64,000 nucleotides of DNA from Sphingobacteriales bacterium (lineage in GTDB: Bacteria; Bacteroidota; Bacteroidia; Chitinophagales; CAIOSU01), in contig JAIXOI010000035.1 of assembly GCA_027486795.1 (NCBI GenBank), positions 186,001 through 250,000 on the forward strand. Reading direction: 5' to 3'. The translations under genes were made by a program, and so were the position numbers. Below the pieces are notes generated by a model. That model was not told the origin of the DNA. It ran no database searches and worked only from the letters and a program-made list of their open reading frames with translations. Shown piece by piece: positions 1 to 64,000 of this stretch (its first letter is position 1; each line of letters begins with the position of its first letter).

Positions 1-58
1 GATTAAGGGTTGTATAATCTTTAAGCAGTTCTGGTGTTATTGGGTCTTGCATCTCCAT
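1..58 (-). CDS. nuoD: NADH-quinone oxidoreductase subunit D, 5' end only
   Basis: Only the first 19 codons lie in the window; the gene runs off the left edge. The start ATG lies two bases after the nuoC stop codon. A second in-frame ATG two codons later could also be used. The short peptide (MEMQDPITPELLKDYTTLN) is not diagnostic alone. The call rests on position: nuoD follows nuoC in the standard complex I operon. If right, it encodes the 49-kDa-type subunit of the peripheral arm, part of the quinone-reduction site. Confidence 0.7.
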   Translation of the reverse strand, partial: MEMQDPITPELLKDYTTLN

Positions 59-60
59 TT

Positions 61-567
61 CTATCTTCCAAAATATTCGTCAGCCTTATCATTACGGGTA
101 CCATCTTCCAAGGGGTACTCGCGCCTTAGTGGAAAGTAATCCATTTCGTCTACATTTACTATTCGCTTCAGGTTAGGGTGCCCGTCAAAGACTACCCCAT
201 AGAAATCAAATGTTTCGCGCTCTTGCCAATTAGCCGCCTCGTACAAAACGGTCATAGTAGCGATATGTGGATGGCTGATAGGTATAAAAAACTTCAACCG
301 AATGCGCAAGTTAGTATAGAAACTATGCATATGGTACACCATACATAGCTCATTGCCAACATTATCAGGATAGTGTACCGCACACAGGTCTGTAAGGAAG
401 TTGAACTGTAACTCGCTATCGTCCCTCAAAAACTTGATTACATCTACGTTGCGATCTTTGTTGAGGGTAACCGACAACATACTGTAAGATTCCTCCGAGG
501 ATAGTACATCAGCACCGAAATGTTGCTGCAGCTTTTCTAAGATGTAGGTGTTTGTTATCTCCGCCAT
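61..567 (-). CDS. nuoC: NADH-quinone oxidoreductase subunit C
   Basis: The 168-residue protein matches the 30-kDa subunit of respiratory complex I, in the peripheral arm on the cytoplasmic side. The family signature is near the C-terminus, where RREYPLEDGTRND (about residues 148-160) is the typical NuoC ending, preceded by the RETFDFYGVVFDGHP stretch. It is a free-standing NuoC and not a NuoCD fusion, since a separate nuoD start follows after two bases. It lies three bases downstream of nuoB. Length and start are normal for Bacteroidetes. Confidence 0.95.
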   Translation of the reverse strand: MAEITNTYILEKLQQHFGADVLSSEESYSMLSVTLNKDRNVDVIKFLRDDSELQFNFLTDLCAVHYPDNVGNELCMVYHMHSFYTNLRIRLKFFIPISHPHIATMTVLYEAANWQERETFDFYGVVFDGHPNLKRIVNVDEMDYFPLRREYPLEDGTRNDKADEYFGR

Positions 568-570
568 GTC

Positions 571-1134
571 TTATTCAATTCCGTAGCTAGCCAACAGTGC
601 TTTATATTCTGGTGAATTCCTTCTGTGTATCGATTCCTTTTTTACTAGCTCTTGCAGTCTCATTACGCCATCCAATATCTGCTCGGGGCGCGGTGGGCAG
701 CCTGGCACATACACATCAACTGGTATTACCTTATCAATGCCTTGCAATACGCTGTAAGTATCGAAAATACCACCGCTACTTGCGCAAGCACCTATAGCTA
801 TTACCCAACGGGGCTCGGCCATTTGTAGGTATACTTGTTTTAATACGGGGCCCATCTTTTTGGCGATGGTACCAGCTACCAAAAGCATATCTGCTTGGCG
901 GGGCGAGAAGCTTATACGCTCTGAGCCAAAACGTGCCAAATCAAAATCGGAAGCCATAGTGGACATAAACTCAATACCACAGCACGACGTGGCAAAAGGT
1001 AATGGCCATAATGAATTAGCCCTAGCCATGCCTACAAACTTATCCAAAGAGGTAGCCATAAAGCCTTCTCCCTCCAATCCTCTCTCCGTAACTCTAGTAC
1101 CGGGTATTGCTCCGGTGTCAATTGCTATTCCCAT
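571..1134 (-). CDS. nuoB: NADH-quinone oxidoreductase subunit B
   Basis: The 187-residue protein is the PSST-type subunit that carries the N2 [4Fe-4S] cluster, the last redox centre before quinone. The expected ligands are visible: the tandem pair CysCys at residues 51-52 (ATSCCGIEF), one Cys near 117 (GACASSGG) and one near 146 (VPGCPPRPE). The 5' end overlaps the 3' end of nuoA by ten bases, which suggests translational coupling inside the nuoABCD operon. Nothing in the sequence is unusual. Confidence 0.97.
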   Translation of the reverse strand: MGIAIDTGAIPGTRVTERGLEGEGFMATSLDKFVGMARANSLWPLPFATSCCGIEFMSTMASDFDLARFGSERISFSPRQADMLLVAGTIAKKMGPVLKQVYLQMAEPRWVIAIGACASSGGIFDTYSVLQGIDKVIPVDVYVPGCPPRPEQILDGVMRLQELVKKESIHRRNSPEYKALLASYGIE

Positions 1135-1487
1135 TTGAAAACTCCTTTTTTAATGACGTAAACAAAGCCCAATAACAAAGTCCCAATAAAAAGTAACATC
1201 TGCAAGAAACCATCGGCACCTAGCTCGTGAAAATTAACCGCCCAAGGATACATAAAAATAATCTCCACATCGAACATTACAAATAGAATGGCAATAAGGA
1301 AATACTTGATAGAAAATGGTAAACGGGCATTACCCTGAGAATCTATACCGCACTCAAAAGCTTCAAGCTTGTCGCTCGTTTTGCGTTTAGGGCCGATTGC
1401 ATGGGATACAACCATTGTAGTAACCACAAATCCGGCACCTACAAGAAACTGGATTAATATCGCCAAGTAATCAATAGAATTCGGCAT
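1125..1487 (-). CDS. nuoA: NADH-quinone oxidoreductase subunit A
   Basis: The 120-residue integral membrane protein has three hydrophobic segments (about residues 8-30, 62-82 and 90-112) and the family-typical loop with KLEAFECGID before the second helix and FDVEIIFMYPWA inside it. NuoA sits at the junction of the membrane and peripheral arms and helps shape the quinone chamber. It is the first gene of the minus-strand nuo operon. A good Bacteroidetes promoter lies 23 bases upstream of its start codon. Confidence 0.96.
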   Translation of the reverse strand: MPNSIDYLAILIQFLVGAGFVVTTMVVSHAIGPKRKTSDKLEAFECGIDSQGNARLPFSIKYFLIAILFVMFDVEIIFMYPWAVNFHELGADGFLQMLLFIGTLLLGFVYVIKKGVFKWE

Positions 1488-1509
1488 ACGACAGGTTTCT
1501 TTTGTTGTG

Positions 1510-1540
1510 CAAAGCTACTTAAACCATTTTACGTTTTCAA
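1510..1540 (-). promoter_or_regulatory. Promoter of the nuo operon (Bacteroidetes type)
   Basis: Reading the minus strand, TTG (1538-1540) is followed after exactly 20 bases by TAGCTTTG (1510-1517). This fits the Bacteroidetes sigma-ABfr consensus (TTG at -33, TAnnTTTG at -7). The -7 box lies 22 bases before the nuoA ATG, which implies a short leader. The same 20-base spacing is found before dnaG and rpoD in this window. Confidence 0.6.
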
Positions 1541-1613
1541 CGCATTGTGGCATTAAGTTATCCAGTACCCTAAAATTAAAAAAGACAAGAGCTTTAGCAA
1601 GTAATATAATAGA

Positions 1614-1627
1614 CAACAACGTTGTTG
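1614..1627. promoter_or_regulatory. Perfect 14-base palindrome upstream of nuo
   Basis: CAACAACGTTGTTG is a perfect dyad about 75 bases upstream of the nuo -33 element. Its form suits a dimeric DNA-binding protein, so it may be an operator for the nuo operon. No regulator gene lies next to it, and a chance palindrome cannot be excluded. Confidence 0.3.
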
Positions 1628-2012
1628 CGATAAGGTTTTAATAATTATCAACATGGCGCACTGCCACAACATGGTAATGAAAGTGTTAGTTTTTTTGAGT
1701 TAATGAGTCAATACCCTACTCATGCCTGCGCTTTAATTAGGTTTCTTATTAAACAGCTGCTTAAATTCTACTTTTAAGTTATCAAATATCAAAAAAATAA
1801 GTGGTACCTAAATTACAGTAAGGAACATGAAAGAAGTTAAGCCACTAATCAATCCTCCCGCTAAACCGTTCTTTCAAAGCCTCAGGAGGCACAATGTGGC
1901 TTTGATTGCTTTCAGTTTTCTAGTCATTTGTGAAGAATATAAGAAGTGAAAAACCGATAAAGGCTACTTTATTCGATTTTTTACTGTTATTGCCTTATGC
2001 ACCTAGATATTG

Positions 2013-3575
2013 TTATTTATTGGCTTCTTGTTTAAGTTGTTCCAAAGCCATTTGCCGTTCAATTTCGAGGCGTTCGTCTACAACATTCACCAAGGGTCGG
2101 TTTTCAATTCTACTTATCAGCCAACAAATGGTTTCTTCTAATGCCAATCCATATTGATACTTTTCGAATATGGACAATAACTCGTCTCGCAATTGGGTTA
2201 AACTTTGTTTGGTCTCCTTTTTATCAGCGGCCCGAAGCATTCTTTTAATTCCTTTCAGAATAATGTCGTTGAATGGATTGTTGTGTTGTAGCTTGTTCGA
2301 AAAACGTATAGCCGAGCCCAGCAGGTATTCAACTACAGTGGGTGGAGAAATTTCAAAATGGCTCACCACGTGCAATATGCGGCTTGCCAAAATTTGCCCA
2401 ACATAGGTTGCTTCTTTTTCATTTATCACGTAATCAAACCTATCTGCAGCCTCACTGTAATTACCCATGATAAAGTGCAAACAGCCAACGTTGTATTTCA
2501 TTACAATGGTCTCGCTCCACGGAATGCTTAACTTGTATCTTACAATCATATCCTCCAACACCTTGGAAAGTTTTAGCGCCTCAGCCCACCGGCTATTATT
2601 CATGAGATAGAACATCTGGTTACCACCCATTTTTACTACTTTAAGCTCATTAAAATCATCAGGACCGTTACCAAGTCCCATTTTGTCAATGGTTTTCTCA
2701 TACCCTTCAAAATCATTGACCCTAATGGCTATAATTAGAAAATTGGTCAGCGCAAATTTGTAGTAGCTCGGGTACTCTTCTTTCATGTCTGGATGTTCAT
2801 CAAAAAGCTGCACATGTTGAAGCCTAACTTTGTACTGTTCCAGAAATGATTTTTCAATACCATAAACCCTTCCCATCATGGTATAGTACTCTTGTTTAGC
2901 AATAAAAGACTCTGCCAATTCAGGGTTTTTCAAATAATTTGACTCTCGTATTTCATTATACTTTTCCTGGTCGGCGGGTTGTAAAATACGTAAACCCTTT
3001 TTCGATATAATTTGAATCTCATTTTTTAGCTTTTTATACTCATAGTAGTTGTTGAGCAGCTTAGCATTTTTCTTCACTTCGTCATGATACGAATCAATCA
3101 ATTCTTTAGGGGTATCTTCTTCCAATTTCGATGCGAGCAAAAACTTCCAATCAATTAACAAGCCGTTTATGTGGAAAAAGTTAAGGTCATTAGCTATTTT
3201 CTGCGCCTTTTTTATTCGCTTATCACAATCTTCATACAACCGCTTTTCGTGCAACATGTCAATATCTTGCACAAGCCCTAAGAGCTTGATGTATCTACTC
3301 TTATCGGAGCGGAAAGCCCTCAATGTTTTTAGAATTAGCTCGTATAAATAATTTTTTTCGGCAGCTAGGTATTTAACAAACGGTTCTTTCTTAAATTTTT
3401 GCCTAAACTTAAGGTCATCAAACTCCTCCAATTTATCCATTGCATCAAACAACCGCATATAGTTGTTTTTTTCACCTATGGTGTGCGTGCTATTTACTTT
3501 AAAGTACCGCTTCTCCGCCTTGGTCATACTGCGGATTAACTGAAACAAGCTATCCTCCTTTATCTTCTCTGCCAT
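2013..3575 (-). CDS. Uncharacterised helical-repeat (TPR-like) protein
   Basis: The 520-residue protein has no signal peptide or membrane segment and looks cytoplasmic and almost wholly alpha-helical. It opens with LFQLIRSMTKAEKRYFK (residues 10-26), then a charged helical region, with repeated aromatic/leucine helix pairs through the middle resembling degenerate TPR units (for example MGNYSEAADRFDYVINEKEA). The C-terminus is a charged helix rich in Glu, Arg and Gln. The protein at 36092-37495 has the same layout and seems to be a distant paralogue. I know of such families expanded in Bacteroidetes but of no experimentally assigned function. A scaffold or regulatory role is only inference. 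It stands alone as a single-gene unit. Confidence 0.8.
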   Translation of the reverse strand: MAEKIKEDSLFQLIRSMTKAEKRYFKVNSTHTIGEKNNYMRLFDAMDKLEEFDDLKFRQKFKKEPFVKYLAAEKNYLYELILKTLRAFRSDKSRYIKLLGLVQDIDMLHEKRLYEDCDKRIKKAQKIANDLNFFHINGLLIDWKFLLASKLEEDTPKELIDSYHDEVKKNAKLLNNYYEYKKLKNEIQIISKKGLRILQPADQEKYNEIRESNYLKNPELAESFIAKQEYYTMMGRVYGIEKSFLEQYKVRLQHVQLFDEHPDMKEEYPSYYKFALTNFLIIAIRVNDFEGYEKTIDKMGLGNGPDDFNELKVVKMGGNQMFYLMNNSRWAEALKLSKVLEDMIVRYKLSIPWSETIVMKYNVGCLHFIMGNYSEAADRFDYVINEKEATYVGQILASRILHVVSHFEISPPTVVEYLLGSAIRFSNKLQHNNPFNDIILKGIKRMLRAADKKETKQSLTQLRDELLSIFEKYQYGLALEETICWLISRIENRPLVNVVDERLEIERQMALEQLKQEANK

Positions 3576-3754
3576 AAAACAACTAATAAACTTTGTTACA
3601 CTTTAAAATTAACAACTTCTAATAAAACAATTAACCATTTACATCTCACTTACTAAGAATTAATGCAAAGTGCCGGCCCTAGGTTATACTAAGCCAAAGA
3701 GGAACTATTAAATGAAACATTTTTACTATCAACTGCGTATCACGAGTGGAAATT

Positions 3755-4177
3755 ATGGGAAACGATTTAATAACAAAAAAAGCCAATACTATGAAATCAA
3801 CACCAACAGGTTATAACCTTAACACTTACATGATTAAGGTAACTGTAAATGAATCAAATGAACCAATTTTGCAGGTAGTAACGAGAAGCAGCGAAGCTGT
3901 AATGAGCACCTTCGATTTAGCAGTTGGAGAAGCCGAAATTTATACCGAGGACACTGACTTTTATGTGGTTGGCAGTGCTCCGGAAGAAGATGAGTATGTT
4001 AACTCAATTGACCCTAACAATAATGATATTTACCTAAGCACTAGCGCCGAGATAGAACAAATCAACGGAGATACCATATACTTGGATATTTACAATGCCT
4101 ACCTGAAATCAGAAGAGGGCATGGTAAGTTTTTACCAAAAGGAAAAAGAACAGATTAGCTTACGAAAGGCCAGCTAA
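3755..4177 (+). CDS. Small acidic protein of unknown function
   Basis: A protein of 140 residues from the ATG at 3755. A GTG three codons earlier (3746) or the ATG at 3791 are alternatives. There is no signal peptide or membrane segment. The middle is strongly acidic with many Asp/Glu and Asn (EIYTEDTDFYVVGSAPEEDE; then SIDPNNNDIYLSTSAEIE) and probably beta-rich, ending in a basic tail (KEKEQISLRKAS). I recognise no family. It is followed after 23 bases by a near-perfect terminator, so it is probably monocistronic. The good stop-terminator arrangement and even codon use argue that it is a real gene. Confidence 0.65.
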   Translation: MGNDLITKKANTMKSTPTGYNLNTYMIKVTVNESNEPILQVVTRSSEAVMSTFDLAVGEAEIYTEDTDFYVVGSAPEEDEYVNSIDPNNNDIYLSTSAEIEQINGDTIYLDIYNAYLKSEEGMVSFYQKEKEQISLRKAS

Positions 4178-4200
4178 TAACATATTAACAAATATATCTC

Positions 4201-4228
4201 AAAGGCGAAAGAGCATTCTTTCGCCTTT
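4201..4228 (+). terminator. Hairpin terminator after the small acidic gene
   Basis: AAAGGCGAAAG and CTTTCGCCTTT form a perfect 11-bp stem around a six-base loop (AGCATT), followed by a T-rich stretch. The right end of the stem overlaps the -33 element of the dnaG promoter, so the end of one unit and the start of the next are packed together. Confidence 0.85.
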
Positions 4229-4257
4229 GTTAGTTTACTGATGCCCCTATATTTTTG
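4227..4257 (+). promoter_or_regulatory. dnaG promoter (Bacteroidetes type)
   Basis: TTG (4227-4229), a 20-base spacer and TATTTTTG (4250-4257) match the TTG/TAnnTTTG consensus. The dnaG ATG is 29 bases after the -7 box. Confidence 0.6.
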
Positions 4258-4286
4258 TACCTTTAGTTGCTCAATAAATTCTAACA

Positions 4287-6227
4287 ATGATTACCCGCGA
4301 TACTATAACCCGAATTATGGATGCCGTCCGTATTGAGGAGGTTGTGGGCGACTTTATTACACTAAAGCGCCGCGGGGCCAATATGTTGGGCAACTGCCCA
4401 TTTCACAACGAAAAAACACCCTCATTTACCGTATCCCCAGCCAAGGGTATATACAAGTGTTTCGGTTGCGGGGTTGCCGGCGACTCAGTAAAATTTATTA
4501 TCGAGCACGAACACAAAACCTACCCCGAAGCACTGAGGTATCTGGCTGAAAAGTATTCCATTGAAATTGAAGAATCGGAAGCGCCTAGTGATAAGCAGAT
4601 TGAAGAGAAAAACGAGCGCGATAGCCTGTATATAGTTTCTTCGTTTGCTCAGCGGTTCTATAGCGAGCAGCTACTTGAAACCGAAGAAGGACAAAATATA
4701 GGCCTTACTTATTTCAAGGAGCGGGGTTTTAGCAAAGAAACCATTGAGCGTTTCCAATTGGGCTACTCGCCCGAAAAAGGTGATGCCCTAGTTAAGGCAA
4801 GCGAGGCTCAAGGCTATTTAGTTGAATACTTGCAAAAGGCTGGCTTGGCTAGCGATAAATATGATAGACCTTACGATTTTTTTAGAGGTAGGGTTATGTT
4901 TACCATCCACAACTTTATGGGAAAAGTTGTTGGGTTTGGCGGGCGAACGCTGCTTAGCGACAAAAAAGTGCCCAAATATGTAAATACTCCCGAAACGGAT
5001 ATTTACAACAAAAGCCGAATTCTTTATGGCTTGTTCCAGGCCAAAAACGCGGTTAGAAAAGAAGATGAATGTATATTGGTTGAGGGCTATACCGATGTAA
5101 TTTCGCTCTCGCAGGCCGGTGTAGAAAACGTAGTGGCCTCCTCTGGCACTTCGCTCACCGTTGAGCAGATACGTTTAATTAAACGCCTTACGCCCAACAT
5201 AACCGTAACTTACGACGGAGATGCTGCCGGTATAAAAGCAGCCATACGTGGTATTGACTTAATACTGGAGGAAGACATGAATGTGCGGGTAGTGCTTTTA
5301 CCACCTGACGACGACCCAGATAGCTTCGTGAAGCGCGAAGGTGCCGATGGCTTTATTAAATACCGCAATAGCCACATTCAGGATTTTATCCTTTTTAAAA
5401 CAAGCTTTCTGCAAGAAGAAAGCAAGCGAGACCCTGTAAAACGGGCCGAGGCTATTAAAGATATTGTAGATTCAATTGCACTGATACCAGATGCCATTAA
5501 GCGCTCAGTATACGTAAAAGAATGCTCACACTTGCTTGATATGCAAGAGCAGATTTTGGTAAGCGAAGTAAACAAAATAAGGCATCAAAAAAACAGCAAA
5601 AAAGCAGGCGCACCTGTTGAAGACAGCCCAAGGTATGTAAACGAGGAGGTGCCTGAGCCGAAAGAGCCCATACTACCAGCAAGCATAGGGGCACTGGCAA
5701 GGCAAGAAAGAGACGTAGTGCGTTTGCTGTTGGAATATGCGCACCTTGATTATTCTGACGAATGGAAAGTTGCCCATGCCATTTTAATGGAATTGGATGA
5801 AGACGAAACACCAATGGTTGACCCTATTTCGGAGAAGATAGTGAATGTCTATCGAACGTCAATTCAAGAGGAAAGCCTTATACCCGAAACACATCATTTA
5901 GTTAGCCACGAAGACCCTGAGATAAGCAATTTTGCGATTGAGATATTGCAAAAACCTTATGAACTGAGCGAGAATTGGATAAAAATGCACGATATAGCTA
6001 TTACTGATACCCAATTTGTTTACCGAAAAGACATTCACTCCTCGTTATGCAGACTAAAATTAGAGCGTCTGAAAATATTAATTGATGAAACCAGGAATAA
6101 CATGCAAAAAGCCCAAGATGAGGGAGATGAATTGGCGCTTGTTGAGCAAATGCAGCTCTTTCAGCAATATATTGGCATGAAGCAGCAAATTGCAACCGCA
6201 CTAGGTTCTGTTATTCTTCCGAGTTAG
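4287..6227 (+). CDS. dnaG: DNA primase
   Basis: The 646-residue protein makes the RNA primers for replication. The N-terminal CHC2 zinc ribbon uses Cys37, His40, Cys58 and Cys61 (NCPFHNEKTPSF then YKCFGCG). The catalytic core follows, with the TOPRIM motif EGYTDVISL and the acidic DGDAAGIKA motif around residues 269-320. The C-terminal 200 residues are the divergent helicase-interaction region expected to bind DnaB. The length is usual for Bacteroidetes primases. The gene has its own promoter, and its last 17 bases overlap the 3' end of the convergent WD40 gene. Confidence 0.97.
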   Translation: MITRDTITRIMDAVRIEEVVGDFITLKRRGANMLGNCPFHNEKTPSFTVSPAKGIYKCFGCGVAGDSVKFIIEHEHKTYPEALRYLAEKYSIEIEESEAPSDKQIEEKNERDSLYIVSSFAQRFYSEQLLETEEGQNIGLTYFKERGFSKETIERFQLGYSPEKGDALVKASEAQGYLVEYLQKAGLASDKYDRPYDFFRGRVMFTIHNFMGKVVGFGGRTLLSDKKVPKYVNTPETDIYNKSRILYGLFQAKNAVRKEDECILVEGYTDVISLSQAGVENVVASSGTSLTVEQIRLIKRLTPNITVTYDGDAAGIKAAIRGIDLILEEDMNVRVVLLPPDDDPDSFVKREGADGFIKYRNSHIQDFILFKTSFLQEESKRDPVKRAEAIKDIVDSIALIPDAIKRSVYVKECSHLLDMQEQILVSEVNKIRHQKNSKKAGAPVEDSPRYVNEEVPEPKEPILPASIGALARQERDVVRLLLEYAHLDYSDEWKVAHAILMELDEDETPMVDPISEKIVNVYRTSIQEESLIPETHHLVSHEDPEISNFAIEILQKPYELSENWIKMHDIAITDTQFVYRKDIHSSLCRLKLERLKILIDETRNNMQKAQDEGDELALVEQMQLFQQYIGMKQQIATALGSVILPS

Positions 6228-7149
6228 TTACACACCACAGTTTTATTACCCTATCATCACCCAACGATACCAAATAATTATTGTTCCAGTATAATCGGTT
6301 AACAGAGTTTATATGACCTTCAAATTTATGCCTATCCAGTACCTTCAATAAACTAAACGTGCTAGCATCCCATATTTTAACATCTTTATCTCTGCTGGCC
6401 GTTGCAAATAATTTACCGTTAGGACTAAATACTATGTGATTGATGGTAAACAAATGAGCAGGTATTCTGTGAATTGGCTTATAACTATCAACAACATCCC
6501 AGACCATTAAATGCGCATCGCGGCTACCACTAAATAAATATCGCCCATCGGGCGAATAACAAAGTGTGAATACTGAATTAGCGTGCCCATCTAGTTTCAG
6601 GGCAATTTTAAAATCTGGCAACGACAATAGGTAAATACTATTATCGCTGCTGCCAACTGCCAATTGCAAACCATTGGGGTGTAAGGCCAGTGTCCTTAAA
6701 CTAGCATCCGATAATGCGACTTTTAACCCTAACGAATAATCAATCGTTCGCCAAAGGGATAACACCCCATCGCCCCCTGCTGCTATAAAATGGTTATCCG
6801 TGGTTATTAAATCAAACACTCCTTGAGTATGCAAGGCTAAGTGCTTATCTTCTTGCTGGTCGTCTAAGTCGAGTATGTGTATACCTCCATGCATTTGCCC
6901 TAAAAGCATATGCCTTTTGTCATGCATTAAGGCCATCGAAAATATTTGCATGCCCATTCGAGCCATAAGCAAACCATCAATCGGCTTTGCTAAATTCCAT
7001 TTTACTACCTGTCCATCGCCACCGGTTGTGTAAAGGTCATCGCCACTGCCAGCCAGCGTATAAATAGCGCTAGTGTGGCCTTTAAGAGTAGTAGATAACG
7101 AAGCTTGTATAGAGGGCATATCTAAAAGCAAAGATAGCTTATAATACAT
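6211..7149 (-). CDS. WD40-repeat protein, single seven-bladed propeller
   Basis: The 312-residue protein is almost entirely seven WD40 units. Each shows the usual layout, with His near the start (GHTSAIYTL, GHANSVFTLCYSPDG, AHLFTINHIVFSPNG) and W/L-Asp or W-Asn endings (VVKWNL, LMVWDV, VKIWDA, IKLWCV). Seven units make exactly one closed beta-propeller. There is no signal peptide and no added enzyme domain, so it is probably a cytoplasmic interaction platform; the partner is unknown. A second Met at residue 11 is an alternative start. It runs convergently into dnaG with a 17-base overlap. Confidence 0.85.
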   Translation of the reverse strand: MYYKLSLLLDMPSIQASLSTTLKGHTSAIYTLAGSGDDLYTTGGDGQVVKWNLAKPIDGLLMARMGMQIFSMALMHDKRHMLLGQMHGGIHILDLDDQQEDKHLALHTQGVFDLITTDNHFIAAGGDGVLSLWRTIDYSLGLKVALSDASLRTLALHPNGLQLAVGSSDNSIYLLSLPDFKIALKLDGHANSVFTLCYSPDGRYLFSGSRDAHLMVWDVVDSYKPIHRIPAHLFTINHIVFSPNGKLFATASRDKDVKIWDASTFSLLKVLDRHKFEGHINSVNRLYWNNNYLVSLGDDRVIKLWCVTNSEE

Positions 7150-7166
7150 TTAACCCATTAACAGGG

Positions 7167-7183
7167 TCTCTTAAATTAAGAGA
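7167..7183. promoter_or_regulatory. Palindrome between divergent WD40 and racemase genes
   Basis: TCTCTTAA-A-TTAAGAGA is a perfect 8-bp inverted repeat around one base, 18 bases upstream of the WD40 start and about 94 bases upstream of the SCP2-racemase start. Its place between divergent genes suits an operator, but no cognate regulator is apparent. Confidence 0.35.
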
Positions 7184-7276
7184 ACCATAAGGAACAGCAA
7201 ACTAAGCATAGGTTATCTGCTACAAAATGTAACTTCTCAAATATTGCTGGTAACTTAGAACTTCAACAAGTTTGGT

Positions 7277-8851
7277 ATGCAGCAAATAGTAACCTTCCAT
7301 GATGTAATAACGAGTATTCCTGCCAGGTTCAGGCCAGAAAAAGCGGGAGGCCAGAAACTCATTGTTCATTTTGACATAAGCGGCGAAGAAGGTGGCACAT
7401 ATACAGTAGGTATTGTTGAGGGAAACTGCACGCTAAACCTAGGACTAAGCGGTGAGGCCGATTGCATTATAAAAGCCAAAGCTGAGGTATATACCCAGAT
7501 AGAATTGGGGAAAACCAACCCGCAAATGGCCCTGATGATGGGCAAAATTAAGGTAAGCAACTTGGGCAAGATGCTAGAATTTACCAAGTTATTCAGAAAG
7601 TTCGACCCAACAATTAAAGATACAAATAGGTCAAAAAGTTTAACGGGAATAGTTACTCGAAAGCCCCAAAGCGGTCCGTTGGTAGGTATAAGAATACTTG
7701 ATATGAGCCGCTTATTGCCAGGCCCACTGGCAACAATGATGCTAGCAGATATGGGTGCCGAGGTCATAAAAATTGAAGACCCGGCGTCGCCCGACCAAAT
7801 CCGTAATTTCCCTCCATTTATTGGTGATACCGCCGCCTACTACCTTGCCGTAAACCGCAGTAAACGCAGTCTGGCAATTAATTATAATACCGAAGAAGGC
7901 CTGCAGATACTATATAAGCTGGTAAAAGATGCCGATGTATTTGTAGAGCAGTTCAGACCCGGTGTAATGGATAAAATAGGGCTCGGATACGATACCTTGA
8001 AAAGCATTAACCCCAAGTTGGTGTATGTTTCTATAACAGGCTACGGACAAACAGGCCCTTGGTCGCATGAAGCTGGTCACGACCTAAATTATATTGCAAG
8101 GGCAGGTTTATTGGGTATTAACGGCGCAACAAGCGGGCAACTTGTAATTCCTGGTGCCCAAATAGCAGATATTGCAGGTGGCAGCTACATGGCCATGAAT
8201 GCCATTATGGCAGCACTGCTGAGCAGAAGCGTTACTGGCCATGGGCAATACGTTGATGTGAGCATGATGGATGCCGTAATGCCTTTGAGCACCTTTGCAT
8301 TTGCCCGCAGTCAAGCCGACAAACATCCAGTGTTACCTTCAGATCACGAACTTTCCGGCAAATTGGCCAACTACAATGTTTACTGTTGCAACGATGAAAA
8401 ATATATAGCCCTTGGGGCTCTTGAGCCAAAATTTTGGCAAGCATTCTGTATCGCTGTAAATAGGCCAAATTGGGCACAAGGATTGTTGTATGAGGGTATT
8501 GAGTTGGCGAATTTAAAGGCCGAAGTTTCTGCTTTATTCGCTTCACAATCCCAGGCTTATTGGGTAAGCCTATCGGCCAAATCCGATTTTTGCATGAGCC
8601 CCGTAATCACCATGGATGAAATTGAACACGAGCAGCACATGCAGCACCGCGAAATGGTAATAACCGAGCAAACTAGTGACGGAATTGATTTTAAATCATT
8701 CGGCATTCCGCTCAAGTTTAGCAACACTCCAGGGGCTATTGCTTGGCCAGCACCAACTCTGGGTGAAGATACGCTTGCCATTTTAAGGGAAGCTGGCTAC
8801 ACCAACGAAACTATTGGAAAGTGGGTGGAAACGCAGATTTTATCGGTTTAA
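7277..8851 (+). CDS. SCP2 domain fused to alpha-methylacyl-CoA racemase-like family III CoA transferase
   Basis: The 524-residue protein joins two domains. Residues about 10-115 look like an SCP2 sterol/lipid carrier fold (VHFDISGEEGGTYTV, then KAKAEVYTQIELGKTNPQMA and MMGKIKVSNLGK). Residues about 133-515 are a CaiB/BaiF family III CoA-transferase domain closest to alpha-methylacyl-CoA racemase: GIRILDMSRLLPGPLATMML, VKIEDP-like EVIKIEDP, YGQTGPW and AGHDLNYIARAG, then ADIAGGS. His of AGHD and Asp of ADIAGG would be the catalytic pair. A role in racemising branched acyl-CoA, with SCP2 presenting the lipid, is inferred. Racemases are normally about 380 residues, so the N-terminal domain is a true addition. 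The gene stands alone. Confidence 0.88.
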   Translation: MQQIVTFHDVITSIPARFRPEKAGGQKLIVHFDISGEEGGTYTVGIVEGNCTLNLGLSGEADCIIKAKAEVYTQIELGKTNPQMALMMGKIKVSNLGKMLEFTKLFRKFDPTIKDTNRSKSLTGIVTRKPQSGPLVGIRILDMSRLLPGPLATMMLADMGAEVIKIEDPASPDQIRNFPPFIGDTAAYYLAVNRSKRSLAINYNTEEGLQILYKLVKDADVFVEQFRPGVMDKIGLGYDTLKSINPKLVYVSITGYGQTGPWSHEAGHDLNYIARAGLLGINGATSGQLVIPGAQIADIAGGSYMAMNAIMAALLSRSVTGHGQYVDVSMMDAVMPLSTFAFARSQADKHPVLPSDHELSGKLANYNVYCCNDEKYIALGALEPKFWQAFCIAVNRPNWAQGLLYEGIELANLKAEVSALFASQSQAYWVSLSAKSDFCMSPVITMDEIEHEQHMQHREMVITEQTSDGIDFKSFGIPLKFSNTPGAIAWPAPTLGEDTLAILREAGYTNETIGKWVETQILSV

Positions 8852-8992
8852 ATGGCCTAGTACCCTCAACTATCGTGTCAATATCGTTTCCACAGCTAAG
8901 CAGTAGATATGATCAAAACAATAAAAAGCTCTTACCAGCACAAAAGCATCGTTAAAGCATTATAAAAACTAAGGTAGCCAAACTAGCGGCCT

Positions 8993-10204
8993 TTACTTCT
9001 CCCACTGCTTTAAATTGTGTCCCATTTTGTCGCGCTTGGTCATGAGGTATTTTTCGTTGTGAGGATTGCTGCACACCTCAATACCTACTGCCTCTACAAT
9101 CTCCAAACCATAACCGATTAGGCCAGTTCGTTTTTTAGGGTTATTGCTCATCAAGCGTAGCTTAGTTACACCCAAATCCCGAAGTATCTGAGCACCCACG
9201 CCATAATCGCGTTGGTCGCTTTGGAAACCAAGTGCCAAGTTAGCTTCAACCGTATCTTTACCCTCTTCCTGCAATTTATAGGCCTTCAGTTTGTTCAAAA
9301 GCCCAATGCCCCTGCCCTCTTGGTTCATATAGAGCACTACACCTTTCCCCTCTTTCTCTACCATCTCCAGCGCAGCGTGCAATTGGTCTCCGCAATCGCA
9401 ACGCAGCGAGCCTAAAATATCGCCTGTTAGGCACGATGAATGCACGCGCACCAGCACTGGCTCACCTTCTTTCCACTCACCTTTTACCATAGCAAGGTGG
9501 GTTTCGTTGGTAGTTATTTGGTTATAAGCTATCAATTTAAAATCGCCATATTTGGTAGGCATTTCAACTTCAACCTCGCGCTCAATCAAACGCTCTTTAC
9601 TCATGCGGTAGGCAATCAAATCCTCTATTGAAATGATTTTCATATCGAATTTCTTCGCAATTTCCATCAGTTGTGGCATGCGAGCCATGGTACCGTCTTC
9701 GTTCAATATTTCCACCAATACCCCAGCTGGTTCAAAGCCCGCCAAACGAGCCAAATCAATAGTTGCTTCGGTATGCCCAGCACGGCGTAACACGCCGCCT
9801 TTACGTGCCCGTAGCGGGAAAATGTGCCCAGGGCGACTAAAATCCTCGGGTTTGGTGTCCGGGTTAATAATTGCCTGAACCGTCTTCGCACGGTCGCTGG
9901 CAGAAATGCCCGTTGTGCAGCCATGGCCAGTAAGGTCTATGGATACTGTAAAAGCCGTTTTGTGAATGTCGGTATTGCTATTTACCATTGGCAATAACTC
10001 CAACGTATCGGCAAGGTCTTCCACAATCGGGGCACAAATAAGGCCACGACCATGCGTAGCCATAAAATTGATTATCTCTGGGGTAACATTGCGGGCTGCG
10101 GTTAAAAAGTCGCCTTCATTTTCACGGTCCTCATCATCTACTACTATTATCAATTTGCCATTCTTAATGTCTTCAATGGCTTCTTCTATGGTATTCAGTT
10201 GCAC
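8993..10204 (-). CDS. ribBA: Bifunctional DHBP synthase / GTP cyclohydrolase II
   Basis: The 403-residue enzyme carries two entry reactions of riboflavin synthesis. The N-terminal half (to about residue 200) is 3,4-dihydroxy-2-butanone-4-phosphate synthase, with [10 protein letters not shown] near residue 23 and [17 protein letters not shown]. The C-terminal half is GTP cyclohydrolase II, with the zinc-binding Cys set in [20 protein letters not shown], the catalytic [12 protein letters not shown] and the [10 protein letters not shown] ending. It lies 15 bases downstream of a glycosyltransferase gene and probably shares its transcript. No FMN riboswitch is visible in the short gap. Confidence 0.97.
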
Positions 10205-10219
10205 GGTATTGAGTTTTGT

Positions 10220-11407
10220 TCAGTTTCGTTTAGTAGGCTGCCACGCATCTTGCTGCACACCTTTAATGGATTTAAACCAGCCAATTAGTAAGGCAAGGTT
10301 CATTTGGTAAAAGTACGATAGATACCGCAACACAGCTACTTGTATTTGCAATCGGCCTAAAACGATATCTACCAATACTAGAATTAAAATGATGTTCTGA
10401 CATAGAAACGCTATACAGTAAAACAAGTTCATTTCCCACAGAAAGGCATTGGCAATGTATGCCCCGATAAGCAAGAATGGACCCAACCAGCGCAGTAGCT
10501 TGTGCGACCAAAATGTAAATGCCACCATACTTACAGGAGGTAATAACATCTTCCAGAATACACCCAAGTTCTGATAGTTGCCCATGTTAATGCGCACTTT
10601 GCGTTGAAACTCAACAGGTAGTTCGTCGCTGGCATTTTCGTAGCAGATAGCAGCAGGCTCTACATGGCTTTTTCCGCCATTTTGAAGCACTTTCATGCTT
10701 ACATAAAAATCATCGGAACGAAAATTGGCCGGAGCTGGGGTAAAGAACCGCTGTTTAACGGCATAGCAAGCGCCAAACGCTCCCATAATATGACCAAATA
10801 CATTTCCTTCCCAGTATTTTATTTGATTCTCAATGGAGATGTAACTTTTCTCTTGCTTGAAAATGCCGTCCTGTTTGTTTCCTTCGTTAATGATACTGCC
10901 GCCCACCAGGCCCATTTTGGGGTCGGCAAAACGTTTTACTAATTGATAAATGGTGTCGGGTTCGAAAAACACATTGGCATCGGTAAGAATCAAAATATCG
11001 TTAGGCTGAACATCGGGAATGGCAGCATACATGCTGTTTACCATACCTATCTTACCGGTTTTGGCGGGGAATAGAGTGTAAAACACATTAGGGTGTTGTG
11101 CCGCTGCTGCTTCCAGCATAGCATTGCTGCCATCTGTTGAGCCATCAGAACCAAAATGTACATAGACCTTATGATTGGGGTAGGTAGAGATAACAGAGCT
11201 AGCTATTTTTCTAGCCAGTACTTTTTCCTCATTGTATACCGCTATCAGAATATGTACTTGGGGTAATTGAGAGTCGTTTTCTTTAAAAATTAAAGGATTT
11301 TTAGGAAAAAGTATACTTGATAACAACTTGACAAACAACGGATAGAACAGATAACTGTAAAGTATTGCCGCAACACAAATCCAAAATATTACTTGGGCAA
11401 CAATCAT
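10220..11407 (-). CDS. Membrane-anchored family 2 glycosyltransferase
   Basis: The 395-residue protein has an N-terminal membrane segment (residues about 3-25), then a GT-A domain with HILIAVYNEEKVLARKI, the HFGSDGSTDGS and ILTDANVFFEP acidic motifs and a DDFYVSMKVLQNG motif, then three or four C-terminal membrane segments. This is the layout of processive or lipid-linked GT2 enzymes of the cellulose/poly-GlcNAc synthase type. It lacks the QxxRW motif in full; FQRKVRINMGN occupies that place. Its start overlaps the stop of the upstream GT4 gene by four bases (ATGA), so the two are translationally coupled and probably work on the same surface polysaccharide. Confidence 0.87.
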   Translation of the reverse strand: MIVAQVIFWICVAAILYSYLFYPLFVKLLSSILFPKNPLIFKENDSQLPQVHILIAVYNEEKVLARKIASSVISTYPNHKVYVHFGSDGSTDGSNAMLEAAAAQHPNVFYTLFPAKTGKIGMVNSMYAAIPDVQPNDILILTDANVFFEPDTIYQLVKRFADPKMGLVGGSIINEGNKQDGIFKQEKSYISIENQIKYWEGNVFGHIMGAFGACYAVKQRFFTPAPANFRSDDFYVSMKVLQNGGKSHVEPAAICYENASDELPVEFQRKVRINMGNYQNLGVFWKMLLPPVSMVAFTFWSHKLLRWLGPFLLIGAYIANAFLWEMNLFYCIAFLCQNIILILVLVDIVLGRLQIQVAVLRYLSYFYQMNLALLIGWFKSIKGVQQDAWQPTKRN

Positions 11408-12609
11408 ATCCCGAAGGCTCTCTGGTAGAACTCAATTAATTGTTCAGCAAAGGTAAGGTTATTATATCGGCTTTCGATAAGCTCCCGTGCATTTTCGCCA
11501 AGAGCAGACACCCTGCTTTGGTCTACGAGTAAATGTTCCAACTTATCAATAAACTCCAGTTTATCATTAGCGATACTTATATTAAACCCATCTGAGTAGG
11601 CAATACCCTCGGCCCCAATACTAGTGGAAACAATAGCCTTTTTCATGGCCATACCTTCAATTATCTTGATGCGCATGCCGCTACCTGAAAATAAAGGCAC
11701 TATCATAATCCCATTTTCGGCAATAAAACCTAGCGCATCGTCGATCTCGCCTAAAATATGTGCTCCATTGCCGCTCAATTCATTCATCCATTTTGGCATA
11801 TTTCTGCCGGCAACATAAAATTCTATGTCAGGGTGTTTTGCCTTAAGGGTTGGCCAAACATCCTGCACAAACCACTTTACACCTTCTTGGTTGGGCAACC
11901 AATCGAGCCCACCGATAAAAAAAATGGTATTGGGCTTAGGTTGGCTGTTTTGATAAGGTTCATATCTATCCAAGTCGCTACCACAAGGTGCTGTAAACAT
12001 AGATACGGTTGCTCCCATTGCTTTCATTTTAGCCTCATCTTCTGGGCTAATGGGCACAATGGCATCATTGCGGGTTAGTTGCGCCAACTCATATTGTTTC
12101 AATCTACCCGCCTGCAAACCAAGGTAGAACTTCTTGAGCGGGTTCCTTTCGTTGGCAGCCAAACGTTCCCATATCTCGCTCTCCACATTATGCGAGCGCA
12201 TTATTACGGGGCCTTTAAAGTGTTTCCTTATAACATCAACATAAGGCCCTAAATAAAGACCCTCGCATTGCACTAAGTCAAACTTCCTGGCAACCAAATA
12301 CTCGACTATTAAATCCTCAAACCCCTTGTTTATAAAGCGTTCAATATGATAAGAGCCTCCAGTAAACAGGTTCTTTAATGCTGGTAGCGGTTTTACCCCT
12401 GTATCAACAGTTACTGCTTTAAACTCTGCCAATTCCAATACTTCATCTGGCAAATTGGAAATGTCTGTATGGTGTTTCAAGGTATTAATAGCCAAAACCG
12501 TCACCTTATGCCCCAAGCGATGAAATGCCTTTATGTTATTGTAAATAGCAATCACCTCTCCATCTTTCAATGGATAGGGAAATTTTTTACAGAGGATTAG
12601 GATGTTCAT
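11404..12609 (-). CDS. Family 4/1 glycosyltransferase
   Basis: The start is placed at the ATG at 12609 (MNILILCKKFPYPLKDGEV), because the 15 codons before it are low-complexity and partly a 7-base repeat. The resulting 401-residue protein has a GT-B fold: an N-terminal Rossmann half with the loop KDGEVIAIYNNI, and a C-terminal half with FIGGLDWLPNQEGVKWF, the MIVPLFSGSGMRIKIIEGMA motif and the KAIVSTSIGAEGI motif that mark retaining nucleotide-sugar transferases. The acceptor is unknown. It overlaps the following GT2 gene by four bases. Confidence 0.9.
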   Translation of the reverse strand: MNILILCKKFPYPLKDGEVIAIYNNIKAFHRLGHKVTVLAINTLKHHTDISNLPDEVLELAEFKAVTVDTGVKPLPALKNLFTGGSYHIERFINKGFEDLIVEYLVARKFDLVQCEGLYLGPYVDVIRKHFKGPVIMRSHNVESEIWERLAANERNPLKKFYLGLQAGRLKQYELAQLTRNDAIVPISPEDEAKMKAMGATVSMFTAPCGSDLDRYEPYQNSQPKPNTIFFIGGLDWLPNQEGVKWFVQDVWPTLKAKHPDIEFYVAGRNMPKWMNELSGNGAHILGEIDDALGFIAENGIMIVPLFSGSGMRIKIIEGMAMKKAIVSTSIGAEGIAYSDGFNISIANDKLEFIDKLEHLLVDQSRVSALGENARELIESRYNNLTFAEQLIEFYQRAFGI

Positions 12610-12620
12610 GCTATTGGTTG

Positions 12621-12648
12621 GTATTGAGTATAGAGTATTGAGTATAAA
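12621..12648. repeat. Degenerate 7-bp tandem array (4 units)
   Basis: Four head-to-tail heptamers: GTATTGA, GTATAGA, GTATTGA, GTATAAA. The array lies just upstream of the GT4 start. It has the same 7-base period as the arrays at 41751, 43157, 43199, 61548 and 61644, but a different word. Confidence 0.75.
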
Positions 12649-12681
12649 GACCACTTAACTATACCATTAGTACAGGAGTTA

Positions 12682-13311
12682 TTACAATTTCAGTCCAGCT
12701 TTCGGTACTTCAACTTTCCACAAGCCCCTCATATCCTTATACTTAAAGCCTGTTGCTTTATCGTCAGGGTATAGCATGCTAATGGTAATAAATGTTGCCT
12801 CCTCAATATCAACACCCGGTTCACCATGGCATTTGGTGCAAGCCAATATGCTCATGTGTATAGGCTTGTACGCGGTGTAATGGTCGCCATCATCAAACAA
12901 AGTCAGCGCAAATACCTCCGGCTTATTTCCATACTCCTCAATGAGTTTCAACTCTCTTTCGTTAGCTGCGTTGGCTGGGTTTCTGTTTTTGTGCGAAACA
13001 CGCGAAACCGTTGCCCCATAGTTGGCTTTCAATGAATCGTAAATGGCTCCTACATGTATGTTGCAAAACACCACCGCACCTGCGGTGCCGCTATCTTCTA
13101 TGGCCTTCACTAAATTTGCCATTAAGGTTTGCTGCCCTATAAGAGTAACGTCGCTAGCTATTTTTAGCGCTTCGGTCTCTTCTTCATTGTACTTTTTCTC
13201 TATATCGGGCAATAGTTCGGTATCTTTGTTAACAGTGCCTTGGTCGCTGCAGGCAACAAACAGGATAATGCTAAGACCAAAGGTTGCCAACCACAAAAAT
13301 GCGTTTTTCAT
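12682..13311 (-). CDS. DUF3365 (Tll0287-like) c-heme lipoprotein
   Basis: The start is taken at 13311, giving MKNAFLWLATFGLSIILFVAC: a lipoprotein signal with lipobox FVAC, so the mature protein of about 190 residues is membrane-anchored outside the cytoplasm. A longer reading frame exists upstream but overlaps pfkA. The body fits DUF3365/Tll0287-like proteins, which bind one c-type heme in a PAS-like fold. The CTKCH motif (CxxCH) near the C-terminus is the heme attachment site. The role is probably redox or gas/signal sensing. It diverges from pfkA with only 16 bases between start codons. Confidence 0.82.
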   Translation of the reverse strand: MKNAFLWLATFGLSIILFVACSDQGTVNKDTELLPDIEKKYNEEETEALKIASDVTLIGQQTLMANLVKAIEDSGTAGAVVFCNIHVGAIYDSLKANYGATVSRVSHKNRNPANAANERELKLIEEYGNKPEVFALTLFDDGDHYTAYKPIHMSILACTKCHGEPGVDIEEATFITISMLYPDDKATGFKYKDMRGLWKVEVPKAGLKL

Positions 13312-13327
13312 AAAAACAGTATTTAAG

Positions 13328-14317
13328 ATGACCTCAAAAATACAGAAAATAGGGGTATTTACCTCTGGAGGCGATTCGCCGGGCATGAATGCTGCTATCA
13401 GGGCAGTAGTGCGAAGTGCATTGTCGCAAGGTATTGAATGTGTAGGCATATACCGAGGCTACGAAGGTATGATTGATGGCGAGTTTATGCCATTGGCGTC
13501 GCAATCGGTAAGCAACATTATCCAACGCGGTGGTACTATTTTAAAATCGGCGCGCAGCACCCAGTTTAGAGAAAAGGCAGGCAGAGATCTGGCCTATAAA
13601 CAGCTTAAAGCCAATGGGATAGAATACTTGGTGGGCATAGGTGGCGATGGCACCTTTAAAGGTGGCTTGGCATTTACCGATGAGCACCCGGACATTAAAT
13701 TTATTGGCTTACCTGGTACTATTGATAATGACTTGTATGGCACCGACTACACAATAGGGTACGACACTGCCGTAAACACTGTGGTAGATTGTATTGACAA
13801 GATACGCGACACAGCAGCTTCGCACGATAGGCTGTTTTTTGTGGAAGTGATGGGCCGCGATGCAGGTTTTATTGCCCTGCGAAGCGGTATAGCGAGTGGG
13901 GCTGATGCCATATTGATACCTGAATACAAAACCGACCTCGACGGCTTGGTTGCAACGCTCAAAAACCGTCACACGATGCGCAAAACCAGCAACATAGTGG
14001 TAGTATCAGAAGGCGACGACCAAGGTGGTGCTTTTGAGATTGTAAGCAAAGTAAAAGACCGTTTGCAGGAATTTGAGATAAAAGTTACTGTTTTAGGTCA
14101 CTTGCAACGCGGAGGCAATCCAAGCAGTCTAGATAGATTAATAAGCAGTCAAATGGGTGTTGCCGCTGTAAATGCACTTTTAGCAGGCAAAAACCGGATA
14201 ATGATTGGCGTACAATGCGGACAAACAGTTGAGATACCGTTGGAGAAAGCCACAAAGCACCATAATACTATAAAACCAGGATTGATTGAGTTAGCCACCA
14301 CCCTATCAAGCATTTAA
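13328..14317 (+). CDS. pfkA: ATP-dependent 6-phosphofructokinase
   Basis: The 329-residue enzyme phosphorylates fructose-6-phosphate in glycolysis. The start at 13328 (MTSKIQKIGVFTSGGDSPGM) is chosen by homology; an open frame runs further upstream but is antisense to the DUF3365 lipoprotein. Visible motifs are GGDSPGMNA and GGDGTFKG for ATP binding, PGTIDND for the catalytic base, GYDTAVNT and EVMGRDAGFIA for sugar phosphate. The GGDGT sequence, with Gly after the Asp, indicates an ATP rather than a pyrophosphate enzyme. It is followed after one base by pyrC. Confidence 0.96.
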   Translation: MTSKIQKIGVFTSGGDSPGMNAAIRAVVRSALSQGIECVGIYRGYEGMIDGEFMPLASQSVSNIIQRGGTILKSARSTQFREKAGRDLAYKQLKANGIEYLVGIGGDGTFKGGLAFTDEHPDIKFIGLPGTIDNDLYGTDYTIGYDTAVNTVVDCIDKIRDTAASHDRLFFVEVMGRDAGFIALRSGIASGADAILIPEYKTDLDGLVATLKNRHTMRKTSNIVVVSEGDDQGGAFEIVSKVKDRLQEFEIKVTVLGHLQRGGNPSSLDRLISSQMGVAAVNALLAGKNRIMIGVQCGQTVEIPLEKATKHHNTIKPGLIELATTLSSI

Positions 14318-14318
14318 G

Positions 14319-15653
14319 ATGAATACATACCTAATTACCAATGCTAAAGTAGTTAACGAAGGAACCATTACTGAAACGGATGTGCTCATAAAAAATGGCA
14401 GAATAGAAAAGATTGCTGCTAGTATTCATGCACCTGATGCAGCAGTTATAGATGCCAAAGGGCAATACCTTATGCCTGGCCTTATCGACGACCAAGTGCA
14501 TTTCCGCGAACCAGGGCTCACGCACAAGGCGCATATTAAATCGGAAGCCAGGGCAGCCGTAGCTGGCGGTATTACTTCTTTTATGGAAATGCCCAATACC
14601 AACCCACCAGCAACTACTCAAGAACTTTTGCAAGATAAATATGACATTGCTGCTCGCAGTTCGTTGGCCAACTATTCCTTCTTTATGGGCACGAGCAATG
14701 ACAATTATGAAGAAGTAATGCAAACCGATTTAAAAAACGTTTGCGGCCTTAAAATTTTCATGGGTTCTTCTACCGGAAACATGTTGGTTGACAGGCGAGA
14801 AACGTTGGAAAAAATATTTGCCAACTTTGGCGGATTGATTGCTACCCATTGCGAAGACGAGGCTACTATCCGAGCCAATATGGCAGAAGCGGTTGCTAAG
14901 TATGGCGAGCAAATACCGATTGAAATGCACCCCATCATCCGAAATGCGGAGGCTTGTTACAAGTCGTCAAGCATGGCGATTGAATTGGCAAAGTCGCACG
15001 GAACGCGTTTACACGTCCTACATATATCAACGGCTATAGAAACAGGTCTATTTGATAATAGCGTTCCATTAGCGCAAAAGAAAATAACCGCTGAGGCATG
15101 CACGCACCACCTTTGGTTTAGCGATGCGGACTATGCCACTAAAGGAACCCTTATTAAATGGAATCCAGCTGTAAAAACGGCTAATGACCGGGATGCTATT
15201 CTTAAAGCTTTGCTTGATGACCGCATAGATGTGTTGGCTACAGACCATGCCCCACACACCAAAGAGGAAAAGTCAAACCTGTATGCCAAAGCCCCTGCAG
15301 GTGGTCCATTGGTGCAACACGCACTGGTAGCATTACTCGAAATGCACCATCAAGGAAAAATATCTATAGAAACCATCGTGCAAAAGGCTGCTCACAACCC
15401 CGCTATTCTGTTCCGCATACCGGAGCGAGGCTTTATAAGGGAAGGATACTACGCCGATTTGGTGCTGGTAGATTTGGATAAACCATGGATGGTGCAACCT
15501 ACAAACATTCTATACCAATGTGGCTGGTCGCCTTTCGAAGGGCAAACCTTCCGCTCGGCGGTTACCCACACGTTTGTAAATGGTCATTTGGCTTATCACA
15601 ATGGTGTGTTGAACGATGGGCAACTGGGGATGCGTTTAAGATTTGAGCATTAA
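14319..15653 (+). CDS. pyrC: Dihydroorotase (class I)
   Basis: The 444-residue amidohydrolase closes the dihydroorotate ring in pyrimidine synthesis. It has the family pattern IDDQVHFREPGLTHKA near residue 58, FMEMPNTNPP, KIFMGSSTGNM, THCEDE, LHVLHIST and ATDHAPH, all for metal and substrate binding. The first metal-ligand position of the usual DxHxH motif is Gln (DQVHF). As far as I recall this is a common form in flavobacterial and related class I enzymes and not a defect. The start ATG is one base after the pfkA stop, so the two genes are co-transcribed. An allantoinase is a less likely alternative. Confidence 0.9.
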   Translation: MNTYLITNAKVVNEGTITETDVLIKNGRIEKIAASIHAPDAAVIDAKGQYLMPGLIDDQVHFREPGLTHKAHIKSEARAAVAGGITSFMEMPNTNPPATTQELLQDKYDIAARSSLANYSFFMGTSNDNYEEVMQTDLKNVCGLKIFMGSSTGNMLVDRRETLEKIFANFGGLIATHCEDEATIRANMAEAVAKYGEQIPIEMHPIIRNAEACYKSSSMAIELAKSHGTRLHVLHISTAIETGLFDNSVPLAQKKITAEACTHHLWFSDADYATKGTLIKWNPAVKTANDRDAILKALLDDRIDVLATDHAPHTKEEKSNLYAKAPAGGPLVQHALVALLEMHHQGKISIETIVQKAAHNPAILFRIPERGFIREGYYADLVLVDLDKPWMVQPTNILYQCGWSPFEGQTFRSAVTHTFVNGHLAYHNGVLNDGQLGMRLRFEH

Positions 15654-15662
15654 GTTATCGCA

Positions 15663-16058
15663 ATGGAAGATAGCCAAGGCAAGAAATCCACCAAACTACA
15701 AACAGGTAACCAAGGTGAGCAATTGGCAGCGGAGTACCTGCTAGCAAAAGGTTATGCCATAGTAGCCCGCAATTGGCGATACCAAAAAGCCGAGCTGGAT
15801 ATTATAGCCAAGTGTGAGCGAACTACAGTATTTGTAGAGGTAAAAACACGTCGAGGATTGGCATATGGATATCCAGAAGAAGGAGTTACGCCTGCCAAAC
15901 AAAAGCACCTAGCGCGCGGTGCAAATGCCTATGTGTTGGAGCATGATATCAATAACGATATAAGATTTGACATCATTTCGATTATCCTTGGCAAAGGCAA
16001 AGCGCCTGAGATAAATCACATTGAGGATGCATTCTTTCCCATTGGGGAGGGCTATTGA
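15663..16058 (+). CDS. yraN: YraN/UPF0102 family nuclease-like protein
   Basis: The 131-residue protein belongs to UPF0102, a restriction-endonuclease-like (PD-(D/E)xK) fold. It shows GNQGEQLAAEYLLAKGY, the NWRYQKAELDIIA segment carrying the catalytic Asp, and VFVEVKTR with the Glu-x-Lys pair. The cellular role is poorly known; links to recombination or repair have been suggested for the family. It is the last gene of the pfkA-pyrC-yraN unit and overlaps the convergent lipoprotein gene by seven bases. Confidence 0.92.
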   Translation: MEDSQGKKSTKLQTGNQGEQLAAEYLLAKGYAIVARNWRYQKAELDIIAKCERTTVFVEVKTRRGLAYGYPEEGVTPAKQKHLARGANAYVLEHDINNDIRFDIISIILGKGKAPEINHIEDAFFPIGEGY

Positions 16059-16495
16059 AGCCGTTTGAAAATGAATATTGTCTCTTCGTTATCGATGTTC
16101 TCAATGGCTTGGTAGGTCAATTCTGTTTTCCTCAAATCCATAATCTCAACATTGGAGCCAAAAAAGTTTTGAAAAGTCCCATCGTTCGGGCCAAGAAATG
16201 AAATACGACCCAATTTCTCGTCTAATATAAACTCAAAAGCGAAGGTGTGAAGTAAAATACCCGTTTTATAAAACCTTGCTTCTGCGACTCTATCCCTACC
16301 CAACCTTAGCTCTATCTTATCATAACTATCTCGAGTACCAAGATCTTCCAAAGCATCAGAGCAATCTCCCAATGCGCAAAGATTGATATGCTCTAGCAAC
16401 CAAACACCCTCCACACTTTTATTACTATATTTAGCACAAGATGGGATGAATAGAGTAATCACCAAAACTACAACTAGCAATCGCATTGGCTTCAT
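16052..16495 (-). CDS. Small lipoprotein, lipocalin-like
   Basis: The 147-residue protein has a lipoprotein signal peptide with lipobox IPSC (Cys20). After cleavage, SVEGVWLLEHI resembles the first strand of lipocalin-like Bacteroidetes lipoproteins, and the rest is predicted beta-rich, ending in EETIFIFKRLQ. The three Cys after the lipid anchor site (residues 20-45) may include a disulfide. The function is unknown. It converges on yraN with a seven-base overlap. Confidence 0.75.
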   Translation of the reverse strand: MKPMRLLVVVLVITLFIPSCAKYSNKSVEGVWLLEHINLCALGDCSDALEDLGTRDSYDKIELRLGRDRVAEARFYKTGILLHTFAFEFILDEKLGRISFLGPNDGTFQNFFGSNVEIMDLRKTELTYQAIENIDNEETIFIFKRLQ

Positions 16496-16513
16496 AATGA
16501 TACAAATATAAAA

Positions 16514-16915
16514 CTATTCTACCACAGCCTGTATCAACTTATCGGCCCATAAACGTTTCTTGTCATACACCTCTTTGCGAGTAATCAACACATCCCCATC
16601 CATATAGTTTACCTCTGGGTCATAAACTACAAACATTTTAAACGTAGTGTTAATAAAAATAGTAGGATTACCGATGTGGTTTTTAATTCCCATAATTCTT
16701 GCTGCTGCTAAGTTTTTGTTTTCAGGCACTAGGTTGATGTAGTACCAAACTGCTTTTTCAAACTCCCACTCCCATTCCAATTTTTTGGCTCGCTCAAAAT
16801 TATAGGGTGTTTCGTATGCCCAATCGGCATCAAATGGGGGCTTGGCCGGCGGCTGCGCATACAAACCAGCGCCAAACAACAAAAACAATAAGGTAAACTG
16901 AATAATTTTCATCAT
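16514..16915 (-). CDS. Secreted or periplasmic protein of unknown function
   Basis: The start is taken at the double Met (16915/16912) because MKIIQFTLLFLLFGAGLYAQ is a clean signal peptide with an AQ cleavage site; an open frame extends 14 codons further. The mature part of about 113 residues is rich in Trp and Tyr (ADWAYETPYNFERAKKLEWEWEFE) with helical, TPR-like content (KAVWYYINLVPENKNLAAARIMG). No family was recognised. It lies 18 bases upstream of the lipoprotein gene on the same strand, so the two may share a transcript. Confidence 0.65.
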   Translation of the reverse strand: MMKIIQFTLLFLLFGAGLYAQPPAKPPFDADWAYETPYNFERAKKLEWEWEFEKAVWYYINLVPENKNLAAARIMGIKNHIGNPTIFINTTFKMFVVYDPEVNYMDGDVLITRKEVYDKKRLWADKLIQAVVE

Positions 16916-17085
16916 CAGCAAAGCTACTATATCGCTTCTAACTGTATGCACTGACAATTAATATGCCAAATAGCAACAGTCTATATAATTATACAATTCT
17001 CAATGAATCAAGAAAGTCAGATAATTATTAGTATAATACACTAGCAATTCATTATCTTTTCGGCGCAAAAAATATTTTACGTCAT

Positions 17086-17280
17086 ATGACATCCAATTTG
17101 CTCATTTTTGGGGGTATTGCATTTGGCTATATTTTCTTCTCCATACTATATTACAACTACGTAAGTGGCATCGAAAACGATGATGCGAGGAAACGCGCGC
17201 AAAATATTTTCATAACCATTAACATCCTCCTAGTAAGCACAGCTTTGGCTTACGCTTATATATCGTTTTCACATACATAA
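17086..17280 (+). CDS. Small two-helix membrane protein
   Basis: The 64-residue protein has two hydrophobic segments (about residues 4-27 and 44-61) joined by a charged loop, SGIENDDARKRAQN. Start and stop are clean, and it is separated from neighbours by AT-rich gaps. No family was recognised. A 9-bp inverted repeat (GGTCAAAAA / TTTTTGACC, 17295-17333, long loop) lies just downstream and might end its transcript, but weakly. Confidence 0.55.
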   Translation: MTSNLLIFGGIAFGYIFFSILYYNYVSGIENDDARKRAQNIFITINILLVSTALAYAYISFSHT

Positions 17281-17418
17281 CTGCTGTTTTTGAAGGTCAA
17301 AAAAATATTCGTCGAGTATCGAACTTTTTGACCCAAAATATCTTTATTATAGTATATCAAGCCCTAAGAAATTGCTATGTACATGAAGCACTTTTAATAA
17401 CAGGTTGTGGATAAATAG

Positions 17419-17449
17419 TTGAAAATGTGGAAAACAACCTTTATTTTTG
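17419..17449 (+). promoter_or_regulatory. rpoD promoter (Bacteroidetes type)
   Basis: TTG (17419-17421), a 20-base spacer and TATTTTTG (17442-17449) fit the sigma-ABfr consensus. The rpoD ATG is 54 bases downstream of the -7 box. The primary sigma factor may thus read its own promoter. Confidence 0.6.
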
Positions 17450-17503
17450 GTTAAATCACGCTGTTACATAACTATCGAAGCCCCAACCACCTAAAACTTC
17501 CAT

Positions 17504-18373
17504 ATGCGCCAGCTTAAGATCACTAAGTCTATCACCAACCGTGAAAGTCCATCTTTAGAGAAGTATTTGCAAGAAATCGGCAAAGTTGAGCTGATTAAAC
17601 CGGATGAAGAAGTAGTACTAGCCCGAAGAATACGTGAAGGCGATAAAGCAGCCTTAGAGAAACTTACCAAGGCCAATTTGCGTTTCGTGGTTTCCGTTGC
17701 CAAACAATATCAAAACCAAGGTTTGTCGCTTAGCGACCTAATTAATGAGGGTAATCTTGGCCTTATAAAAGCTGCCCAGCGTTTTGACGAAACCAGGGGT
17801 TTCAAATTCATTTCTTACGCAGTTTGGTGGATTCGTCAGAGCATCCTACAATCATTGGCCGAGCAATCGCGCATTGTACGCCTTCCGCTAAATAAAGTAG
17901 GTTCGCTAAACAAAATCAATAAAGCTTTCTCTGCTCTGGAGCAAGAATATGAGCGTGAGCCAACCGCTGAAGAACTTGCCGAAATGCTCGAAATTGGCAT
18001 TGATGAAGTTAAAAGTACGCTAAATGTATCTTCAAGACACATTTCAATGGATGCTCCGTTCGCCGAAGGTGAAGATAATGCACTAATTGACATCCTTGAA
18101 AATCCGAACAGCGAAAAGACCGATCAGCAGTTAGATCACTTGGATTCGTTGCGCGAGGAAATACGCCGTTCGCTATCAGGACTCACTGACCGTCAACGAG
18201 ATGTGATAAATCTTTACTTCGGAATTGGTACAGATAGTTGTATGTCACTTGAGGATATTGGAGAGCGTTTTGACCTCACCAGAGAGCGCGTAAGGCAAAT
18301 AAAAGACAAGGCAATAAATAAACTTCGCACAACTTCTCGCTCGAAGTTTTTAAAAGAGTACTTAGGTCATTAA
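17504..18373 (+). CDS. rpoD: Primary RNA polymerase sigma factor
   Basis: The 289-residue protein is the short housekeeping sigma-70 of Bacteroidetes (sigma-ABfr type), which lacks region 1.1. Region 1.2 is seen in [19 protein letters not shown]. Region 2 has [18 protein letters not shown] and [15 protein letters not shown] for core binding and -10 recognition. Region 3 follows, then region 4.2 with [20 protein letters not shown] for -33 contact. This protein is expected to read the TTG/TAnnTTTG promoters listed here. gap follows 31 bases later. Confidence 0.96.
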
Positions 18374-18378
18374 CTTTG
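18371..18378 (+). promoter_or_regulatory. Possible -7 element of the gap promoter
   Basis: TAACTTTG matches TAnnTTTG exactly and ends 26 bases before the gap ATG, overlapping the rpoD stop codon. No TTG is found at the expected upstream spacing, so gap may have its own start in addition to read-through from rpoD. Confidence 0.4.
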
Positions 18379-18404
18379 CGGTCTACTAACTAAGACCTTG
18401 CAAC

Positions 18405-19853
18405 ATGGCTAAACATTATGAGTCGGAACTCACAGATTGGATCCGGCAGGAAAAGCTCGCAATTGAGCTTACCAAACTGGTTGGAGAATTATGGCTTGAT
18501 CGCTCAATTGAGTTGATTATTTTTCGTCGTAAAGTATTTGATAACAGTGTAAGTGAGATTCTTAATGACCATTTGTATGCCCAGCGCTACACCAAACTAC
18601 CTATCACTATTGATGTAAGCGTGCTGTTAGCTAAAACCATTGCCGAGCAGCAGCTTCCACCTGCCCGTATTGACATTGGCCGCCTTGGCAGCGAGTGGAT
18701 AAAAGAAGGCTCTAACTACGGTAGCGTAGCCGAATTTGTGGTTGCGAAGCTAACGGGCATTGTGGGCAACACTGAATTTGTGCTAAAACCAAAGGATGTA
18801 GTACTCTACGGATTTGGCCGTATTGGCCGCTTGGCTGCTCGCGTGCTAATTGCAGAGGCCGGAAAAGGGGAACAATTGCGCTTGAAAGCAATTGTAACGC
18901 GCGAAAATACAGGTGAAGATATTTTAAAACGTGCCAATTTACTTCGGAAAGACTCCGTGCACGGCAAGATGCACGGAACTATAGTTGACGATTTGGAAAA
19001 CAACTCCCTTATCATCAATGGGCAAGTTGTTAAAATGATCTATTCTAATGCTCCTGGTTCTGTTGATTTTACCGAGTATGGCATTGAAGATGCGCTTTTA
19101 ATTGATAACACTGGTGTTTGGCGCGACCGTGCAGGATTAGAAAAGCACCTAAACAGCAAAGGTATTAGCAAGGTATTGCTAACTGCCCCTGGGAAAGGTG
19201 ATATCCCGAACATTGTTTATGGTGTAAACCAAGAAGATTTTGAGCCAAATGGTGATACGGTATATAGTGCAGCCAGCTGTACTACCAATGCCATAACCCC
19301 AATATTGAAGGTAATTGAAGATAAATTAGGCATTGAGCGCGGCCACATTGAAACTGTGCACTCCTATACTAACGACCAGAACTTGCTGGACAACTACCAT
19401 AAAAAATACCGTAGAGGCAAATCGGCTGCTATGAATATGGTAATTACCGAAACCGGCGCTGCCAGCGCCATTAAAAAGGTACTGCCGCTGCTCACAAAAG
19501 ATATTACAGGTAATGCGGTACGTGTACCCACCCCTAACGTATCGTTGGCTATCTTGAATTTGCAATTGAAAAATCCGGCCAGCAGGGATGAGGTCAACGA
19601 AATTCTTCGCTTGGCATCTATGCAAGGCGACTTGTGCGAGCAAATTGATTATTCTATATCCAATGAGCTGGTATCAACTGATATTATTGGCAACCCACAC
19701 GCCAATGTAATTGATAGCCCAGCCACCATTGGAAGCAACGATGGCAAAAGCATAGTAATATACGCTTGGTACGATAACGAATACGGCTATACACGTCAAG
19801 TTATTCGCCTTGCGAAATACTTGTGCAACGTAATTCGTTTAAGGTACTATTGA
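18405..19853 (+). CDS. gap: Glyceraldehyde-3-phosphate dehydrogenase, long form
   Basis: The 482-residue protein has a helical N-terminal extension of about 130 residues before the NAD-binding fold, which begins at DVVLYGFGRIGRLAARVL. The catalytic Cys292 lies in AASCTTNAITPI, and the His pair partner in ETVHSYTNDQN. Usual GAPDH is about 335 residues. Long forms of about 480 residues with this extension are known in Bacteroidetes and some Proteobacteria; the extension's job is unclear. It acts in glycolysis or gluconeogenesis. It follows rpoD and is closed by a strong terminator. Confidence 0.93.
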   Translation: MAKHYESELTDWIRQEKLAIELTKLVGELWLDRSIELIIFRRKVFDNSVSEILNDHLYAQRYTKLPITIDVSVLLAKTIAEQQLPPARIDIGRLGSEWIKEGSNYGSVAEFVVAKLTGIVGNTEFVLKPKDVVLYGFGRIGRLAARVLIAEAGKGEQLRLKAIVTRENTGEDILKRANLLRKDSVHGKMHGTIVDDLENNSLIINGQVVKMIYSNAPGSVDFTEYGIEDALLIDNTGVWRDRAGLEKHLNSKGISKVLLTAPGKGDIPNIVYGVNQEDFEPNGDTVYSAASCTTNAITPILKVIEDKLGIERGHIETVHSYTNDQNLLDNYHKKYRRGKSAAMNMVITETGAASAIKKVLPLLTKDITGNAVRVPTPNVSLAILNLQLKNPASRDEVNEILRLASMQGDLCEQIDYSISNELVSTDIIGNPHANVIDSPATIGSNDGKSIVIYAWYDNEYGYTRQVIRLAKYLCNVIRLRYY

Positions 19854-19861
19854 GTTTGTTG

Positions 19862-19878
19862 GTAGTAAATAGTAACTA
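19862..19878. repeat. Short degenerate 7-bp repeat
   Basis: GTAGTAA and ATAGTAA lie head to tail, followed by part of a third unit (CTA), nine bases after the gap stop codon. On the minus strand the words read like those at 41751-41785 and 43220-43240 (TTACTAT, TTACTAC). Two units alone would not be significant; it is listed for its likeness to the clearer arrays. Confidence 0.4.
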
Positions 19879-19900
19879 TCATTTTGATAACAAAAAACTT

Positions 19901-19934
19901 AAAACGGGTTAGCTTTTAGCTGGCCCGTTTTTTT
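19901..19934 (+). terminator. Strong intrinsic terminator after gap
   Basis: AAAACGGG pairs with CCCGTTTT, two G-U pairs follow, then AGCT pairs with AGCT around a TTT loop: a 14-bp stem followed by a run of T (19928-19934). It ends the rpoD-gap unit. Confidence 0.85.
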
Positions 19935-19970
19935 ATTTTACTTTGGCTAAACCAACACACACTTTTAGCA

Positions 19971-20459
19971 ATGGATAATTTTACTTTCATAACACCCATT
20001 GAAGTTATTGAGCAAGGTATGAAGCGCCATGTAACCTTTATACCGGATAATGTGGTTAAGGAACTGGAAATAAAAGCCAATACACGTTTGCTGGTAACTA
20101 TTAATAGCCAAACCTTCAGGCTTGCCGCCATTAGCAACGGTGAGGGGCAGTATTTTATCCACTTAGGGCAGCCGTTAAGAAATGAGACAGGGATAAAGGA
20201 TAGCTTAAGGCCACATGAATTTACCATTGCCATTGACCCCAACCCCACTGATATTGGTTTGCCGGAAGAATTGGAAGCGGCGCTTGATTTAGATGAGGAG
20301 GCCCACGAAGTTTTCGACTCATTGCCTGCTGGCATGCAGCGCTCGCTTTGCTACTACGTTAACTCAGCAAAACGAATTGAGACTCGCATAAAAAGGGCAC
20401 TTGAGCTAGCTGAAAAGCTACGCACCCGAACCTTATACTCAATGAAAAACAAAGATTAA
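19971..20459 (+). CDS. YdeI/OmpD-associated family protein with DUF1905-like N-terminus
   Basis: The 162-residue protein has an N-terminal beta-rich DUF1905-like half and a C-terminal helical YdeI-like half containing LPEELEAALDLDEEAHEVF, FDSLPAGMQRSLCYYVNSAK and IETRIKRALELAEKL. This arrangement occurs in proteins annotated as bacteriocin-protection or YdeI/OmpD-associated. The biochemical function is not established. It is cytoplasmic by sequence. A gene-end hairpin follows at once. Confidence 0.8.
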   Translation: MDNFTFITPIEVIEQGMKRHVTFIPDNVVKELEIKANTRLLVTINSQTFRLAAISNGEGQYFIHLGQPLRNETGIKDSLRPHEFTIAIDPNPTDIGLPEELEAALDLDEEAHEVFDSLPAGMQRSLCYYVNSAKRIETRIKRALELAEKLRTRTLYSMKNKD

Positions 20460-20478
20460 CCAATCTGCCAGAAAACAA

Positions 20479-20509
20479 CAGGGGCCTGCTCACTTTGAGC
20501 TGGCCCCTG
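20479..20509. terminator. Bidirectional terminator between convergent genes
   Basis: CAGGGGCC pairs with GGCCCCTG and GCTCA with TGAGC around a CTT loop, with one T-T mismatch: about 13 bp of stem. It lies between the convergent YdeI-like and DUF2911 genes and may serve both. Confidence 0.75.
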
Positions 20510-20535
20510 ATAATAATGTTTAAAACAGCTTTTGC

Positions 20536-21390
20536 CTATTTCATTTTTTTCCACTCTTCAATAGAGGCAGTGTTCATTTTTACATAGTCATCATTTTTAG
20601 CTTCAAGTGCCTTTTTGGTAGACAGTTCGGCTGTAGCAATGGCCCCTTTGTAATCTTTCAAACCAGCTTGAATCAAAGCCTTTTGACGCAGCATCCAAAA
20701 AGTTGGCTCTTGAGCTGCAAAAGCCAAGTTAATCCACTCCAATGCCTGAGTCAAATCACGGTTGGTGTCATAATAGTAACGCGCAGAGGCGAAGTAAACA
20801 CTTGGACTAACGCCTGCTGTTTGTGTTTTTATCTTGTCCATTACCACAGCATCAACTTCCGTAACAATAGTAAATTGCACTGCGGTCTTCTCCCAAACCA
20901 ACTCCACTGTGGCTTCGCCGATTTTAAGGTTGGTGAAATTGAAAGTAAGTGTCTCAACAAAGTCGTTAACAGGCTTAGCATCAACTACTATGCGCAGTGC
21001 GTCCTTTTCTTCCTTGTAAGTGCTTGCCGATGCTTTTAAATCAGTATTGAAGGCAATTACCCAAGTGTCTTTGGCCGGTATGGTAAAGATGGAATAGTCG
21101 CCAGCCTTAATTTCCTTTCCGTTGATTTTAACATTTTCGGTAAAGGTTATTTTGGTAGCAGCATTGGCACCTGTGCGCCACACTTTGCTAAACGGAACAA
21201 GATCGCCATAAACGGTCCTGCCCTTAGCACTTGGGCGAGAATAGCTGATGGATACATCTGCAAAGCCTATCCTTTGAGATACCGTACCTAATGGACTTGG
21301 CGCAGGTAAATCAATTTGGGCTGTAGCCGAAATACCGGAAACAACCATAAGGCATAAAATAAGGGCACAGATACTATAATTGTAGTTCAT
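20536..21390 (-). CDS. DUF2911 exported protein with TPR-like tail
   Basis: The start at 21390 or two codons earlier (21396) gives a signal peptide ending ISATAQ. The mature N-terminal half is the DUF2911 domain, with SPLGTVSQRIG, SISYSRPSAKGRTVYGDLVP, VWRTGANAATKITF and AGDYSIFTIP. This beta-rich domain is very common in Bacteroidetes and has no assigned activity. The C-terminal 90 residues are helical and TPR-like (YYYDTNRDLTQALEWINLA). The protein is probably periplasmic. It is a single-gene unit sharing the terminator at 20479. Confidence 0.88.
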   Translation of the reverse strand: MNYNYSICALILCLMVVSGISATAQIDLPAPSPLGTVSQRIGFADVSISYSRPSAKGRTVYGDLVPFSKVWRTGANAATKITFTENVKINGKEIKAGDYSIFTIPAKDTWVIAFNTDLKASASTYKEEKDALRIVVDAKPVNDFVETLTFNFTNLKIGEATVELVWEKTAVQFTIVTEVDAVVMDKIKTQTAGVSPSVYFASARYYYDTNRDLTQALEWINLAFAAQEPTFWMLRQKALIQAGLKDYKGAIATAELSTKKALEAKNDDYVKMNTASIEEWKKMK

Positions 21391-21538
21391 AGTCAAAATT
21401 TTGGGTTGGTTAATTCATGCGGATAACCCTATTTGTTGGGTTAATGTTTTCTAAAGGTATACAATTCAATCTGCCGCAATGGTCTTATCGTAAATTGCTT
21501 AACAAGAGTTAAAAATCTATTTCGTTGGACTAAGCAGA

Positions 21539-22111
21539 TTATTGACCGTAGGGTGATTTGTAGTTTTTGGTAAACTCTTCGTAAGGAGTTGTTTTGTTAT
21601 GGTTGCCACCATAATATTTTAGCATTTGATCAAACTGCTCAGGGCGCAAAAAACCAGGTACCAAGCCAATACGACCATACTGCTCGTCTAACACAACTGT
21701 TGATGGATAACTGAGTTTACCATCCAAAAGCTTTGCTGCAAAAGCATGGTAGCCTTTATTGCTTGCAGGGTTGGTTACTACAAACTCGTAATCAACGCCC
21801 TGGAAAGTAAGCTTATCGGTCATTTCGGCATTCAACTTAACCGCGTAATAGTTGGCATTAACATACTCAATAATAATAGGGTCGCTAAAAGTTTGCTTGT
21901 CCATTACTTTGCACCAGCCGCACCAATCAGTATATACATCTATTATCATTTTCTTTGGCTTCTTAGCATTGAGCTTAACAGCTTGCTCAAAGGTCATCCA
22001 ATTAATACCAACGCCTTCTTGAGGCTTATTTACCCCTTCAGCGTTAATGGTTATAAACGCCGTAAGAGCAACAAACAAAACAGTAATTACTGCTATAGTA
22101 TAAAATTTCAT
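21539..22111 (-). CDS. Periplasmic thioredoxin-like protein
   Basis: The 190-residue protein has an N-terminal hydrophobic signal segment (residues about 4-24) and a thioredoxin fold with the redox motif WCGWC (DVYTDWCGWCKVMDKQTF) and the cis-Pro loop YPSTVVLDE. It resembles the DUF255/thioredoxin_7 group of exported Bacteroidetes thioredoxins. It probably reduces or isomerises disulfides outside the cytoplasm, relevant to the many Cys-rich surface proteins in this window. The C-terminal 40 residues are polar with no known domain. Confidence 0.87.
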   Translation of the reverse strand: MKFYTIAVITVLFVALTAFITINAEGVNKPQEGVGINWMTFEQAVKLNAKKPKKMIIDVYTDWCGWCKVMDKQTFSDPIIIEYVNANYYAVKLNAEMTDKLTFQGVDYEFVVTNPASNKGYHAFAAKLLDGKLSYPSTVVLDEQYGRIGLVPGFLRPEQFDQMLKYYGGNHNKTTPYEEFTKNYKSPYGQ

Positions 22112-22205
22112 TTAAGTCTGTTTAAGTACTATTCGCTAATTTACTAAGGAAAAACAAATATCGCACCAAAATAAGTTCAATTATGTCCTGTCCTATAAAA
22201 GCAAA

Positions 22206-22237
22206 TGCCCGAAACCACATAATTAGTGGTTCGGGCA
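22206..22237 (-). terminator. Terminator after the YrdC-family gene
   Basis: TGCCCGAAACCAC and GTGGTTCGGGCA form a 12-bp stem with one bulged A around ATAATTA. On the minus strand it is followed by a T-rich stretch. It lies 30 bases after the YrdC-family stop. Confidence 0.7.
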
Positions 22238-22266
22238 CGCTTGTTAAATATTGTTACCGCAATTTA

Positions 22267-22887
22267 TTATATAACCTCTACTTCACCTTTACCTTCACGA
22301 ACTAATTCTGGCTCTTCGCCAGTTGCATCAATTACTGTCGAGGCTTCTAAGCTACCTGGGCCGCCATCAATTACGCAATCTACGTGCTTGTAATAGCGTT
22401 CGTAAATTTCCTCAGGGTCGGTTAAGTATTCGCGCAATGGGTCGTTTTTGTCGTGCACCGAGGTAGCAATTAAGGGATTGCCAAGTTCTTTTACCAATGC
22501 GCGGGCAATGTTATTGTCAGGCACTCTAATACCCACTGTACCCTTTTTAAAATCGAATAGGCGGGTCACATTTTTATTGGCGTTTAATATATAGGTGTAA
22601 GGGCCCGGCAAAGTTGCTTTCATCATTTTGAATACAGACTTACTGAAATCAGTACTGTATTCACTAATGTGGCTCAAATCATAACAAACTAGCGAAAAAT
22701 GGGCTTCTTTAGGATTTACACCCTTTAGCCTGGCAATTTTTTCGATTGCCTTTTTATTATTCAAGTCGCAACCAAAAGTGTATATCGTGTCGGTTGGATA
22801 AACAATGATTCCGCCTTTGCGAAGTATGTCAATTACCTGAGCAATCTTCCTAGCATCAGGATTGTCTGGGTGAATGGTTAACAACAT
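22267..22887 (-). CDS. Sua5/YciO/YrdC-family threonylcarbamoyl-AMP synthase-like protein
   Basis: The start is placed at MLLTIHPDNPDARK (22887), because the ten codons before it are not conserved in style; the longer frame begins at 22917. The 206-residue protein is one YrdC domain with GGIIVYPTDTIYTFGCD, ARLKGVNPKEAHFSLVC, FKKGTVGIRVPD and PLIATSVHDKND. True TsaC proteins make the threonylcarbamoyl-AMP used for tRNA t6A. The KxR/SxN set suggests a YciO/YrdC short form, so the exact activity is uncertain. Notably mtaB, which modifies t6A, also lies in this window. Confidence 0.85.
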   Translation of the reverse strand: MLLTIHPDNPDARKIAQVIDILRKGGIIVYPTDTIYTFGCDLNNKKAIEKIARLKGVNPKEAHFSLVCYDLSHISEYSTDFSKSVFKMMKATLPGPYTYILNANKNVTRLFDFKKGTVGIRVPDNNIARALVKELGNPLIATSVHDKNDPLREYLTDPEEIYERYYKHVDCVIDGGPGSLEASTVIDATGEEPELVREGKGEVEVI

Positions 22888-23003
22888 ATGTTTTATAGAG
22901 TTTAATAAGGTAATCAAATTAACACTCGTGATTTTCTAATTTAACATTCAATAGTTAAATCAACAAATCAATACAGGCATTTATTGCGTTAAAGTATGTT
23001 ATA

Positions 23004-23357
23004 CTACTTCCGTTTGCAGCAGCCATCTAATTTAGCATAGTCTTCAGCCTGAGGTTGCACGCCATCAGCAGCATATCCGGTGCCAAGTATTATCTTTTTT
23101 ATGTCTTCACTATTTATTTTTTTAGGATTAAATACGACGTGAATAGTCTGTGCCTCAATATCTAGTTTTACATTTTTCACTCCAGGAGCGGCAAACAGTG
23201 CGATTTCAACTCTTGGCTTACAACTTTCGCAATGGTTGCAATGATCACAAAATACCTCGGTTTTTATTGTAACTTCCGCTGATTTGCCGTTGCTTTGAGC
23301 GGTGATTTTAATCGAGTAAAATGAGGCGATTAAGATAACGGTGTAAATGAATTTCAC
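23004..23357 (-). CDS. Exported heavy-metal-associated (HMA) domain protein
   Basis: The 117-residue protein has a signal peptide ending ITAQ and an HMA fold (VTIKTEVFCDHCNHCESC, then VKNVKLDIEAQTIHVVFNPKKI). Instead of one CxxC it has four Cys and two His close together (CDHCNHCESC), and CysCys again near the C-terminus (DGCCKRK), so it may bind more than one metal ion or a cluster. It is probably a periplasmic metal chaperone or sink for copper or a similar ion; which metal cannot be told from sequence. No efflux pump is adjacent. Confidence 0.82.
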   Translation of the reverse strand: MKFIYTVILIASFYSIKITAQSNGKSAEVTIKTEVFCDHCNHCESCKPRVEIALFAAPGVKNVKLDIEAQTIHVVFNPKKINSEDIKKIILGTGYAADGVQPQAEDYAKLDGCCKRK

Positions 23358-23764
23358 AATTTCGGTTTTTGGTAGTTACGAAAAATAATTGCCAATACGA
23401 GATGAACGATTAAAGGTTTCCGTTCATTGTTGCTACAATATAACCTATAACGTAACACACTGTATGTGAGCTTGATTTTTTATAGGGTATGTTATTGTTG
23501 TTGCCAAGTAAAGTTCAAGATTTTCGCAGCCCACTTTCTTTTGATTAGTTGATATCTGTGTTGGGGAAGTAATAATTTATACACATCAAACGCTACAAGC
23601 CAAAGAATATAACTTTATGTGCAATACTGAGAGTAGAAACGCTGTAAAAGATAAATAACAGAGTTATACACAATTAAAGTAGTTTACCGAAAGTAATTTT
23701 CAGGATACAAACTTGCAGTTTGCTGAGAATAACTTAATTTTAAGGGAACCATAATCTAACCTGC
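23358..23764. other. 407-base intergenic region
   Basis: AT-rich sequence between the divergent HMA and MerR genes. No open frame longer than about 20 codons with a usable start is apparent, and no tRNA-like fold or strong hairpin was found. Its right end holds a promoter-like pair for the MerR gene (23713-23742). Confidence 0.6.
23713..23742 (+). promoter_or_regulatory. Possible MerR-gene promoter
   Basis: TTG (23713-23715), a 19-base spacer and TAATTTTA (23735-23742, one mismatch to TAnnTTTG). It lies 22 bases before the TTG start codon, which gives modest support for that start. Confidence 0.35.
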
Positions 23765-24100
23765 TTGCCTTACAAAGAAAAAGAAATAACCAAGCTATAC
23801 TACTCCATAGGAGAGGTGGCGAAGATGTTTGATGTATCAGCATCATTAATAAGGTATTGGGAGCAAGAATTTGACATCCTTAAGCCTAAAAAAAACAATA
23901 AAGGTAATCGCCTCTTTACGCCCGAAGATTTAGATAACCTCAAGCTTATTTACAACCTGGTAAAAGAGCGTGGGTTTACGTTGGATGGAGCAAAGAAGAA
24001 ACTAAAAGAAAACCCTGATAGCTCAGTTGACAACCACAGGGTGCGCGAAACTTTGCTTAACCTGCGAGAACTATTGGTGCAAATAAGGGGCGAGCTGTAA
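23765..24100 (+). CDS. MerR-family transcriptional regulator
   Basis: The 111-residue protein begins at a TTG; no upstream ATG is available before a stop, and the first internal ATG would cut into the helix-turn-helix. The winged-helix MerR DNA-binding region is clear: YYSIGEVAKMFDVSASLIRYWE, FDILKPKKNNKGNRLFTPED and LDNLKLIYNLVKERGFTLDGAKK. A short C-terminal helix follows for dimerisation. There is no effector domain or Cys set for metals, so it is the small Bacteroidetes type and not a metal sensor, although an HMA gene lies upstream in the opposite direction. Target genes are unknown. Confidence 0.88.
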   Translation: MPYKEKEITKLYYSIGEVAKMFDVSASLIRYWEQEFDILKPKKNNKGNRLFTPEDLDNLKLIYNLVKERGFTLDGAKKKLKENPDSSVDNHRVRETLLNLRELLVQIRGEL

Positions 24101-24103
24101 ATG

Positions 24104-24460
24104 TTAGTTAGCTGTTTCCTTTGAGTTTTTTTCAACCTTTTCTTTGAGCAAAGCAAGTTCTTGACTGAGTGTTTTGTTTTGTTGGTGCAACCTTGAAGCA
24201 ACCTTGGATAAGTGCAATAGATAAACCAAAATAATAAATATTGCCGCTGTAAACACCAAGTTGGGTGCTTGATATACGCCAAGTGCGTGTGCTACAATTT
24301 CTAAACCGTCTCGCCAGAAGGAAAATATCAGCAAAACAATGGTACTAAATATCCAAACAAAAGAATATTCCTCGCGTAACTTCCCTTTAATTATTTGGCG
24401 GCCAATATATAGCAAAAACAACAAGCTGGCTGCTATTGCAAGTATCTGTATAATGGGCAT
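24104..24460 (-). CDS. DUF2304 membrane protein
   Basis: The 118-residue protein has three hydrophobic segments (about residues 4-20, 35-50 and 65-82), with the DUF2304 pattern REEYSFVWIFSTIVLL in the middle, and ends in a coiled-coil-like helix (LHQQNKTLSQELALLKEKVEK). DUF2304 proteins are regularly encoded next to polyprenyl-phosphate GT2 enzymes, as here with a 12-base gap, and probably assist them in the membrane. It converges on the MerR gene with a three-base gap. Confidence 0.85.
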   Translation of the reverse strand: MPIIQILAIAASLLFLLYIGRQIIKGKLREEYSFVWIFSTIVLLIFSFWRDGLEIVAHALGVYQAPNLVFTAAIFIILVYLLHLSKVASRLHQQNKTLSQELALLKEKVEKNSKETAN

Positions 24461-24472
24461 GGCTTGTAGCTT

Positions 24473-25192
24473 TTAACGAAAAGTTAAACGGATAAATGTA
24501 AACAACACGGCCATGGTAACTTTAGCCATAAAATATACCGACCGAACCCCATCTATAGAAGATACCCCACCTTGCCGCTCTAGCATTTCTACTTGTACTT
24601 CGCCAATTTTGAGCCCATTTTTAACATACAATATCACCGCTTCTGGCTCTGGGTATTCATCGGGGTAATAATCGCCCACCACCTGAAGCGCCTTAGCATT
24701 GTGCATTCTAAGCCCCGATGTGCTGTCGTGAACAACAACACCAACCAAAAGCTTGTTAAGACGCTTAAAATAGTTGATGCCCAGCCGGCGCATAAGCGAT
24801 GATTGAAAGCCCCTACCCTCACCTTCCACAAACCTGGAACCTATCATTACGTCTATACCTTCGGCTTTCATTTTTTGGTATAACTTCTTTAACTCTCCAG
24901 GTGGGTGCTGACCATCTCCGTCAACCTGCACTGCATGGGTATAGCCGTTAAGCAAGGCATATTTAAAACCTGTTTGCACTGCACCGCCGATACCTAAATT
25001 GATGGGTAATTGAATTGCTGTACATTCTAACGCTGCAATAATTTGCCCTGTGCGGTCTTTTGAGCAATCATTAACTACCACAGGCCAATAGTGCAGCCCC
25101 GATTCTTTGGATGCTTTATGAACATCGGCCACTACCGCCGCGATAGAGGTTTCTTCGTTATATGCTGGAATAATTACCGCGATTTTGTCCAT
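24473..25192 (-). CDS. Family 2 glycosyltransferase, dolichol-phosphate-mannose-synthase-like
   Basis: The start at 25192 (MDKIAVIIPAYNEETSIAAV) is preferred to one four codons earlier. The 239-residue GT-A enzyme shows VVNDCSKDRTGQI, NLGIGGAVQTGFKYAL, VQVDGDGQHPPGELKKL and IGSRFVEGEG, all typical of DPM1-like transferases that move a sugar onto a polyprenyl phosphate carrier. It lacks the C-terminal membrane anchor, which its DUF2304 partner, 12 bases downstream, may replace. The lipid-linked sugar probably feeds envelope glycan or protein glycosylation. Confidence 0.9.
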   Translation of the reverse strand: MDKIAVIIPAYNEETSIAAVVADVHKASKESGLHYWPVVVNDCSKDRTGQIIAALECTAIQLPINLGIGGAVQTGFKYALLNGYTHAVQVDGDGQHPPGELKKLYQKMKAEGIDVMIGSRFVEGEGRGFQSSLMRRLGINYFKRLNKLLVGVVVHDSTSGLRMHNAKALQVVGDYYPDEYPEPEAVILYVKNGLKIGEVQVEMLERQGGVSSIDGVRSVYFMAKVTMAVLFTFIRLTFR

Positions 25193-25288
25193 AACCACTA
25201 TCAATCAAGCATTTCTAGCAATATACAGCGCAATGATTGCGCATGATGGCAAATATAAAAATTTGTACCACAGTTGTGCAATAAACAG

Positions 25289-26473
25289 TTACTGGGCAGC
25301 TAAACTATTCTTGTACCGTTTGGTAAACACAAACAACCCAACCACCCCAGCCAAAGCAAAACAAATGGCAATAAACTCTGCTTGCGTAAGTGGCAAGCCA
25401 ATAAAATCAAGTTTAGTATTTACCCTAATTTGCTCGATAGTAAACCGTTCAACGCCATTAAATATCAAGTAAATCGAGAAAATAATTCCAGGCACTTTTA
25501 CCTTTTTTCGGATGCTCCAGAGGATGGAAAAAAGAATAGCCAGCATGGTAAACTCATAAAGTGGAGTTGGATAAACTGGCACTGGCAAAACCGTACAATA
25601 CTGCCCTACGCACCCATCTATCTGCTCACCTACTTGATTTACATTGTGTGCATAATCAAAGCTCCACCAACGGTCGGGCAACCAACTTAACCAATCTGGT
25701 TTTGGAGCTGTATTCGGGTCACCCCAATCGCCATCGCCCGAAACGTGGCAACCCAATCGGCCTATGCCGTTGGCCAACAATAAGGTAGGCGAAGCAGAAT
25801 CAGCAAGTTGAACGATATCCATATTGCGCCTATGGGCAAACCATAACACCACTATGGCACCTATAATAAGGCCCCCGTATATGGTCAATCCGCCGAAGAA
25901 TGAACCCAATGGGTTTTTCATAAATTCGGTAAAGTTGCCTGGCGACTCAAATAGATAAAACAACTTAGCACCTAGTATACCACCAAGGGCGGCCATCATT
26001 ACTATATCACCAATTTGTTGGTGAGGCTTAAACTCAATAGTTACTTTGTGTGGTTTGTCGAGCTTTTCTTTGTTCTTTTCGTACCAACGAATGCCTGCCA
26101 TGATAGCCGCACCCAAAAGCCCACCTATAAAATTACCTTGCCCTGATGCAAGCCAAGCTTGGGGGTTAACAATGCGCTCATCAAAATTAAGTACCAAGTC
26201 AAGTATCTTAAAACCAATAATAAAGCCCATGATGCCGTTGGAAATTAGCTCAAACGGAGTTGCAGGAGCGCCAACCTCAACTACCTTGAAATAGCTTTTA
26301 AGTAGTCCTAGTTTTTCTTTGCGCTTCAAATCGCGGTACAAGAAAAAGGCGGCACCCATAAACGCCAAAGCCATAAAGAAACCAAAGCTTTGGAAAAGCT
26401 TAAGTGCTGGTATCTCGATACCAAAAACATCGGAAAAGAGATAATATAAATTGGCGTATGAACGTGAAAACAT
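25289..26473 (-). CDS. lgt: Prolipoprotein diacylglyceryl transferase, long form
   Basis: The 394-residue integral membrane enzyme attaches diacylglycerol to the lipobox Cys of prolipoproteins. The family core NGIGRLGCHVSGDGDWG carries the essential Arg/Gly region. Other conserved parts are GGLTIYGGLIIGAIV and YPTPLYEFTMLAI. About eight or nine membrane segments are visible. At 394 residues it is longer than the roughly 290-residue enterobacterial enzyme, as is usual in Bacteroidetes, with an extra soluble loop near residues 200-240. Several lipobox proteins in this window would be its substrates. It follows mtaB by 12 bases. Confidence 0.92.
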   Translation of the reverse strand: MFSRSYANLYYLFSDVFGIEIPALKLFQSFGFFMALAFMGAAFFLYRDLKRKEKLGLLKSYFKVVEVGAPATPFELISNGIMGFIIGFKILDLVLNFDERIVNPQAWLASGQGNFIGGLLGAAIMAGIRWYEKNKEKLDKPHKVTIEFKPHQQIGDIVMMAALGGILGAKLFYLFESPGNFTEFMKNPLGSFFGGLTIYGGLIIGAIVVLWFAHRRNMDIVQLADSASPTLLLANGIGRLGCHVSGDGDWGDPNTAPKPDWLSWLPDRWWSFDYAHNVNQVGEQIDGCVGQYCTVLPVPVYPTPLYEFTMLAILFSILWSIRKKVKVPGIIFSIYLIFNGVERFTIEQIRVNTKLDFIGLPLTQAEFIAICFALAGVVGLFVFTKRYKNSLAAQ

Positions 26474-26485
26474 AATGGTAAGTGC

Positions 26486-27823
26486 TTAAATGGTGATTTT
26501 GTGGTTTTCGGTGAAGCCCTTTAAAAGCACATCTCCGCTATCGTCTATTGCCGTTAAGCATACTGTTTCAATGGTATTTCCTTTACTCATTACATACGGG
26601 CGTTTAACCTTTACATAATTATCGGTAAATCCCTGCATATATTGTCCATCGGCTTCTGTTTCCCATAACACGGGCCGCTGCTCGCCCAAGTGCTGCTCGT
26701 AAAAGTATCGGCGTTTTTTTTCGCTTAAAATCCGGAGCATTTCGTTTCGGCGGCGGCGCTCTTGCATGGGCACCACATTGCCCATTTCAGCTGCAGGCGT
26801 GTTCACACGTTCGCTATAAGTAAACACGTGCAAATAACTAACATTCAATTGATTAACGAAATTAAATGTCTCTAAAAAATCTTCTGCCGTCTCGCCTGGG
26901 AAACCTACAATTACATCCACACCAATGCAGCAATGCGGCATCAATCGTTTAATGGTTGCAACCCGCTCGGTATACAATTCGCGTTGGTAACGGCGGCGCA
27001 TGTCCTTTAAAACTTTATTGCTGCCCGATTGAAGTGGGATATGGAAATGGGGCATAAAGCGCTTGCTGCCTGCAATAAATGTTATAATCTCATCAGTAAG
27101 CAAATTAGGCTCGATAGAAGATATGCGGAAACGCTCAATGCCTTTAACTTTATCTAGCTCGCGAATCAAATCAATGAATGCTTCCTCGCTCTTCTTGGCT
27201 CCGCTAACCCCTTTTCCAAAATCACCGATATTAACCCCGGTAAGCACCACTTCTTTGGCGGTGCTTTGGGCTATTTCATGGGCCTGCTTAATTACGGCCT
27301 CAATGCGCGGGCTGCGGCTGCGTCCACGTGCTAGCGGTATAGTACAAAACGTGCAGCTATAGTCGCAACCATCTTGCACTTTCAAGAAAGTACGGGTGCG
27401 GTCGCCAAACGAATAAGCATCGGTAAAAAAGTCAACTTCTTCAATGGCGCAGGCATGCACTTCAGCCACTTCTTGCTCAGGGGCTAAAGCCTCTATATGC
27501 TGTACTACGTTAAATTTCTCTTTAGCGCCCAGCACCAAATCAACGCCTTTGAATGCGGCAATTTCTTCGGGCTTCAACTGGGCATAGCAACCAATAACCA
27601 CTATTTTGGCATCGGGTGCTTGGCGGCGGGTTTTGTTTACCAAGTGCCGGCATTTGCGATCGGCAAACTCGGTTACACTGCAAGTATTGATAACGTAAAC
27701 ACTAGCATCTTCATTAAACTCCACCTTCTGGTAGCCCGCATCCGCAAAGCTGCGGCCAATAGCCGAAGTCTCTGAGTAATTCAGTTTGCAACCAAACGTG
27801 TGAAATGCTACGCTTTTATTCAT
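26486..27823 (-). CDS. mtaB: tRNA threonylcarbamoyladenosine methylthiotransferase
   Basis: The 445-residue radical-SAM enzyme turns t6A37 into ms2t6A37 in tRNAs. The N-terminal UPF0004 domain supplies the auxiliary cluster Cys (TFGCKLNYSE, NTCSVTEFADRKCR, VIGCYAQLKPEE). The radical-SAM Cys triad is CDYSCTFC. A C-terminal TRAM domain is suggested by QYMQGFTDNYVKVKRPY. The FGCKLN signature separates MtaB from MiaB and RimO. It is followed by lgt after 12 bases and preceded by an imperfect foldback that fills the gap to the toxin-like gene. Confidence 0.93.
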   Translation of the reverse strand: MNKSVAFHTFGCKLNYSETSAIGRSFADAGYQKVEFNEDASVYVINTCSVTEFADRKCRHLVNKTRRQAPDAKIVVIGCYAQLKPEEIAAFKGVDLVLGAKEKFNVVQHIEALAPEQEVAEVHACAIEEVDFFTDAYSFGDRTRTFLKVQDGCDYSCTFCTIPLARGRSRSPRIEAVIKQAHEIAQSTAKEVVLTGVNIGDFGKGVSGAKKSEEAFIDLIRELDKVKGIERFRISSIEPNLLTDEIITFIAGSKRFMPHFHIPLQSGSNKVLKDMRRRYQRELYTERVATIKRLMPHCCIGVDVIVGFPGETAEDFLETFNFVNQLNVSYLHVFTYSERVNTPAAEMGNVVPMQERRRRNEMLRILSEKKRRYFYEQHLGEQRPVLWETEADGQYMQGFTDNYVKVKRPYVMSKGNTIETVCLTAIDDSGDVLLKGFTENHKITI

Positions 27824-27835
27824 CGGGGCAAAGAT

Positions 27836-27911
27836 AGTTACTTTGGCTTTGATAGTCCATTGTTTAAAAGGTTAAGGTAGTTTAACAAATGGACTATTGG
27901 CAAAAGTAACT
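27836..27911. repeat. Imperfect 76-base inverted repeat between the DUF3368 gene and mtaB
   Basis: AGTTACTTT at the left end pairs with AAAGTAACT at the right end, and inside them ATAGTCCAT (27852-27860) pairs with ATGGACTAT (27889-27897), with mostly matching flanks. The foldback starts at the DUF3368 stop codon and ends 13 bases before mtaB. It may be the terminator of the toxin-antitoxin-like pair; a small mobile foldback is another reading. The sequence TATCTTTG (minus strand, 27829-27836) at its edge matches a -7 box very close to the mtaB start. Confidence 0.6.
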
Positions 27912-28375
27912 CAGTCAACCTCGCCAACTGTAGATAAAATATGCGCACGCAATTTATCATCAATCCTAAATCCATTGGTGATAATGGTATCTAAAATTGG
28001 CTTTAGCTCCGATAACACACCTTTATTTTTAGCCTGAGCAAGCATCCCTAATGTGCCGGTATAATTCAAATCCAGATCGCTGGCTACCTTTCTGGCTTTA
28101 TTGTCATCCAAAATTAAAAGACTAACTGCTTCAGTTTCCATCGCATAGGCTATTGCACTAGCCTCACCTTTATCAATCAATGAGTTAAGTAGGCTTAAAA
28201 ACTTTTTATCGCTTACAGGCTCAATAGTAATCCAATTAGGAAGTTCAAGGCCAAATTCTTCTGCAATTTCAGGGGTTATATTAACAGTGCCATACATTGC
28301 CTTTAGAACTTGCAACAAATTCGCTTTAGAGAGAACGATAAGACAGCTAGTATCTGCTATTATTACCTCACGCAT
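27911..28375 (-). CDS. DUF3368 PIN-like protein, probable toxin
   Basis: The start is taken at MREVIIADTSCLIVLSKANL (28375); ATGs six and four codons earlier also exist. The 154-residue protein has the PIN-domain pattern of DUF3368: ADTSCLIVLSK with the first catalytic Asp, KGEASAIAYAMETEA with Glu, and LLILDDNKARKVASDLDL with further acidic residues, then NYTGTLGMLAQAK. Proteins of this family are nearly always encoded with UPF0175 and are thought to be RNases of toxin-antitoxin modules. It overlaps the UPF0175 gene by eight bases in another frame. Confidence 0.87.
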   Translation of the reverse strand: MREVIIADTSCLIVLSKANLLQVLKAMYGTVNITPEIAEEFGLELPNWITIEPVSDKKFLSLLNSLIDKGEASAIAYAMETEAVSLLILDDNKARKVASDLDLNYTGTLGMLAQAKNKGVLSELKPILDTIITNGFRIDDKLRAHILSTVGEVD

Positions 28376-28589
28376 TTTTGAGGTCATGGTCAAAATCTTC
28401 TAAAGTGGAAGAAAAAACAGATACTCCATACTTACCAACAACTTCTATGAAAGTCTTTTTCGATAAGCCTGCAATTGCAGCCGCTTGACCGAGTGACAGT
28501 TTGCCGCTCTCATAAAGCTTGCCCCCTAGAAGTATTAAAACCTCATTTTCATCCAACGAATCAGGTATCTGTATTTGCAGTGTTTTCAT
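28368..28589 (-). CDS. UPF0175 family protein, probable antitoxin
   Basis: The 73-residue protein matches UPF0175: MKTLQIQIPDSLDENEVLIL at the N-terminus, a helix with KLYESGKLSLGQAAAIAGLS and the helix-turn-helix-like end KKTFIEVVGKYGVSVFSS. UPF0175 is the usual partner of DUF3368 PIN proteins; binding its own promoter is inferred by analogy with other antitoxins. It is the upstream gene and overlaps the toxin-like gene, which favours coupled translation in the order antitoxin then toxin. Confidence 0.88.
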   Translation of the reverse strand: MKTLQIQIPDSLDENEVLILLGGKLYESGKLSLGQAAAIAGLSKKTFIEVVGKYGVSVFSSTLEDFDHDLKNA

Positions 28590-28728
28590 TTGGCCAGCAA
28601 ACTTATTTAATAAATATAACGCGGTATTACACTAAAAAGTACTCACGATTACTATTCAAAGATACCACCTCCATTTGAGAATGTGCTAATTTCTAAGCGC
28701 TTAAGACGAAGGGGAAAAGACCATAAGT

Positions 28729-29472
28729 TTACCAACTACCTCCAGCACCGCCTCCACTTGAGCCGCCGCCGCCGAAGCCACCAAAGCCACCTCCACCGCC
28801 GCCACTGAAACCGCCGCCACCAGAGTAACCACCAAAACCACCTCCGGTCATTATCCAGCCACCGCCGCCGCCACGCCCCCCTTTATTCCTGAAAAAGATG
28901 AAAACCAGCATAAACAATACAAATGGAATCAACTTAACCCAGGTTGTTTTCTTGTTGGCTTTGCTAGTTGGCGATTTTACATCGGCTGCCGTATACTCGC
29001 CAGTGGCAAGCTTCATGATAATGTTAGTAGCCTCATCAACACCCTCGTAATATTGCCCTTGCTTAAATGCCGGCAACAAATTATCGTCCACTATCCTTTT
29101 AGCCAAAATATCGGGCAACCAACCTTCGGTGCCACTGCCAGTAGCAATATAGGTATTGCGCTTAGCTGGATCGATAATCAATAACACCCCATTATCAAGC
29201 CCTTTTTGCCCTATACCCCACTTTTCAATAATATCGGTGCCATATTCGTTCAGTTCGCGGTCGATACTGTTTTGGGTAATAACCACAATTTGGGTAGAGT
29301 TGGTATTATTGAAGTTTACCAACTTGGCTTCCAAGGTGCTACGCTGGGCTACACTAAACAACTGAGCCCAATCGTTTACTAAAGTACTGGATTTATCTGG
29401 CGTATCTTGGGCTTCCGCCACAAAGGTGGCAAACAGCAAAAGCAAGCCCCATATAGCTTTACCTCTAATCAT
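28729..29472 (-). CDS. TPM-domain membrane protein with Gly-rich tail (YgcG-like)
   Basis: The start at 29472 (MIRGKAIWGLLLLFATFVAEA) gives a signal peptide; a frame 12 codons longer overlaps the previous gene more. The TPM domain runs from about residue 25 to 165 (LVNDWAQLFSVAQRSTLEAKL, NTNSTQIVVITQNSID, WGIGQKGLDNGVLLIID). A membrane helix follows (WVKLIPFVLFMLVFIFF), then about 50 residues made of Gly with Ser and Phe, typical for this family. The domain faces the periplasm. It is the third gene of the lemA-TPM-TPM unit, with an eight-base overlap to the gene before it. Confidence 0.9.
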   Translation of the reverse strand: MIRGKAIWGLLLLFATFVAEAQDTPDKSSTLVNDWAQLFSVAQRSTLEAKLVNFNNTNSTQIVVITQNSIDRELNEYGTDIIEKWGIGQKGLDNGVLLIIDPAKRNTYIATGSGTEGWLPDILAKRIVDDNLLPAFKQGQYYEGVDEATNIIMKLATGEYTAADVKSPTSKANKKTTWVKLIPFVLFMLVFIFFRNKGGRGGGGGWIMTGGGFGGYSGGGGFSGGGGGGFGGFGGGGSSGGGAGGSW

Positions 29473-29908
29473 GATGGTAAGATATGTTGTCATCCAATTC
29501 GTTAGCATCTTCTTTCTGGTAAGGGAAATACGTTTTTAGCTGCTGCCCTGCTTGCAAAATGCCTTCTGAAAGGCCTTGCGCAAAACGTCCCTCCTTGAAA
29601 TGGGCTTGCATTACATCACGGGTCTGCTGCCAAAAGTTGGCCGGTACTTTTTCGTTGATTCCTTTACCACCATAAATAGCGAACTTCTTATCCTCAACCG
29701 CTAAGTAGATGATAACTCCATTGTGGAGCTCGGTTACATCCATTTTGAGGATATCAAACAATGCTATGGCTCGTTCAAGCGCATCGCCTTTGCATTTTTC
29801 CTCTAAGTGCACCCGTATCTCGCCCGACGTGGCTTTCTCGGCATCACGAATGGCTTGAACGATTTGCTCGCTCTCGGCAACGGTAAAGAAATCTTTAGCT
29901 TTCGGCAT
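29465..29908 (-). CDS. TPM-domain protein without signal peptide
   Basis: The 147-residue protein is a single TPM_phosphatase-type domain, with FTVAESEQIVQAIRDAEKAT, SGEIRVHLEEKCKGDALERA, HNGVIIYLAVEDKKFAIYGG and KGINEKVPANFW. No signal peptide or membrane segment is visible, so it is probably cytoplasmic or peripheral, unlike the YgcG-like partner. The TPM fold has been linked to photosystem repair in plants and to membrane or stress functions in bacteria, without a firm mechanism. It is the middle gene of the three-gene unit, two bases after lemA. Confidence 0.9.
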   Translation of the reverse strand: MPKAKDFFTVAESEQIVQAIRDAEKATSGEIRVHLEEKCKGDALERAIALFDILKMDVTELHNGVIIYLAVEDKKFAIYGGKGINEKVPANFWQQTRDVMQAHFKEGRFAQGLSEGILQAGQQLKTYFPYQKEDANELDDNISYHHD

Positions 29909-29910
29909 TG

Positions 29911-30501
29911 TTAAAATTTCACTTCAGGTACAGTATCGGCGCCTTCCTTAGCCTCGAAGTTTGGTTTCTTCTGGAATCCGAACATACCCGCCAAAATGTT
30001 TTTAGGGAAGGTAAGTACATTTGAGTTGTAGTTTTTAACCGCAGCAGTATAATCTTGGCGAGCCTTGGTAATACGGTTTTCGGCCCCTTCCAAAGCAATC
30101 ATCAAATCTTGGTAAGCCTTGGTGGTTTTCAAATCAGGATAACGCTCCACAGTAACCAATAGCTTTGAAAGCGAAGAGCTCAATTGGTTTTGGGCCGCTT
30201 CAAATTTAGCCATGGTTTCTGGTGTAAGATCATCGGCATTGATATTGATGCTAGTAGCATTGCTGCGGGCTTCAATTACACCCATTAAAGTTGATTGCTC
30301 AAAATCGCCAGAACCTTTTATGGTGCTTACCAAGTTGGGAATCAAATCGGCCCTGCGCTGATATTGTACCTGAACATTTGCCCAAGACTCTTCAACACTC
30401 AAACTCGTGTTTACCAATGAGTTGTAACCGCTTACGCCGCATCCACCAAAAAGCAAAATTACGGCAAGAATAACCAAACCAATTTTTAAGCCTGTGCTCA
30501 T
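29911..30501 (-). CDS. lemA: LemA family protein
   Basis: The 196-residue protein has an N-terminal hydrophobic helix (residues 4-24, ending FGGCGVSGYNSLV) and a coiled helical bundle containing VEESWANVQVQYQRRADLIPNL, the LemA hallmark, then ALEGAENRITKARQDY and a short C-terminal VPEVKF tail. FGGC may act as a lipobox, which would make it a lipoprotein; a simple membrane anchor is the other choice. LemA and TPM genes commonly form an operon in Bacteroidetes; the complex's job is unknown. Confidence 0.92.
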   Translation of the reverse strand: MSTGLKIGLVILAVILLFGGCGVSGYNSLVNTSLSVEESWANVQVQYQRRADLIPNLVSTIKGSGDFEQSTLMGVIEARSNATSININADDLTPETMAKFEAAQNQLSSSLSKLLVTVERYPDLKTTKAYQDLMIALEGAENRITKARQDYTAAVKNYNSNVLTFPKNILAGMFGFQKKPNFEAKEGADTVPEVKF

Positions 30502-30657
30502 AATGTTATTGTCTTTTTAAGTTAAATCTCTTTTGTTGTTTATAGATTGTAATGCAAACTACGGGAAAAAAGTTGCCAATTTCATTAAACGAAATTGTGA
30601 ACTACGTTAATGTCGATTGAAATAAGGAAATATTTTGAGCTTATCAATCCAAAACCC

Positions 30658-33396
30658 TTATAATGTGCCCTTCAAAACCTCCAACGCCTTATTCAAATTC
30701 TTACTCGCTTCGCTTACCCAACTAGGTATGTCATCTAAATTAGTTAATCCGTTGGCGTTTTCTTCAATCTGTTTCAATCGGCTTAATGTTTGCGAAAGGC
30801 CTAAATAGGTTGCAGATGATTTCATTTTGTGCGCTACCCCTCGTACACGGGTCCAGTTCGCTTCTTTGGTAAATGCCTCCAGCTTTTGCAGCTCATCGGG
30901 CGTTTCCGTTAAAAGGAGCTGCACTATTTGTTTGCGCAATTTTTCGTTACCACCAGTAATGCGGTCAAGGTAAGTCAAGTCCAATACCTCCAACGATTGC
31001 GCCTCTTCGTTGTTTCGGGCTGTGGTTATAGCCCCTGGTTTTACTGAGTCTTTATAATAAAGCAAGGCCAATATTTTATCGTGCAAGTGCTGTGGCTCAA
31101 ATGGTTTTGATATATAATCGTTCATGCCCGCTTCAATGCACTTATCAGCTTCGCCAGTAGTAGCAAAAGCCGTCATGGCCAAAATTGGCACATCGCTGGC
31201 TGGCGGAATAAACCGCTTGCGAATAAATCGGGTAGCCTCCAACCCATCCATTTCGGGCATTTGCACATCCATTAACACTATATCAAAAGAGCGCTGTTGC
31301 AACATTTCTACCGCAATACGGCCATTTTCGGCTATATCGGTTTCTATATTTTTCCACCATTGATGCAACATCTCGTTGGCTACTAACTGGTTAAGCTTCT
31401 TATCTTCAACTATTAGTATACGCTTCTGCCCTATGTCCGTCACGTTAAACCCGCTGTTCGGGCCGCTCTCCATGGGCTTATCGGCCACTGCCCCACCCTT
31501 TTTGTACTTAAATATTACATTAAAGCTAGAGCCACTGCCAATTTTGCTCCTCACCGAAATGGTACCACCTTGCAACTCTACAAATTGGCGCGTAATGGTA
31601 AGCCCTAGGCCCGTACCTTCTGCTTTTCTGTTCAGCTCTTGGTTTAGCTGCGTAAAGCTACTAAACACGCTATCTAGCTTATCGGCAGGTATACCGATGC
31701 CAGTATCTTCAACCGTAAAACTGATTACGTAGTCGTCCTCTATTTTCTCAAGCAGTTTTACTTTAAGTTTCACAAAGCCATAGTCAGTAAACTTAACGGC
31801 ATTACTCAATAGGTTTATCAGTATTTGCTTCAACCTTAGTGGGTCTCCTACCAGTGCCTCGGGCAGCTCTGGGTCGGCCTCTAGGTGTAGTTCTATTTTC
31901 TTATCGGCGGCTTTAAACCGCAGGGTGCTGATGATTTGTTGTAAAACGCTACCCAAGTGAAAATCAACGGACTCGAAAATAATTTTGCCTGCTTCAATTT
32001 TCGTAAAATCCAGGATGTCGTTTATCAACTCCAACAAATGTTCCGAAGAGGTTCGTATGCCAGTTATGTATTCGCGCTGACGCTCATCAATGTTGGTTTG
32101 CTGCAGCAAGTGGGTTAACCCATTAATAGCATTAATAGGAGTGCGTATTTCGTGGCTCATATTGGCCAAAAAACGTTCTTTCATTTTGGCCGACCGTTGG
32201 GCAATTTCTTTTTCTTTTACCAGTTCCTCCCCTCTTCGCTTTTCTGTAATGTCCCTAATGGTACCTTGGTAACCCATTAATTTACCTTCATTGGAGTGCC
32301 AAAGCGAGGCGGTAATCATGCAATCTATTTTGGTGCCGTCTTTCCGGCGCAGCTTCAATTCAAAGTCTCTTACAAACCCTTTCTCCTCAATCTCTTTTTT
32401 GAACTTCACCCGCTCAAAAGGATTGAGGTAAATATCGCGTACATTGAGTTTTTTCATTTCCTCATGCTCATAGCCAAATATCTCCAAAGTAGCTTTGTTG
32501 AAATCGGCAAAGTGACCATCCCTACTAGTTATGTAAATAGCATCGCGGCTTTGCTCAAACAAGCTGTGGTACTTTTCCTCGCTCTTTTTTAATGCCTCTT
32601 CAATACGTTTCCTACCCGATATGTCTTGAATGGTACCGACAATAATTTTCCTATCGAGACTATCTTCATGGCTCGAGCGCACCCGCAAGTTTATTTGTTT
32701 AATGGTAAGGTCTGATAACAATACAGCTATATCGATATTAAAATCGCTGTTGTCCTCAATTGCCTGACGAAAAGTCTCCATGACGGTGCGCCGGTCGTTC
32801 TCCACCACCACATCCAGAAAATCGCGAATGGACATCCGCTTTTTGTTGATTGGAAGCTCCAAAATACCCAATGCTTGCAACGACCAGAAGAAAACCATAT
32901 TGAACGCATCGTACTCCCAATGCCCCAATTGGGCTATGGCCTGCGCCTCCACCAACTTGTCTTTATAGGTTTTTATCTCGAGGGCATACTGCTCAACTTG
33001 GTGCTGCAGCGAGAACCTTTCTATGGCATAGTATATACTTCTGTCAAGTTGCTTATAATCATGTTGGCCCTTTACTATAAAATCTTGGGCGCCAGCTTTT
33101 ATGGCCGTGCGCCGTAGCTCTTCTGTTTGGTGGCCCGAAAATGCTATTATTGCTTGCTTTCCTTTGTGTTCTCTAATAAACTCAAATGAAATCTCGTTGT
33201 TGCTATCTGGTAGGTTTATATCCAGCAACACAATATCGGCTTTGTGTTGCGCCAAGTAAGCTTTTGCCCCCGAAAGTTTATCAAACTCAACCAAGGTAAC
33301 TTCTTCACCGAACAATTGCTTTAAGGCACGTTTCAGCAGCAGTGCATCGGCCTCGTTATCTTCTGCTACCAGTATATTCAGGTGTTGACCAGTCAT
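30658..33396 (-). CDS. Hybrid histidine kinase: REC-PAS-PAS-HisKA-HATPase-REC-Hpt
   Basis: The 912-residue protein has no membrane segment and should be cytoplasmic. In order: receiver 1 (residues about 6-120, phospho-Asp59 in VLLDINLPD); PAS 1 (about 155-262); PAS 2 (about 270-388, EKYHSLFEQSRDAIYITSRD); HisKA with His415 in NMSHEIRTPINA; HATPase with LINLLSNAVKFT, DTGIGIP and GTGLGLT; receiver 2 (about 658-775, Asp710 in VLMDVQMPEMDG); Hpt with His856 in VAHKMKSSA. Every phosphorelay residue is present. The leading receiver could take input from another kinase. No DNA-binding regulator is nearby, so the output partner must lie elsewhere. Confidence 0.95.
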   Translation of the reverse strand: MTGQHLNILVAEDNEADALLLKRALKQLFGEEVTLVEFDKLSGAKAYLAQHKADIVLLDINLPDSNNEISFEFIREHKGKQAIIAFSGHQTEELRRTAIKAGAQDFIVKGQHDYKQLDRSIYYAIERFSLQHQVEQYALEIKTYKDKLVEAQAIAQLGHWEYDAFNMVFFWSLQALGILELPINKKRMSIRDFLDVVVENDRRTVMETFRQAIEDNSDFNIDIAVLLSDLTIKQINLRVRSSHEDSLDRKIIVGTIQDISGRKRIEEALKKSEEKYHSLFEQSRDAIYITSRDGHFADFNKATLEIFGYEHEEMKKLNVRDIYLNPFERVKFKKEIEEKGFVRDFELKLRRKDGTKIDCMITASLWHSNEGKLMGYQGTIRDITEKRRGEELVKEKEIAQRSAKMKERFLANMSHEIRTPINAINGLTHLLQQTNIDERQREYITGIRTSSEHLLELINDILDFTKIEAGKIIFESVDFHLGSVLQQIISTLRFKAADKKIELHLEADPELPEALVGDPLRLKQILINLLSNAVKFTDYGFVKLKVKLLEKIEDDYVISFTVEDTGIGIPADKLDSVFSSFTQLNQELNRKAEGTGLGLTITRQFVELQGGTISVRSKIGSGSSFNVIFKYKKGGAVADKPMESGPNSGFNVTDIGQKRILIVEDKKLNQLVANEMLHQWWKNIETDIAENGRIAVEMLQQRSFDIVLMDVQMPEMDGLEATRFIRKRFIPPASDVPILAMTAFATTGEADKCIEAGMNDYISKPFEPQHLHDKILALLYYKDSVKPGAITTARNNEEAQSLEVLDLTYLDRITGGNEKLRKQIVQLLLTETPDELQKLEAFTKEANWTRVRGVAHKMKSSATYLGLSQTLSRLKQIEENANGLTNLDDIPSWVSEASKNLNKALEVLKGTL

Positions 33397-33492
33397 AGCT
33401 TCTATCTTGTTGCCGAATATAATAAATAGTATGTTGCTATACCAAGAACCAGTTTCATTTTAGTGGTGAAGGATACAGTGGCCAAAAATTGT

Positions 33493-33512
33493 CGGCTGAT
33501 TATAACCAGCCG
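33493..33512 (-). terminator. Hairpin after the methyltransferase gene
   Basis: CGGCTG pairs with CAGCCG, extended inward by ATTA and TAAC with one mismatch. On the minus strand it lies just downstream of the methyltransferase stop and is followed by a short T-rich stretch. Confidence 0.5.
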
Positions 33513-33525
33513 GAGCAAGAAAAAA

Positions 33526-34245
33526 CTACAACAAAGAAAGCCTTACCAAATAAGTGAAATTCTCGCCAGCATCGAGCAGCTCAACGTCGTATCCGCATTC
33601 ATATGCTATGTCGGTAAGTGTAACACTATCAATAAACAACCATGGAAATCCGGGCCCTTTTACGTCCTTATAGGTCATTTGATACCTAACCTCGCCGTAA
33701 TAGTCCCTATCCATTGGTATACTAATGGAACCGTCCTTTTCCGTATAAATGTACTCTATATCGGAAGTGTCAAAAATAATATGCCCACCCGGTGACAAAT
33801 ACTGCTTTGCTTGTTTCAACCATTCGGCAAGGCCAGTTAGGTTACCCGTAATTCCTATGCCATTCATCATCATCAATATGGTATCGAATTTTTCATCACC
33901 CAAACCAGCTAAATCAGTACCTCTGGCATCTAGCACTCCCCTAGCTTTCATTACCTCAATTGCTCCGGGCGAGATATCAGCCGCCACCACCTCTACTCCA
34001 ATTTTTTGCAGTTCAAGGGCATGGCAACCGGCACCGGCGCCCAAATCGAGCACACGGCCAAAGCAGTTTTCAATTGCCATCTGTTCTAAAGCGTTCATCT
34101 CCTCCCAGTTTCTAAAAAGAAGCTTTACAGGTATTACATCATCCTCGGCTATGTCGCAGTGCACCGTAATGTTTGCCTTTTCATCGGGAAAGCGAAGATA
34201 ATCAAGCATGGCTTGACCCATCGGGTCTTGGTCGGGAAGGAGCAT
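33526..34245 (-). CDS. Class I SAM-dependent methyltransferase
   Basis: The start is set at 34245 (MLLPDQDPMGQAMLDYL), since the truncated copy at 37732 begins at the same residue and the 26 codons before it contain the upstream terminator. The 239-residue protein has SAM motif I VLDLGAGAGCHALEL, motif II VVAADISPGAIEVM, FDTILMMMNGIG and a post-motif with YLSPGGHIIFDTSDIEYI. The substrate is unknown. The N-terminal 55 residues contain a Trp-rich helix (LLFRNWEEMNALEQMAIENC) before the Rossmann fold. A partial duplicate lies 3.5 kb away. Confidence 0.9.
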   Translation of the reverse strand: MLLPDQDPMGQAMLDYLRFPDEKANITVHCDIAEDDVIPVKLLFRNWEEMNALEQMAIENCFGRVLDLGAGAGCHALELQKIGVEVVAADISPGAIEVMKARGVLDARGTDLAGLGDEKFDTILMMMNGIGITGNLTGLAEWLKQAKQYLSPGGHIIFDTSDIEYIYTEKDGSISIPMDRDYYGEVRYQMTYKDVKGPGFPWLFIDSVTLTDIAYECGYDVELLDAGENFTYLVRLSLL

Positions 34246-34283
34246 GATGCAAAAATAATGAACTAAGCCTTTAAATTGTTCAA

Positions 34284-34317
34284 TAAAAAAGCAGCCACAC
34301 TTAAAGTATGGCTGCTT
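34284..34317 (-). terminator. Intrinsic terminator after the T9SS gene
   Basis: AAGCAGCCACACTT and AAGTATGGCTGCTT form a 14-base stem with one mismatch and, on the minus strand, a following T-run (A-run at 34284-34290 on the plus strand). It ends the 34340-35911 transcript just before the methyltransferase start. Confidence 0.8.
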
Positions 34318-34339
34318 ACCCAACTTATCATTTCAAATT

Positions 34340-35911
34340 TTATCTGGTTATTAAAAATGGCTTAGTATATTTTTGTCCATCAGCACTGGAAACGGTAAAT
34401 AGGTAATAGCCTTGGGGAAGCAAACTTACATCTACACTACTAGTCCCTTGCAAAGTACCTGGCACACCTACTTGGCAAGTTTTGCCCATCGCATTGTATA
34501 TGGTATAGCTTTGAAAACCCATATTTTGCAAAACCTCAATATTCAAGAGGCTGTTAGTAGGATTAGGGTAAATATTGAAAGTTGGCATTTCAATGTCGTT
34601 TATGCCCAATATACATGCTGTATCGCCTTGTGCCAATATTTTAAAAACTATTGCGCTTCGCTCCATACAAGCAGTGTCAAAGGTGTATTCACCATTACTC
34701 ACTAAGCCATTTGCAGTGGCCAGCAGGTATAAATAATAATTACCTGGTGTAAAATTGCTTCCAACAAGTTCTAAACCCTCATAATCAAAAATCCTACCAA
34801 TAGCGTAAAAATTTGGGTCATCATATGGGCGTTGAAAATTGTTAATAGGTCCGCTGCCGAATAATCCAAATAGGCCGTAAGCGTTGCCCACAGCAGGTAA
34901 AATAACATTACTATCAAAAGAAAGATAAACACTGCCATTTTCTGTAGCACATGGCGAGGTGCCCATATAATATGACATTGCCGGAACAGCTTCGGTACCA
35001 CAGGCATCTGTATATCCCCTATCTTCAATACGGATGCTAAAATCAACAGGATCGAACCGTTTGCTAACTACTATATAGTATTCGCCCTGTTCCAATGTTA
35101 CCAAACTAGTATCTAAGGTACCCTGCACACCCTGAGAGCTACTCCTGCAAATACCTCTTGATAAATTGCTTGCTGCCATGTCGCCGCAAACTAAATCACT
35201 TACCGGATAAATGGCATAATCGTAATACAAAAAGTCGGAACTGAAAGAAACGTTAGCTAGCCTTAACATGTAAGTACTGGTTTGTGGTGCAAAGAACTTA
35301 AACCAAACCAATGAGGTCGTTTCTGTACTATTAACTTCGCAAGTATTACTAATTGGGTCGCCCGTTGCTGGGTGCTCTTCGCCATTAACATCGTATCCGC
35401 GGTCACTAAAAGTACTTTGTATCAATGTGTTTAATGGTAAGGTCATCGCATCCTCGCAAATATCATTGTTCGGATAGTTAGCAACTGCAGAAGTTATCTC
35501 AATGTCGTAACTAGTTGCACCGTTGCCAATGCACGGAAAATCAGTAACATATAAGTAGTATGTGCCTGGCCCAGTGATTAAGATGCTCTCGTAGGTTAAG
35601 TTTACACTAACCGGGCAACCATCATCTGCAAATCCAACTACACTTGGATTGCTGCTGTTCTCATTCAATAAGGTAAGATAGGAGTCGCCTTGATTGTTAG
35701 CGGAGCACATGTCAAATGTGAGGCTTGCAGGGGTAAAGGGTACATAAATTTTAATGGCTGTGCCCGTAGGTACAGCGGTAAAATTAAATGTTGCGCCCAT
35801 AATATTCTCCATTGAATCGAATACCGCTACAGGAGCATTAATGTTACATTGCTGGGCCCAAAGCATGCTCAAGGAAGTACTAAAAAGAATAAGAGTAAAG
35901 AGTTTTTTCAT
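34340..35911 (-). CDS. Secreted protein with type A T9SS sorting domain
   Basis: The 523-residue protein has a signal peptide (LILFSTSLSMLWAQ) and a type A C-terminal sorting domain of about 80 residues (FNIYPNPTNSLLNIEV, GYYLFTVSSADGQ, KPFLITR). Between them are two or three Cys-rich beta-sandwich units like bacterial pre-peptidase C-terminal domains (GPGTYYLYVTDFPCIG, QTSTYMLRLANVSFS, EQGEYYIVVSKRFD). No catalytic domain is visible, so it is likely a surface adhesin or binding protein, secreted through the outer membrane by the type IX system. It is closed by a good terminator. Confidence 0.9.
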   Translation of the reverse strand: MKKLFTLILFSTSLSMLWAQQCNINAPVAVFDSMENIMGATFNFTAVPTGTAIKIYVPFTPASLTFDMCSANNQGDSYLTLLNENSSNPSVVGFADDGCPVSVNLTYESILITGPGTYYLYVTDFPCIGNGATSYDIEITSAVANYPNNDICEDAMTLPLNTLIQSTFSDRGYDVNGEEHPATGDPISNTCEVNSTETTSLVWFKFFAPQTSTYMLRLANVSFSSDFLYYDYAIYPVSDLVCGDMAASNLSRGICRSSSQGVQGTLDTSLVTLEQGEYYIVVSKRFDPVDFSIRIEDRGYTDACGTEAVPAMSYYMGTSPCATENGSVYLSFDSNVILPAVGNAYGLFGLFGSGPINNFQRPYDDPNFYAIGRIFDYEGLELVGSNFTPGNYYLYLLATANGLVSNGEYTFDTACMERSAIVFKILAQGDTACILGINDIEMPTFNIYPNPTNSLLNIEVLQNMGFQSYTIYNAMGKTCQVGVPGTLQGTSSVDVSLLPQGYYLFTVSSADGQKYTKPFLITR

Positions 35912-36091
35912 GATTAGCTATTTGATATTATAAATAATTGTTTTACCGACAAATGATACTTTTAAAATGATTTTCAAAGTTCACGATAGCTTAAGTTACC
36001 TTTCAGGGATTTAATGCACATTTGTGATAAAATTTGGAGGTAATTTGTGTACAATACGCTTAAGCAGTGCTAAAACAACTATTGAACCAAT

Positions 36092-37495
36092 ATGCAAAAC
36101 CACTACTTGCTGCAGATAACCAAAGCGCTTCCGGACAAAGACTATGAGCGGTTTTGTGGTTGCTTAAAAGCTGACAAAAAAGATAGGAGCTTAACCATAT
36201 TAAAATCATTGCGACGTTGTGATAAAACAATAAGCAAAGAAGACCTTTATGAAAAAGTGTTTAAAACTAAACATCAAGCCGAAAAGGACTTCTTGATACG
36301 AAATGAGTTTCGATTGCTGAAAAAGCTTGTGGAAGACTATCTGCTACAAAAGGAAATAGAACGGGAGGTTAAAGAAAATGAAGAATGGCGGAACAAGATG
36401 CTTGGCAATGCTATGGTGCAGCTTCAGTTGCCGGGTATTGCATCCAACTATTTAAGAACTGCAATGGATGCTGCACGCCAAAACTTACACCACGATTTAG
36501 CTTTTGAGCTTAATTTGATGACATTTCCATTGGAGTATCTTGCAGCTACCGATCAAGAAGCAGTATATGGATTATTGAAACGTAGCGTTGTTGTTAACAA
36601 ATCATTTATTGACCGTGGTGTGGCTTTCCGAACTGCGCAGGTCGATTTCCAGATAAGTCTGCTAAACCGTATTGGCAAAGAATTAGGGAAAAAGCCAATA
36701 GATTGGGATGTTTTGTTTTCCCAAAACTCCAGCGAAACTCCACCAGAAGCACTATACTACCAGCAGAAAACCAAAGCTTACACTAGCTATAGTATTGCCG
36801 ACATGGAAGTTCTATTTGCTTTAGCTAAACAATTGCCAGAAAACCCGTTAACGCGAAACGAGAGAATAACCGCCATGGTTCAGTTGGCAAGTGTTTGCTC
36901 CATTTATGGGCAATTTGAAAGGGCTACCAACATATTTGAGCAAGCTTATCAATCAAAGGATTTTGCAATACTAAAAGAAAAGCCGTCTTTCTATATTAAT
37001 TATATCACAAATTTGGTAAAGCTTAAGCAATATGAAACCGCTCTTAAAATAATACATGAAGCTGAACTACTTGCCACCGGTGCCAACTTACGGAATAAGC
37101 TAGATGCTGCGCGCATAACCTGCTACATTTTTCTAAAAAACACGGAACAATTAAAAGAGCTGCTTCCCAACGATTTTAGTGAGATGGATGAAAAACGCCA
37201 GTATTATTATAAACTTCTCTATGCAATTTATTTTTACTTGGGCAACCAAATTGAAATGGCCCTGCGTGAGTTAGATAATTTGTTACATGTGCGCCAAATT
37301 AATAATAGCCCTGAATATGTGCAGTTAATAAAGTTAATGGGAACCGTTTTTCGACTGTTGCAAAAGGAAGCACCGCTTGGAAAACCCCATAAAAATACAA
37401 TAGCCAAAGTGCAGCAAATAATAAAAAGGGAAAAGGAAACATTAAATCCTGATATGCATAACCTATTGCCGTTTTTATGGCTAGAGGGGTTATGA
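36092..37495 (+). CDS. Uncharacterised helical-repeat (TPR-like) protein, paralogue-like
   Basis: The 467-residue cytoplasmic protein is nearly all helical. It opens with YLLQITKALPDKDYERFCG, comparable with the LIRSMTKAEKRYFK opening of the 2013-3575 protein, then a charged helix-rich segment including SKEDLYEKVFKTKHQAEKDF and FRLLKKLVEDYLLQKEIERE. Degenerate TPR-like units follow (YGQFERATNIFEQAYQSKDF, LKQYETALKIIHEAELL). The shared layout suggests the same lineage-expanded family; no function is assigned. The truncated methyltransferase copy begins six bases after its stop, on the opposite strand. Confidence 0.8.
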   Translation: MQNHYLLQITKALPDKDYERFCGCLKADKKDRSLTILKSLRRCDKTISKEDLYEKVFKTKHQAEKDFLIRNEFRLLKKLVEDYLLQKEIEREVKENEEWRNKMLGNAMVQLQLPGIASNYLRTAMDAARQNLHHDLAFELNLMTFPLEYLAATDQEAVYGLLKRSVVVNKSFIDRGVAFRTAQVDFQISLLNRIGKELGKKPIDWDVLFSQNSSETPPEALYYQQKTKAYTSYSIADMEVLFALAKQLPENPLTRNERITAMVQLASVCSIYGQFERATNIFEQAYQSKDFAILKEKPSFYINYITNLVKLKQYETALKIIHEAELLATGANLRNKLDAARITCYIFLKNTEQLKELLPNDFSEMDEKRQYYYKLLYAIYFYLGNQIEMALRELDNLLHVRQINNSPEYVQLIKLMGTVFRLLQKEAPLGKPHKNTIAKVQQIIKREKETLNPDMHNLLPFLWLEGL

Positions 37496-37501
37496 GATAC
37501 A

Positions 37502-37732
37502 TTACCAAATGCAACCTGCACCAGCACCCAAATCTAGCACCCGGCCAAAGCAATTTTCAATAGCTATCCGTTCTATAGCATTCATCTCTTCCCAGTTTCT
37601 AAATAGAAGCTTTACAGGCATCATATCATCATCGGCTATGTCGCAGTGCACCGTAATGTTTGCCTTTTCATCGGGGATATGCAAATAATCGAGCATGGCT
37701 TGACCCATTGGGTCCTGTTTTGGGAGGAGCAT
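37502..37732 (-). pseudogene. Truncated second copy of the methyltransferase gene
   Basis: The 76-codon frame repeats the first 74 residues of the methyltransferase at 33526-34245: I count 65 of 74 identical. It breaks off inside SAM motif I (DLGAGAGC), then adds Ile-Trp and a stop. All later motifs are missing, so it cannot be an active methyltransferase. Similarity continues a few bases upstream of the start codon (the GGAGGAGCATG region). The copies share strand and lie 3.5 kb apart. It has no internal stops, so the truncation is recent or the peptide is kept for another reason. Confidence 0.88.
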
Positions 37733-37775
37733 GGTGCAAAATTACATAAATGATGCGGTAGGTTGCGGCAGCGGT

Positions 37776-37783
37776 TATTTTTG
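37776..37783 (+). promoter_or_regulatory. Possible -7 element for the 37816 gene
   Basis: TATTTTTG fits TAnnTTTG and ends 32 bases before the ATG of the secreted orphan. No TTG is present at 17-23 bases upstream, so support is partial. Confidence 0.3.
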
Positions 37784-37815
37784 CTATTTTTAGTTTGTAT
37801 TGATTACCAAGAAAC

Positions 37816-38604
37816 ATGAGGAAACCGATATTTACTATCTTGTTGACTATTGTAATATTTGCACAAGTTGCCACAGCTTGCGAATGGGCGGTGCAAAGTA
37901 GGATTTTGCCCATAGGCATGGTAAACGAAGAGATAATTGCCGTCTACATAAGAATGAAGCGTAACTATAGAGGTCCTGATACTACAAAAACTGACTACTG
38001 TTGGCTTGGTGAAGCATCCCTCATAGCTATCAACCCCAACAACTTTAACATAACCGCCACTTACAACAAAGACAACATTGCTTGGTACCATACCGACTTT
38101 CAAGAAAAGCTAGATGAGTTATATAATCGATACATAAAGCTTGGAAAGGGACTTCAAAATTTGGACATCTTCAAACCCCAATCGATTACTACTTATAATT
38201 TCCAAGGGAAACCGCCTGTTAAATTCAGTATAGACTCAGGTGACACTACAGCACATTTTACGTTTCTGGACGATAATTCAGAATTTCCCATAAATCCATG
38301 GGATTGCACGGACAGCAACAAAATCCTGCACTACATAAGTGCTAAAACGCTTGCTGAGTATGAGGAGCAAGATGAATTCAATGTTCCTCGTTATTTTCAG
38401 ATTGGCTCCATTCGCACATTCATCTTAGGCGAGTACAATTTATTAATGATACACATCCGTTATGGGACACAATTTGATTTGGATGGGAATGAAATATTAT
38501 GGGAGGGCAGCATTCCTACTTTCGATAAGCTAAAAAATTGCGCCTACGAAGAGTCGGTAATGTGGCATGGCATAGGCATTGACATACCGTTACTAATTAA
38601 CTGA
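37816..38604 (+). CDS. Secreted protein of unknown function
   Basis: The 262-residue protein has a signal peptide (LLTIVIFAQVATAC). The Cys at its end (ATAC) could be a weak lipobox. The mature part has Cys at about residues 22, 62, 163 and 240 and mixed helix/sheet content, with no sorting domain or known motif. I recognise no family. It is flanked upstream by the methyltransferase remnant and downstream by the BNR lipoprotein. Confidence 0.7.
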   Translation: MRKPIFTILLTIVIFAQVATACEWAVQSRILPIGMVNEEIIAVYIRMKRNYRGPDTTKTDYCWLGEASLIAINPNNFNITATYNKDNIAWYHTDFQEKLDELYNRYIKLGKGLQNLDIFKPQSITTYNFQGKPPVKFSIDSGDTTAHFTFLDDNSEFPINPWDCTDSNKILHYISAKTLAEYEEQDEFNVPRYFQIGSIRTFILGEYNLLMIHIRYGTQFDLDGNEILWEGSIPTFDKLKNCAYEESVMWHGIGIDIPLLIN

Positions 38605-38701
38605 TAATGGACTTCGAATAAAGCAAACCACCCGATTGCAACCTCAGCAATATTATCTCCATCAATAAATCTGTAAATTGCAGTACTTAAAACCCACTTA
38701 C

Positions 38702-41692
38702 ATGAATAAAGGGCTACTATTAATATTTGGTATTTTACTCTTTTTAGGAGCTTGCGTTCAACGCCCGTTAAGCGACACTTTGGGCACCCTTGAGGCGACC
38801 AAACTAAATAACAAGTTTGCCCCCGACGACCATTTCTTTATGCAACGCAGCTATCCAGATACGGCATTTCCGATGGCGGCTTACAATAAAGCGCTGGAGA
38901 TAGCTCGTGCCGATTATTTAAGGGCCAAAAACCAATTAGGCCAGCGCAGCGGAAATTCACTAGTATGGGAAAGTGAAGGGCCCGGTAATATCGGCGGTCG
39001 CATCAATACCATCGCAGTAGACCCAACCAACCCTAGTATTATTTATGTAGGCACTGCCTGCGGTGGCGTATTTAAAACCACAAACGCAGGTGCTACGTGG
39101 GCACCAATATTCGACGATCAACCATATTTGTCCATAGGCGATATTGAAATTGACCCGAGCAACCACAATACCATTTATGTTGGCACCGGTGATCCTAACA
39201 TTAGCGGCTATCCGTTTATTGGCGATGGTGTTTACAAGAGTACCGATGCTGGACAAACGTGGACAAACTTAGGGCTTGTAGACCAACGAATTGTATCGAA
39301 ATTGGAAGTACACCCGCTCAATCCAAACTTGATATATGCTGGAACTATGGGCCTTCCATTCCAAAAGAATAACCAAAGAGGGCTTTATAAATCAACTGAT
39401 GGAGGACAAAACTGGAACCAGGTTTACTATAAATCAGATAGTGCGGGCATAATTGATATGGTGCTGCACCCAACCGATACCAATATTATTTATATAACCG
39501 GCTGGAATAGGATACGAAACAGCATGGTAAGTTTGTTGACCGGACCGGATTGCCAAATATTAAAATCGACCGATGCGGGCCAAACTTGGCAACCTATCAT
39601 GAGCGGCATTCCCAACACAAGTCCGCTAAGCCGCATTAATATTGACATGAGCGCAAGCGACCCAAACTTGTTGTTCGCCTCGGTGGTAAACAACGCCTAC
39701 GATTTACAAGGCATTTACAAAACTACCAATGGTGGGCAAACATGGGTAGCCTTGCCTAATAATGGATTGCCTACTGATGCGCTAGGTGGTTTTGGATGGT
39801 ACTTTGGGCATGTAAAAGTTAACCCAGCCAACAATAATGAATTGTTCCTTCTGGGAGTGGATTTGTATCGCTCAAGTGATGGCGGTATCAACTGGACCAT
39901 GGCAGGCCCTCCTTGGTACACATACGATTTTCATGCCGATAAACATGATTTGGTGTTTGATGGAAATACCATTTATTGCGGAACCGATGGTGGACTTTAT
40001 GCTAGCACCGACCGCGGCGATACTTGGCTAGATATAGAGAATTTGCCCGTAACACAATTCTATCACGTAGCCATCAATCCGCACAACCCGGGAGTGTATT
40101 ACGGTGGAGCACAAGACAATGGCACTTGTGTAGGCAACAAGGCCAGCATAAACCAATGGGGTCGCATATTTGGAGGAGATGGTTTCGATATTCAGTTCCA
40201 TCCACTTATACCCGACATTTTTTATGTAGAAACCCAAAATGGCGCAATATATACTACCGATGATGGCGGAAATTATATTTACGATGCCGTTGATGGAATT
40301 GATAACAACGATAGGCGCAATTGGGATATGCCATACTTGTTAAGCAATTTCAACCCCGACGTGCTATACACTGGAACTTACCGAATGTATAAATCAACAA
40401 ATGGTAACTTTCCATTTTGGCAGCCCATTAGTAACGATTTGACCAAAGGGCCAATTTGGGGCGAAGGAAGGAATAACATTAGCGTTGTTGAGGAATCGAA
40501 GCTAGTAAATGATAGGGTTTTCTGTGGAACAAGCGATGGGAACGTTTGGCGAACCATTGATGGGGGCAACAACTGGACAAGCATTAATGCAACTTTGCCT
40601 AACCGCTATGTTACTGATTTAGAATCCTCATCGTTAACAGCTGGGTTATTAATGGTTTCGCATTCTGGCTATAAAGACAATGACTTTATACCACACATTC
40701 ACCTGTCGAGAAACGACGGTGATACCTGGACCGATATTTCGGGCAATTTACCGCCCATTGCAATAAATGAAATAGAGATAAGCAACTTAAACGATAGCCT
40801 CATTTTTGTAGCTACCGATGGCGGTGTTTATTATACCGTCAATCAAGGTGCATATTGGGAAAGGCTTGGCAGCAATATGCCCGTAATGATTGTATATGAC
40901 TTAAAGATTGATGCGCTTAACCAAAAACTAATAGCTGGTACTCATGCGAGGTCGGTATTGAGCATTCCCATCGATTCAATTAATGCCAACTTATTTGTGG
41001 CCCCAATTGTAACCAACATTTCGGGCGATGACACCGTTTGCACTGGCGGCACTTCAACCTTAAATGCTACGGGCGGCAGTTTTGTAAATTGGAGCCCATC
41101 AGCTGGCTTGAGTTGCACCGCATGCGCTACTACCGAGGCAACACCATCCATTACCACAACCTATTACGCTAATGTATCAAACGGCACTAGCAGCGCCATC
41201 GATAGTTTTACGGTAGTAGTGCTGCCTAGCTTATCTCCGCCTGTGATACAAGTATTTACTGATTCTTTGGTGGTAAGCAACCCTGACCCAAGTGCTAGTG
41301 GCTACCAATGGTATTTAAACAATAGCCCTATACTTGGTGCCAACCTCCTAAACTATCTGGTAACAGAATCTGGCAGTTATTCAGTTGCAGTTACCCGAGA
41401 ACAATGTACTGCATCTTCCAATTCAACATACATTACTATCATCTCGGCAGCTACCCTTACAAGCATAAGTGAGCCTACCTTATGGAGTTATAACAACACT
41501 GTATATGCTATTAGCCCGCAAGGGAGCGCATTGCATACTTTTGAGCTATACGGCGTTTCTGGGCAATTATTGGTTCAAGAGGAGTTTGTAGTCGGCTTTT
41601 ATAAAAACCTAAGCAACTTGAGCAGTGGCACTTATATAGCGCGAATTGTAACCGATAAAGGCACGGTTACCCGAAAGATATTTGTACGTTGA
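38702..41692 (+). CDS. BNR/sortilin-like beta-propeller protein with lipobox and T9SS sorting domain
   Basis: The start is placed at ATG 38702; the longer frame begins at a TTG. The N-terminus MNKGLLLIFGILLFLGAC has a good lipobox (LGAC). About 650 residues of BNR/sortilin-like units follow (GVFKTTNAGATWAPI, GVYKSTDAGQTWTNL, GLYKSTDGGQNWNQV, GIYKTTNGGQTWVAL), as in VPS10-like propellers, often two propellers. Then come Ig-like modules (STLNATGGSFVNWSPSAGL, SGYQWYLNNS) and a T9SS type A ending (TFELYGVSGQLLVQEE, KIFVR). It is probably a surface glycan- or protein-binding factor. A lipobox together with a T9SS tail is unusual. Confidence 0.87.
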   Translation: MNKGLLLIFGILLFLGACVQRPLSDTLGTLEATKLNNKFAPDDHFFMQRSYPDTAFPMAAYNKALEIARADYLRAKNQLGQRSGNSLVWESEGPGNIGGRINTIAVDPTNPSIIYVGTACGGVFKTTNAGATWAPIFDDQPYLSIGDIEIDPSNHNTIYVGTGDPNISGYPFIGDGVYKSTDAGQTWTNLGLVDQRIVSKLEVHPLNPNLIYAGTMGLPFQKNNQRGLYKSTDGGQNWNQVYYKSDSAGIIDMVLHPTDTNIIYITGWNRIRNSMVSLLTGPDCQILKSTDAGQTWQPIMSGIPNTSPLSRINIDMSASDPNLLFASVVNNAYDLQGIYKTTNGGQTWVALPNNGLPTDALGGFGWYFGHVKVNPANNNELFLLGVDLYRSSDGGINWTMAGPPWYTYDFHADKHDLVFDGNTIYCGTDGGLYASTDRGDTWLDIENLPVTQFYHVAINPHNPGVYYGGAQDNGTCVGNKASINQWGRIFGGDGFDIQFHPLIPDIFYVETQNGAIYTTDDGGNYIYDAVDGIDNNDRRNWDMPYLLSNFNPDVLYTGTYRMYKSTNGNFPFWQPISNDLTKGPIWGEGRNNISVVEESKLVNDRVFCGTSDGNVWRTIDGGNNWTSINATLPNRYVTDLESSSLTAGLLMVSHSGYKDNDFIPHIHLSRNDGDTWTDISGNLPPIAINEIEISNLNDSLIFVATDGGVYYTVNQGAYWERLGSNMPVMIVYDLKIDALNQKLIAGTHARSVLSIPIDSINANLFVAPIVTNISGDDTVCTGGTSTLNATGGSFVNWSPSAGLSCTACATTEATPSITTTYYANVSNGTSSAIDSFTVVVLPSLSPPVIQVFTDSLVVSNPDPSASGYQWYLNNSPILGANLLNYLVTESGSYSVAVTREQCTASSNSTYITIISAATLTSISEPTLWSYNNTVYAISPQGSALHTFELYGVSGQLLVQEEFVVGFYKNLSNLSSGTYIARIVTDKGTVTRKIFVR

Positions 41693-41750
41693 TGCTTGAG
41701 CAATTTGCCCACGAATGTGCATGTTAGCTATGGAAACGATTTTATAGCCG

Positions 41751-41785
41751 CTATTTACTATTTAGTAGCTGCTAGTTACTATCTT
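41751..41785. repeat. Degenerate 7-bp tandem array (5 units)
   Basis: Head-to-tail heptamers CTATTTA, CTATTTA, GTAGCTG, CTAGTTA, CTATCTT, possibly preceded by one more (ATAGCCG). It lies between the BNR gene and ffh. The last unit overlaps the putative ffh -7 box, so the array would form the core of that promoter. Confidence 0.75.
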
Positions 41786-41787
41786 TG
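41780..41787 (+). promoter_or_regulatory. Possible ffh -7 promoter element
   Basis: TATCTTTG is an exact TAnnTTTG match 34 bases before the ffh ATG. The upstream region is the heptamer array and offers no clear TTG at the 20-base spacing. Confidence 0.4.
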
Positions 41788-41821
41788 CAGTCCGTTAATA
41801 ACAGGATAAAGAGCTATTGCT

Positions 41822-43147
41822 ATGTTTGAGAATTTGTCGGATAGGCTGGAAGGAGCGTTTAAGGTACTGAAAGGCCAGCACAAGATTACCGATGTTAATA
41901 TTTCATCTTCGCTAAAAGAGATACGCCGCGCCTTAGTAGATGCTGACGTAAACTATAAAATTGCCAAAGAATTTACAGATAATGTAAAGGACAAAGCAAT
42001 TGGCGAATCTGTTATTACGGCCGTTCAGCCAGGCCAGTTGATGGTAAAAATCGTTAAAGACGAGCTTACCGCATTGATGGGTGGCACGGTTGCTGAGTTT
42101 AATGCCGATGGCAAACCAGCGGTGGTATTGATGGCTGGCTTGCAAGGTTCTGGTAAAACTACCCACTCGGGCAAATTAGCGCTTTACTTAAAAACCAAAA
42201 AAAATAAAAAGCCGCTACTAGTAGCTTGCGACGTATACCGCCCCGCGGCTATAAACCAATTGAAAGTATTAGGCGAGCAATTGGGTGTTGAAGTATATAC
42301 TGAGGAGGGAAACCTAAACCCGGTAAAAATTGCAGAAAATGCCATTGCCCACGCTAAGGCCACTGGCAAAGATGTAGTGATAGTGGATACCGCTGGCCGC
42401 TTGGCGGTGGATGAGGATATGATGAACGAGATTGCCAATATCAAAAAGGCAATCAACCCGCAAGAGATTTTGTTTGTAGTGGATAGTATGACTGGCCAAG
42501 ATGCAGTGAATACTGCCAAAGCCTTCAACGACCGCTTGAACTTTGATGGTGTTATCCTTACCAAGTTGGATGGCGATACGCGCGGTGGTGCGGCTCTTAC
42601 TATTAAATATACCGTTGACAAGCCTATTAAGTTTGTAGGTACTGGTGAGAAAATGGATGCGCTTGAGGTGTTTCACCCCGATAGGATGTCGCAGCGTATT
42701 TTGGGCATGGGTGATATTATCTCTTTCGTAGAGCGCGCCCAAGAGCAGTATGACGAGGAACAAGCAGCCAAGCTTCAAGCCAAAATCAGCAAGAATACCT
42801 TTGATTTTAATGACTTCCTTACTCAATTGAACCAAATCCGTAAGATGGGTAACATCAAGGATTTGCTGGGCATGATACCGGGCATGGGCAAAGCCATTAA
42901 AGATATTGATATTGACGATAGCTCGTTCAAAAAAATCGAGGCCATTATTTTCTCAATGACGCCTGCGGAACGCACCAACCCTGACTTACTAAATGGTAAA
43001 CGCCGTGAGCGCTTGGCCAAAGGTAGTGGCAACACTATACAAGAGGTAAACCAGTTTTTGAAGCAGTTTGAGGAAATGAAAAAGATGATGCGCAACTTTA
43101 CCAAAATGAGCGCTGCTGGCGGCATGAAAGGCTTGCCTAGAAGATAA
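41822..43147 (+). CDS. ffh: Signal recognition particle protein
   Basis: The 441-residue GTPase binds signal sequences on the ribosome and delivers them to FtsY. The N domain comes first, then the G domain with P-loop GLQGSGKTTHSGKLA, DVYRPAAINQLK, DTAGRLAVDEDM and TKLDGDTRGG, then the Met-rich M domain with LLGMIPGMGK, SMTPAERTNPDLLNGKRRER and LAKGSGNTIQEVNQFL, which bind 4.5S RNA and the signal peptide. Length is normal. The His within the P-loop (TTHSG) replaces the more usual small or aromatic residue and is a minor oddity. Confidence 0.96.
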   Translation: MFENLSDRLEGAFKVLKGQHKITDVNISSSLKEIRRALVDADVNYKIAKEFTDNVKDKAIGESVITAVQPGQLMVKIVKDELTALMGGTVAEFNADGKPAVVLMAGLQGSGKTTHSGKLALYLKTKKNKKPLLVACDVYRPAAINQLKVLGEQLGVEVYTEEGNLNPVKIAENAIAHAKATGKDVVIVDTAGRLAVDEDMMNEIANIKKAINPQEILFVVDSMTGQDAVNTAKAFNDRLNFDGVILTKLDGDTRGGAALTIKYTVDKPIKFVGTGEKMDALEVFHPDRMSQRILGMGDIISFVERAQEQYDEEQAAKLQAKISKNTFDFNDFLTQLNQIRKMGNIKDLLGMIPGMGKAIKDIDIDDSSFKKIEAIIFSMTPAERTNPDLLNGKRRERLAKGSGNTIQEVNQFLKQFEEMKKMMRNFTKMSAAGGMKGLPRR

Positions 43148-43156
43148 TTAACTAGT

Positions 43157-43184
43157 CCACGGTCCACAGTCAATGGTCCACAGA
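43157..43184. repeat. Degenerate 7-bp tandem array (4 units)
   Basis: GTCCACG, GTCCACA, GTCAATG, GTCCACA, head to tail, beginning nine bases after the ffh stop. The word is closely related to GTCCATG at 61548-61582. Confidence 0.8.
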
Positions 43185-43198
43185 AAGATTACTAACTG

Positions 43199-43240
43199 GT
43201 TAGTTCTTTAGCTTTAGTCTACTATTTACTAGTTACTAAT
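43199..43240. repeat. Degenerate 7-bp tandem array (6 units)
   Basis: TGGTTAG, TTCTTTA, GCTTTAG, TCTACTA, TTTACTA, GTTACTA, the last three clear and the first three weaker. It ends three bases before the stop codon of the collagen-like gene. With the 43157 array it fills nearly the whole gap between two convergent genes. Confidence 0.7.
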
Positions 43241-43243
43241 AAG

Positions 43244-45607
43244 TTATTTCTCCAATTGGCTTTGCTCCAACATTGCTGGTGCAGCAGGGAAACGAACATC
43301 GTAGCTAGCTTCTTTATTGCCAATCATTTCGTTTTTACGAGTAGCTACTATCATCCAAGAAAATGGTGTATTGCTTTTGCCATTGGCCAACTCCGTTACG
43401 GTAAATCCGTTTTCCGATTTGTTGGTAACAAACACGCCATTACAATCGCCTTCTAACTGAATAAACACTTTCAATGGGTGGTCTGCATCCACTAGAATGT
43501 TCTTTGCGAATGTAGGGTCAATGGTTATCATTGCTTGGCCATTCACCAATTTTCCCATACCATAATCTTGAAACAAAACCTCTGGTGCTTCGGGACAGAA
43601 CATGGTTACTTTATTGCCCGCTACATCTTCAACAATGGTTGAGACTGCGCCATTGCCAATGATTTTGTAAGGAGTAAAAAGATTGGTAGTGGCGTCAAAA
43701 TTCCATCCTCCAACGTAGGCATAAGAGTTGTCGTTAATAAAATAACCACCAAAAGCAGTATTGGAATTGTCTCTGGCAAAGCCAGCTGCACCAATACTAA
43801 AGCCTGTGGATGAGCTGCCCGAACCGTTGTTTAAATGCAATCCGGCCACATTGTTTCCTACCGAGCTAAAGCCCGTGCCGCGCGTGTGGTAGTTTTGAGA
43901 GCGTGCTGCAGTAGTGCTTGAATTGCCACCCATTTCAATACCAAAAATTGGGCTAGTAACCGTGCCGATTATAATTCTACCATTACTTAGAATACTCAAT
44001 TTGCTTGTGCCATTTAGGTCAATTTGCAGCGGATTGGTTCCTGCAGGCGCATTGATATGCAACCTAGCAGTTGGTATTATGGTGCCAAGGCCAATTCTAT
44101 TGTTTGTTTCAAATAATGTTGAGTTGCTTCCTGATATGCCATCAGGGGTAAATTTCACTAAGTAACCAACCGTGCCGTTTATATTAGCACTGCCCGCTGG
44201 GCCTGTGGCACCTGTACCTCCAGGAAGTCCGTCGACACCATTTACGCCATCAATACCATTCAAACCTTGCGGACCCGCAGGACCAGTATCACCTTTAATA
44301 CCTTGAGGACCCTGAGGGCCGGTGGCACCGTCGGCACCAGTTAAACCTTGAGGTCCAGTGGCTCCAGTGGTACCTTGGCTACCCGGCAGGCCTTGCGGAC
44401 CAACTGCACCAGTTGCTCCGGTGGGACCTTGAATACCCATAGCACCAGTGGCACCAGTAGCACCTGTCGCGCCTTGTGCACCGGGCAGTCCATCAGCACC
44501 GGTTGGGCCAACAGCACCATCTAGTCCTGGGTCACCCTTAGGGCCTTGTGGGCCTGGTATACCTTGTGCACCAGTGGGGCCTTGCATAACCGGTAATACT
44601 ACCACTCCGCCACCATCGCTTAACCGGAGCGTATCGCCAGCTAATGATATCGTTTGTGCGCCGCCTACTAAACTTGATAAATCGACTGAATAGCCTCCAC
44701 CAAGGGTTTGTAAGGTGAGCAATTTTGTACTAGGGTCAAATACCACACCCGCTACCCCTTTGCTGGCTATTGATGACAAATCAACTTGTCCGCCATTGCT
44801 AAGGCTAATCGTATTGGTTTGTTGATCAAAACTCAAGGCTTGCTCATCAGTATTATCTAAATATCCAGCTAGGCTGATTGCGTTACCGTCCGTAAGAGTC
44901 AATAAATGATTGATAATGGCTAAGTTTTGGAAATAGGCCGAATCACTCGCAGAAACCCAGCGGGCACCGTCCCACTTCAAAATATGATTTTGATGCGGAT
45001 GTGCTTGAACGTCGGCAAGGTCGTTTAAATAGTTGTTCGTTAAATCATCCTTATCGGTATCCAACAGCACACTATAGCTATTTCCGGCATCTTCAATAGA
45101 TAACTTACCAGTAACGGGATCAAAATCGAATCGGGTGATTAACTCGTTAGTAGCACTGGTATCCCCTAGATGGTTTGTTGAGTTTCCAGAATTTAAAGCA
45201 TACAATGCAAAAGGAACAGAGAGCATTTCGCTCTTGCCAATAGTTATAAAACCGTGGTTGTCCCAATCCATTTCTATCCAAACCCACTTTGCGCCCGAAG
45301 CCCAAGGTATTTGATCGAAACGACCAACTTCAGCCAAACCTTGGCCAAGTACCAGATTGATTAACCCAAATTCGTTGGTTTTTACCTTGTGTGCTTCGCG
45401 ATATACTACCACTCCATTTTCGCCGCCATCTATTATACTTAAACGAACGAAGACATTGGTATTAGTCATTGGCTCACCAGAAGCGTCTCGAGCAACTGCT
45501 TGATACTTTACACCATGCGGAGCTTGCGCCAAAACGAAACTGGGCAGCATTAACAGGCACACCAACAATATAGCACCGATAAAAATATTTAAGCCTTGTT
45601 TACTCAA
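43244..45607 (-). CDS. Exported collagen-like (Gly-X-Y) surface protein
   Basis: The 787-residue protein has a signal peptide (LMLPSFVLAQ). Residues 28-140 form a domain common in Bacteroidetes surface proteins (GVKYQAVARDASGEPM, KSEMLSVPFALYAL). Residues 343-474 are 44 uninterrupted Gly-X-Y triplets (nucleotides 44186-44581), rich in GAT, GPQ and GLP, predicting a collagen triple helix and a trimer. The C-terminal part resembles tail-fibre-like repeats and ends in a conserved module (KVFIQLEGDCNGVFVTNKS). No T9SS tail is present, but the small T9SS-tagged protein overlapping upstream by four bases may be its export or anchoring partner. Confidence 0.88.
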   Translation of the reverse strand: MSKQGLNIFIGAILLVCLLMLPSFVLAQAPHGVKYQAVARDASGEPMTNTNVFVRLSIIDGGENGVVVYREAHKVKTNEFGLINLVLGQGLAEVGRFDQIPWASGAKWVWIEMDWDNHGFITIGKSEMLSVPFALYALNSGNSTNHLGDTSATNELITRFDFDPVTGKLSIEDAGNSYSVLLDTDKDDLTNNYLNDLADVQAHPHQNHILKWDGARWVSASDSAYFQNLAIINHLLTLTDGNAISLAGYLDNTDEQALSFDQQTNTISLSNGGQVDLSSIASKGVAGVVFDPSTKLLTLQTLGGGYSVDLSSLVGGAQTISLAGDTLRLSDGGGVVVLPVMQGPTGAQGIPGPQGPKGDPGLDGAVGPTGADGLPGAQGATGATGATGAMGIQGPTGATGAVGPQGLPGSQGTTGATGPQGLTGADGATGPQGPQGIKGDTGPAGPQGLNGIDGVNGVDGLPGGTGATGPAGSANINGTVGYLVKFTPDGISGSNSTLFETNNRIGLGTIIPTARLHINAPAGTNPLQIDLNGTSKLSILSNGRIIIGTVTSPIFGIEMGGNSSTTAARSQNYHTRGTGFSSVGNNVAGLHLNNGSGSSSTGFSIGAAGFARDNSNTAFGGYFINDNSYAYVGGWNFDATTNLFTPYKIIGNGAVSTIVEDVAGNKVTMFCPEAPEVLFQDYGMGKLVNGQAMITIDPTFAKNILVDADHPLKVFIQLEGDCNGVFVTNKSENGFTVTELANGKSNTPFSWMIVATRKNEMIGNKEASYDVRFPAAPAMLEQSQLEK

Positions 45608-46128
45608 TGGTGGTCTTTTTGCACTTTGTATACGCCTAAACTTTCACCTTCAAGGCTAATCTGCAGAAAATAAACGCCATTGGCTAAATTTTCCAGTGAT
45701 AATTCCTTCTCGGGAGCAGCTGTACTTGGCAGCCATAAGTCGCTCTGCATCAATTGCCCAAGGGTATTGTACAGTGCTACTTCAACTGGCTTATCATACG
45801 GCCTACTAAGCCTTATACGGATGATACCGCTGGTTGGGTTTGGAAAAACCGTAAAAATTGGGGAAATATCTGCACTAGGTTGTGTAGTGCTAGTTGCACT
45901 CTTTTTCAAAAATGGCTGGTTAAAGCCTTGCGTAAAGGTAACTTCTAAGTTACTATTTGTCTGTGTCTCAATAACGGTCTCCCCTATAGTCCAAGTTACA
46001 CTTCCATTGGAATAGGAATGGTAGCCGCCTGCAGTTGCCCATACTTCTGGGGCAAAGCTCTGTGCTAATGACCATGGCACAATACCGATACAAAAGACAA
46101 CTGCGAATAAAACTCTTACCATCAACAT
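45604..46128 (-). CDS. Small T9SS type A surface protein
   Basis: The 174-residue protein has a signal peptide (FCIGIVPWSLAQS), a short N-terminal module (ATAGGYHSYSNGSVTWTIGE, ETVIETQ...FTQGFNQP) seen in many Bacteroidetes, and a type A sorting domain (FTVFPNPTSGIIRIRLS, VEVALYNTLGQLMQ, NGVYFLQIS). An alternative start lies one residue pair downstream. Its stop overlaps the start of the collagen-like gene by four bases, so the two are translationally coupled and probably form one surface assembly. The T9SS would carry it across the outer membrane. Confidence 0.87.
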   Translation of the reverse strand: MLMVRVLFAVVFCIGIVPWSLAQSFAPEVWATAGGYHSYSNGSVTWTIGETVIETQTNSNLEVTFTQGFNQPFLKKSATSTTQPSADISPIFTVFPNPTSGIIRIRLSRPYDKPVEVALYNTLGQLMQSDLWLPSTAAPEKELSLENLANGVYFLQISLEGESLGVYKVQKDHH

Positions 46129-46174
46129 TTATTATGAGTAGGTAAATTAGCATCATTTAGCGGAAAAGTCAATA

Positions 46175-46795
46175 CTATTTCAGGTGCTCAGTACTATTGA
46201 ACAAAACTATCTCAAACTTATCGCCAAACTGATGCAGCTTATACAACGATAAGTTGGTATGCGGAAAATCGTCCATTTTACTCAATGGAACATTGAGCAT
46301 GGTGCACAATAGCGACCTTATAGCACGACCATGAGAACAAATAAGGATGGTTTTCTCAAAACTCGGCAGTGTATTATCTAAAAATTCTCTCTGTCGCTGT
46401 TGCAACTCCAAGGGGCTCTCTCCACCTGCTATTTTTTCTTCCAGGAAACCTTCTTTCCAGCGATTGGTAAGATATTGATATTCCTCTGCCAATTTAGGGT
46501 CGCCGCCTTGCCCTTCATGCATTCCCCAATCTATCTCGTCTAGTTCGGCATGCTTAAGCAGGTTATGCCCAGCTTTGACAAATGGCTCCAGTGTTTGGTG
46601 TGTGCGGGTAAGCATTGAGGCAAAAACATGATCAAATGGCTGGTGCTTATAGAAGTCATAAAAGGCCAATGCCTGTGCCTTCCCTTTTCCGTTAAGCTCC
46701 GAATTGACACCTCTACCTTGAACAATACCCTTGCGGTTATAGTCCGTTTCGCCGTGCCTTACCAGGTATATTTCTTTGTCAACTAGTTTAGCCAT
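46175..46795 (-). CDS. Histidine phosphatase (phosphoglycerate-mutase-like) family protein
   Basis: The start at 46795 (MAKLVDKEIYLVRHGETDYN) is chosen; a longer frame would overlap the divergent synthase gene. The 206-residue protein has the phosphorylated His in LVRHGETDYN, the acid residue in DEIDWGMHEGQGG and the second His in ICSHGRAIRSLL. The substrate cannot be told: cofactor-dependent mutase, alpha-ribazole phosphatase and small-molecule phosphatase all share this pattern. It diverges from the isochorismate synthase gene with a very short gap. Confidence 0.9.
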   Translation of the reverse strand: MAKLVDKEIYLVRHGETDYNRKGIVQGRGVNSELNGKGKAQALAFYDFYKHQPFDHVFASMLTRTHQTLEPFVKAGHNLLKHAELDEIDWGMHEGQGGDPKLAEEYQYLTNRWKEGFLEEKIAGGESPLELQQRQREFLDNTLPSFEKTILICSHGRAIRSLLCTMLNVPLSKMDDFPHTNLSLYKLHQFGDKFEIVLFNSTEHLK

Positions 46796-46829
46796 AAATT
46801 TGGACAAAGATAACAAATCCAATCGTCGT

Positions 46830-47924
46830 GTGAGCAATTCATTACCTACCAAAATACTTCAACAGTTACGTGAGGATAATAGTCGTAATTCATTAGTATT
46901 CTATCGATTACCTTATCAAACAAAGATTAATTACCTAATTGGCGAGGCAAGAAAAATTGGCTCAATTGGTGAGGTATTGAATGAAACAGGTTTCGCCTTT
47001 GTGCCTGCATCCAATAGTAAAGGTTGCACTCCCTACTTCATTGTTGCAGCGTCGGAAGATGTTTTAGAGCATTATGATGCATTAGATTTGCCCAACATTA
47101 CTTGGGCAGCAAACAGCGAAGCGCCGGTTTTTGCGTCCCATTTGCATTATTTGCAGCAAGCAAAAAGCATGATTGATGAAATGAAAGTTCATAAACTTGA
47201 AAAGGTCATCCTTTCGAGAGTTAAAAAACAAGAAACAATAAGTTTTAATCCGTGGGAAACCTTTAAGAAACTATGTACTAAATACCCTTCAGTTATGGTT
47301 TATTGTGTCACTATTCCAGGTGAGGGAACTTGGCTTGGTGCTACACCCGAAACGCTTATAAAAGTTGACAATGGTATTGCACAAACCGAAGCATTGGCTG
47401 GAACGCAAGCCGATAATGGAATGCCGTTAGAAAAGGTTGAATGGGGAACAAAGGAACAAGAGGAACAACAAATTGTTGCTGACAACATTCGAGCGCTAAT
47501 AAGCGGTTACTTCCCTGATGCTGTATTGGAAACAGAAGGCCCCATAACCGTTTCAACTGGGGTTTTATTGCATTTGATTACAAGGTTTAAATGGCATACG
47601 CAATTTAACACAGCTGCCATTGAATCATTTATAAAAGCGCTGCACCCCACTCCTGCTATTGTTGGCCAGCCGAGGGAAGCAGCATTAAAACTGATAAGTA
47701 ACCTAGAAACCCATGATCGTGCATACTATACAGGGCTGCTTGGACCTGTAAACCCAAACAAAGTGACTCATTTGTTTGTAAACCTAAGGTGCATGCAAGC
47801 ATTTGATGGTTATGTTGCTCTTTATTTGGGCGGTGGCCTTACAGCCAATAGTAACCCGGATGCCGAGTGGCTGGAAACCGAACTAAAAGCAAAAACTTTG
47901 CTCAGTGTTTTGGAACCAGCATAA
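46830..47924 (+). CDS. menF: Isochorismate synthase
   Basis: The start is uncertain. GTG 46830 is used because upstream TTG codons (46800, 46776) crowd or overlap the divergent phosphatase gene; no ATG fits. The 364-residue chorismate-binding enzyme shows HKLEKVILSRVKKQE, GTWLGATPETLIK, TEALAGTQ, HPTPAIVGQPREAALK, ETHDRAYYTGLLGPVN and LYLGGGLTANSNPDAEWLET. These fit MenF/EntC and not anthranilate synthase. The product feeds menaquinone, the usual quinone of this phylum, though no other men gene is nearby. Siderophore synthesis is the alternative. Confidence 0.87.
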   Translation: MSNSLPTKILQQLREDNSRNSLVFYRLPYQTKINYLIGEARKIGSIGEVLNETGFAFVPASNSKGCTPYFIVAASEDVLEHYDALDLPNITWAANSEAPVFASHLHYLQQAKSMIDEMKVHKLEKVILSRVKKQETISFNPWETFKKLCTKYPSVMVYCVTIPGEGTWLGATPETLIKVDNGIAQTEALAGTQADNGMPLEKVEWGTKEQEEQQIVADNIRALISGYFPDAVLETEGPITVSTGVLLHLITRFKWHTQFNTAAIESFIKALHPTPAIVGQPREAALKLISNLETHDRAYYTGLLGPVNPNKVTHLFVNLRCMQAFDGYVALYLGGGLTANSNPDAEWLETELKAKTLLSVLEPA

Positions 47925-47964
47925 CATACAAGGCCCCTCCCAGTGAAGGAAGAGGTCTTGTATG
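47925..47964. terminator. Hairpin between convergent genes
   Basis: CATACAAG pairs with CTTGTATG, and the inner CCCCTCC/GGAAGAGG region pairs imperfectly. It follows the isochorismate synthase stop at once and lies 70 bases before the end of the convergent PKD gene. Confidence 0.55.
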
Positions 47965-48033
47965 CTCTTAACCAAATAATACTCTCTTACCTTTATCTGC
48001 TATAGCTCATTAAGCTCTGGCAATTATTATTTT

Positions 48034-51000
48034 TTACTTCATTAGGGTAACGTTACCTTGGCGCGTTACTGATAGTCCATTGGTACACACGGCTTCGAAA
48101 TAGTACACAAAAACACCAGGGTCCAATGGTTTACTATTGTAAATACCGTTCCAACCTTCGTTTATGTCGTTACTTTCGTAAACCAAGTTGCCCCACCTAT
48201 CAAACACCCTGAATATTTTCAATCCGTTATCCGTAAGTCCACGCACACGCAGCACATCATTGTTGCCATCGCGATTAGGTGTAAAGGTGTTAGGAACAAA
48301 TATGTCGTCGCCACAGCGACCAATAACATTTATTGTTATAGTGCTTTCATCTTGGCAACCCTTTTCGTCGGTTATCAATAAGCTGTAATTTTCTGTTTGG
48401 TTTGCTACCAGTGATGGCCTCTCGCAATCGCTGCAGCTTAGGTTATAACTTGGTGTCCAGCTATAAGTATTGGCGCTGCCCACAAGTACCGGAATATTAA
48501 GCGACATTGGAGTACCTTCAACCACATTGCGAGCCTCCACTTCCGCCAACACCGGTAGCGGATTTACAACCACAGTTACGTTTTGCGTATCTGGTATACA
48601 TGAACCGCTGTAAGCTATTAAAGTATAAGTGCGAGTGGTATCAGGTGTCAAAATGGGATCAGGCGTATTTTGCTCGTTGAAATAATTAATCGGATTCCAA
48701 ACATAGTTTACTCCTTGATTGCCCGCCTGCAAAATATCAACATTTAGTTGCACACTTTCGCCGTAGCAAAGCTCTCCTACAGCATCCAAACTTACCATCA
48801 CTTTGTCGATAACCGTTACGGCAACATTGTCGCTTGCGGTGCAGCCTTGGTCAGTAAATACTGTTATAGTATAAGTAGTTGTAGCCTTAGGTGTTAGTGT
48901 AGGGCTCAATGATGATGAATCATCCAAGTACAATGCTGGCGACCACTCAACCCTAGCGGCCAAGCTTTCGCTACTCGCCAAAACTATGTTATCGCCTTCG
49001 CAAAGTGTTACATCATCAATAGTTGACACCGATGGAATATCATGAACATTTACAGTATGCGTTGTGCTATCCATACAGCCAAATGACGTTGTAACTACTA
49101 CCTTGTAGCTATTGGTGCTATCAGGCTGCAACGATGGGCTTGCGCAATCGTCGCAGGTAAGTTCAGTCGCGGGGGTCCAGCTATAAGTAGCCCCACCCGA
49201 TGCTACCAATTCAATGGTTTCGCCACGGCAAATATCAGTTCTGCCAACCACGGCTACCACTGGCAGCGGATTTACATTAACAAGCACCGTATCTTCAACA
49301 GTACAATTATATTGGTTTGTAACTGCTACCGAGTAAGTGGTGGTAATGTTTGGCGTTGCTGTAACTATAGCGCAAGTGTCGCAATCAAGCATGGCGGTTG
49401 GGCCCCAAACTTGAGTAGTACCACCAATAGATTCTAAAATAATGCTCTCGCCAAAACAGATACTTTCAACACTAGACAATACGCCAGTTGGGTAAGGGTT
49501 TACCGTTACGGTTACGTCCTGAACATTGGTACACTTAAACTGGTTGGTAATAGTTACTTGGTAAGTAGTAGTTGCCAAGGGAGTAGCTATAACCAATGCA
49601 CACGAGTCGCAGTTTAAGGTTGCCACTGGCGACCATTCATATTTTGTTCCACCTCCAGCTTCAAGTTCAACGCTTTCGCCAATACATATAGCCAAGTCTT
49701 CTGTAATACTGCCTTTAGGCAACGGATTTACAACCACAGAAACCGTATCTCTGCTTTGACATCCATTGCTATCGGTACCTAATACTACATAATCCATATT
49801 AACTCCTGGACCAGCCATAGGGTTGGCAACAGAAGTGCTGCTTAAGCCAGCGCTTGGGCTCCACTGATAAGATACGGCACCACTTGCAAGTAGCCCAACG
49901 CTATCGTTGAAACATACAAAAGTATCATTGCCAGCGCTAACAAATGGAAGAGCATGCACAGGCAATAATTTAGTAGCCGTATCAACGCAACCGCTCAAAG
50001 AAGTTACTACGAGTTGAATGGTATAGTTACCCACTGAAGTATAGGTTTGATCAATAGGATTTTGAACTGTATCGCTACCGCCATTGCCAAACGACCAGTT
50101 CCATGATGCTATGTTGCCAGGCGCAGGTGTTGTATTAGTTATACTTACCAATTGCGGCACACAGCCTGAAATTACCGACAAATCAAATGATGGCAATGGG
50201 CCTTCATCAATTACAATATAGTTGGGTTTAAGCAACGTGTCAATGCAGTTTCCATTGGTGGTAATTAGCATTACATCATACGCTCCTGGCCCAGCATAGT
50301 AATGAGTTGGGTTTTGTGCGGTGCTGCTGTCGCCATCACCAAAGAACCATTTCCGTGATGTAATAGCAGGCAAGGCTATCGAAGAATCGGTAAATGTAAC
50401 CGAGCCGTTAAAACAAAAGTAATTTTTGTTTGCTCCAAAATTTGAATTGATATAACCTACCACTACCGAATCGGCAGATGACACTGGAACGATACAACCT
50501 AGGCCATCATCAAGTATCAACACTGGATAATAAACTCCGTAGTTGGCATAGGAATGCAAAACCGAATCGCCTGCGTTTTGCACAATACCATCGCCAAAAT
50601 CCCAAGTGCGCACTGCAGTATTAGTAGTAGTGGCGGTAAAGAATACTTCGTTGTTAATACACGCATTTCGTGGTGTAAAGGTAAAATTGCCATTCGGACC
50701 CAAAACCACCACAAAGTCAGCCTTTACAGTAGTATCTTGGCAACCCTTCCTATTTGTCGTAATCAAGGTAACAGTAAAGTTTCCAGGCGTAAGATATAAA
50801 TGCGATGGATTTTTCAAATTGCTTACAGTTGAGTTGTCGCCAAAATGCCATTCCCACGCGACAATATCGTTACTTGATAAGTCAGTGAAGTTTACTAGCA
50901 ATGGCGGACAAGGCACACTCGTGCTATCTGCGGTAAAATCTGCCGATGGATTTTGAACAACTACATAAGAGGTACGGGTAATTGTGCTATCGCAGCCGTT

Positions 51001-53751
51001 TAAATCAAATGCTGTAAGACTTACTGAGTATGTTCCCTCTTGAGTGTAAATATGCGTTGGGTTGCTTAGGGTACTGGTATCACCATCCCCAAAATTCCAA
51101 AGGAAGGATAATGTTGAGCCAATCGAAGTATTGGTAAAATTCGTTGGAGCACCAACACAACTTAAGGTGTCGCCAGTAAATGCTGGTCTTGGAAAGGTTG
51201 GTCTTATGTAATTTGAGCGCTGTATCGTATGGGTGCAGCCGTTAGCGTCGGTTACGGTAAGTCCAACACGGTAGCTACCAATTGAATCGTAAACATGCGA
51301 AGGGTTTTGTGCAATACTGCTATCTCCGTCGCCGAAATTCCATGACCAACGAACTATGGGCGACATGAACGAAGTAGAAGAATCACCGAACTGAACCGGA
51401 AGTGGCGCACAGCCTGTGGTTGGGCCTCCAGCATAGTTAGCTGTAGGGCCCAATACGGTAATGTAAGCAGGGCGAAAAAGCGTATCCCTACAACCATTTG
51501 CATCGGTAATAATCAAGCGCGCGTCATAAATACCAGGAGTGGTAAAAGTAAATGTAGGATTCCTGAGGTTCGATGTCAAGGTTCCTACCCTCCATGCATA
51601 ACTAGCCGCATCAATAGAGCTATCTCTGAAAGTAGTAGTAAATGGACGACAACCTGTTACCGCATCAGCACTAAAATTGGAAACTGGGTCAGTAATTCTA
51701 ATGGATAGCGCTTCAACGTCAAAACACTGATTAACGGTATCTTCTACCGTTAGTGTAGGAGCGTATGTGCCCCTAGCCGCAAAAGTATGCACGGTGTTTT
51801 GCGAATTGCTAGTAGTTCCGTCGCCAAAGCTCCAGAACCAAGTATCTGGTGCTAAAGAGTTATCTGTAAATGATATCGTGTATGGATTGGCACAGTTGCG
51901 AGCAATGGTAAAGCGCGCATCTGGCGGAGAAATGTATACATAATCCTGTTTAATAATGGTGTCGCGGCAGCCGTTGTGGCCTACAATAAGCCTCACATCA
52001 AAATAACCTGTATCAGAGTAGCTATAGGTAGGATCTTGATCTAGGGCAGTGCCTCCGTCGCCAAAATCCCAGAACCACTCATTTGCATTATTCGACGATA
52101 AATCGCTAAATACAATTGGCGAGTAAAGACAGATAGAAGTATCGGTGGAGGTAAACTCACCAGTAGGTTTGCTACCTGCGCGAATGTAACTATTGCGCAC
52201 CACAGTATCGGTGCAACCTTCGGCGTTAAAAATGATTAATGTAATGTCGTAAACACTATCTTGTGTAAATACATGCGAAGGGTTTTGTTGGGTACTTATT
52301 TGTCCATCGCCAAAATCCCAGAACCAACCAACCACTGGGCTGTTGCTTATTGACGAATCGCTGGTGAAGTTAACCAGCAATGGTGAGCAGCCGCGGGTAG
52401 TATCGGCATGTATAATAGCTTCAGGTGCAGCAATTTTTACCATACCTGGTATAGTAAAGGAACTAACACAACTGTCAACGTTCATTACAGTTAAAGTGAC
52501 ATCAAATGTATCTAATGAAGTGTAAGTGTGTGAAGGGTTTTGCAAAGTGCTGGTTGCGCTATCCCCAAAACTCCAAAACCACGATACCGCGTTCAATGAG
52601 CTATCATGAAACTGAACCGTTAGCGGAACATTGCACGAAAGCAAATTGCTACCACCAAAATTGGCGATTGGCGATGGGCTAACGGTAATGTAGGATGTGT
52701 ATGTTACGCTATCGGCACATGAACTTGAGTTTGCCGAAAAAAGAGAAACCGTATAGGTTCCCGCTGCAGCATAGCTATGCAATGGGTTCTCAACTGTGTC
52801 GGTAGTTCCATCCCCAAAATCCCAATGCCAGATGTTTGGGTTGGAAGTTGATAAATCGGTAAACTGAATTGGGGCACCAACACAACCGTTGGTTACATCG
52901 CTGGTGAAGTTTGTTACCAAATCTTCGATAGCAATAAAGCCTGGTTTCAATATCGTATCTCTGCAACCCATAGAGTTGCGAATAATGAGCGAAACATCGT
53001 AAACACCAGCACTGCTGTAGCTAACCAAAGGATTTGCTGTGCTAGCGCTGGTTGCATTACCAAAATTCCATTGGTAAGATATTGGCAAACTTGACTGCGT
53101 AAGATTGGTAAACTGCACACTCAACGGTGGGTTACAGGCCGATTGAATATTACTTGTAAAATCGGCATTAATTTCAGAAGAAATATTGATTACGTTACTT
53201 AGCGTTTTTTGGCTCTCGCAACCATTTAAATCTCTGGTAATTAATGTAACTGAATAACTACCGCCTTGAGAGTAGGTATTACAAGGCTGCGGTGCAGTAC
53301 TGCTATGACCATCACCAAAATCCCATATCCAGCTAGATATAGGTGCATCACCAACAACTGTAGAATCTAAAAAGCAAATCTCTGCGGGTGCACAACCAGT
53401 TACGGCACTGGTAACAAAATTTGCTTCTGGATTTTTGAAAACCTGAAGATAATTTGTTTTAGTAATTGTATCACTGGTTACCCCATCAGATACAATCAAA
53501 GTGATTGTTTTGTAACCTGGGGTAAGATAAATAGCCCCTGGATTTTTCTGGGTTGATACGTTACCGTTACCTAGCGACCACTTCCAAGAAGTGATATTGC
53601 CTGTTGATTGATCGGTAAACCTTACAAGTAATGGACTGCAGGATGAAGTTTTGTCGGCCGTAAAATCGGCATGCACCTGAGCGTAAGCATTGGTGCCTGA
53701 CATTACTAAAAGCCACAGGATGGCAAGCGCCAGCCGTTGAATGGGTTTCAT
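48034..53751 (-). CDS. Giant PKD/Ig-like surface protein with gliding-motility-type C-terminal domain
   Basis: The 1905-residue protein has a signal peptide (LLVMSGTNAYAQ). I count 15 PKD units (residues about 27-1270) with the hallmark WDFGDG (variants WNFGDG, WSFGDG) in most. Each also has one Cys near its start (SCSP, GCAP, GCVG) and one near its end (GCRDT, SCADS), suggesting a disulfide per unit. Seven Ig-like modules follow (about 1270-1805; CDSCAL, CDDCAS, CSDCER pairs), then a CHU_C/type B T9SS domain (FVPNTFTPNRDGNND, VFDRWGNLVYES). It is probably a long adhesin or cell-surface filament. The shared terminator at 47925 ends it. Confidence 0.92.
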   Translation of the reverse strand: MKPIQRLALAILWLLVMSGTNAYAQVHADFTADKTSSCSPLLVRFTDQSTGNITSWKWSLGNGNVSTQKNPGAIYLTPGYKTITLIVSDGVTSDTITKTNYLQVFKNPEANFVTSAVTGCAPAEICFLDSTVVGDAPISSWIWDFGDGHSSTAPQPCNTYSQGGSYSVTLITRDLNGCESQKTLSNVINISSEINADFTSNIQSACNPPLSVQFTNLTQSSLPISYQWNFGNATSASTANPLVSYSSAGVYDVSLIIRNSMGCRDTILKPGFIAIEDLVTNFTSDVTNGCVGAPIQFTDLSTSNPNIWHWDFGDGTTDTVENPLHSYAAAGTYTVSLFSANSSSCADSVTYTSYITVSPSPIANFGGSNLLSCNVPLTVQFHDSSLNAVSWFWSFGDSATSTLQNPSHTYTSLDTFDVTLTVMNVDSCVSSFTIPGMVKIAAPEAIIHADTTRGCSPLLVNFTSDSSISNSPVVGWFWDFGDGQISTQQNPSHVFTQDSVYDITLIIFNAEGCTDTVVRNSYIRAGSKPTGEFTSTDTSICLYSPIVFSDLSSNNANEWFWDFGDGGTALDQDPTYSYSDTGYFDVRLIVGHNGCRDTIIKQDYVYISPPDARFTIARNCANPYTISFTDNSLAPDTWFWSFGDGTTSNSQNTVHTFAARGTYAPTLTVEDTVNQCFDVEALSIRITDPVSNFSADAVTGCRPFTTTFRDSSIDAASYAWRVGTLTSNLRNPTFTFTTPGIYDARLIITDANGCRDTLFRPAYITVLGPTANYAGGPTTGCAPLPVQFGDSSTSFMSPIVRWSWNFGDGDSSIAQNPSHVYDSIGSYRVGLTVTDANGCTHTIQRSNYIRPTFPRPAFTGDTLSCVGAPTNFTNTSIGSTLSFLWNFGDGDTSTLSNPTHIYTQEGTYSVSLTAFDLNGCDSTITRTSYVVVQNPSADFTADSTSVPCPPLLVNFTDLSSNDIVAWEWHFGDNSTVSNLKNPSHLYLTPGNFTVTLITTNRKGCQDTTVKADFVVVLGPNGNFTFTPRNACINNEVFFTATTTNTAVRTWDFGDGIVQNAGDSVLHSYANYGVYYPVLILDDGLGCIVPVSSADSVVVGYINSNFGANKNYFCFNGSVTFTDSSIALPAITSRKWFFGDGDSSTAQNPTHYYAGPGAYDVMLITTNGNCIDTLLKPNYIVIDEGPLPSFDLSVISGCVPQLVSITNTTPAPGNIASWNWSFGNGGSDTVQNPIDQTYTSVGNYTIQLVVTSLSGCVDTATKLLPVHALPFVSAGNDTFVCFNDSVGLLASGAVSYQWSPSAGLSSTSVANPMAGPGVNMDYVVLGTDSNGCQSRDTVSVVVNPLPKGSITEDLAICIGESVELEAGGGTKYEWSPVATLNCDSCALVIATPLATTTYQVTITNQFKCTNVQDVTVTVNPYPTGVLSSVESICFGESIILESIGGTTQVWGPTAMLDCDTCAIVTATPNITTTYSVAVTNQYNCTVEDTVLVNVNPLPVVAVVGRTDICRGETIELVASGGATYSWTPATELTCDDCASPSLQPDSTNSYKVVVTTSFGCMDSTTHTVNVHDIPSVSTIDDVTLCEGDNIVLASSESLAARVEWSPALYLDDSSSLSPTLTPKATTTYTITVFTDQGCTASDNVAVTVIDKVMVSLDAVGELCYGESVQLNVDILQAGNQGVNYVWNPINYFNEQNTPDPILTPDTTRTYTLIAYSGSCIPDTQNVTVVVNPLPVLAEVEARNVVEGTPMSLNIPVLVGSANTYSWTPSYNLSCSDCERPSLVANQTENYSLLITDEKGCQDESTITINVIGRCGDDIFVPNTFTPNRDGNNDVLRVRGLTDNGLKIFRVFDRWGNLVYESNDINEGWNGIYNSKPLDPGVFVYYFEAVCTNGLSVTRQGNVTLMK

Positions 53752-53885
53752 GCTACTAGAGTTTGGTTAAGAGACGACCCTGAGAAGGTCACTGTCTTAT
53801 ACGGCTTGCAGCATATTAGGTTTCGGTTTGTTACAAAATATGTTCAAATAGTTTTACACTGGCGCGCTAAAAGGACAATTGATGC

Positions 53886-53924
53886 AAAAAGCAAGGGGCC
53901 GCCTAAAATTTTAGGCAGCCCCTT
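53886..53924 (-). terminator. Intrinsic terminator after clpC
   Basis: AAGGGGCCGCCTAAAA and TTTTAGGCAGCCCCTT form a 16-base stem with one mismatch. On the minus strand it is followed by a T-run (A-run at 53886-53890 on the plus strand), 31 bases after the clpC stop. Confidence 0.85.
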
Positions 53925-53955
53925 AAAAGCTTCTTACAAACAAATTAAGCGGCAA

Positions 53956-56538
53956 TTACTTGCTATCGTCTTTTTTCTCGTCCTCTTGCTCTTCGCTTTT
54001 GGCTAGCTTCTTAGTGGCCTTAGCTTTTTTTATTACAATAGTAAGCTTGTCATCGGCCCCTATCCTATCTACTTGAAAAATGTCGCCTTCTTTCACATTG
54101 GCACGTAATATTTCTTCAGCTAATGGATCTTCAAGATACTTCTGTATCGCGCGGTGCAATGGTCTAGCTCCAAATTGTGGGTCATAACCTTTCTCGGCTA
54201 AGAAATCCTTACCAGATTCGGTGAGTTCAATGATGTAACCCAAATCAGCAAGGCGCTTGTACACACCTTTCAATACGATATCGATAATTTGGAAAATATC
54301 TTCTTTCTTAAGCGAATTGAAGATAATCACATCATCAATACGGTTCAAGAACTCGGGCGAGAAGGTCTTTTTCAATGCTTTCTCAATCACGCCCTTCTCA
54401 TAGTCATCACCATTGCTCTCGCGGGTAGCAGTAGCAAAACCTATGCCCTTACCAAAGTCTTTCAACTGGCGAGCGCCAATGTTCGAGGTCATGATAATGA
54501 GCGTATTCTTGAAATCGATTTTGCGGCCCAAGCCATCGGTAAGCATACCATCGTCCAATACTTGCAACAACAGGTTGTAAACATCAGGGTGTGCTTTTTC
54601 AATTTCATCCAAAAGAATCACTGAATATGGTTTACGGCGCACTTTCTCCGTCAATTGGCCACCTTCTTCGTAACCAACGTATCCTGGAGGCGCTCCAATC
54701 AAACGAGTGATGGCAAATTTCTCCATGTACTCACTCATATCAATTCGGATTAGCGAATCTTCCGTATCGAATAAGTAACGTGACAAAGCACGGGCAAGTT
54801 CGGTTTTACCAACACCAGTTGGGCCTAAGAAAATGAACGTACCAATGGGTTTGCGTGGGTCCTTTAACCCTACCCTGTTGCGTTGTATTGCCTTAGTGAT
54901 TTTTGCAATGGCATCGTCTTGTCCTATTACGGCTTTCTGCAAATCTTCTTTCATAGAAAGAAGCTTGATGCTCTCGCTCTGTGCAATACGATTTACCGGT
55001 ATACCGGTCATCATGGCTACTACTTCGGCTATATCCTCTTCATTAACCGGATACTTTTTGTTCTTGGTTTCCTCTTCCCAGTCAACTTTCGCTTTTTCTA
55101 AGTCATCCAAAAGTTTCTTTTCACTGTCGCGCAAGCGGGCAGCCTCTTCGTATTTCTGGCTCTTAACTACCTGATTTTTCTGAACCTTAATATCTTCAAT
55201 CTTTTTCTCAAGATCGATAATGGTTTCCGGTACGTGGATGTTCTTTAAGTGAACGCGAGCACCCACTTCGTCCATTACATCAATAGCCTTGTCTGGGAAG
55301 AAACGATCGGTAATATACCTTGCGCTCAACTTCACGGTAGCATTAATAGCATCTTCAGAATAGGCTACATTATGAAAATCTTCGTACTTAGGCTTGATGT
55401 TGTTCAGGATGTGAATCGTTTCTTCAGGAGAAGGCGGATCGATAATCACCTTCTGGAAACGACGATCCAAAGCACCATCCTTCTCAATATATTGGCGGTA
55501 TTCATCCAAAGTAGATGCACCGATGCATTGCAATTCACCACGTGCTAGTGCTGGCTTAAAGATGTTACTAGCATCCAATGAGCCGGTGGCACCACCAGCG
55601 CCAACTATAGTATGTATCTCATCAATAAACAAGATAACGTCGCGATTCTTTTCAAGCTCATTCATAATGGCTTTCATGCGCTCCTCAAACTGGCCACGAT
55701 ATTTGGTACCAGCTACAAGGGCCGCTAAATCGAGCATTACGATTCGCTTATCAAACAACACGCGAGAAACCTGACGCTTAATAATGCGCAGCGCTAAGCC
55801 TTCTACAATAGCGGTTTTACCCACACCTGGTTCACCAATCAATATCGGGTTGTTCTTTTTACGGCGACTCAATATTTGACTTACTCGCTCAATTTCGGTA
55901 GCGCGGCCAACTATCGCATCTAGCGTACCCTCTTCTGCCAATTTTGTCACGTCTCTGCCAAAATTGTCAAGCACAGGGGTTTTGCTTTTTGCGGCGCCTT
56001 GCTTTTTACCTGCGGCACCACCAGCACCGTAGCTTCGGCGCTCTTCTTCGTCGTAACTTTCCTCGTCTCCTTGGTCGCCAGAAAGCTCATCTCTTATTTC
56101 GTGTTTCACGTAGTCTAGTTCTGCTTTAAAAACATCATAGTCTATATCAAACTGTTTTAGCAGTTGAGTAGCTATGTTGTCGGGATTCTTTAATATTGAT
56201 AGCAACAAATGCTCGGTGCCAATAACATCACTCTTAAGCACCTTGGCTTCCAGAACGGTTATTTTCAATACCTTTTCTGCCTGCTTAGTTAATGGCAAGC
56301 TACCAGCGTTATAGGCGTTTTTGGCCACCTTATCCCTAATAGCTTCTTCCACGTTCTTGCGAAGACGAGGAACATCAACATCCAATGATTTCATAACACG
56401 TATTGCCATACCTTCACCCTCGCGGATGAGGCCTAACAGCAAATGCTCTATTCCTATATAGTCGTGTCCTAATCGGAGCGCCTCTTCCCTACTGAAGGAA
56501 ATTACCTCTTTAACCCTGGGCGAAAATTTTGAATCCAT
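53956..56538 (-). CDS. clpC: ClpC-type AAA+ unfoldase, ATP-dependent Clp protease subunit
   Basis: The 860-residue protein has two N-terminal Clp repeats ([20 protein letters not shown] and [13 protein letters not shown]), nucleotide-binding domain 1 with [10 protein letters not shown] and FIDEIH, a UVR-containing middle domain ([17 protein letters not shown]), domain 2 with [19 protein letters not shown] and [12 protein letters not shown], and the sequence KGIGF that serves as the ClpP-docking IGF loop. So it feeds substrates to ClpP. The C-terminal 30 residues are Lys/Glu-rich. The gene is monocistronic, divergent from the STAS gene, with a terminator. Confidence 0.95.
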
Positions 56539-56627
56539 ATCCCTTCTGTGTGTCTAAAAATTATGCCATACTGCAAACCACGACAAATTGTCCTTTGCTT
56601 TTAACGCCAATATGTACCCCCAAGTTA

Positions 56628-56635
56628 CAAAAGTA
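56628..56635 (-). promoter_or_regulatory. Possible clpC -7 element
   Basis: TACTTTTG on the minus strand fits TAnnTTTG, 89 bases upstream of the clpC ATG. The nearest TTG upstream is only 15 bases away, so the match is incomplete. The rest of the 278-base gap to the STAS gene holds nothing else recognisable. Confidence 0.3.
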
Positions 56636-56816
56636 ATATGGCAATGTAAACAAAAGCTTTACTAAGGTAGGCCTAGCCTGCCGTTTTGCCAAATATCTAC
56701 ACTCGGGGTTATCCACAAATATTAGGTTGACAGATAAAATTATTGTATTATTAGCCTATCAAGCCAAAAAGTACTAATTTTATGGCGGAAACATACTGAT
56801 AACGCAGGAACCACCA

Positions 56817-57188
56817 ATGAAGTTTAGCATAGACAAGAAAGATAAGTATTGCCTTTTCAAGCTTGAGGACGAAAAGCTCAACACCTTGAACGCGCCGAAA
56901 TTGAAATCGGAATTGGTGATATTGAATGCCAGCGGAGTAAGGAACATTATCCTTGACCTTTCAGACGTAAATTTTGTCGACTCTTCTGGGTTGAGTGCCA
57001 TTCTTATTGGCAATCGCTTGTGCAAGAACGTGAATGGTTCTTTTGTTGTTACTCGTATGAACGACTATGTATCTAAGTTGATCAAAATTTCCCAGCTCGA
57101 TTCCATTCTCAACATTATGCCTACCATTGAAGAGGCTGCTGATTTTGTATTGATGGAAGAATTAGAGCGGGACTTGAAAGGAAACTAA
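56817..57188 (+). CDS. STAS-domain anti-sigma-factor antagonist-like protein
   Basis: The 123-residue protein is a single SpoIIAA-like STAS domain. The phosphorylatable Ser lies in DLSDVNFVDSSGLSAILIGN, the site that partner-switching kinases modify. The C-terminal helix (TIEEAADFVLMEELERDLK) is typical. No RsbW-type kinase or PP2C phosphatase is adjacent, so any partners are elsewhere. It is followed after three bases by rnz and probably shares its transcript. Confidence 0.9.
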   Translation: MKFSIDKKDKYCLFKLEDEKLNTLNAPKLKSELVILNASGVRNIILDLSDVNFVDSSGLSAILIGNRLCKNVNGSFVVTRMNDYVSKLIKISQLDSILNIMPTIEEAADFVLMEELERDLKGN

Positions 57189-57191
57189 TGA

Positions 57192-58118
57192 ATGACCTTT
57201 GAGGTAACCATTCTTGGTAGCAACTCTGCAATACCTGCTAACGGCAGGAACCCTACTAGCCAAGTGCTTAATTTTAACGAACGTTTGTTTTTAATTGACT
57301 GCGGCGAAGGCACTCAAATGCAGTTTAATAGATACAAAATCCGTTTCCACAAAATAAATCGCATCTTTATTAGCCACTTGCATGGCGACCACTTTTTTGG
57401 ACTCATAGGGTTGATAACTTCTTACAACCTAAATCATCGAACCGCTCCTTTACACATTTATGGCCCCGAAGGCTTAGATGAAGTCATAAACGTGCAACTA
57501 CGGTACTGTAGCCGGCAGATAGATTTCGAAATTGTGTTTCATATTTTCGAGCCACAAAATGGTGCAGTAGTATTTGAGGATATGACCATGAAGGTTACCT
57601 CGTTGAGCATGATCCACCGCATTCCGTGTTCAGGCTTTATTTTCACGGAGAAGTTTGCAGAGCAAAACATCCGTAAAGAAAAGATAAAGCAATATAAAAT
57701 TCCTTTCGAAGCTATAGGTGACATAAAAAAAGGTGCCGATTTGCAATTAGAAGATGGCACTATTATACCCAATGCTGAACTCACATTGCCACCACCCAAA
57801 GCAAGAAGCTATGCTTTTTGCACGGACACTTTATACAATGAGGAGCTGCTGCCGTACTTGCAAGGTGTAAACCTCTTATATCACGAATCAACTTTTGATA
57901 AGACCCGCACTGAGCGTGCTTTAGAAACATTTCACTCCACTGCTGAACAAGCTGCCGAGATTGCTAGAAAAGCACAAGTGCATAAACTGATAATTGGCCA
58001 CTTTTCGTCGCGGTATCATGAGTACGACTTGGAGAATTTGCTAAAAGAAGCCCAAGCTGTTTTTCCAAGTACCCAATTGGCATTGGAAGGATACACATTC
58101 CCAATAGAAAGAGTTTAA
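57192..58118 (+). CDS. rnz: Ribonuclease Z
   Basis: The 308-residue metallo-beta-lactamase-fold endonuclease trims tRNA 3' ends. The zinc ligands His62, His64, Asp66 and His67 are seen in SHLHGDHFFGLIGL; further conserved parts are DCGEGTQMQF, FCTDTLYNEE, HESTF and IGHFSSRY. The length fits the short bacterial form (RNase Z short). The start ATG is three bases after the STAS stop. It converges on the ferredoxin gene with a 12-base gap. Confidence 0.95.
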   Translation: MTFEVTILGSNSAIPANGRNPTSQVLNFNERLFLIDCGEGTQMQFNRYKIRFHKINRIFISHLHGDHFFGLIGLITSYNLNHRTAPLHIYGPEGLDEVINVQLRYCSRQIDFEIVFHIFEPQNGAVVFEDMTMKVTSLSMIHRIPCSGFIFTEKFAEQNIRKEKIKQYKIPFEAIGDIKKGADLQLEDGTIIPNAELTLPPPKARSYAFCTDTLYNEELLPYLQGVNLLYHESTFDKTRTERALETFHSTAEQAAEIARKAQVHKLIIGHFSSRYHEYDLENLLKEAQAVFPSTQLALEGYTFPIERV

Positions 58119-58130
58119 AACGTACCTACC

Positions 58131-58445
58131 TTAGTTACCAGGTTTCAAATGAAACACGGCTCCCTCTAGTGATTCATGTACGCGAATTTGACAAGTCAAT
58201 CGGCTTTTGCCATTAGTAAAGGGAATATTATCCAACGTATCCGCTTCATCATCACCTATGGGGAACAGACTGGTATCGCCATCGACAAAACAGTGGCAAG
58301 TGCCACAAAGTCCCATGCCGCCGCAAGTAGCCTCAATGGGGTAATCGTATGCCTTTAGCAATTCCATTACCGAAAGAGAAACGTCCAACGGCCCTACAAC
58401 ATCTTGCGCCTCACCTTCGAATTCTACTTTAAAATGTACATCCAT
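58131..58445 (-). CDS. Adrenodoxin-type [2Fe-2S] ferredoxin
   Basis: The start at 58445 (MDVHFKVEFEGE) is chosen over one four codons earlier. The 104-residue protein has the cluster ligands in ATCGGMGLCGTCHCF (Cys-x5-Cys-x2-Cys) and a fourth Cys in SRLTCQIRV, the plant/vertebrate-type pattern closest to adrenodoxin/Fdx, as used in Fe-S assembly or oxygenase electron supply. No partner reductase or oxygenase is nearby. A -7 box lies just upstream. Confidence 0.92.
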   Translation of the reverse strand: MDVHFKVEFEGEAQDVVGPLDVSLSVMELLKAYDYPIEATCGGMGLCGTCHCFVDGDTSLFPIGDDEADTLDNIPFTNGKSRLTCQIRVHESLEGAVFHLKPGN

Positions 58446-58454
58446 AATTAAGTA

Positions 58455-58462
58455 CAAAAGTA
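58455..58462 (-). promoter_or_regulatory. Possible ferredoxin -7 promoter element
   Basis: TACTTTTG on the minus strand matches TAnnTTTG and ends nine bases before the ferredoxin ATG. The nearest upstream TTG is 26 bases away, more than usual. If used, the transcript would have an almost absent leader. Confidence 0.35.
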
Positions 58463-58620
58463 CCGTTGGAGTTAAATAGGTTTAATGGCAAGCGTCAGTG
58501 ATTTGCCTGATTTTGGTTAGGTGTACAGTACATTTTCAAAATCATCAATTACCAAACGCTTAGTTAACCGATTAACCAAACAAACCCGTATTTTTACGCT
58601 ACAAATTACCCCACACCGTT

Positions 58621-61542
58621 ATGGAATATAAGTTTCAGGAGATTGAAGCGCGCTGGAAACAGTATTGGAAGGACAACCAAACCTATAAGGTAAGCAACGA
58701 CACCAACAAACAGAAGTGCTACGTGCTCGATATGTTCCCCTACCCGAGCGGTGCGGGCCTGCACGTGGGGCACCCGCTGGGCTATATTGCTACCGACATT
58801 TACAGCCGCTATAAACGCTTGAAAGGCTTCAACGTGTTGCACCCCATGGGCTTTGATGCTTTTGGTTTGCCAGCGGAGCAGTATGCCATACAAACTGGCC
58901 AGCACCCGGCCAAAACTACCGAAGTGAACATTGCCCGCTACAAGGAGCAGCTGGATGCCATCGGTTTTGATTACGATTGGAGCCGCGAGGTGCGCACCAG
59001 CGACCCGAAATACTACCAATTTACGCAGTGGATATTTATACAGTTGTTCCACTCCTACTACAATACCGCCGCCCAAAAGGCCCAGCCGATTGTGGACTTG
59101 GTAGCGGCTTTCGCCAAAGAAGGAAATACCAAAACAAATGCCGCTAGTGGCAAAATATCCACCTTTACCGCCGAGGAGTGGAACACCTACAGCGAGAAGC
59201 AGCAGCAGGAAACCTTGATGGAGTACCGCTTGGCGTACCTGAAGTACGGTGACGTAAACTGGTGCCCTGCCTTGGGCACGGTATTAGCCAACGACGAGGT
59301 GAAGGATGGCGTGAGCGAGCGCGGCGGACACCCGGTTATTAAAAAGAGCATGCGCCAGTGGTTTTTGCGCATTACCGCCTATGCCCAGCGCTTGCTGGAT
59401 GGGTTGGATACCGTTGACTTTGCCGAGAGCCTGAAGGAACAGCAACGCAACTGGATAGGCCGCAGCGAAGGCGCCAGTGTGCAGTTTAACCTGGTTGGCA
59501 GGGATGAGAAAATAGAGGTGTTTACCACTCGGCCCGATACCATTTTCGGGGCGACGTTTTTGGTGTTGGCACCCGAGCACCCCTTGGTGGCGGAGATTAG
59601 CACCAACACGGCAGCAATAGAAGAATACAAAGCCTACGTGCAGAGCCGCAGTGAGCGCGACCGCCAAGCCGATGTAAAGACTGTGAGCGGCGCCTTTACT
59701 GGAGCATACGCACACAACTCATTTACGGGCGAGAACGTGCCGATTTGGATTGCCGAATATGTATTGATGGGCTACGGCACCGGTGCCATTATGGCCGTGC
59801 CGAGCGATGACGACCGCGACAATGCATTTGCAACCAAGTTTGGCCTACCGATAGTTGATGTAATAGATAAGAGTGACTACCCGGGCGCTACCCGTAGCGA
59901 CAAGCTGGGCAAGTTGATCAACTCTGGGTTTTTGGATGGGTTGGAAGTACCTGCTGCCATTAGCTTGATGTGCCGTAAGGTAGAGGAAATGGGCATCGGC
60001 AAGGGCCGCGTAAACTACCGCATGCGCGATGCGGGCTTTAGCCGCCAACGATACTGGGGCGAGCCATTCCCGGTGATATATAAGGACGAGATGCCGTATA
60101 CCTTGCCCGAGAACGAATTGCCTGTAAACTTGCCTGATGTGGAGAGCTTTAAGCCCACGGGCGACGGCGACTCGCCATTGGCGCGCAATACTGATTGGGT
60201 AAACCACCCCGACGGACCGCGCGAAACGGACACCATGCCGGGCTATGCCGGCAGTAGCTGGTACTTCCTGCGCTATATGGACCCGCAGAATGGTGGGTTC
60301 TTTGTAGGCAAGGAGGCTGTAAACTATTGGCAAGATGTGGACCTATACGTTGGTGGTGCCGAGCACGCCGTGGGCCACTTACTATACAGCCGCTTTTGGC
60401 ACAAGTTCTTCTTTGATAAAGGCTGGGTGCCTACCCAAGAGCCATATAAGAAGCTGGTGAACCAAGGGATGATACAGGGGGTGAGTGAGAAGATTTACTT
60501 GAACATTAACAAAACAAGTACTACTCAACTTTATAAAACTAATGAAGGCGTTACAATTACTAGTCTAGCTATTAGTCAAGATGTAGTAAACGTTTTTTAT
60601 AGTGCGGACATTTACAATGAGTTTATAAAAGGAAGTAACTACGATACCGTAATTGAAATCCATGTTCCAGTTGAGCTTGTTGAAAACAGCAATGTAAATC
60701 TTCATGAGTTTATTAAGTTCATGCCTGAGTACAGGTTTTCAGTATTCCTTACCAATGATGGCCGATACTGGTCAAATGGCAAATTCTGGCAAAACAACAA
60801 TTTAATAGCTTCGAACGAAGGCACAATTGAAAGTTATAAGTCGTTTTCCTTTGTCGAGAAAATGTCGAAATCCAAGTGGAACGTAGTAAATCCCGATATC
60901 GTAATCGAAAAATACGGTGCCGATACCTTCCGCATGTACGAGATGTTTTTGGGTCCGATTGAGCAGAGCAAGCCTTGGATAACCAATGGCTTGGATGGCG
61001 TACACAAATTCTTGCGCAAGTTTTGGAGGATGTTTTACGGTGAGGAAGGCTTAGCGATTACCGATGAGGCCCCGACTGCCGAGGAGTTGAAGGTGTTGCA
61101 CAAAACCATCAAGAAGATTCAGGATGATGTGGAGCGCCTGTCGTTCAACACCTGCATCAGTGCCTTTATGATTGCCACCAATGAGCTCACCGATTTGAAG
61201 TGTCGCAAACGCGCCATCTTAAAGGAGTTGACCATACTGTTGGCACCATTTGCCCCGCACATTGCCGAGGAATTGTGGCAAAACGCTTTAGGAGAAAATG
61301 GTACGGTGGTGTATGCGCCATTCCCTAAGTTTGATGAAAGCGTGTTGGTAGAGAGTAACTTCAACTACCCCGTGTCCATCAACGGCAAGGTCCGCGCCAC
61401 CATCGATTTCCCGCTGGACTATAACGAGGACCAAGTAAAACCTGAGGTGCTGGCCAATGAGCAAGTACAGAAATGGCTAGAAGGCAAGGACCCTAAGAAG
61501 TTTATCTTCGTGAAGGGCAGGATTATTAATGTGGTGGTATAA
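58621..61542 (+). CDS. leuS: Leucyl-tRNA synthetase
   Basis: The 973-residue class I synthetase charges tRNA-Leu. HVGH at residues 48-51 (GAGLHVGHPLGY) and KMSKS at 747-751 (VEKMSKSKWNVV) form the catalytic site. The CP1 editing domain is present (TRPDTIFGATFLVLAPEHP, GTGAIMAVPSDDDRD). The C-terminal anticodon-binding and tail domains are complete. Residues about 625-746 are an inserted module between GMIQG and KMSKS, larger and more divergent than in usual bacterial enzymes and visibly AT-richer at DNA level than the rest of the gene. Bacteroidetes LeuS do carry an insert here. Confidence 0.95.
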   Translation: MEYKFQEIEARWKQYWKDNQTYKVSNDTNKQKCYVLDMFPYPSGAGLHVGHPLGYIATDIYSRYKRLKGFNVLHPMGFDAFGLPAEQYAIQTGQHPAKTTEVNIARYKEQLDAIGFDYDWSREVRTSDPKYYQFTQWIFIQLFHSYYNTAAQKAQPIVDLVAAFAKEGNTKTNAASGKISTFTAEEWNTYSEKQQQETLMEYRLAYLKYGDVNWCPALGTVLANDEVKDGVSERGGHPVIKKSMRQWFLRITAYAQRLLDGLDTVDFAESLKEQQRNWIGRSEGASVQFNLVGRDEKIEVFTTRPDTIFGATFLVLAPEHPLVAEISTNTAAIEEYKAYVQSRSERDRQADVKTVSGAFTGAYAHNSFTGENVPIWIAEYVLMGYGTGAIMAVPSDDDRDNAFATKFGLPIVDVIDKSDYPGATRSDKLGKLINSGFLDGLEVPAAISLMCRKVEEMGIGKGRVNYRMRDAGFSRQRYWGEPFPVIYKDEMPYTLPENELPVNLPDVESFKPTGDGDSPLARNTDWVNHPDGPRETDTMPGYAGSSWYFLRYMDPQNGGFFVGKEAVNYWQDVDLYVGGAEHAVGHLLYSRFWHKFFFDKGWVPTQEPYKKLVNQGMIQGVSEKIYLNINKTSTTQLYKTNEGVTITSLAISQDVVNVFYSADIYNEFIKGSNYDTVIEIHVPVELVENSNVNLHEFIKFMPEYRFSVFLTNDGRYWSNGKFWQNNNLIASNEGTIESYKSFSFVEKMSKSKWNVVNPDIVIEKYGADTFRMYEMFLGPIEQSKPWITNGLDGVHKFLRKFWRMFYGEEGLAITDEAPTAEELKVLHKTIKKIQDDVERLSFNTCISAFMIATNELTDLKCRKRAILKELTILLAPFAPHIAEELWQNALGENGTVVYAPFPKFDESVLVESNFNYPVSINGKVRATIDFPLDYNEDQVKPEVLANEQVQKWLEGKDPKKFIFVKGRIINVVV

Positions 61543-61547
61543 GTTTG

Positions 61548-61582
61548 GTCCATGGTCGACGGACGATGGTCCATGGATGATG
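61548..61582. repeat. Degenerate 7-bp tandem array (5 units)
   Basis: GTCCATG, GTCGACG, GACGATG, GTCCATG, GATGATG, head to tail, starting five bases after the leuS stop. Its inverse complement is the array at 61644-61671, on the other side of the terminator. Confidence 0.85.
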
Positions 61583-61600
61583 TGTATTACGATAAAACAA

Positions 61601-61639
61601 AAAGTAAAGGCGGGTAACTAAGTTATCCGCCTTTACTTT
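61601..61639. terminator. Bidirectional terminator between leuS and the esterase gene
   Basis: AAAGTAAAGGCGGGTAACT and AGTTATCCGCCTTTACTTT form a near-perfect 19-base stem with one G-T pair, flanked by an A-run and a T-run, so it can end transcription from both sides. It sits between two inversely oriented heptamer arrays. Confidence 0.9.
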
Positions 61640-61643
61640 TTTT

Positions 61644-61671
61644 ACCATGGACTATGGACCATCGACCATGG
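61644..61671. repeat. Degenerate 7-bp tandem array (4 units)
   Basis: ACCATGG, ACTATGG, ACCATCG, ACCATGG, head to tail, ending just before the esterase stop codon. It is the inverted counterpart of 61548-61582; together they could form a long foldback around the terminator. Confidence 0.85.
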
Positions 61672-61672
61672 A

Positions 61673-62596
61673 CTAATTCATCCCCAACTGCTTGCGCATA
61701 AACGCTCCCATCTGCTTTATAGATTCGCGGGCTTCGGGCAAAAAGAAATCATACATCTGCCATACATGAAAGGTATGCCCCCACTCTACCAATTCAACCT
61801 TTACGCCAGCAGCTTCGGCCTTAGCGGCTATGCGCACTGAGTCGCTATGAATCAACTCCACCGAACCACATTGAAGCATCATAGGTGGCAGACCAGTGTA
61901 GTCGCCATAAATGGGCGATATAAAAGGATTGCGCAAATCGGCTTTGCCAGCATATAGCTTTCCATGCCAAATAAGGGCTTCGTTAGTTAGTACACTGTCT
62001 CTCCTCCTCGGCACTCTATTCGACTCGCCTGCACCTTCCAAATCTCCCCAAGGCGAAAGCAGTACTGCGGCAGCGGGCATGGGCATACCCAATTCTCTTA
62101 GCTTTAACAAAGTTGCGGCTGTGAGCCCTCCGCCAGCCGAGTCGCCGGCAATTACAATATCAGCTGGTTTATAACCCTCGCCCAACAAATATTGAAAACC
62201 AGCAACGGCATCTTCCAAAGCCGCTGGGTATAGGTGCTCGGGTGCCATGCGGTACTCAATGGCAAAAGCCGTAATGCCAGCAGCCTCCGCTATTTTGGTT
62301 ATCATACGGCGGTGGGTCTCCAGCGAGCAAAGAGCATATGCACCACCATGCAAATAATATAGGGCTTTGTCATGCCTTGCTCCGTTTGGGGTAATCCGTT
62401 CGGCCTTTAGCCCCGCCATTAGTATTGGTTGTACTGTATTGTTCTTGGCCCTAGGCAAAAACCATCGGGCAGCAAGGTCCATATCTCTGCGCATCCTAGC
62501 CACGGTAGGCAACCGTTTGCCAATAAATAGCCTAACAAAACGCAACAAGAACCTAAATATGGCCAGTTGCCAACTTTTCTTTTCGCCTACTTTCAT
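61673..62596 (-). CDS. Alpha/beta hydrolase, hormone-sensitive-lipase-type esterase
   Basis: The 307-residue protein is an HSL-family (alpha/beta hydrolase fold 3) esterase. The oxyanion-hole motif is HGGAY (usually HGGG), the nucleophile Ser lies in GDSAGGGLTAA, and the catalytic His in EWGHTFHVWQ. The acid residue is probably in CGSVELIHSDS. There is no signal peptide, so it is cytoplasmic. The N-terminal 50 residues are basic and amphipathic, as a cap. The substrate is unknown; short-chain esters are likely. It converges with leuS. Confidence 0.9.
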   Translation of the reverse strand: MKVGEKKSWQLAIFRFLLRFVRLFIGKRLPTVARMRRDMDLAARWFLPRAKNNTVQPILMAGLKAERITPNGARHDKALYYLHGGAYALCSLETHRRMITKIAEAAGITAFAIEYRMAPEHLYPAALEDAVAGFQYLLGEGYKPADIVIAGDSAGGGLTAATLLKLRELGMPMPAAAVLLSPWGDLEGAGESNRVPRRRDSVLTNEALIWHGKLYAGKADLRNPFISPIYGDYTGLPPMMLQCGSVELIHSDSVRIAAKAEAAGVKVELVEWGHTFHVWQMYDFFLPEARESIKQMGAFMRKQLGMN

Positions 62597-62625
62597 ATGG
62601 ATAATTAGATTACTTTCTGTTGTTG

Positions 62626-62633
62626 CAAATGTA
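62626..62633 (-). promoter_or_regulatory. Possible esterase -7 element
   Basis: TACATTTG on the minus strand fits TAnnTTTG, 29 bases upstream of the esterase ATG. A TTG lies only 13 bases further upstream, so the -33 part is not supported. Confidence 0.35.
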
Positions 62634-62751
62634 ACGTTCTTAATGGCAAGTTACTTAGCTATTTTCAATGGGTTATTTACTCATTTTATAATCAACCTTA
62701 ATCGGTTGTTAACTAATCGCTAAATACCGCCTTTTAGTTTCAACTATATTG

Positions 62752-62759
62752 TAATTTTG
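62752..62759 (+). promoter_or_regulatory. Possible heptose-kinase gene -7 element
   Basis: TAATTTTG matches TAnnTTTG and ends 25 bases before the TTG start codon used for the kinase. It supports that start, since a transcript from here would include it. No TTG was found at the -33 position. Confidence 0.4.
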
Positions 62760-62784
62760 CCCATGTTGCTCAATAGTCACCATT

Positions 62785-63780
62785 TTGAACACTGATTTTA
62801 CTTCAATCATCCATTCCTTTTCGCGAACCAAAGTATTGGTTATTGGCGATGTTATGTTGGATACCTACTTATACGGTAGCACCAATCGTATATCGCCAGA
62901 AGCACCAGTTCCTGTTGTTGAAATAACCCACCAACAAGATTGCCCAGGCGGAGCAGCCAACGTGGCCATAAACTTAAGGGCAATAGGTGCTAAGGTAACG
63001 TTGTGTGGTTTGGTTGGCGATGACCATGAAGGCAAAATACTAAAAGAGCTTTTGGAAGAAGCGAGTGTAGCATGTCATTTTCTGGCAAAAATAAAAACAC
63101 GCCCTACCACGCACAAAAACCGCATTGTAAGCCGAGGCCAACAAATGCTCCGTTTTGATAGGGAGCAAAAAGATGAACTAAAAGGCCTAGAGGCCAGCCA
63201 ACTGAAAGAGGCAGCACTTGCCGCCATTGCCGAAGGGCCGCAAGTGGTAATATTGCAAGACTACAATAAGGGGGTATTGTTTGAAGATTTGATTGTTGCC
63301 GTTATGGCAGCTTGTGCCCAACGCAACATACCCGTTGCGGTAGACCCCAAGAAACATAACTTTTTTGCATACCAAGGCGCTTCATTGTTTAAGCCGAACT
63401 TAAAAGAAGTTAGAGAAGCGCTTAACACAAACGTTGACCCAACAGTGCATACCTCGCTGCAAAGCGCAGCAATGCAGTTAATGAACAAGTTGCAAGCAAA
63501 GCAAGTAATGATAACCCTGTCGGAACATGGCGTTTTTATTGCTGATGAAACCAGTGCCAATAAAACCAATGCCCATGCCAGAAACATTGTAGATGTATCA
63601 GGTGCAGGCGACACCGTTATAGCTGTTGGCGCCCTATGCTTGTCAGCAGGATTGTCTATTGCCGAAATAGCCCATTTAACTAACCTTGCTGGTGGACTAG
63701 TTTGCGAAAAACAAGGCGTAGCATCTATTAGCAGTGAAGAGCTTATCTTGGAAGCATTGAAAACTAATAATGATCAATAA
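62785..63780 (+). CDS. D-beta-D-heptose-7-phosphate kinase (PfkB family), kinase-only form
   Basis: The 331-residue protein begins at a TTG; no better start precedes the conserved region. It is a PfkB-family kinase closest to the kinase half of HldE/RfaE: VLVIGDVMLDTYLYGS, RISPEAPVPVVE, CPGGAANVAINLRAIGA, TKIKTRPTTHKNR-type region, LQDYNKGVL, DPKKHNF and the anion-hole VDVSGAGDTVIAVGAL. The nucleotidyltransferase half of bifunctional HldE is absent, so it is RfaE1-like and would phosphorylate heptose-7-phosphate for lipopolysaccharide core. Its stop overlaps the next gene. Confidence 0.9.
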   Translation: MNTDFTSIIHSFSRTKVLVIGDVMLDTYLYGSTNRISPEAPVPVVEITHQQDCPGGAANVAINLRAIGAKVTLCGLVGDDHEGKILKELLEEASVACHFLAKIKTRPTTHKNRIVSRGQQMLRFDREQKDELKGLEASQLKEAALAAIAEGPQVVILQDYNKGVLFEDLIVAVMAACAQRNIPVAVDPKKHNFFAYQGASLFKPNLKEVREALNTNVDPTVHTSLQSAAMQLMNKLQAKQVMITLSEHGVFIADETSANKTNAHARNIVDVSGAGDTVIAVGALCLSAGLSIAEIAHLTNLAGGLVCEKQGVASISSEELILEALKTNNDQ

Positions 63781-64000
63781 CTCCTATAAGCAGCTCAAAG
63801 AACAGCTCAAGCTGTTTGTGTATGATAGCCAACCCAAAGTGGCCGCATTTTTTAAATGGATCATGTCCATTTTTAGCATCGTAGGTGTTTCGGCGGGGCT
63901 TACTGCATCATTAACGCCAATTGGCAAAGTAATGATCATCATTGCCTTGCTCACTGGCCGCGCAGGGTTGCTTATCTTGGCCTTTGTGTTAAGCTCTCAA
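63770..64000 (+). CDS. TrkH/KtrB-like potassium transporter fragment, cut by the window edge
   Basis: The frame opens at ATG 63770, overlapping the kinase stop by 11 bases, and stays open for 77 codons to the edge. After a short charged N-terminus (QLKEQLKLFVYDSQPKVAAF) comes IVGVSAGLTASLTPIGK and LLTGRAGLLILAFVLSS, which match the C-terminal end of TrkH/KtrB transporters (pattern TVGLSTGLTP...GK...GRxGxLTLAxAL). In full transporters that pattern comes after some 400 residues, but here it lies about 35 residues from the start. So it may be an internally deleted gene or a different small membrane protein. Confidence 0.5.
   Translation, partial: MINNSYKQLKEQLKLFVYDSQPKVAAFFKWIMSIFSIVGVSAGLTASLTPIGKVMIIIALLTGRAGLLILAFVLSSQ

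Follow-up and report, generated by a model that had tools for sequence, protein, structure and literature searches.

Inward-facing heptamer arrays at gene ends in a genus of Bacteroidota: possible traces of recurrent intergenic replacement

The gap between leuS and an esterase gene

Between the convergent genes for leucyl-tRNA synthetase and an esterase lies a terminator enclosed by two inverted arrays of tandem heptamers, and this nested arrangement raises the question of whether the arrays belong to the terminator, to a mobile repeat, or to another process acting on intergenic DNA. We addressed this question in a window of 64,000 nucleotides (the whole stretch of DNA analyzed, to which coordinates refer unless a contig is named), which is part of a 3.9-Mb genome in 59 contigs (97.6% complete; hereafter G000), and in its relatives. 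The features concerned are as follows.

58621..61542, plus strand: leuS, leucyl-tRNA synthetase of 973 aa (open reading frame; Pfam tRNA-synt_1_2, tRNA-synt_1 and Anticodon_1), whose stop borders the element
61545-61576, plus strand (leuS sense, inward): left GTC-family heptamer array, TTGGTCCATGGTCGACGGACGATGGTCCATGG
61599-61641, both strands: bidirectional intrinsic terminator with 21-nt arms and A/T tails, from stem search and folding
61645-61676, minus strand (esterase sense, inward): right GTC-family heptamer array, CCATGGACTATGGACCATCGACCATGGACTAA
61673..62596, minus strand: alpha/beta hydrolase (esterase) gene, Pfam Abhydrolase_3
43153..43180, plus strand: second GTC-family array of the window, 5 nt past a stop codon

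The leuS-esterase gap is filled by two inverted [TC][GA]GTC[CG]A arrays framing a normal bidirectional terminator. The arrays, of which the right one reads TTAGTCCATGGTCGATGGTCCATAGTCCATGG on the minus strand, are 84% complementary across 32 nt, and the terminator arms are 95% complementary with 1 nt between them, so that the inverted arrays around a terminator described in the sequence-only reading are indeed present. The proposed folding of the whole unit on itself was likewise borne out: the 141-nt RNA of the element reached -75.2 kcal/mol compared with -31.6 for shuffles (z = -12.75), and the RNA of the opposite strand -66.5 kcal/mol (z = -10.9). Both outer boundaries, however, had to be redrawn. 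The left array begins about 3 nt, not five bases, past the leuS stop at 61542, and the right array does not end one base short of the esterase stop but includes it, the TAG at 61673-61675 (minus strand) being that of a TAGTCCA unit. The esterase C-terminus reads LGMN* in G000 and LGMG* in the sister species, G003.

The hallmarks of an intrinsic terminator, a G+C-rich hairpin and a U tract, are found in the inner stem and not in the arrays; a consensus terminator scan overlooked this stem, which direct stem search and folding reveal. We regard it as an ordinary terminator that lies within an array gap and performs its own job, and the earlier view that a terminator by itself is insufficient to explain the nested arrangement is supported. 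An Rfam search of the element returned no family. Across the window, the motif ATGGACYATGGAC (two or fewer mismatches) matched 11 times compared with 1.87 expected, a number that no shuffle reached, and six of the 11 matches sit in the leuS-esterase gap. The second array, at 43153-43180, lies opposite a degenerate array of TAGTAAC type (about 43210-43242). In another gap of the window (12621-12646), a short array of period 7, GTATTGAGTATAGAGTATTGAGTAT, is similar to the AGTATCA family introduced below.

A genus-wide class of gap-edge arrays

Similar heptamer arrays, which the sequence-only reading had suggested looking for elsewhere in the genome, were found there: the GTC-type pattern matched 31 times in G000 compared with 0 for a reversed-pattern control, and all five members of the genus (G000 to G004) are rich in it. 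A second family, GTTRCGR, gave 71 matches in G000 and 138, 44, 192, and 38 in the other four genomes, with 0 in the reversed controls, and is nearly missing outside the genus; across the phylum, the GTC family occurs sporadically, in 12 of 296 genomes. The same array anatomy is seen in the cultured isolates Chitinophaga rupis and Mucilaginibacter myungsuensis and is therefore not an artifact of metagenome assembly. As a side observation, the reversed control pattern (ASCTGRY repeated) matched up to 74 times in single genomes of other Bacteroidota (G158, G154, G139, and G135 among them), and another heptamer family, of type TAGCTGA, is therefore abundant elsewhere in the phylum.

For a closer view, we surveyed 1.2 Mb of G000, 1.2 Mb of G003, 180 kb of G001, and 100 kb of G004, with genes called by a simple home-made caller, array families defined by eye and counted afterwards, and G000 contigs picked for holding array matches and not for the position of the matches within the contig. 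The genus contains at least eight families, seven of period 7 and one of period 8. Written inward, they are [TC][GA]GTC[CG]A, GTTRCGR, AATTTGAA (period 8), TTGGTTA, AGATGAC/AAATAAG, GTACGAA, AGTATCA, and AAGACAC. At the edges of 1361 gaps, we counted 195 lag-7 and 65 lag-8 arrays, compared with 5 each in shuffles, and the remaining lags between 4 and 12 were close to background. Among the 55 GTC-family arrays of G000 and G003, 54 are intergenic, and four units (n = 24) are commoner than five (n = 14) or three (n = 8); variation among units is confined to fixed positions, in part as a result of the search pattern. Edge arrays are rich in G on their inward strand (1741 G vs 872 C), a skew that non-array stop edges do not show.

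The arrays are strictly placed and oriented. GTC-family arrays in gene sense lie no more than 10 nt from a stop codon 14 times in G000 (null 1.5) and 7 times in G003 (null 1.45), counts reached in 0 of 2000 simulations for each genome, whereas antisense arrays do so 0 times and once, respectively. Same-family neighbors no more than 400 bp apart face inward in 44 cases and outward in one, with six in ++ and one in -- orientation, orthologous loci of G000 and G003 entering this count twice; a separate GTTRCGR list from G001 and G004 gave 13 inward pairs and none of any other orientation. Inverted matches from edge to edge were found in 28 of 559 gaps in G000 (2.0 expected) and in 30 of 562 in G003 (1.0 expected). 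They are commoner in convergent and co-directional gaps than in divergent ones, and pairs occur in all three settings, so that a restriction to convergent gene ends is not supported. Arrays are present at both edges of 48 gaps (11.9 expected), and one family occupies both edges in 17 of the 20 two-edge gaps with assignable families; the other 160 of the 208 array gaps have an array on a single edge, opposite which a degenerate or more distant array may lie.

Within a pair, the arms are independent of each other. In three families, arm similarity within and across pairs was 18.6 vs 20.7, 21.2 vs 22.3, and 19.7 vs 20.8 (small samples, n = 7, 5, and 7), and we rejected copying of one arm from the other and selection on the stem, since two arms resemble each other no more within a pair than between pairs. 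The interiors of 40 pairs are nearly all unique and, beyond the arrays and a few weak cases, match only their own orthologue, which led us to reject a mobile unit with a conserved core; the leuS-gap interior occurs once in G000 and was not found in G001 to G006. A special tie to terminators was not confirmed either. A strong bidirectional terminator is present in one of the six strict GTC-family pairs of G000, and convergent gaps with edge arrays contain fewer terminator-like hairpins than others (12 of 38 vs 68 of 124, P = 0.016), a trend opposite to a preference for terminators; the idea that the element inserts or grows at terminators is therefore unsupported. Given that paired arms show no extra likeness, interiors are unique, and terminators are underrepresented, the arrays find an explanation neither in a conserved hairpin nor in growth at terminators.

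Turnover between sister species and the origin of the arrays

The possibility of a fixed, conserved gap was ruled out by the relatives, in which four lineages have four different inverted repeats downstream of leuS: GTC arrays in G000, GTTRCGR-type arrays in G003, an GTCATTGCGA-type inverted element in G004, and a CACTAAGG/CACAAAGG inverted repeat in G001, next to leuS protein ends that are 92-98% identical. In G004 the leuS-esterase gap contains the inverted GTCATTGCGA...GAAGCAATC type element (C121, about 3148-3375); in G001 a different gene adjoins leuS, and the esterase lies about 3 kb further. The esterase frame of G004 contains several stops.

To see how array gaps change, we compared 345 orthologous gaps of one species pair, G000 and G003 (~95% identical), and took gap identity below 0.65 as whole replacement. 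In 52 of these gaps, an array is present in one or both species, and 15 of the 52 have been replaced whole, compared with 11 of the 293 gaps without arrays (odds ratio 10.4, P = 1.5e-7). Where both species have arrays, the families are disjoint in five gaps, and in some gaps, that of leuS included, both arms have switched family together. The replacements break at the stop codon: at 20 stop edges, identity over the final 30 nt of the gene was 0.91 and 0.85; it stood at 0.82 at the stop codon and fell to 0.48 at +1 to +6. The stop codon itself is altered at 9 of these 20 edges compared with 18 of 216 others (P = 6e-5), and protein length is unchanged at 19 of the 20. Thus, of the array growth proposed in the sequence-only reading, one part stands, as the array at 43153 measures 28 nt in G000 and 42 nt in G003, but changes in unit number are seen at a few loci only, and the main change is replacement of the whole gap by another family. 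Apart from these gaps, we observed a dispersed unit that combines, in this order, GTTTTGTCGTCCACGAAGTGAGGATTG.CGAGGG, a GTACGAT array, GTGTATTA, and a GTC-family array in inverted orientation (G000:C33:271964-272342 and G000:C57:49020-49674); a C33 copy that lies between direct repeats (about 148 nt) is missing in G003.

Taken together, the strict polarity, the use of a single family on either side of a gap, the independence of the arms, the uniqueness of the interiors, and the reach of the replacements as far as the stop codon suggest that gaps are rewritten. An occasional event would replace the DNA lying between two genes, and arrays of one family would then be laid inward, 5' to 3', from both gene edges; selection would keep the coding sequence, leaving surviving junctions at stop codons, and the arrays might themselves provide the stop codon. 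From the observed pattern and replacements we infer such an event and an enzyme behind it, and we give roughly even chances to the reading that recurrent gap rewriting has produced a genus-wide class of paired gap-edge arrays, of which the leuS-gap feature is one copy. Random rewriting under selection alone, though, would not put so many junctions right at the stop codon, and the single-edge arrays of most array gaps count against this reading too.

The near-constant length of four to five units, the fixed sense orientation past stop codons, the swapping of families at a given site, and the lower number of terminators in array gaps would also fit a boundary element kept by selection at the 3' ends of genes, in which interchangeable families act as a transcription barrier, protect RNA 3' ends, or form a protein-binding array of ~30 nt. 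Such a function could account for the length and the sense orientation but not for the many families: a single binding protein would favor one motif and not eight families that are each homogeneous within an array. Since, in addition, pairing between the arms is not constrained, divergent gaps hold arrays too, and most orthologous gaps do without them, we consider a boundary element unlikely.

An improbable origin, to about the same degree, is a nonautonomous REPIN/BIME-like element whose ends, the arrays, would be recognized by a Y1 (RAYT-like) transposase and inserted in extragenic DNA. The inward-facing one-family pairs fit this idea, as does the finding that each of the five genus members has Y1_Tnp proteins, with scores >80 bits in G000 to G003 and in the array-rich G037 and weak matches only in the array-poor G005 and G006. 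Moreover, an inward GTTRCGR pair on contig C2 of G001 (178037 on the plus and 178840 on the minus strand, spanning 178037-178882) encloses a Y1_Tnp (PF01797) gene at 178217-178561. This enclosure is a lead only, since it is a single case and none of the 44 inward pairs of the 400-bp neighbor count encloses a gene. The array-rich G004 has weak Y1 matches only, and shared spacers are missing, arms are independent draws, families number at least eight per genome, and most of them do not fold as single-arm hairpins.

Could the arrays instead be old and static, with the differences between sister species due to homologous recombination that imports other gap alleles together with their flanks? In leuS, an internal stretch in the 3' part, beside the swapped gap, is strongly divergent between the sister species (60480-61104, C33:246480-247104; 379 vs 214 nt), which suggests recombination at that spot; the stretch may be a recombination tract or a variable insertion domain. 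Flank identity is lowered in some gaps (91.8% on the leuS side), which counts against rewriting, and import of old alleles could therefore account for part of the swaps. Yet the flanks of replaced gaps are not less conserved overall (P = 0.39), junctions lie at stop codons and not within genes, and the origin of arrays on both edges is left unexplained, so that as a general account recombination seems to us rather improbable.

Replication slippage, which would make heptamer microsatellites that template switching copies inverted to the opposite gap edge, agrees with the changes in unit number and with the preference for period 7 in many bacterial genomes (Mrazek 2007, as reported in PMC4679880) but is very unlikely, because array length clusters at four to five units, copied arms should be more alike than those of other gaps, polarity should be random among gaps and is 44:1 inward, and slippage cannot exchange the family of both arms.

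For the rewriting of gaps, a reverse transcriptase was considered as the writer of the arrays and rejected: PF00078 has no match in G001 to G004 and one in G000, and with four of five genomes unmatched, this candidate therefore has little in its favor. It is tempting to speculate, by analogy, that a DNA-end or gap-rewriting activity somewhat resembling telomere addition adds short, family-specific heptamer tracts to both sides of a gap and so renews intergenic DNA up to the stop codons, a doubtful proposal of which tracts that always run 5' to 3' inward with the G-richer strand would form part. Bacterial heptamer repeats have been on record for decades, and we know of no account of their origin. 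The pattern described here yields testable rules (families, length, polarity, start at the stop codon, one family per pair, and replacement of the entire gap) and points to an unrecognized process that may renew the intergenic DNA of bacteria.

Comparison with known repeat systems

REPs are palindromic hairpins of 20-40 nt in one or few families, and REPIN/BIME elements are moved by RAYT (Y1) transposases. The arrays resemble them as short inverted extragenic pairs in many degenerate copies, in genomes that contain Y1 proteins, but differ in consisting of tandem heptamers in at least eight families, with interiors not shared between copies. Palindromic units are not apparent, as GTC-family arms fold modestly as single hairpins and arms of the TTGGTTA and AATTTGAA families no better than shuffles; the 40 interiors nearly all lack a shared spacer apart from orthologues; and one Y1 gene, that of G001 described above, lies within an inward pair. 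Shared terminal inverted repeats and target duplications, as in MITEs, were not seen either: the arms are independent, and no obvious target duplication was found at replaced gaps, whose junctions lie at stop codons. Integron attC core sites (RYYYAAC/GTTRRRY) have a polarity opposite to that of the arrays and form no tandem arrays, and it is by this general description that we set them apart.

TAACTGA direct repeats of Beggiatoaceae, cyanobacteria, and some Bacteroidetes form arrays of two to six units and belong to a single family, mostly in forward orientation just upstream of start codons, with one inverted repeat reported (MacGregor 2015, PMC4679880). They share with the present arrays the intergenic location, the heptamer unit, and one favored orientation; unlike them, the present arrays sit at stops and come in many families.

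The nearest described case in the open-licence literature is that of the Xanthomonas GGGAATC pairs, and an earlier description of the class elsewhere is possible. These repeats are position-degenerate heptamers, mostly in four units, about 90% intergenic and nearer the 5' neighboring ORF (mean 28 nt), with 70-75 convergent pairs; they are one G-quadruplex-forming family, 83% of which is at the same place in two species, in more conserved regions (Rehm et al. 2015, PMC4692102). The two classes have in common that their heptamer arrays are intergenic, comprise about four units, and form convergent pairs close to the 5' neighboring ORF. In contrast to the Xanthomonas type, there are several families here, and a G-quadruplex was rejected for the main one, as GTC-family units contain no GGG tracts. 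Moreover, the present arrays start strictly at the stop codon, and their gaps undergo whole replacement about ten times as frequently as other gaps do, with exchange of families.
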